This document shows positions 1 through 23,400 of a DNA stretch of 23,400 nt, piece by piece. The DNA comes from a virus. A model generated the notes under the pieces. The model did not search any database and was not told the DNA's origin. It saw only the letters and a program-made list of their open reading frames with translations. The stretch's first letter is position 1; every line of letters begins with the position of its first letter. Both the position numbers and the translations under genes were made by a program. The stretch lies in the IMG/VR virus record IMGVR_UViG_3300044644_000433, positions 1-23,400 of that record. One strand, 5' to 3'.

Positions 1-1260
1 CGCATTGCTGTTGTATCACAAGGCGATTGGGTTGCAGGAACATATAAAGCACTAGATATCGTAAGATACAATGGTGCGGCATATATTGCTAAAGTAGGGA
101 CATCAACTGTACCAACAAACACTAGTTATTGGTCATTACTTGTGAATGATGGTACGCCAAATTACACATGGGTTAAGTATGCCGATGATATAAATGGCAC
201 AGGATTAAGTGATTCCCCAACAGGAAAAGTGGCTATTGGTATCGCAGTTAATAAAACTACTGCCACTGAATCCACTACCGCAACTGATTATACTTGGTCG
301 CAGATTAAAGGTAATGATGGCAGTCCAACTTATACTTGGATTAAATATGCCGATGATGCTATTGGAACTGGGTTAAGCAACACCTCAGCTGGTAAAAAGT
401 ATATTGGTTTAGCTAATAACAAGACTTCAACTACTGAGTCTACGTCAGCTGGTGATTATGAATGGAGTCTTATAATAGGAGACCCTCTTTATACATGGGT
501 TAAATATGCAGATGACTCAGTTGGAGGAGGTTTATCCGATAGTCCTACTGGAAAAAGTTATTTAGGTATAGCTACCAATAAAACTAGTGCTACAGAGTCA
601 ACTACAGCTAGTGATTATACTTGGAGTTTGATTAAAGGCGGTGACGGCACAGTAACTTCAGTCGCAGCTCTTACTATAACAACTACAGGTACAGATTTAA
701 CTTCTACCGTAGCTAATGGGAATACAACACCAGTTATTACTATTAATGTCCCAAATGCAAGTGCAACTGCCAGAGGTGTTTTAACTTCTACTGATTGGAG
801 TACTTTTAACTCTAAACAAGACGCTATTACTTTTGGAACTAATGTTTTAACTTTTATTGGAACACCTACAAGTGCTAATTTATTAGCAGCTATTACAGAT
901 GAAACTGGAACTGGTTCTTTAGTGTTTGCTACTAGCCCTAGTTTAACTGCTATAAAACAGAAAAGAATAACTATGACAGGTAGTGATATAAATTTAGCTA
1001 CTGGAGACATTTTTACAAAAACTATTTTAACCACTACTACGTTAACTGTTAGTAATGTTCCAGCAACAAGTTTAGTCGCTTCATTTATTTTAAAATTAAC
1101 TAATGGAGGGGCTAGTACAATTACTTGGTGGCCTGGTGTAAAATGGGTTGGAGGAACTGCTCCTACTTTAACAGTTTCTGGGAAAGATGATTTAGGATTT
1201 TACACTGAAGATGCAGGGGCAACTTGGACAGGTTTAGTATTAGGTAAGGATTTAAGATAA
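1..1260 (+). CDS. Phage tail fibre protein, 5' end missing (sugar-binding-like segment, three ~55-residue repeats, C-terminal cap)
   Basis: The reading frame is open from base 1, so the true start lies upstream; the GTG at 142 is internal. Numbering residues from base 1, residues 5-47 fit a chitin-binding-like pattern (GDW..G.Y...D.V.YNG..Y.AK..T..P....YW). Three repeats follow at 157-324, 325-483 and 484-648, each with YTW(V/I)KYADD, a GK..(I/L)G(I/L)A.NKT core and a closing DY.WS.I. A fibre shaft segment comes next, with GTVTSV, ARGVLTSTDW and DETGTGSLVFATSP, all common in phage fibres. The C-terminal cap has the pattern W.GVKW.GGTAPTL, then LGFYTEDAGATW. The likely role is receptor recognition at the tail. 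The stop overlaps the next start by one base (TAATG). The family assignment is firm; the receptor and exact position on the virion are not deducible. Confidence 0.85.
   Translation, partial: RIAVVSQGDWVAGTYKALDIVRYNGAAYIAKVGTSTVPTNTSYWSLLVNDGTPNYTWVKYADDINGTGLSDSPTGKVAIGIAVNKTTATESTTATDYTWSQIKGNDGSPTYTWIKYADDAIGTGLSNTSAGKKYIGLANNKTSTTESTSAGDYEWSLIIGDPLYTWVKYADDSVGGGLSDSPTGKSYLGIATNKTSATESTTASDYTWSLIKGGDGTVTSVAALTITTTGTDLTSTVANGNTTPVITINVPNASATARGVLTSTDWSTFNSKQDAITFGTNVLTFIGTPTSANLLAAITDETGTGSLVFATSPSLTAIKQKRITMTGSDINLATGDIFTKTILTTTTLTVSNVPATSLVASFILKLTNGGASTITWWPGVKWVGGTAPTLTVSGKDDLGFYTEDAGATWTGLVLGKDLR
157..648 (+). repeat. Three tandem ~55-residue coding repeats in the fibre gene
   Basis: Units are 157-324, 325-483 and 484-648 (168, 159 and 165 bases). 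They align at protein level through YTW, KYADD, G.GLS, GK, the A.NKT segment, ES(T) and DY.WS. Their DNA has diverged more than the protein, with different synonymous codons in each unit. The array is therefore an established protein repeat, not a recent DNA duplication. Confidence 0.85.
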
Positions 1261-4200
1261 TGAATATTTTACCATTAATATCACAAGCTGCGGCAGGGCT
1301 TACAGAGTCTGGATGGATTGCTGCTTTAAAAGTAACAGGCACTTATAATAAAGCTAAAGGCATTGCTATAGATGCTGATAAAAATATTTATTCAGTAGGA
1401 ATTTCTAATACTTCTTATACTATAATTACAAAACATAATTCTGATGGTATTTTGCAGTGGCAGAAAAATTTACAAACTTCCGTAGTAGATTCTTTCGCTA
1501 TAGCCATTGATTCTAATAAAAATGTGTATATTACAGGAAGTTCTGGTAATGATATATATTTAGTTAAATATAACGTTTCTGGAATAGTTCAGTGGCAAAA
1601 AAAACTAGGCTCAAATGCTTATGATACATCTACATCTATAGTTATAGATGCAAATGATAATATATATGTTGGAGGTTTTGTAATCGGGCAAGATAACTCT
1701 ATTTTAGTTAAATATGATGTAAATGGTAATAGTATTTGGCAAAAAGGCTTATATATTTCTGGCTCAAAAGCTGGTATTTTTGGAACTTCTATTGATATTA
1801 ATGGTAATGTGCTTGTAGTGGGGCAGGGAGGAGTATATGGAAGTGCCTTTTTATTTTTAGCTAAATATAATTCTTCTGGTATCTTACAATGGCAAAGAAA
1901 GTTAGATACTAGTTCAGAAGATATAGGTTATGGTATTACTTCTGATTCTTTAGGAAATATATATACTATTGGAAGGGTTAACGGTACTAGCTATGGACAA
2001 TATACTTTAATTGCAAAATATAACTCTTCTGGTGTTATACAATGGCAGAGAATATTAGATAATGATTATGCAGATAATGGATATTCTATTACTGTAGATA
2101 GTTTAGATAATATTTTTATAGCGGGAAGTACAATAGATAATGGTTTTATAGCTAAATATAATTCTAATGGAAATATTCAATGGCAGAAACAATTATCTGG
2201 GTCAGCAGGTTCAACTGAATTATATGCTATTGTAGCGGATAATCTAGCTAGTATATATGTAGCTGGTTACACAGGGGGAACTTTAATCCTAGCTAAACTG
2301 CCTAAAAGTGGAATTAGCTTAGGCACTGGTAACTACACAATAAGCGGCAATACTTTAATTTACTCGGATTCTAATTTTATAGAATCTGCTGGTACAGTTG
2401 CAGAATCTAGCTCATCTTTACTTCTTACTTCTTTTGATAATAATCCTTGGGTAACCACTTTAGATGTAACCACTAGAGAAGATACTGCAAATGCAATAAC
2501 TGTAGATTCAAATGAAAATGTTTATGTGGCTGGTTCAGCTTATAACCACGCATATAGTTTTATAATAAAATATAACTCATCTGGTATTTTGCAATGGCAA
2601 AAACAATTAAATATTATTTCTATAACGAGTATTACTGTAGATAGTGCTGGAAATATATATACTACTGGGTATTATACAGGCAGCACTCAAGATATTGTTT
2701 TAGTAAAATATAGTGATACAGGTTCTATTCTATGGCAAAGAATTTTAGCTGGTGCTGGTAGTGACAGAGCTAATTCTATTAAATTAGATGCTTCTAATAA
2801 TGTTTATATAGTAGGAGGTAGTTCTAATAATACTATAATAGCTAAATATAACTCTTCTGGTGTTATACAATGGCAAAATTCTATAGCCTATTATTTAGAT
2901 GAAGGTTTTGGGGTAACTATAGATTCTACAGGGAATATCTATATTTGCGGACAATCAAATTATAGTTCTGCTAATGCAACACAAGCATATATAATAAAAC
3001 TATCATCTGCTGGATTACTGCAATGGCAAAGATTTTTAAATACCCCTACGCTAGAGGATAAATTAAGTTCTGTAGTTAGTGATAGTTCTGGTAATGTGTA
3101 CACAGTAGGGTTAAGTTCTTCTGCAGCAACAACAGCAGTTATTACTATACTTAAATTTAATTCTAATGGAACTTTACAATGGCAAAGAAAATTAGATACA
3201 GTTGGGTATTTAGATTATGCTTCTGGGATTTCTTTAGATAGTTCTAATAATTTATATATTATAGGATATGCTAATGGTAAGATTTTAATAGCTAAATATA
3301 GCAATAATGGTGCTATTCAAGCACAAGCAACTTTAGCTGTTTCTGGGCAAGATGTTACAGGACAAGCTATTATTTCTAACTCTAAAAATATTTATATCTG
3401 TGGAAGAGTAGGTGCATATAGTAATGCGGGAGCGTATGCTTTAGTAGCAAAATTACCTTCTGACCTACTTGCTTCAACTATTAATAGCTCTCCTGTAGTA
3501 CAAACAGCTAGTAATCTTGTAGATTCTTCTGGTATTTTAGATATTATTACAGATACTTCTAATTTTATAATAGCTTTAGATACTTCGGGTTCTTACGATT
3601 CTGCTAATAGTTTAGTTGTAGATAATTCTAATAATATTTATGTTGCAGGGCAAGCTAATGGTAATGGAACTACTTCCTATATTTTTCTAATAAAATATGA
3701 TTCTTCTGGCGTTATACAATGGCAGAAAAAAATAGATAGTTCTTCAGTAGATAATGCTTTGGCAATTACGCTTGATTCATCTAATAATATTTATCTAGCT
3801 GGTCATTCTCCTGGAGGTAGTTTGGCAGATGCACTTATTATTAAATTTAATTCTTTTGGCGATATGCAATGGAACAAACTGTTAGTAGGTGCTAGTAATC
3901 AATTATTTTATGATATAGCAGTAGATAGTTCTGGAAACTCTTACACAATAGGCACTAGTGACTATAATGATTACAGTATTATTATAGCTAAATATGATTC
4001 TAGCGGGAGTTTACAATGGCAAAAAGGTTTTAGCACTACAGGGGTTTCTGATGTTGGGTATGGTATAGTAATTGACTCATCTAATAATAGTTACATAGTA
4101 GGAACTGTTAATTCTGCTATTTGTGTGATAAAATTAAATACTACTGGGAATATTCAATGGCAACGTAAAATAGATGTTACAGCTTCGTTTGACACTGGTT

Positions 4201-4946
4201 ATGCTATAGATTTAGATTCTAGTGGCAATGTATATATAGTTGGACAGATAAATGACAATGCTTCTTCTTATATTTTAATTGCAAAATATAGTAATTCTGG
4301 AACTTTAACTTGGAAAAAATATCTACAAGCCACTTCTGTAGCTAGTTATGGTAAAGGTATATCTGTAGATTCTTCTGGAAATTGTCACATAATAGGGCAA
4401 ACAAATTCTACTACTTCTGCGGCTATAGTAGTTGCTAAAATAGATACATCTGGAAATTTACTATGGCAAACTATAATAAATACTGCTAATAGTTCAGATA
4501 TTGGATATGGAATAGATACAGATTCTAATAATAATGTATATATATCTGGGCAATTATCTGGTAGTACAGCTGCAAATTCTTATGGATTTATAGCTAAATT
4601 GTCTGGCAGTGGTGGTTTGATAGGTAATTCAACTATTTCAGTTTATGATGGTAATTTATCTTTTGGAGATTCCAACGCTTCAGAATCTATATCAACAGTG
4701 ACATTTACTGATACTTCTTTTACAGAAAATACTTGTGCATTAACTGTAAGTGAAGGCAGTTTGCCGCAAACTAAGGTTATTACTGGTTTCTCAATAAATA
4801 CGTCTACTTTAACAGATTCCGCTGGAGCATTTACTAATACTAATTTAACTGTAACTTCTACTACCTATTTAACTGGATTAACTGAAGGAATTATCAGTTT
4901 AGTATCTAGCGATTCTACCGCTACATCTTCAACTTTAACATTATAG
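1260..4946 (+). CDS. Giant tail fibre-like protein made of three seven-bladed beta-propellers (SBBP-type repeats)
   Basis: The 1228 residues consist mainly of 21 copies of a ~45-50 residue repeat: D...N(I/V)Y..G, then I.KYN..G.(I/L)QWQ..L. The repeats form three groups of exactly seven: residues ~17-350, ~396-736 and ~767-1119. Each group opens with a W/F-(I/V) beta strand ending in AL or TL and closes with an AKL(P/S) strand. The three groups are separated by Ser/Thr-rich linkers. Residues 1120-1228 form a Thr/Ser-rich beta-like tail resembling the first linker. No signal peptide is evident, as expected for a virion protein. The start is the ATG overlapping the upstream fibre stop by one base, so the two are probably translationally coupled. 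Location among fibre genes suggests an adsorption or surface-binding role (inference). SBBP propellers also occur in bacterial secreted proteins, so host origin is possible. Catalytic activity is neither visible nor excluded. Confidence 0.8.
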   Translation: MNILPLISQAAAGLTESGWIAALKVTGTYNKAKGIAIDADKNIYSVGISNTSYTIITKHNSDGILQWQKNLQTSVVDSFAIAIDSNKNVYITGSSGNDIYLVKYNVSGIVQWQKKLGSNAYDTSTSIVIDANDNIYVGGFVIGQDNSILVKYDVNGNSIWQKGLYISGSKAGIFGTSIDINGNVLVVGQGGVYGSAFLFLAKYNSSGILQWQRKLDTSSEDIGYGITSDSLGNIYTIGRVNGTSYGQYTLIAKYNSSGVIQWQRILDNDYADNGYSITVDSLDNIFIAGSTIDNGFIAKYNSNGNIQWQKQLSGSAGSTELYAIVADNLASIYVAGYTGGTLILAKLPKSGISLGTGNYTISGNTLIYSDSNFIESAGTVAESSSSLLLTSFDNNPWVTTLDVTTREDTANAITVDSNENVYVAGSAYNHAYSFIIKYNSSGILQWQKQLNIISITSITVDSAGNIYTTGYYTGSTQDIVLVKYSDTGSILWQRILAGAGSDRANSIKLDASNNVYIVGGSSNNTIIAKYNSSGVIQWQNSIAYYLDEGFGVTIDSTGNIYICGQSNYSSANATQAYIIKLSSAGLLQWQRFLNTPTLEDKLSSVVSDSSGNVYTVGLSSSAATTAVITILKFNSNGTLQWQRKLDTVGYLDYASGISLDSSNNLYIIGYANGKILIAKYSNNGAIQAQATLAVSGQDVTGQAIISNSKNIYICGRVGAYSNAGAYALVAKLPSDLLASTINSSPVVQTASNLVDSSGILDIITDTSNFIIALDTSGSYDSANSLVVDNSNNIYVAGQANGNGTTSYIFLIKYDSSGVIQWQKKIDSSSVDNALAITLDSSNNIYLAGHSPGGSLADALIIKFNSFGDMQWNKLLVGASNQLFYDIAVDSSGNSYTIGTSDYNDYSIIIAKYDSSGSLQWQKGFSTTGVSDVGYGIVIDSSNNSYIVGTVNSAICVIKLNTTGNIQWQRKIDVTASFDTGYAIDLDSSGNVYIVGQINDNASSYILIAKYSNSGTLTWKKYLQATSVASYGKGISVDSSGNCHIIGQTNSTTSAAIVVAKIDTSGNLLWQTIINTANSSDIGYGIDTDSNNNVYISGQLSGSTAANSYGFIAKLSGSGGLIGNSTISVYDGNLSFGDSNASESISTVTFTDTSFTENTCALTVSEGSLPQTKVITGFSINTSTLTDSAGAFTNTNLTVTSTTYLTGLTEGIISLVSSDSTATSSTLTL
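1308..4620 (+). repeat. Array of 21 beta-propeller blade repeats in three blocks of seven
   Basis: The blocks are ~1308-2310, ~2446-3468 and ~3559-4617. Counting the D...N.Y..G signature gives seven per block. Some blades stay near-identical in DNA: a 32-base stretch at 2016-2047 recurs exactly at 2844-2875, in different propellers. This suggests ongoing homogenisation or recombination between blades. Confidence 0.75.
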
Positions 4947-4953
4947 GTTTAAA

Positions 4954-5406
4954 ATGCAATTAGCAATTATAGAAAATAATGGCATAAAAATTATAGGAGA
5001 TGCTGTTCAGCTATTTCCTAACGTGTCTTTCCCCTCCACAGAGCCAGAGCAAGAGTTTCTTGAAAATAATTCAGTAATGGTCGTACAACATTGGGAAAAT
5101 TTTGATAATTCTTCTGAAGTTTTAGAACCTTCCGAACCTTATATTAAAGGAAATAAAGTATATACCTATGTAAAACGTGCTAAGACTTTAGCAGAACTTG
5201 AGCAAGAAGAAACTAATATTTTAATAGCTAAAGAAAAAGAAATTAGAGTTAGAAGAAACCAACTTCTTAAAGATTCCGATTGGACTCAAGTAGCTGACGC
5301 TCCTGTAGACAAAGCTGCATGGGCAACTTATAGGCAAGAACTTAGAGATGTAACATCTCAAGAAGGTTTTCCATTTAACGTAGTCTTCCCTAACCCTCCT
5401 TTATAG
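4954..5406 (+). CDS. Phage_tail_APC family protein (tail/fibre assembly chaperone-like)
   Basis: This 150-residue protein ends with the signature of the Phage_tail_APC family: RNQLLKDSDWTQ, then DAPVDKAAWATYRQELRD, then GFPFNV.FPNPP (residues ~100-149). The middle (residues ~70-100) is a charged helix rich in Glu and Lys. The N-terminal ~65 residues are a variable domain with a short beta-like start. In other phages such proteins usually lie just downstream of fibre or side-tail genes and are thought to help fibre folding or attachment; that neighbourhood holds here. The start is the ATG eight bases after the propeller gene stop. The upstream Shine-Dalgarno is weak, so coupling to the upstream gene is likely. 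This family is distinct from the G/GT-type chaperones at 9856-11122 despite the similar name. Confidence 0.85.
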   Translation: MQLAIIENNGIKIIGDAVQLFPNVSFPSTEPEQEFLENNSVMVVQHWENFDNSSEVLEPSEPYIKGNKVYTYVKRAKTLAELEQEETNILIAKEKEIRVRRNQLLKDSDWTQVADAPVDKAAWATYRQELRDVTSQEGFPFNVVFPNPPL

Positions 5407-5415
5407 GATTTAATT

Positions 5416-5571
5416 ATGTCTATCTTTGATAATTTAGTAGAAACAGTAAAAGATGCCGCTGAAGTTGCTATTGAGACAGCAGTTCCTATTCTTCCACATG
5501 AAGTTGTAGAGACAGTTGTTGATGTGACGGTAGATTCAGTAGTTGATGTAGTGTCTGAAGCTATTTCTTAG
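5416..5571 (+). CDS. Small acidic amphipathic protein, 51 residues, function unknown
   Basis: The ATG at 5416 follows AGGAT near the preceding stop and the frame runs to TAG at 5569-5571. The product begins MSIFDNLVETVKDAAEVAIE and ends in a Val/Asp-rich stretch (VVDVTVDSVVDVVSEAIS). Hydrophobic residues recur every three to four positions between acidic ones, fitting one or two amphipathic helices with a Pro break near residues 24-27. It has no cysteine and no clear membrane segment. Its position, packed between an assembly chaperone and two holin-like proteins, argues for a real late gene. I do not recognise a family. It could be a lysis accessory peptide or a virion component, but neither is shown. 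Confidence 0.6.
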   Translation: MSIFDNLVETVKDAAEVAIETAVPILPHEVVETVVDVTVDSVVDVVSEAIS

Positions 5572-5582
5572 CCTAAAAGCCT

Positions 5583-5831
5583 ATGGACTTTCTAAACTTT
5601 ATCACTGAAGTAGGATTTCCAATAGCCGCTGCTTGCGTGGGGATGTATTTTGTCTTCCTCACGCAGAAGTTTATCTTAGATTCTGTACTTGAGAAGGTTA
5701 AAAACCTTATTAATATTATTCAGCAATTAGACAAACGTGTGACATCAATGTCTAATGACATCGTGCATATTGATAATTTAATGTGCAAAGCATTGAAAAT
5801 CCCTCCTGATGACATAAAACAAGGAAAGTGA
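5583..5831 (+). CDS. Small one-helix membrane protein with GFPI motif, holin-like
   Basis: The 82 residues comprise a short N-terminal amphipathic segment, a GFPIAAACVGMYFVFL membrane helix (residues ~11-30), and a polar C-terminal half (residues ~33-68) with heptad-like spacing suggesting a coiled coil (LINIIQQLDKRV..MSNDI). A GFPI motif starting a single membrane helix and followed by a charged coil resembles BhlA/UviB/YvrJ-type small phage or bacteriocin membrane proteins, some of which act as holins. That is a resemblance of layout, not an assured family match. The start keeps the whole segment before the helix. The Shine-Dalgarno is poor. The protein shares layout and motifs with the next gene, so the two are probably paralogs. 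Confidence 0.6.
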   Translation: MDFLNFITEVGFPIAAACVGMYFVFLTQKFILDSVLEKVKNLINIIQQLDKRVTSMSNDIVHIDNLMCKALKIPPDDIKQGK

Positions 5832-5832
5832 T

Positions 5833-6078
5833 ATGGAACTTAAAGATGTGGCTGACTATATCAATCAATATGGATTCCCAATTATTGCATCGATTGGAAT
5901 GGGATACATTGTCTATTATGTTTGGACTTGGACTACAACAATTATAAAACCAATACTTGATGAAGCCTATGTAGTACTTGTGACATTAATAGACCAAATA
6001 CGCATATTAGATTCTGATATGATTCGATTGAAACAGAAATTAAGCACTGTATTACTACTCAAAACACCACATGAATAA
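5833..6078 (+). CDS. Second GFPI-motif small membrane protein, paralog of the upstream gene
   Basis: The 81 residues show the same plan as the preceding protein: an N-terminal helix (MELKDVADYINQY), a GFPIIASIGMGYIVYYVWTW membrane segment (residues ~14-33) rich in aromatic residues, then a C-terminal coil (LIDQIRILDSDMIRLKQKL, ~52-70). Shared features include GFPI.A, GM six to seven residues later, and an I..LD..(M)..D(I/M) pattern in the coil. The Shine-Dalgarno AAGGA lies in the end of the upstream gene, whose stop is two bases before this ATG, so the pair is co-translated. Paired small membrane proteins often work as holin and antiholin or as hetero-oligomers; that role is inferred. It is the last gene before a promoter-like site and the neck module. 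Confidence 0.6.
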   Translation: MELKDVADYINQYGFPIIASIGMGYIVYYVWTWTTTIIKPILDEAYVVLVTLIDQIRILDSDMIRLKQKLSTVLLLKTPHE

Positions 6079-6079
6079 C

Positions 6080-6108
6080 TTGACAAAAACACGAAAATCG
6101 TGTAATGT
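6080..6108 (+). promoter_or_regulatory. Promoter-like site with embedded palindrome, upstream of the neck genes
   Basis: TTGACA occurs at 6080-6085, two bases after the preceding stop. A -10-like TGTAAT at 6101-6106 matches five of six consensus bases but with a 15-base spacer; TAATGT at 6103-6108 gives 17 bases with a poorer match. Between the boxes and touching the -10 is a perfect palindrome, CACGA-AAA-TCGTG, at 6090-6102. It could be an operator. It has no T-run, so it is not a terminator. Confidence 0.5.
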
Positions 6109-6135
6109 AGCACAATCAAATCAAGGAGTTATTTA

Positions 6136-6636
6136 ATGTTTATCGTAGAAGATGGTACTGGAAAAGTGGATGCTAATTCGTATTGTAGCGTTGCGTTTGC
6201 AAATACTTACTTCACGGAAAGAGCAAACGAAACATGGGTTGATACCGATACAGATAAAAAACAAGCCGCATTAATTAAGGCAACAGATTATATTGAACTT
6301 AGATATTCTGTTCAATTTGCTGGCACAAGAATGTATCCAGATAACCCACAAGCATTGTCTTTCCCAAGATATGATAATTCAAGTAAACCAATTGGTGTAC
6401 CACTTGCTATTCAAAAAGCAACTTGTGAATATGCAATTCGTGCATTGAGTGCTGAATTAACAACTGATTATTCAAATGAAGTTGGTGTAAATACACGAAT
6501 CAAAGTTGGTTCAATAGAAAAAGAAACCTCATATCCAACTAAAATTATTTCACAAAAAGTATATAAAAGTTATCCTGCGGCAGATAAATTAGTCGCACTT
6601 TATTTGAAAGCTAATTCTTCACAGGTGATTCGATGA
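6136..6636 (+). CDS. Head-tail connector/adaptor protein (DnaT-like phage family)
   Basis: The 166 residues match the pattern of the phage family labelled DnaT-like ssDNA-binding, which sits at the neck position in many siphoviruses. The signs are an N-terminal VEDGTG..DANSYCSVAFANTYF, a W after ~35 residues, KKQAALIKATDYIELRY, then FPRYD, an IP-like V-P.AI..A..EYA.RAL segment, and a C-terminal KVGSIE...SYP with P..DKLVALYL. The family name suggests DNA binding, but in context the protein most likely forms an adaptor ring below the portal. The start is the ATG with AAGGAG seven bases upstream (6123-6128). The stop overlaps the next start as ATGA. It begins an operon of five genes ending with the tail tube gene. 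Confidence 0.8.
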   Translation: MFIVEDGTGKVDANSYCSVAFANTYFTERANETWVDTDTDKKQAALIKATDYIELRYSVQFAGTRMYPDNPQALSFPRYDNSSKPIGVPLAIQKATCEYAIRALSAELTTDYSNEVGVNTRIKVGSIEKETSYPTKIISQKVYKSYPAADKLVALYLKANSSQVIR

Positions 6637-6992
6637 ATTGGGGCGAATTAGTTCTTGAAGTCGATGGCGTAATTACTGAGATGGGACAACCCATCACAAT
6701 TACTTCTGTGACACAAGGAACGTATAACCCTGCTTTAGGTAAATCAACTGATACTGTGAAAAATACCACCTCAATAGGCGTGTTATTTGACTATGGTGAC
6801 CAAGATATTAATGGGACGACCATTATGCGTGGTGATAAAAAACTACTCGTTAAACCATCAGGTTTAACTTCTGTAACCACTAACGATACTGTGACCATTG
6901 GTTCAACAAAATACCACATTGTATCTGTGACTCAAACAAATCCAGCGGGAACAAACCTCCTTTATGAATTAGGGATTAGAGGGACAGCCTAA
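6633..6992 (+). CDS. Head closure / head-tail joining protein
   Basis: The 119 residues are small and almost entirely beta-like, with the pattern of head-completion (stopper) proteins: an ITSVTQGTYNP.LGK..DT element, a central loop with G.TIMRGDKKLLVKP, and a closing TVTIGSTKYHIVSV with a final beta strand. Stopper proteins of the SPP1 gp16 and lambda FII type seal the DNA-filled head and present the surface to which the tail docks. The assignment rests on this fold-like pattern plus position between the adaptor and the gp10-like gene. Translation is coupled to its neighbours by a four-base overlap upstream (ATGA) and a one-base overlap downstream. Confidence 0.7.
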   Translation: MNWGELVLEVDGVITEMGQPITITSVTQGTYNPALGKSTDTVKNTTSIGVLFDYGDQDINGTTIMRGDKKLLVKPSGLTSVTTNDTVTIGSTKYHIVSVTQTNPAGTNLLYELGIRGTA

Positions 6993-7474
6993 TGGCTGAT
7001 TACAGTGAATCCATATTAATTAGTAACCTTACAAAACAAGTAGAAGTAAAAGCAAAAAAGGTTATTGATAGAACATTAGAAAAAGTTGTAAATGAGTTAA
7101 TGGAAACATCACCTGTAGGTGAACCCGATTTGTGGAAATGGAAACCAAAACCTGATTATGAAGCAGGTCACTATAAAGCAAATTGGCAACACACAATTGA
7201 TTCACCTGCTACAGAAGAAATAGAAGGTGAGGATATTGAAGGTGAAACAACTCGTTCACGGATGTTAAGTAGTATTAAAAATAATAATAAATTACTCACA
7301 ACACACTATTTCACAAACAATGTAAAGTACGCAAGTACAATAGAATATCAAAATTGGGCGATTCATAATGAAGCTCCAAGACTACAAGGACATATTGCAT
7401 CAAATCTTGTTGGGTCAAATGCAACTAGAAAAGTCCCCACATTTTTAGCAGAATCAATTAGGGAGGTAGGATGA
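6992..7474 (+). CDS. HK97 gp10-like tail completion / neck protein
   Basis: The 160 residues have an N-terminal helix rich in Lys and Glu (TKQVEVKAKKVIDRTLEKVVNELMETSPVG), then YKANWQHTIDSP around residue 63, and a distal segment TNNVKYASTIEYQNWA followed by RKVPTFLAESIRE at the end. This T-P-V-(D/G)...G..(K/R).NW......N...YA..IE.G-like layout is typical of HK97 gp10-type proteins, which act at the head-tail joint or in tail completion. Position between the closure and terminator genes agrees. The start overlaps the upstream stop by one base, and the stop overlaps the next ATG (ATGA), so translation is coupled. The charged stretch EEIEGEDIEGET (residues ~73-84) is probably a surface loop. Confidence 0.75.
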   Translation: MADYSESILISNLTKQVEVKAKKVIDRTLEKVVNELMETSPVGEPDLWKWKPKPDYEAGHYKANWQHTIDSPATEEIEGEDIEGETTRSRMLSSIKNNNKLLTTHYFTNNVKYASTIEYQNWAIHNEAPRLQGHIASNLVGSNATRKVPTFLAESIREVG

Positions 7475-7875
7475 GCCAAATCAAAATTAGAGCTGCATTA
7501 GAGACTGCCCTAGCCACGATTACACCGATAGTTGATACTCAGTATGAGAATACTGCTTACACGCCTAAAACAGGTGTTCCTTATCAATCTGTGTCATTAA
7601 GTATTAATTCAACTAATCCCACACTGGGTGATGCTTTCTATCGTGAAATTGGAATAATGCTCGTCACACTTCATTATCCTTTACTTGGTGGTACATTTGA
7701 TATAATGACCCAAGCGGAAAAGATAAGAACTAAGTTTAGACGTGGTCAATCATTTACAAAAGATAATATCTCAGTTCTCTGTGATAAAACACCAGATATT
7801 CGGTCACTCCCTAATGAGCCAGACCGTTTTGTTGTAGCAGTAAAAATATATTTTTATAGTAATATTATTTCTTAA
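7471..7875 (+). CDS. Tail terminator-like protein (DUF4128-like)
   Basis: The 134 residues start with a helix (SQIKIRAALETALATI), followed by a strand, YQSVSLSINSTNPTLGDAFYREIGIMLVTLHYPLL, and a helix with A.KIRTKFRRGQSF, ending in strands (RFVVAVKIYFYS). The NPTLGD...R..G motif followed by a beta strand is characteristic of DUF4128-type proteins, which belong with lambda gpU-type tail terminators. Such proteins cap the tail tube once the tape measure length is reached and join it to the head. GGGAGG at 7461-7466, within the end of the upstream gene, is the ribosome binding site. It precedes the tube gene, as in many siphoviruses. Confidence 0.7.
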   Translation: MSQIKIRAALETALATITPIVDTQYENTAYTPKTGVPYQSVSLSINSTNPTLGDAFYREIGIMLVTLHYPLLGGTFDIMTQAEKIRTKFRRGQSFTKDNISVLCDKTPDIRSLPNEPDRFVVAVKIYFYSNIIS

Positions 7876-7890
7876 GAAAGGAGTTTCACA

Positions 7891-9705
7891 ATGGCAGTTT
7901 CTATTGCATCGGGTATTTTTAAGACCCTGAGCTATGCTAAAGAATTCGAGCTTGGTAAAGTCCAAGATACAGCGGGTGAAGGTTTAACCTCTCCAGCATC
8001 CATTGCAGTATCAACTGGTATTGCACAAGGCGACAATTTAGCATTAGGCACAAACTTAACTGTAACGGGTTTATTGGCTATCGGTCAATTATTCCAAATT
8101 GGTTCTGATAAATATAAAGTTTCAGCAGTAACCACTAACGCTTCAGGTAACACTACAGCAGCTACAATCGTCAGTTTAATCGCTGGTGATGCTAAAGCAT
8201 TGAATAACTATTCTGCTGGTGTTAAAGTTACATTATTGGCTTCAACTGAAGAGTTCCCTATTTCAACTGCAAGCACTCCAACAATCGGTCAATCACCAAC
8301 TGCTGCTACAACTGGTGTGACTGGTACTGGTACTGCTGGTAGTGGTACTTTAACAATTGGTAGCTTCACTGCTGGTTTAATTCCAGTTGGTCAACGCTTA
8401 TCAATTGGTGGTAATTCTTATATCGTTACTACATCTACTGCAAGTGGTGTGGCTACTTCTTCTGTGACTGTATTCCCTGTATTGGCAACAAGTCCTTCAA
8501 CAGGTGCAATCACATTTGTGACTTCAATCACAGGTAAATATTTAAGACGTGTTAGTTCTAACATGAACTTAAAATTACAAACATTTAAATCAAACGAAAT
8601 TCGTACTGATATGCAACGTGCTGACTTAGCGGTTGGTGGTCGTACAGTAGATGGTACAATTTCTGGTGAATTGTCTAACAGAACTTATGCTGATTTCATT
8701 GGTTCTACATTGCGTAGAGACTTCACAACAGGCGCAACTGCTTCTGCTGTGGCGATTACTGCTGCAAGCGCAACTAAAGATACACCACGTTTAACATTGA
8801 CCACTTCAACCGATACCACTGCAACTTTAAAAGTTGGTGATGTTGTGTATTCAGGTGCATGGGGTAATGCAACATTAAACGCTTTCAATAACTATAACTT
8901 CATCGTTATTGAAAACACAGCAACTAAAATCGTATTAGATTTATTGAAAGATAACTTCTCTGCGAACATTGCATTAACTGGATTGGCTATTTCACCTAGC
9001 TTTACTGTGAAAGGTAAAAAAACCTATATTCCAAAAACTGGTCACACTAAAGATTCATATGCGATTGAGCATTGGTATTCTGATATCGGTGAATCACAAT
9101 TGTTCTTGGGTTGCCGTCCAACTCAGTTAGCAATTAAATTATCACCATCTGCGATGTCAACAATTGATATCACAGTAATGGGTACTGCATCTAAATCAGC
9201 TCAGTTGCAACAATTGGCAAACCCAACCGCATCTGGAACGGATACAACAATTAGTGCGACTACAGGTGCGCTTTATATCAAAAACAAAAAAGGCACTTCT
9301 GCTGTACTTGAAAAAGTTGGCTTGTTGACTTCATTTGATATCACAATCAACGGTAACGGTTCTAATGCATCGGTTATTGGTTCAGACCAAACACCTGATA
9401 TCTTCTTAGGTGCGCTTGACGTAACAGGCAATAGCTCTATCTACTTCTTAGATGGTAAATACCGTGATGCGTTCTTAAACCAAGACGAAGTATCTATTAT
9501 CGCTGTATTCCGTGCTGATAGTGATGCAAACGGTCAATTCATTTCAATGGTATTACCTAAAGTTAAATTCAGTGACGCGAGCGTTAACGATGGTGAATCT
9601 GGTTTGTTATTGACAATGCCATTCACTGCGACTTTATACTCTGTGTCATTAGGTACAACTAATTTTGAAGAAACAACTGTTCAAATTCAAGATTCAGCTA
9701 TCTAA
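7891..9705 (+). CDS. Major tail tube protein with large N-terminal-proximal insertion
   Basis: The 604 residues contain a recognisable siphovirus tail tube core. It opens with SIASGIFKTLSYAKE (residues ~4-18) and resumes at residue ~216 with KYLRRVSS, then KSNEIRTD, a Q.AD...GGRTV-GTI.GELS pattern, TYADFIGSTLRRDFT, and late segments with IGSDQTPDIFLG and GKYRDAFLNQD. The ~185 residues between (roughly 30-215) are an insertion relative to the usual family plan. The insertion holds two related modules (~55-118 and ~153-213). Codon use leans to ATC, AAC, TTC and CGT more than in neighbouring genes, fitting a highly expressed structural protein. A strong AAAGGAG lies seven bases before the ATG. 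A terminator follows the stop. Confidence 0.85.
   Translation: MAVSIASGIFKTLSYAKEFELGKVQDTAGEGLTSPASIAVSTGIAQGDNLALGTNLTVTGLLAIGQLFQIGSDKYKVSAVTTNASGNTTAATIVSLIAGDAKALNNYSAGVKVTLLASTEEFPISTASTPTIGQSPTAATTGVTGTGTAGSGTLTIGSFTAGLIPVGQRLSIGGNSYIVTTSTASGVATSSVTVFPVLATSPSTGAITFVTSITGKYLRRVSSNMNLKLQTFKSNEIRTDMQRADLAVGGRTVDGTISGELSNRTYADFIGSTLRRDFTTGATASAVAITAASATKDTPRLTLTTSTDTTATLKVGDVVYSGAWGNATLNAFNNYNFIVIENTATKIVLDLLKDNFSANIALTGLAISPSFTVKGKKTYIPKTGHTKDSYAIEHWYSDIGESQLFLGCRPTQLAIKLSPSAMSTIDITVMGTASKSAQLQQLANPTASGTDTTISATTGALYIKNKKGTSAVLEKVGLLTSFDITINGNGSNASVIGSDQTPDIFLGALDVTGNSSIYFLDGKYRDAFLNQDEVSIIAVFRADSDANGQFISMVLPKVKFSDASVNDGESGLLLTMPFTATLYSVSLGTTNFEETTVQIQDSAI
8053..8529 (+). repeat. Duplicated ~60-residue module within the tail tube insertion
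   Basis: Module 1 is ~8053-8244 and module 2 ~8347-8529. Shared pattern: NLT(V) or TLTI, a hydrophobic turn, (V/I)GQ.(F/L).IG.(D/N).Y.V, a T/S/A/G-rich hairpin, then a hydrophobic strand with SLIAG or PVLAT. They are joined by a Thr/Gly/Ala-rich linker (residues ~124-152). The similarity is clear at protein level but weak in DNA. Confidence 0.6.
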
Positions 9706-9708
9706 CAA

Positions 9709-9729
9709 TTAACTTTCTCCCGAAGTTAA
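9709..9729 (+). other. Hairpin directly after the tail tube stop codon
   Basis: TTAACTT at 9709-9715 pairs perfectly with AAGTTAA at 9723-9729 around a seven-base loop. It has no T-run of its own and sits eight bases before the terminator stem. It could protect the 3' end of the tube mRNA or be incidental. Confidence 0.4.
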
Positions 9730-9736
9730 ACTGATT

Positions 9737-9763
9737 GACCCTCGAAAGAGGGTCTTTCTTTTT
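9737..9763 (+). terminator. Intrinsic terminator after the tail tube gene
   Basis: GACCCTC (9737-9743), a GAAA tetraloop, and GAGGGTC (9748-9754) are followed by a T-rich tract TTTCTTTTT (9755-9763). This is a textbook Rho-independent terminator. It would end the neck/tube transcript before the chaperone genes. Confidence 0.9.
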
Positions 9764-9775
9764 GTAGTAAATCAC

Positions 9776-9805
9776 TTGACTTTGTTTGTGTTACCATGCT
9801 AAGAT
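9776..9805 (+). promoter_or_regulatory. Promoter-like site for the short tail chaperone gene
   Basis: TTGACT at 9776-9781 is followed after 18 bases by TAAGAT at 9800-9805, preceded by an extended -10 TGC (9797-9799). It begins 12 bases after the terminator T-run, which supports a fresh transcription start for the next gene. The predicted leader is about 45 bases. Confidence 0.6.
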
Positions 9806-9855
9806 GACCCTGTTGCATTCGCAATTTTACTAACCAAAATTGAAGGACACCTTAC

Positions 9856-10251
9856 ATGGCAATCTCATTAAAATCGCTCAATGTTGAAGCGGCTTGTGAC
9901 ACCCCTTACGACTTAGATATTGTTGATGAACAAACAGGCAAATCAACAGGTATCACATTAAAAGTTATTGGCGCACATAGCCAAGTCATTACTAAACTTG
10001 TTGCAAAAGCAGTTAATGCTAAACGTCAAGCTGAATCACAATTAGCTAAAAAAGGTAAAGACGTACCTGTGACTAAAGTTGAAGATGATTTAGAATTTGG
10101 TATTGAATTAGCGGCTAAACGTATTGTTGGCTGGTCTGGTATTGAAGAATCATTTACACCAGAACTCGCTTTTGAATTGTGCAAAACAAATCCTGTTATC
10201 CGTGACCAAGTTGTTACGGCTTCAGAAGATATGTCGCACTATACAAAATAG
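9856..10251 (+). CDS. Short tail assembly chaperone (lambda gpG-like)
   Basis: The 131 residues carry CDTPYDLDIVDE near the start (Cys14), a helical middle, then VEDDLEFGIELAAKRIVGW, ESFTPE, and TNPVIRDQVVTASED at the end. Each of these has a counterpart in the first ~115 residues of the next gene. Size and position between the tube and tape measure genes match lambda gpG (140 residues), which coats the unassembled tape measure and recruits tube subunits. The start has GAAGGA eight bases upstream (9842-9847), a strong ribosome binding site. Codon use is of the highly expressed kind (CGT, GGT). No slippage signal extends it: the frames past the stop close within a few codons and the terminator begins 24 bases after the stop. 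It is its own transcription unit between two terminators. Confidence 0.8.
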   Translation: MAISLKSLNVEAACDTPYDLDIVDEQTGKSTGITLKVIGAHSQVITKLVAKAVNAKRQAESQLAKKGKDVPVTKVEDDLEFGIELAAKRIVGWSGIEESFTPELAFELCKTNPVIRDQVVTASEDMSHYTK

Positions 10252-10275
10252 TTTTCTTATATTAAGAAAAACACT

Positions 10276-10314
10276 AAACCCTATTGAGGAAGTTCTTCAA
10301 TAGGGTTTTCTTTT
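10276..10314 (+). terminator. Intrinsic terminator after the short chaperone gene
   Basis: AAACCCTATTGA (10276-10287) pairs with TCAATAGGGTTT (10297-10308) in a 12-bp perfect stem. Inner pairs G.T, G-C and A-T leave a three-base loop. The descending arm merges into TTTTCTTTT (10306-10314). This strong terminator isolates the short chaperone transcript from the long chaperone gene. Confidence 0.92.
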
Positions 10315-10325
10315 GTGAACTAAAA

Positions 10326-10354
10326 TTGACAAATCCAATAATCTGTGAAATAAT
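10326..10354 (+). promoter_or_regulatory. Promoter-like site for the long chaperone and tape measure genes
   Basis: A consensus TTGACA (10326-10331), a 17-base spacer and AATAAT (10349-10354, five of six) with an extended -10 TGA (10346-10348) make this the best promoter match in the window. It lies 11 bases after the terminator T-run. A start near 10361 would leave a leader of only about 20 bases. Confidence 0.7.
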
Positions 10355-10360
10355 AATGAG

Positions 10361-10381
10361 ACATATCCCATACCTAACCAT
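10361..10381 (+). promoter_or_regulatory. Short leader lacking a Shine-Dalgarno sequence before the long chaperone
   Basis: The ~21 bases between the predicted transcription start and the ATG at 10382 are C/A/T-rich and contain no AGGA, GGAG or GAGG. Translation initiation should be weak compared with the short chaperone gene (GAAGGA, eight bases spacing). The ATG itself is supported because the homology with the short form begins only a few residues inside it (Cys7). Confidence 0.5.
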
Positions 10382-11122
10382 ATGAATATTTTACCTATTT
10401 GTGAAACTCCCTATGAATTTGAAGTCATCTCTGAAGTCAGTGGTCAGGGGATGGGTGTTTTCATAAGCGTCATATCTCAATATGCACAGAAGGTGAATTC
10501 AAATCTAAAAGGCACACTACTCGTAAGACAACGTGTGGCTGAAGTAAAAGCATCAGCAACATCATCGTCCGCTTATTATCTTGTGGAAGATGAACGAGAA
10601 TTTGAAATACATTCCGCAGTGCTAAGGGTTGTTGAATGGCGTGAAGCTGAAGAAGAGTTCACATACGATAACCTTCTTGACGTATGTTCCACTAATCAAT
10701 CTATACGAAAACAAATCATTCGTGCTTCCAATGACATTGGATTATTTTTAGATTCATTAGTTGAACAATTAGTTAATTTTACAAAGAATGAATTAAAGCT
10801 ATCTGAGAAACAAAAGGATGGCGCAACGTATAGGGAACATCTTAAGGCTGTCGAGGAAATGACGGGGATTACCCCACAAGAACTAACTACTGTGGAGGTT
10901 AGCCACATTATCATGTACTTGTGGGAGTGGTTCTTAGATTTAAATAGCACACGTCAAAGCGGTATGGGCATGAATGCTATCTCTTACAGCGAAATATGTG
11001 CATGGTGTGAGTTAACAGGTAACCGACCATCACCTTATGAAATACGAGTAATTAAATTACTTGACCGAGTTTATTTAGAGCATTACAACAGCAAACAAGA
11101 TAAAGAATCATCCGATAAATAG
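10382..11122 (+). CDS. Long tail assembly chaperone (lambda gpGT-like), separate paralog of the short form
   Basis: The 246 residues consist of two parts. Residues ~7-115 are a diverged copy of the upstream short chaperone: CETPYEFEVISE, a VEDEREFEI element, LRVVEW, EEEFT, and TNQSIRKQIIRASND. Residues ~120-246 are an extra C-terminal domain with MYLWEWFLDLN and then ISYSEICAWCELTGNRPSPYE plus a LLDRVYLEHY helix. This is typical of the T-like part of phage tail chaperones (Y.EI.AW..LTG...P.E...I..LD). Lambda makes GT (279 residues) by frameshifting out of G; here the long form is a full gene of its own. It should bind the tape measure through the G-like part and tube subunits through the T-like part (family knowledge). 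The tape measure ATG follows 11 bases after the stop. Confidence 0.8.
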   Translation: MNILPICETPYEFEVISEVSGQGMGVFISVISQYAQKVNSNLKGTLLVRQRVAEVKASATSSSAYYLVEDEREFEIHSAVLRVVEWREAEEEFTYDNLLDVCSTNQSIRKQIIRASNDIGLFLDSLVEQLVNFTKNELKLSEKQKDGATYREHLKAVEEMTGITPQELTTVEVSHIIMYLWEWFLDLNSTRQSGMGMNAISYSEICAWCELTGNRPSPYEIRVIKLLDRVYLEHYNSKQDKESSDK

Positions 11123-11133
11123 AGGAATAAATC

Positions 11134-14100
11134 ATGGCAGCAACAGACGGAACAGTTAGTTTTTCGATTGAAACAAAAGTTGATGCAGCAGGTATCGACA
11201 AAGCGGTTGAGAAAGTATCTAGCTTAGATAAGTTGATTAACTCTATTAACAAAGTCGAGATGACTATCAAATTTAGTGAGGCTACCCTTGCATCATTTAA
11301 AGGTATTGAAGACAATATTAAAAAGATGTCAGATGGTTTTGAAGCATTAGGTAAGGATTATAGTAAAGCCATGCTTGAAGGAGCTAAGATGGCTCGCATT
11401 GAGATGGAAACTCAAGGTAAGTTACAAATTGAAAAAGAAAAACAAAAAACACAAGAATTAATTGGTATTAATAAAGCGGCATCAAATTCAATTGTAGCTA
11501 ATGCAATTGAGACTGCTGATAAAATTAATGAAGCAAATAAAAAGGTCAAAGCACCTACATTTGATTTAGATGCAAATAAAGCTATTATTGATTTAAAGAA
11601 TTCTTTTGCTTTGCAAAAACAAGCATTGGATTCTGGTAATAAAGAATTATATGCGGCACAAAGTGAAGCAGTTCAAAAGTTATTAGATTTGATTCCAGAA
11701 TCAAATAAAAAATCAATCTTACTATATCGTCAGACAGCAGCTTTAAAGTTAGTTGAGTCCAAACGCGCAATGCAGTTAGAGATTGAGGCTGAAGCTGAAA
11801 AGAATAAAAAAATTATTGCTGCGGTTGATGAAGGCAAAAAGATAATTGCGGCTAAAGATGCTGAAGCGGCAAAGCAAAAACAAGCAAGCATTAAGAAACA
11901 AAATGATGATGAAGCAAAACAATATGAATTGTTTCTTAAATGGATTGAAGACCTTGGTGCAAGACGATTAGCCAATGAAGTAAAACTTGGAGAACAACGT
12001 ATTGCTGAAGCAAAACGTGTAGAAGATGAAATAAAAAAGATTGCTGAAGCATCATTAGAAAGTCAAAAGAAAGCACAATCTCAAGCAGGTATGATGCTTG
12101 GAAATATTCAAAATACCGCACCAAAACCTACAGCATTCAGTGGAATGCCTTCAGGTCTACAACAACAAACACAACAAATACAAGCACAACAAAAAGCAAC
12201 AGATACAACTGGAATGTTGCTTGGTAACATTAAAGCATATACACCTGTGTCATCAGCAAATCAAGCATTACCATCAGGTCTTAGTGCTATGTCTGATTCA
12301 CAGAAGCGTTCTCTAGCTGAAGCCAATAAAGCAATTGAAGATAATAATAAAAGATGGCTTGAAAGTGTTAAACAAGTATCTGCACAAATGGAAAAAGATG
12401 AACTCTATCTACGTCAGGTAAGAAGAACATCTATTGAGATGGAACGTAATGACCGTCTTAAAGCAATAAAAGAAACAGCAGATGCACAAGCTCGTGAAGA
12501 TAGAATTATAGCTAGACAAGCGGCTATGAACTCTACATGGATGGGTCGTCAAGGCACTACAAATCAACCAACTGCAAATCCACAAGCAACAACTAGCGCA
12601 TTGGGTGCTGTAACGGATTCATTGAATTCTGTACATCGTGCATTAATGGCTGTTGGTGTGGTTTTATCTGGTCGTCAGATAATGGAGTACGCAGATAACT
12701 GGCTACACTTTGTGAATGCTGTGGGTATTGCCACAGAGAAAACAGGTGGAGCTGTTCAGATGCAAGAGAAGTTATTCAAACTTGCTCAAGATAACCGTGC
12801 GCCATTAGAAGCCATTACCTCTATTTATTTAAGAATGTCTCGTGCCGCTGAAACCTTGAATATGACACAAGGTGAAACAGTTAAGATGATTGATGTGGTC
12901 ACAAAATCACTTGCGATTATGGGAACATCTCCTTCTGCTGTTCGTGGTGGTCTACTTCAATTAGAGCAAGCTCTTGGTGGTGTGACTGTTCGTGGGCAAG
13001 AGTTCAAATCTATTTTGGACAGTATGCCTAATGTAATGGCTACTGTGGCTAAACATTATCAAGACGCGGCTAAAGATATCAAATTACAAGAAGCATCGCT
13101 TAGAGGTGCGTCTGAAGCTGAATTAGATAAGATTAGAAGTGAAAAGACACATGAGTTATCTATTTCTGCATTAAGAAATATGATGTATCAAGGTGAAGTA
13201 GCGTCTGCTGCATTTGCTAAAGCTATTATCATGGGTCAAGATGAGATTGATGCAACATTTGAAAAAACACATAAAACATTTGCCCAAGCATTTCAAACAA
13301 TTGAGAATGGTTTCACAAAATGGGTTGGTCAATTAAATCAAGGCACTGAAGCCTCTGATAAGTTTTATCGTATGGCACAACAAATAGCTGATAATTTTAA
13401 TATTGTTGTTGGTGTTATAGGTGCTGCAACAGCGGCTATTGCTACATATGCGTTATCCTTTGGTGCTATTGCTATTGCTATTAATCCTCTTGGTGCGGCT
13501 GTTGCTGTTATAGCTGGATTAACTGCTGGTTTTGCGTTACTTAAAGATGAAATAAAAGTCACTGGTGATGGTCTTGCAACATGGGGTGATGTATTTGATG
13601 TTGTTACTGATAGACTTGGTGATTCTATTTCAAATTGGATGAGCAAGTTATCTGATTTTAAAGATTGGTTAGATAAAAAATTCCCAAATGCAAAAGCGAT
13701 TGCAGGCAGTGCAATTGAATCAGTTGATAATGTTGTGCAAAAAATATATGACTTATCTCCAACAGGTGTTGCTGGAAATTGGATTTCTGAGCAAATAGAT
13801 TCGGCAACAAAACAAGCTGAAAAGAAAGCTCAAGAACGAGCATATCAAAAACCATTAGCCTCACAAGAACAAAAAGCATTAGGTGGTCAATTTTCTTCAA
13901 ATGTTGGATTTGCGAATGATGAACAAGGACGGTTAAATAAGAAGCGTTATGATGAAGCAAAACAAGCTCGTGAAGATGAGATTGCACAATTAACATCAAT
14001 TGCTAAAAAACAATCAGAACTTAACAATGAAGAATTGCGCAGACTAGGTCTTTCTGAACAAGAACAATTCATTTTAAAAGAAATGGATAAAGATTTAGAA

Positions 14101-17100
14101 AAACAAAGAACGACAATTAAAGATGGTACACGGGTTAGATTTGAAGACTTAGAATCATATAAAAAACATCTAACTGATATTGGTATTAATTACGATGAAA
14201 TTTATCGTAAACAATACGCAGGTATCTTTGCTGAAAAAGAAGCATTTACTGAAAGAAAGAAAGCAAATGATGAAGCCAAACGCTGGTCAGAACCAGAAGC
14301 AAAGGCTCAAACAATTGAATCAATGGATACCGCTATCAAAGGTGTGCGTGATGAAATTAGCACATTGAGCAATGAGCTTACTAACTTTAGTGCTAAACAT
14401 CCTTTATCGCTTTCTGTGTCAATTGATAAAAATAAAGCATTATCTGAAGTTGCACAGTTTAAAGATATGTTTGAAAAGTCTGGTGCTAAGTATGGTGTGT
14501 CACCTACATTGCTTGCATCAATAGCCGTTCAAGAATCACGAGGTAATCCAAATGCAGTATCTTATGCTGGAGCTAAATCTGGTTTAGGTCTAATGCAGAT
14601 TGGTGAATCAACTGCACAAACATATAAACTTGCAGCAAAAGACAGACTTGACCCTGAAAAAAGCATTGATACAGCCGCAAAGATAATGGCTGATTTAATG
14701 AAAACATTTAATAATGATGTGAGACTTGCATTAGCGGCTTATAACGCAGGTAAGGGTCGTGTGCAAGGTGTGCAAGGGGATGTGTCAAAACTAACATTAG
14801 AAACTCGTAAATTTGCACCTGAGATTCTTGGAAGATTAAATGGTGAAAGTGGTACACAATCAAAAGAATTAATTACACTTCAACAAAAGCTAAATGAGTT
14901 AAAAGAAAAAGAAGTTAAGTTAGCTCAAGCACGAAATGAATTTGATTCTGCGCCATCTAAGATAACCAAGAAAGGTTTTGATTTAGCACAAGGTTCTTTA
15001 AAAGAAACTGAGAAAGAATATAAGAACGCAGTTCAATCACAAAAAGAATTTGAATCTGCAAATAAATCTGTAATTGAAGCATTGGATAAACAAACTCAAG
15101 CAGCATATAGCACTGCTCATGCCTATGATTTCTTAAAAGAACGTCAATCAATATCACTTCAAGCGAAAACACTTGGTGTTGAAAAAGGCGGGTTTGCAAT
15201 ACCTGAAATTGATGCAATGCTTAAACAGATAACTGATAAAGAAAATGAGTTATCAAAAGCGAGTGCTAAAGCGGTTGCTGAATTAGAAACAGCAAAAGCA
15301 TTGGCTGCCACTGCACCAACACAAGCAAATTTTGATGCTGAAGTTGCAGCATTAAATAAAAAATTAGCATTGGAATCAGAGATTGCTAATACTAAAAAAC
15401 AAGCATCTGATGTGTCAAGAATTGAATTAGATTTATTGCAACAACAAGCCAATGTGATTCCTAATTTAAAACAAGGTAATATTGACTTGATGGAATCGCT
15501 TACTTCATCAACTGTGGAATTAGAAAAGCAAAGAGCAATCCGTACTGCTGGAGCGACAGGTGAGGAAGCAAATAAAATTAGAAGTTTGATTGACACAAAA
15601 GAAACTTTAAAAGGTTTAAATGACATTAAGTCAACTGTGACAGGAACACTTTCTTCTAGTTTTAGCACAATGTTCAGTGATGTGCTAACTCGTGGTAAAT
15701 CATTTACCTCTGCATTTAGAGATATGTTTAAGAATATGGTTGCATCAATTAGTCAAGGATTGATGAACGTAGCCATGCAAGCATTGATGACGGGTAACTT
15801 TATTGTGGCTGGTTTAGCTGCGGCAGGTTCTATTATCACAGGATTGATGGGTGGATTATTTAAAGATAAAGTAACAGATACTTCAACACCAGATACCAGA
15901 ACCACAGGCACTGTGCGTGGTAATAGTGATATTGGTTCTAATTCTGTGAGCAATATCATTAAAACATTAAATGATATCCATGCCGCTGAATGGGATACGT
16001 TAAAAGATATTGCTAATGGATTTAAAAATCTAGGTAAATCTGTTGATAACACCATCACAATGGCAGTTCAAAAGAATGGTGTGTTTCAAGGCTCTACTAA
16101 TGCCGCTAAATCAATATCTGTTAATCCATTGGGTTCTAATGCAATGATTGGCGCAAACCTAGGTGTGTCTGCCGCATTAGGTGCATCAGGTCTTATTGCT
16201 CAAGCAGGTTTATATGCGGGTGCAGCATTGATTAATGCAGGTGCTACATCACTTGGTATTGGTATCTCAACAGCAGCAGCATCAAGCGCGACTTTAGCCA
16301 CATCAATTGGTACATCAATAGGTGCTGGGGCAATGTCTAATCTTGTCGGTGGGTTTTTACTTGGTACAGGTGGTGGTTTGATTCTTGCTGTGCTTCAGTA
16401 TGGTCTAGGTAAACTACTAGGTATAGGTAAAGTAAAATATGAAGCCATTGGTTATGGTATTGTTACTCAATCAACTGATTATGTTTTAGCTGCGGCAGGC
16501 GAAGCTGTTGATGAAGTAGTATTACCTGTGATGAATTATAGTAAAATTAAAATGACCGTTAAAGGTTGGTTTAGTGATACTATCAAAATTTATGACATTA
16601 TTAATGGTTTAAACACGGAACTTACCGTTGCATTATCTCGTGTATTCAACAATTTCAATGCGGTTCTTAGTAATTTAATTAATTCACTTGGTGTGCAAGA
16701 TATATTTGATAAAGCGTTTACACTTCCTAAAATTAAATTATCATTAAGTAAACTCAAATCTGATGAAATATCTAAAAAGATAAATGATTCAGTTAATACT
16801 GCGATGGATACTATTGTTGAACAAGTATCTAATGGGTTCATCACGCCATTTATTAAAATGGGTGAAGGAGCATTTGAAGCATTAAGTCGTATTGGTGGTA
16901 ATGCGGCAGTGGTTATTGGTACATTTAAAAACATGGGTATTGAAATTAATCTAACTGGATTAGGTCTAATCTCATTTAGTGAAAACATGGTTGATTTATA
17001 TGAATCATCATATAAAGCAGGCGATGGTCTTAAAAACTTCATAAGTGTTATGAATAGTTTTTATAAGCTAACTAATACCGCTGGTGAGCAATCAGCTATG

Positions 17101-18849
17101 TCAATTGATGCTTTGGTAAAACGTATTGCTGACATTAATAAAACATCAACACAAATAAAAACTGAAGCAGGTAAAATAGGTATAACAATACCTGAAATAA
17201 AACTATCGACACCTACAGTTGGCACAAAAGCTGAAACCATTAAAGAGTTAAAGACAGCGAATACATCTTTGACATTACAATCTGCTGCTGCGGAATCTGT
17301 GACAACAGGTTTGGGTAAATTAAAAAGCACTCTTCCATTAAATTTTGGAGCTGATTATAGCTATGATGATTTAATGAAAATGTCAAGTAAATGGACAAAA
17401 CCATTACAAGCACGACAAGCCGATGTTGGTTTATTGACTAGCGATACATTCAATGAAGTTGCTAAAAAGCTTGGAGGTGGTACGTCTTTTGAAAAAAAAT
17501 TAGCAGAAACAAATCGTGGGGTTTTTTATGACGCAATTATTAAATTAATAACTAAAAATGAATCAATTATAGCTGAAAGAACGGCTGATTTTAAATTACA
17601 AAAAGCAGCATTTACTAGTAACCCCACTACATTTGTCACATCTGGTTATACTAATTCACAAAAAGAATTAGTCAATCCATTTGCAAATATTTCAAAAGAG
17701 TTTATACCTCAATTAACAAAGGATTTAGGCTCTGTGTTTAAAATGACCAATGTCAGACAGCAAGCAACTGCTTATGATTCGTTAATAACTAAATATAGCG
17801 CAATTGGTACTGCAGTCAGTGATTTGTCGAAATCTGTTATGACAACTCAAGATGGTTTAACTGGGTTAACAGATGTTGTTAATTCTGTTTCAGGTGTTTA
17901 TGAATCCATTCTAGCTAAAACAACAACACAAGAAGAAACGCAAGCTCGCGCTAATAAAACATCATTAATCAATCTTGATTATCAAACAAAGATAAATGAT
18001 GCAATCCCACTTGTGATTGATAATGTTATATCTTGGCAGAAATCGTTATCTGATGCTGAAAAAGCATCTTATAAAATAACGGATGTAAATACTGTTACTG
18101 CTATGTCTTTAAAAGCATTTGATAATACTATTGTGAAAACATCAACATCACTTGAGTCATTTAAGAAATCAGTATCTGATTGGGTATTAGGTAAGATGTC
18201 AACAACAGTAGGTTCACCTGAATCACAGTTTACTGCATCAAAAAATATTTTTGAGAATGCGTTAGCTCTTTTAAATAATCCAAACTCATCTGCGGCAGAT
18301 ATAGCAACTACTCAATCTAAAATCACAGGTTATGCCGATACCTTTATCACAAACATTCAAAAAATGTATGGTGCGGGTGACTTAGGTGCAAATATGGTTC
18401 AGGATGTTGTGAATAAAGTATCTAATTTAGGTGCTGTGGATTACCAAACAACAATGCTTGAAAAAACAACACAGATAGCGGATAATACGGCTAAGATGGT
18501 TGATATGGCTACAACCAAGTATAACGAATTAGAAACAGCAAATTCAACTGTTTCGATATTTGACCCAACAATGGCAGGTATTGAAGGAGCTAATTCAATT
18601 GTATCATCACCAACCACATTAGAACTAACGTCAAAACCTGCTGCAAATGATTCAAATACGGATACAACAGCATATATTGCTGAACTTAAATTATCAAATG
18701 AACAGTTGGCACAATTAGTAGTTGAAACTCGTGCATTAGTAAATGTACAAGTAGAATCAAATCAAACTGTTGTGGCACAATTAACTGATTTAACATCAAG
18801 CTCAAAAGGCATCGAACAATCTAACCGCATACAGGCACTTGCAGCATGA
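11134..18849 (+). CDS. Tape measure protein with internal lytic transglycosylase domain
   Basis: The 2571 residues set tail length by spanning the tube lumen and probably travel into the host at infection. Visible parts: a charged coiled coil (~1-320); a Gln-rich stretch with a 41-residue duplication (~319-400); the conserved tape measure domain (~505-735) with YADNW, a ...NRAPLEAITSIYLRMSRAAE segment, LGGVTVRGQEFKSILDSMPN and FAKAI; a hydrophobic hairpin (~755-803); and an SLT-type transglycosylase (~1110-1211) with catalytic-type Glu1134 in VQESRGNP, GLGLMQI at 1150-1156 and AYNAG at 1202-1206. More hydrophobic Gly/Ala segments lie at ~1532-1577 and ~1663-1769, and a long Ser/Thr-rich C-terminal region follows. 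The SLT domain should cut peptidoglycan locally during DNA entry. AGAGGA overlaps the upstream stop and serves as ribosome binding site. The stop overlaps the next start (ATGA). Confidence 0.93.
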   Translation: MAATDGTVSFSIETKVDAAGIDKAVEKVSSLDKLINSINKVEMTIKFSEATLASFKGIEDNIKKMSDGFEALGKDYSKAMLEGAKMARIEMETQGKLQIEKEKQKTQELIGINKAASNSIVANAIETADKINEANKKVKAPTFDLDANKAIIDLKNSFALQKQALDSGNKELYAAQSEAVQKLLDLIPESNKKSILLYRQTAALKLVESKRAMQLEIEAEAEKNKKIIAAVDEGKKIIAAKDAEAAKQKQASIKKQNDDEAKQYELFLKWIEDLGARRLANEVKLGEQRIAEAKRVEDEIKKIAEASLESQKKAQSQAGMMLGNIQNTAPKPTAFSGMPSGLQQQTQQIQAQQKATDTTGMLLGNIKAYTPVSSANQALPSGLSAMSDSQKRSLAEANKAIEDNNKRWLESVKQVSAQMEKDELYLRQVRRTSIEMERNDRLKAIKETADAQAREDRIIARQAAMNSTWMGRQGTTNQPTANPQATTSALGAVTDSLNSVHRALMAVGVVLSGRQIMEYADNWLHFVNAVGIATEKTGGAVQMQEKLFKLAQDNRAPLEAITSIYLRMSRAAETLNMTQGETVKMIDVVTKSLAIMGTSPSAVRGGLLQLEQALGGVTVRGQEFKSILDSMPNVMATVAKHYQDAAKDIKLQEASLRGASEAELDKIRSEKTHELSISALRNMMYQGEVASAAFAKAIIMGQDEIDATFEKTHKTFAQAFQTIENGFTKWVGQLNQGTEASDKFYRMAQQIADNFNIVVGVIGAATAAIATYALSFGAIAIAINPLGAAVAVIAGLTAGFALLKDEIKVTGDGLATWGDVFDVVTDRLGDSISNWMSKLSDFKDWLDKKFPNAKAIAGSAIESVDNVVQKIYDLSPTGVAGNWISEQIDSATKQAEKKAQERAYQKPLASQEQKALGGQFSSNVGFANDEQGRLNKKRYDEAKQAREDEIAQLTSIAKKQSELNNEELRRLGLSEQEQFILKEMDKDLEKQRTTIKDGTRVRFEDLESYKKHLTDIGINYDEIYRKQYAGIFAEKEAFTERKKANDEAKRWSEPEAKAQTIESMDTAIKGVRDEISTLSNELTNFSAKHPLSLSVSIDKNKALSEVAQFKDMFEKSGAKYGVSPTLLASIAVQESRGNPNAVSYAGAKSGLGLMQIGESTAQTYKLAAKDRLDPEKSIDTAAKIMADLMKTFNNDVRLALAAYNAGKGRVQGVQGDVSKLTLETRKFAPEILGRLNGESGTQSKELITLQQKLNELKEKEVKLAQARNEFDSAPSKITKKGFDLAQGSLKETEKEYKNAVQSQKEFESANKSVIEALDKQTQAAYSTAHAYDFLKERQSISLQAKTLGVEKGGFAIPEIDAMLKQITDKENELSKASAKAVAELETAKALAATAPTQANFDAEVAALNKKLALESEIANTKKQASDVSRIELDLLQQQANVIPNLKQGNIDLMESLTSSTVELEKQRAIRTAGATGEEANKIRSLIDTKETLKGLNDIKSTVTGTLSSSFSTMFSDVLTRGKSFTSAFRDMFKNMVASISQGLMNVAMQALMTGNFIVAGLAAAGSIITGLMGGLFKDKVTDTSTPDTRTTGTVRGNSDIGSNSVSNIIKTLNDIHAAEWDTLKDIANGFKNLGKSVDNTITMAVQKNGVFQGSTNAAKSISVNPLGSNAMIGANLGVSAALGASGLIAQAGLYAGAALINAGATSLGIGISTAAASSATLATSIGTSIGAGAMSNLVGGFLLGTGGGLILAVLQYGLGKLLGIGKVKYEAIGYGIVTQSTDYVLAAAGEAVDEVVLPVMNYSKIKMTVKGWFSDTIKIYDIINGLNTELTVALSRVFNNFNAVLSNLINSLGVQDIFDKAFTLPKIKLSLSKLKSDEISKKINDSVNTAMDTIVEQVSNGFITPFIKMGEGAFEALSRIGGNAAVVIGTFKNMGIEINLTGLGLISFSENMVDLYESSYKAGDGLKNFISVMNSFYKLTNTAGEQSAMSIDALVKRIADINKTSTQIKTEAGKIGITIPEIKLSTPTVGTKAETIKELKTANTSLTLQSAAAESVTTGLGKLKSTLPLNFGADYSYDDLMKMSSKWTKPLQARQADVGLLTSDTFNEVAKKLGGGTSFEKKLAETNRGVFYDAIIKLITKNESIIAERTADFKLQKAAFTSNPTTFVTSGYTNSQKELVNPFANISKEFIPQLTKDLGSVFKMTNVRQQATAYDSLITKYSAIGTAVSDLSKSVMTTQDGLTGLTDVVNSVSGVYESILAKTTTQEETQARANKTSLINLDYQTKINDAIPLVIDNVISWQKSLSDAEKASYKITDVNTVTAMSLKAFDNTIVKTSTSLESFKKSVSDWVLGKMSTTVGSPESQFTASKNIFENALALLNNPNSSAADIATTQSKITGYADTFITNIQKMYGAGDLGANMVQDVVNKVSNLGAVDYQTTMLEKTTQIADNTAKMVDMATTKYNELETANSTVSIFDPTMAGIEGANSIVSSPTTLELTSKPAANDSNTDTTAYIAELKLSNEQLAQLVVETRALVNVQVESNQTVVAQLTDLTSSSKGIEQSNRIQALAA
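12088..12333 (+). repeat. 41-residue tandem duplication in the tape measure protein
   Basis: Two copies with a 123-base period start at 12088 and 12211. The shared protein pattern is GM(M/L)LGNI, a T-P pair, and (M/L)PSGL; the first copy ends in a Gln-rich stretch. The second half of copy two is diverged, so its end is approximate. Confidence 0.6.
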
Positions 18850-20375
18850 TTTATTTAGCAGAAATAACAGCCTATAATTTAACAACATCAACAATTGAAA
18901 CCCTGCGCTATTCAACTGGCACAGGGTATGTTGATATCATAAACGGTACTTATTATGAACCCCGCATTGAGCAACCTTGCTTAATGCGTAGGGATATATT
19001 TAATAGCGGAAAGATAGGTGGTACAACAACATCTAGCTATGGTGAATTAACCTTAAAGAATATTGATGGTGGTCTCGATATCTTTAGTGGTTATGCTTTC
19101 GATGGTCGCACTGTAACACTTAAAGTGGGTGAGCCTAATGCGGCTTATTCTACATTCACAACGGTATTAATTGCTGGTGTGGCTCAAGCGGCATTTGAAT
19201 GGCAAAGAGTATCTATCCGTCTTCGTGATAGAATTACTGACCTTCAGAAAAAGAAAGTGCAACCATTACTTTTTGCTGGTACAAATGACAACATTAGTAT
19301 TTTCAATGAAGGTGGAACAGATTTAAAAGATGCACAGAAACCAATGATTTTTGGTCGTGTAACAAATCTCACCCCTGTGCTAATTAATTCATTCTATTTA
19401 CTTTATCAAATATCCACAGGTGCATTAGCAGAAGTGGTCAATGTCTTCGATAAAGGGGCGTATTTGGCTCGTGGAAGTGACTATGCTACCTCAGCATTAC
19501 TTAGAGCCTCTGCGCCAGCTCTAGGGGCATTTAACACCTGTTTAGCAGAGGGTATGATTAAACTTGGTAGCACACCAACTGGAACAATCACTGTTGTGGC
19601 TTGGGAATATAAAACCATTGAAGATAATACTGTGGCTCAGATTGTGAGACGATTAGTCACATCTGCGGGTGGATTGACTACAGGTGATTTAGTTTTAGCT
19701 GATTACACAACATTGGATTCACAGATTGCGGCTAATGTAGGGCTTGTGGTTTCAAGTGACATGATGGTTTCTGATGTACTTGATAAACTTTGTGAGTCTG
19801 TTGGTGCTTGGTGGGGATTCGATTCATTAAATAAATTTAGAATATTAAGACTTGATGCTCCGAGTTCAACTTCAGTGGCTGACTTTGATGAATCGAGTAT
19901 TATGTCAATTGAACGCGAATCTGTGAGTGTGAATAGTTCTACAGATGCTGTGTACAAAATCACATTAGAACATGATAAGAATTGGACAGTACAAACAGGT
20001 GATTCACTTGCAAGTTCTGTTGCTGCTGACCATAAATCATATTTAGAAAAAGAAATTCGTCAATCAGTAAAAAAAGATGATTCAATTAAAACAGCGCATC
20101 CTAATGCACAAGAGATTACAATTTCAACGCTTCTTTGTGGATTAAAATATGCTGAACCTGAAGCACAAAGATTACTCAGCATCTATGACCCATCAAGAAT
20201 CATCTTGACCGTATCGGTTAAAGTTGATGCGTCTATTTTATCCGCTGTGGATTTAGGCAATGTGGTAAAAGTAACGAGTTCACGTTATGGGTTATCTAGC
20301 GGTAAATATCTTCGTGTTATCGGTATTCAAACGGACTTTGAAAATAATAAACTTGACTTAAAATTGTGGGGATAA
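18846..20375 (+). CDS. Conserved siphovirus tail tip/baseplate protein
   Basis: The 509 residues follow the tape measure gene with a four-base overlap, the usual place for distal tail or hub proteins. The N-terminal ~130 residues resemble a widespread phage tail protein pattern: YLAEITAY, TLRYSTGTGYV, Y.PRIEQPCLMRRDIF-(10)-SYGELTLKNIDGGLD, FDGRTVTLKVG. After that come a mixed central part with GRVTNLTPVLIN (~169-180) and a C-terminal region (~330-509) with helices, VSDVLDKLCESVGAWWGFDS, and closing strands (GKYLRVIGIQTDFENNKLDLKLWG). This layout, beta domains with a late DLGNVVKVTSSRYG strand pair, suits a hub or baseplate component. The exact equivalent in lambda or T5 cannot be fixed from sequence by eye. 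Confidence 0.7.
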   Translation: MIYLAEITAYNLTTSTIETLRYSTGTGYVDIINGTYYEPRIEQPCLMRRDIFNSGKIGGTTTSSYGELTLKNIDGGLDIFSGYAFDGRTVTLKVGEPNAAYSTFTTVLIAGVAQAAFEWQRVSIRLRDRITDLQKKKVQPLLFAGTNDNISIFNEGGTDLKDAQKPMIFGRVTNLTPVLINSFYLLYQISTGALAEVVNVFDKGAYLARGSDYATSALLRASAPALGAFNTCLAEGMIKLGSTPTGTITVVAWEYKTIEDNTVAQIVRRLVTSAGGLTTGDLVLADYTTLDSQIAANVGLVVSSDMMVSDVLDKLCESVGAWWGFDSLNKFRILRLDAPSSTSVADFDESSIMSIERESVSVNSSTDAVYKITLEHDKNWTVQTGDSLASSVAADHKSYLEKEIRQSVKKDDSIKTAHPNAQEITISTLLCGLKYAEPEAQRLLSIYDPSRIILTVSVKVDASILSAVDLGNVVKVTSSRYGLSSGKYLRVIGIQTDFENNKLDLKLWG

Positions 20376-20376
20376 T

Positions 20377-21093
20377 ATGGCAAATATAATGCTTGGGTAT
20401 AGTAATCAAATTGATTCTTCAACCCTAAGTGGTGGTTCTTGGAATGCATCATTTCCAATTACAAATATCAAAAACAAACTATTATCTAAACCTGCAATCA
20501 CAACAGGGAATTCAGTTACTTTTACGTTTACCGCAACCTCTATTCGTGCCATTGGTATCATTAAAACAAATCTACCTGTTGGTGCAACGTATTCATTGTC
20601 AAATGGTGCATATAATAGTGGTACAAAAACTACACTTGTTGCTAATCAAGATTTAATCTTTGGATTATCTGCAACGGCATCTGGTACATTCACTGTGACA
20701 ATTACTAGCACTGCGCCAATTAGTATTGGACGAGTATTTGCTGGTGCAACAATTCAACCTACTGTGAATCATACGGCTGGTGCAGGACTTGGTTATACGT
20801 CACAATCTACTGTGGAAACATCTGTTGGTGGTGTCGAGTATTTTAAATCAATGCCAATTAGACGTAATTTTAGTTTCACATTAGATTGGCTAACGGATGC
20901 TGAAGCCTATCAAACATTAGAAATTATTCGTGTATCTGATATCACAAATGAGGTATTGATAATCCCCGATTATGCAGATACAATATATGGTTATAAGCGT
21001 AATTTCATGGGAAGATTATCAACGCTTTCTTCTATAAAAAACCCATATGTAAATACGCATCAAGCTGGATTTGAGATTTTGGAGATTGTGTAA
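20377..21093 (+). CDS. Phage tail/baseplate protein of unknown role
   Basis: The 238 residues have an N-terminal beta-rich half (~1-125) with Ser/Thr strands (GNSVTFTFTATSIRAIGIIKTNLPVGATYSLSNG as a galactose-binding-like jelly-roll pattern), then a C-terminal half with GYTSQSTVETSVGGVEYF, RRNFSFTLDWLTDAEAYQ, EVLIIPDYAD and GYKRNFMGRL. Similar C-terminal halves occur in proteins located between baseplate and fibre genes of siphoviruses, so a tail tip adaptor role is likely. GGGGAT precedes the start and the upstream stop is one base away. The stop is directly followed by the next ATG (TAAATG), so the three tip genes appear to be one translational unit. I do not recognise a named family. Confidence 0.6.
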   Translation: MANIMLGYSNQIDSSTLSGGSWNASFPITNIKNKLLSKPAITTGNSVTFTFTATSIRAIGIIKTNLPVGATYSLSNGAYNSGTKTTLVANQDLIFGLSATASGTFTVTITSTAPISIGRVFAGATIQPTVNHTAGAGLGYTSQSTVETSVGGVEYFKSMPIRRNFSFTLDWLTDAEAYQTLEIIRVSDITNEVLIIPDYADTIYGYKRNFMGRLSTLSSIKNPYVNTHQAGFEILEIV

Positions 21094-23400
21094 ATGGCTT
21101 TATATTTAGATGCACTTGGTCAAATTGTTGTTGCTAGTTCAATGCCTAGTGGTGGGAGTGCTGTTCCTGCTCAACCATCTTCAAATCTAGTTGATACTGC
21201 TCCTTGGTTTAGAAGTCGTGATGATGGGTCTATTCAATGGCATCCCGCTAATTACTATAGTGGTAGTGGTGAAACATCACTACTTCTCACAGGTATGCTC
21301 ACAATCCCTGTATCAGTAGTTAATAGTAGCACTACAGGTGTTGTTCCTGTTGGTGGTTTTGCTAATGCGACTGGTACATTTAGAGTATGGCTCGGCACAC
21401 AAGATGTCACAACACTGTGTACTTTTACAGCAGGTACACCAAATAATATCACTGCAAGCATTAATTCATCGACAGGTGTCTATTCTGCAACAGCAATGCC
21501 TGATGCACAATCATATGGTAGTATTGTTTTTACCGCATCCTATAAAGGACAATCATTAGTTTTAACCTATGCTGTCACAAAAGCAAAAGATGGTGTGGTT
21601 GGTGCAAATGGTGCTAATTTTAGTATTGACCAAGCATCTGCAATATTTAATAAATCATCTTCTGGTGTTGTGACACCTAGTGGGGGTATTCCTTTAACCA
21701 CAAGTTATCAGAATGTATCTGCTATCACAGGATATGTGTGGAAAAAAGGTATTTCGGTTATCAGTGGTGCAACCTCATCAAGCTATACTATTCCAATTGC
21801 TGATTACAATTCAACCACAACAAATACCTATAGTTGTACAATCACTGGAACAATTAATAATGTTGTGGGTGCAACATTAACAGATACCATTACTGTACCG
21901 ATGTTGCTTGATGGCTCATCAACACCAACAGTTGTGCTATCTAATGAGAATATGACTTTCCCTGCATCAAATATAGGATTCTCAGGGATTAATTTTGCAT
22001 CTGGTTCATGTGAAGTCACAGCGTACATTGGTGCAACACAATTAACCTATAGTGCTACTGGTGGAGCAAATACATTTAAATGTACCGTGAGTGCTACAAA
22101 TGTCACAGTTGCGGGTGGAACAATTAGTGGAACTAAATTAATCTTACCAGCTCCAACAGCAATGTCTGCGGATAGTGCGTATCTCGATATCTCAACAACC
22201 ATTTATGATTCAACTGGCACAGCGTTAAGCGGTTTGCTTGTAAGTCGCGTTACTTATGCATTAAGTCGTGCAGGCATTAAAGGTGATACTGGTGATGCAG
22301 TTGATTTCATCTTTGTGCGTAGTGCATTACAACCAGCGACTCCCGCTGCGTCAGCAGGAGTGCCTAGCTCACCAGTCCAATGGTATACCGATGTGGCTTC
22401 TGTTCCTTCTGGAATAAACCCATTGTGGTCAAGTGTGGGTTTTAAAGCAACGGGTGGCACAAATTATACTTGGGATACACCAAGTCGAATTGAAGGTGCT
22501 AATGTTGCAGAAGTATCTGTTTACACTCGTGGTGTGCCAACAACTACCCCATCGGGTGGAACTTATACTTTTGGAAGTGCAACACCTATTACGAGTGTGC
22601 CAACATCAACAGGTGCTACATGGAGTGCTGATATCCCAACTGGAACATCACCTGTCTATGTATCACGAGCAGTTGTTTCTGCTCCAGCAGGAAATACCTC
22701 AGCAGTAAATATTACTGGCTGGTCAACACCTGTGATTAGTTTTCAAAATGGAGTAGATACTACTTCTTATTGGATTAGCTGTACTGATTCTTTAAAACGC
22801 AGTACATCACTAGTTTATACTCCAACAACTGTGTCAATGACTGCCTATAGCAAAACAGGGACTGCTAATCCTTCTGTGTATGCTGGTCGTTTTAAAGTTT
22901 ATGAAAATGGTTCATTAACACCAAGTTATACTTCAGCGACAGACCAATCAACTTATGCTTATACACCAAGTGCAAATAACTTAACGCAATTAAAAGTTGA
23001 GGTTTATTTAGCGGGTGGAACAACAACTAAATTGGATGAACAAACAATCCCCATTCTTCAAGATGGGTCTAGTGCAATTAGCATTGTGGATTCAAATAAT
23101 AACGTCACTATTCCAACAGCAAGTGATGGTAGCTCAAGTGGAACATATCCTAATTCAGGTACAACCATTCAAGTATTTGAAGGGGCAACTGCGCTAACAT
23201 ATACCACAGGTGTGGCAACAAGCGGTAAATTCTCAGTTGCTGTATCACAGAATCCTACAAGCTCAATTACACTTGGTACTACAAGTGGAAATAATACGAC
23301 ATCATTTATTATTGGTAATCACAGTAATATGGTTACTGGCACTAATTCCGTTAGTATTGTGTTTACTATTACCGCAGTGAAATCGGATGGTACATCAATC
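21094..23400 (+). CDS. Large tail tip fibre / host-specificity protein, 3' end beyond the window
   Basis: The frame starts at ATG 21094, directly after the upstream stop and nine bases after GGAG (21081-21084). It stays open to the last base, giving 769 visible residues. The chain is almost wholly Ser/Thr/Gly-rich beta-like. Segments include Ig-like modules (~210-380, with SYTIPIADY..TTTNTYSCTITG), a short collagen-like GIKGDTGDAVD (~394-404) leading into FIFVRSALQPATPA and WYTDVASVPSG.NPLWSSVG, then NYTWDTPSRIEGA.VAEVSVYTRG (~457-480). A second Ig-like set begins with ISCTDSLKR (~561) and runs to the window end. The W..V..VP.G..PLWSS.G / TWDTPSRIEG pattern is frequent in phage tip attachment and fibre proteins. 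It probably binds the host receptor; the decisive C-terminus is not in view. Confidence 0.8.
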   Translation, partial: MALYLDALGQIVVASSMPSGGSAVPAQPSSNLVDTAPWFRSRDDGSIQWHPANYYSGSGETSLLLTGMLTIPVSVVNSSTTGVVPVGGFANATGTFRVWLGTQDVTTLCTFTAGTPNNITASINSSTGVYSATAMPDAQSYGSIVFTASYKGQSLVLTYAVTKAKDGVVGANGANFSIDQASAIFNKSSSGVVTPSGGIPLTTSYQNVSAITGYVWKKGISVISGATSSSYTIPIADYNSTTTNTYSCTITGTINNVVGATLTDTITVPMLLDGSSTPTVVLSNENMTFPASNIGFSGINFASGSCEVTAYIGATQLTYSATGGANTFKCTVSATNVTVAGGTISGTKLILPAPTAMSADSAYLDISTTIYDSTGTALSGLLVSRVTYALSRAGIKGDTGDAVDFIFVRSALQPATPAASAGVPSSPVQWYTDVASVPSGINPLWSSVGFKATGGTNYTWDTPSRIEGANVAEVSVYTRGVPTTTPSGGTYTFGSATPITSVPTSTGATWSADIPTGTSPVYVSRAVVSAPAGNTSAVNITGWSTPVISFQNGVDTTSYWISCTDSLKRSTSLVYTPTTVSMTAYSKTGTANPSVYAGRFKVYENGSLTPSYTSATDQSTYAYTPSANNLTQLKVEVYLAGGTTTKLDEQTIPILQDGSSAISIVDSNNNVTIPTASDGSSSGTYPNSGTTIQVFEGATALTYTTGVATSGKFSVAVSQNPTSSITLGTTSGNNTTSFIIGNHSNMVTGTNSVSIVFTITAVKSDGTSI

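Follow-up and report, generated by a model that had tools for sequence, protein, structure and literature searches.

The sequence studied comprises 23,400 bases of an IMG/VR virus record, and the whole of this stretch is referred to as the window. Between the genes for the tube protein and the tape measure protein, the position expected of tail assembly chaperones, lie two adjacent genes which both match families of such chaperones, namely phrog_313 for the short gene and PF23812 for the long gene (Table 1). The window phage appears to be a siphovirus, because the genes follow in the order tail terminator, tube protein, chaperones and tape measure, and no sheath gene is present between the terminator and tube genes. 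The tape measure protein is very long, and its transglycosylase SLT domain occupies residues 1112-1215.

Table 1. Genes, protein parts and candidate expression signals at the tail chaperone locus (positions in the window).
Feature	Position	Strand	Remark
Major tail (tube) protein gene, 604 aa	7891..9705	+	PF18906 Phage_tube_2 E=4.8e-19; phrog_290
Hairpin resembling an intrinsic terminator, downstream of the tail protein gene	9737..9754	+	7-bp stem, 5 G-C, T-run
Promoter-like site of the short gene	9776..9805	+	TTGACT-18-TAAGAT, TG before second hexamer
Shine-Dalgarno sequence of the short gene	9843..9847	+	AAGGA
Short (G-like) tail assembly chaperone gene, 131 aa	9856..10251	+	phrog_313 'Tail assembly chaperone' E=3.9e-12
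Predicted terminator between short and long gene	10276..10308	+	15-bp stem; strongest in scanned region
Predicted promoter of the long gene	10326..10354	+	TTGACA-17-AATAAT, extended -10 (TG); best match in scanned region
Long (GT-like) tail assembly chaperone gene, 246 aa	10382..11122	+	G-like part fused in frame to T-like part
G-like N-terminal part of the long protein, residues 1-120	10382..10741	+	homology to short protein, E=3e-21
Fusion junction of the long gene (GAC...TTAGTT)	10733..10762	+	one base longer than in L201
T-like domain of the long protein, residues 157-233	10850..11080	+	PF23812 Phage_TAC_18, E=2.8e-21
Tape measure protein gene, 2571 aa	11134..18849	+	PF20155 TMP_3 E=3.5e-39; PF01464 SLT E=2.8e-28

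The short protein and the N-terminal part of the long protein were aligned by BLASTP over 119 ungapped columns with 29% identity (E=3e-21). A profile-profile comparison of the short family with the long family gave a probability of 99.6% (E=1.4e-24). Within the pair, the PF23812 T domain is confined to the long protein. The preliminary description of this DNA had stated that the two N-terminal parts are related through a set of shared motifs and that the second protein alone carries a T-like domain; the alignments, in which the motifs are present, and the domain match bear out both statements. It had also proposed a comparison of predicted structures, with unrelated folds as the outcome that would speak against it. 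For both N-terminal parts, AlphaFold2 predicts the same order of elements (strand-strand-helix-helix-strand-helix-helix; pLDDT 83 and 84), and in the long model the last helix of the G part continues towards the T part (residues 106-140). Foldseek matches in the PDB were weak, with the HK97 chaperone 2ob9 ranking first for the short (E=1.3) and fifth for the long protein (E=1.9). Among predicted viral proteins, the long model matched named tail assembly or tape measure chaperones with E about 2e-11 to 4e-4. A sequence search of solved structures returned designed TIM barrels as its sole matches; these lie over a helical charged stretch and were dismissed as chance.

The reading frames were inspected for signs of recoding. 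No slippery heptamer is present in the last 60 nt of the window short gene, and no T domain follows that gene in any frame: downstream of it there are 19 open codons in the -1 frame and 63 in the +1 frame, with no match to T in either. The window long gene reads open from G through T, and no canonical heptamer was found at its junction, which speaks against DnaX-like slippage within this gene. The marks of a lambda-type locus, i.e. one gene, a slippery site and T in another frame, are thus absent from the window pair, and the proposal that two separate genes stand in place of one frameshifted gene was confirmed.

Both genes have candidate transcription signals of their own (Table 1). A hairpin at most 90 nt after the short gene is found at nine of ten split loci and in 1.7% of random windows. 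The pattern TTGAC(A/T)-17-(A/C)ATAAT with TG before the second hexamer, at most 90 nt before the long gene, occurs at all ten split loci (2.8% of random windows); across lineages, it is the most strongly conserved block upstream. In the window, a Shine-Dalgarno sequence is present at the short start and absent from the long start; among relatives, it was detected at 7/7 short and 1/7 long starts. These signals would fit strong expression of the short gene and weak expression of the long gene. The conserved terminator, the promoter and the Shine-Dalgarno asymmetry lend good support, at the sequence level, to the earlier suggestion that transcription and initiation control the ratio of the two proteins. 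The ratio, many short to one long, would be set by separate transcription units, with a terminator after the short gene and a promoter before the long gene, and unequal initiation would add to it, the Shine-Dalgarno sequence being present on the short gene and absent from the long gene in most lineages. Since the long gene probably shares its transcript with the tape measure gene, the promoters by themselves do not reveal the long-to-short ratio, and short and long could be coupled to some extent by read-through of the terminator.

An inverted repeat, TTAGAC...GTCTAA, was observed just after the -10 box in the long-gene leader of L031 (about 5440-5490) and L114 (about 6130-6170). In L046 (about 3955-4000), the leader repeat reads ACTAGAC...GTCTAGT with paired changes. 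The repeat is not evident in the window; it is a possible operator or leader hairpin.

Viral contigs were searched with both proteins and with alignments and were then classified by G and T profiles. Besides the window, 23 contigs (counted from the listed contigs, including a few which end inside the long gene) carry a short gene and an in-frame long fusion. They belong to several diverged lineages of uncultivated phages, which reach down to 59% identity in the short and 45% in the long protein. Two contigs, L011 and L047, seem to have single in-frame genes and stop before the place of the short gene. A search for single-gene frameshift versions in related phages, also proposed in the preliminary description, gave about 70 distinct unsplit relatives, in which T is in the -1 frame (n=59) or the +1 frame (n=11) and in no case in frame. 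A canonical X XXY YYZ heptamer, mostly AAATTTT or GGGAAAC, is found in the overlap of 53 of the 59 relatives of the -1 type. All 11 GenBank phages inspected singly are in the single-locus state. In Limnohabitans phage DC31 (L038, 3043-3438), the chaperone is of the +1 type and the GenBank entry lacks a gene annotation for its T frame; other +1 relatives have an ACTTTCG-like site in common at the overlap. Genome contigs were scanned for a host, and the sole result was a frameshifting relative in Caulobacter ginsengisoli (L174, 9007-9755), possibly a prophage.

In other split lineages, additional genes are located between short and long. An AntA antirepressor is found in L031 (4624-5376), and KilA-N proteins are found in L046 (1786-3883), L115 (4503-6397) and L116 (4702-5484). 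The gap in L046 also contains a weak HNH match, the gap in L114 extends over 4579-6058, and genes without recognizable function are present in such gaps as well. Insertions may be especially frequent between short and long, and the split could itself have been caused by one at the G/T junction.

The nearest relative on both G and T is the pair L200/L201. Its gene order is that of the window, and it has a single chaperone locus with a frameshift at AAATTTT. Identity to the window is 48% for the major tail protein, 47% for the tail terminator, 52% for G to the short protein and 54% for T to the long protein. One G match was found per record in L200 and L201, records which may be fragments. Counted from the conserved GAC, the conserved TTAGTT is reached after 24 nt in the window long gene versus 23 nt in the frameshifting L201, and one net extra base at the slip site is the change needed for joining G and T in frame. 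The short genes of L031, L048, L191 and L193 end in NFTK, the peptide that the relatives encode at their slip site; these ends use AAC TTC or AAT TTC codons and form no canonical heptamer. Derivation of the split from a -1 frameshifting ancestor is strongly supported by these comparisons, because the syntenic L200/L201 frameshifts, the junctions differ by one base and the NFTK ends appear to be relics. A single G/T locus with the -1 slip site AAATTTT would have given two copies. One copy would have lost the T frame and the slippery codons to become the short gene, and in the other a net insertion of one base at the slip site would have locked G and T in one frame; the order of these mutations is one that we infer.

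Substitution rates were compared between the window and two split relatives. Against L018, dN and dS are 0.003 and 0.059 for the short gene, 0.089 and 0.307 for the G part of the long gene, and 0.003 and 0.070 for its T part. Against L026, the respective values are 0.012 and 0.311, 0.17 and 0.998, and 0.044 and 0.329. The short gene is under purifying selection (dN/dS about 0.03-0.05). Among near relatives, identity is 98-99% in the short versus 82-91% in the long protein, and the stem length in the tree is 0.97 for the long clade versus 0.41 for the short clade. The long G part hence diverges faster, which supports the suggestion that the two forms evolve separately. Relaxed or altered constraint and recombination probably both contribute to this divergence, because both dN/dS and dS are raised. 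The dS of the long G part (window 10382-10741) exceeds those of the short gene and the T part several-fold, a pattern suggestive of a recombination boundary close to the fusion junction. Of the two proteins, the short one would coat the tape measure protein. The long one would enter the same complex via its G part and recruit tube subunits via its T part. Tentatively, and at less than even odds, frameshifting may have been replaced by two transcriptionally insulated genes of which the long one has a G part that is now a specialised subunit (e.g. a coat end-cap), no longer freely interchangeable with the short protein.

In a first tree, the short clade grouped next to phages that use -1 frameshifting, apart from the long clade. 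This separation, together with the joining of short and long in just 84 of 200 bootstraps (one data set), favours the acquisition of one copy, either the short gene or the long G part, from a related phage by recombination, which would result in the same working arrangement; the dS against L018 (0.31 for the long G part versus 0.06 for the short gene) is a sign of recombination there. Against acquisition, the best tree with L200 added unites the short clade, the long clade and L200 in one group (support 82/85, which is not strong), AU tests of short and long as one clade reject it in no case (p 0.45, 0.44 and 0.37), and the lineage groupings of short and long broadly match, as for genes inherited together. 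We consider acquisition a serious contender, if an unlikely one. A single duplication of short and long within the lineage is compatible with the tree. The leaders of the two genes are no more similar than shuffles, which gives no support to co-duplication of promoter and leader. Of the earlier proposal that duplication replaced recoding, the replacement of recoding by two genes therefore stands, and for the duplication within the lineage compatibility with the tree is what the tests provide.

Two further explanations concern the working of the locus. The long gene alone might yield both forms through proteolysis, an internal frameshift or early termination, with the short gene as a spare or in another task. 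The long protein includes a full G-like part and could in principle give a G-sized product; the better conservation of the short gene in both identity and dN/dS, its better start signal and the lack of a canonical heptamer at the window long-gene junction make this improbable. Less probable still is that frameshifting persists unseen, with the short gene read into T, or that the split is an artefact of assembly or annotation. Nearly all relatives frameshift at this locus, which would favour this explanation, but the open frames behind the short gene match no T, so that no hidden T frame was found, and a terminator and a promoter separate short from long. An artefact of one assembly is refuted by the 23 other contigs with both genes, in some of which short and long lie up to 2.4 kb apart with other genes in between. 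Taken as a whole, the account of a siphovirus TAC-N plus TAC-NC pair, two paralogous genes derived from a frameshifting ancestor with their ratio set by transcription and initiation, is given a probability of about 0.78.

Few recoding events are as widely conserved among tailed phages as the frameshift that produces gpG and gpGT. Frameshifted tail assembly chaperones were reportedly recognized as conserved by Xu, Hendrix and Duda in 2004. The window pair resembles gpG and gpGT of lambda in its position from tube to tape measure gene, in the short and long forms with a related N-terminal part and in the T extension on the long form only (PMC5009743); it differs in having two genes, no slippery site, other N-terminal sequences and separate transcription signals. 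The short:long ratio in lambda is 30:1 (PMC5009743). Homologous G and T, located between a tail protein and downstream tail genes as in the window, are found in L200/L201, Pasteurella phage Pmp13, Mannheimia phage 1152AP2 and Synechococcus phage Ssp-JY42. Unlike the window, these have a single gene with T in the -1 frame, at AAATTTT in L200/L201, GGGAAAC in Pmp13, GGGAAAG in 1152AP2 and AAATTTC in Ssp-JY42.

According to a passage in PMC10885494, which cites Vladimirov, Gautam and Davidson 2022, some T4-like phages encode a short chaperone in one gene and a longer, fused form in another. As far as this description allows comparison, the arrangement of a short and a fused long gene without frameshift is the same as in the window. 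The window differs from the T4-like phages as described there in its siphovirus tail module, the frameshifting syntenic sister, the terminator and promoter conserved between the two genes and the readable junction. An origin of the split independent of the T4-like phages is suggested, because the close relatives of the window frameshift. Some subclusters of the Microbacterium cluster EA phages are said to express two chaperone ORFs separately with no evident frameshift; unlike in the window, a short-plus-fused-long pair is not described for them (PMC7302621). No description of such a pair in a siphovirus was found in the literature searched, whose partial coverage makes this weak evidence. Going by the passage on T4-like myoviruses, the two-gene solution has a precedent there, and the window pair is a new siphovirus variant and not a new kind.

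The lineage has lost a textbook recoding event which its syntenic sister has kept, and the one-base junction and the relic slip-site residues can still be read. This makes it testable whether slippage serves for fixing the ratio only or also for keeping the two N-terminal parts identical, and what changes once short and long can evolve apart. Replacement of slippage by two genes could let the two proteins diverge independently.
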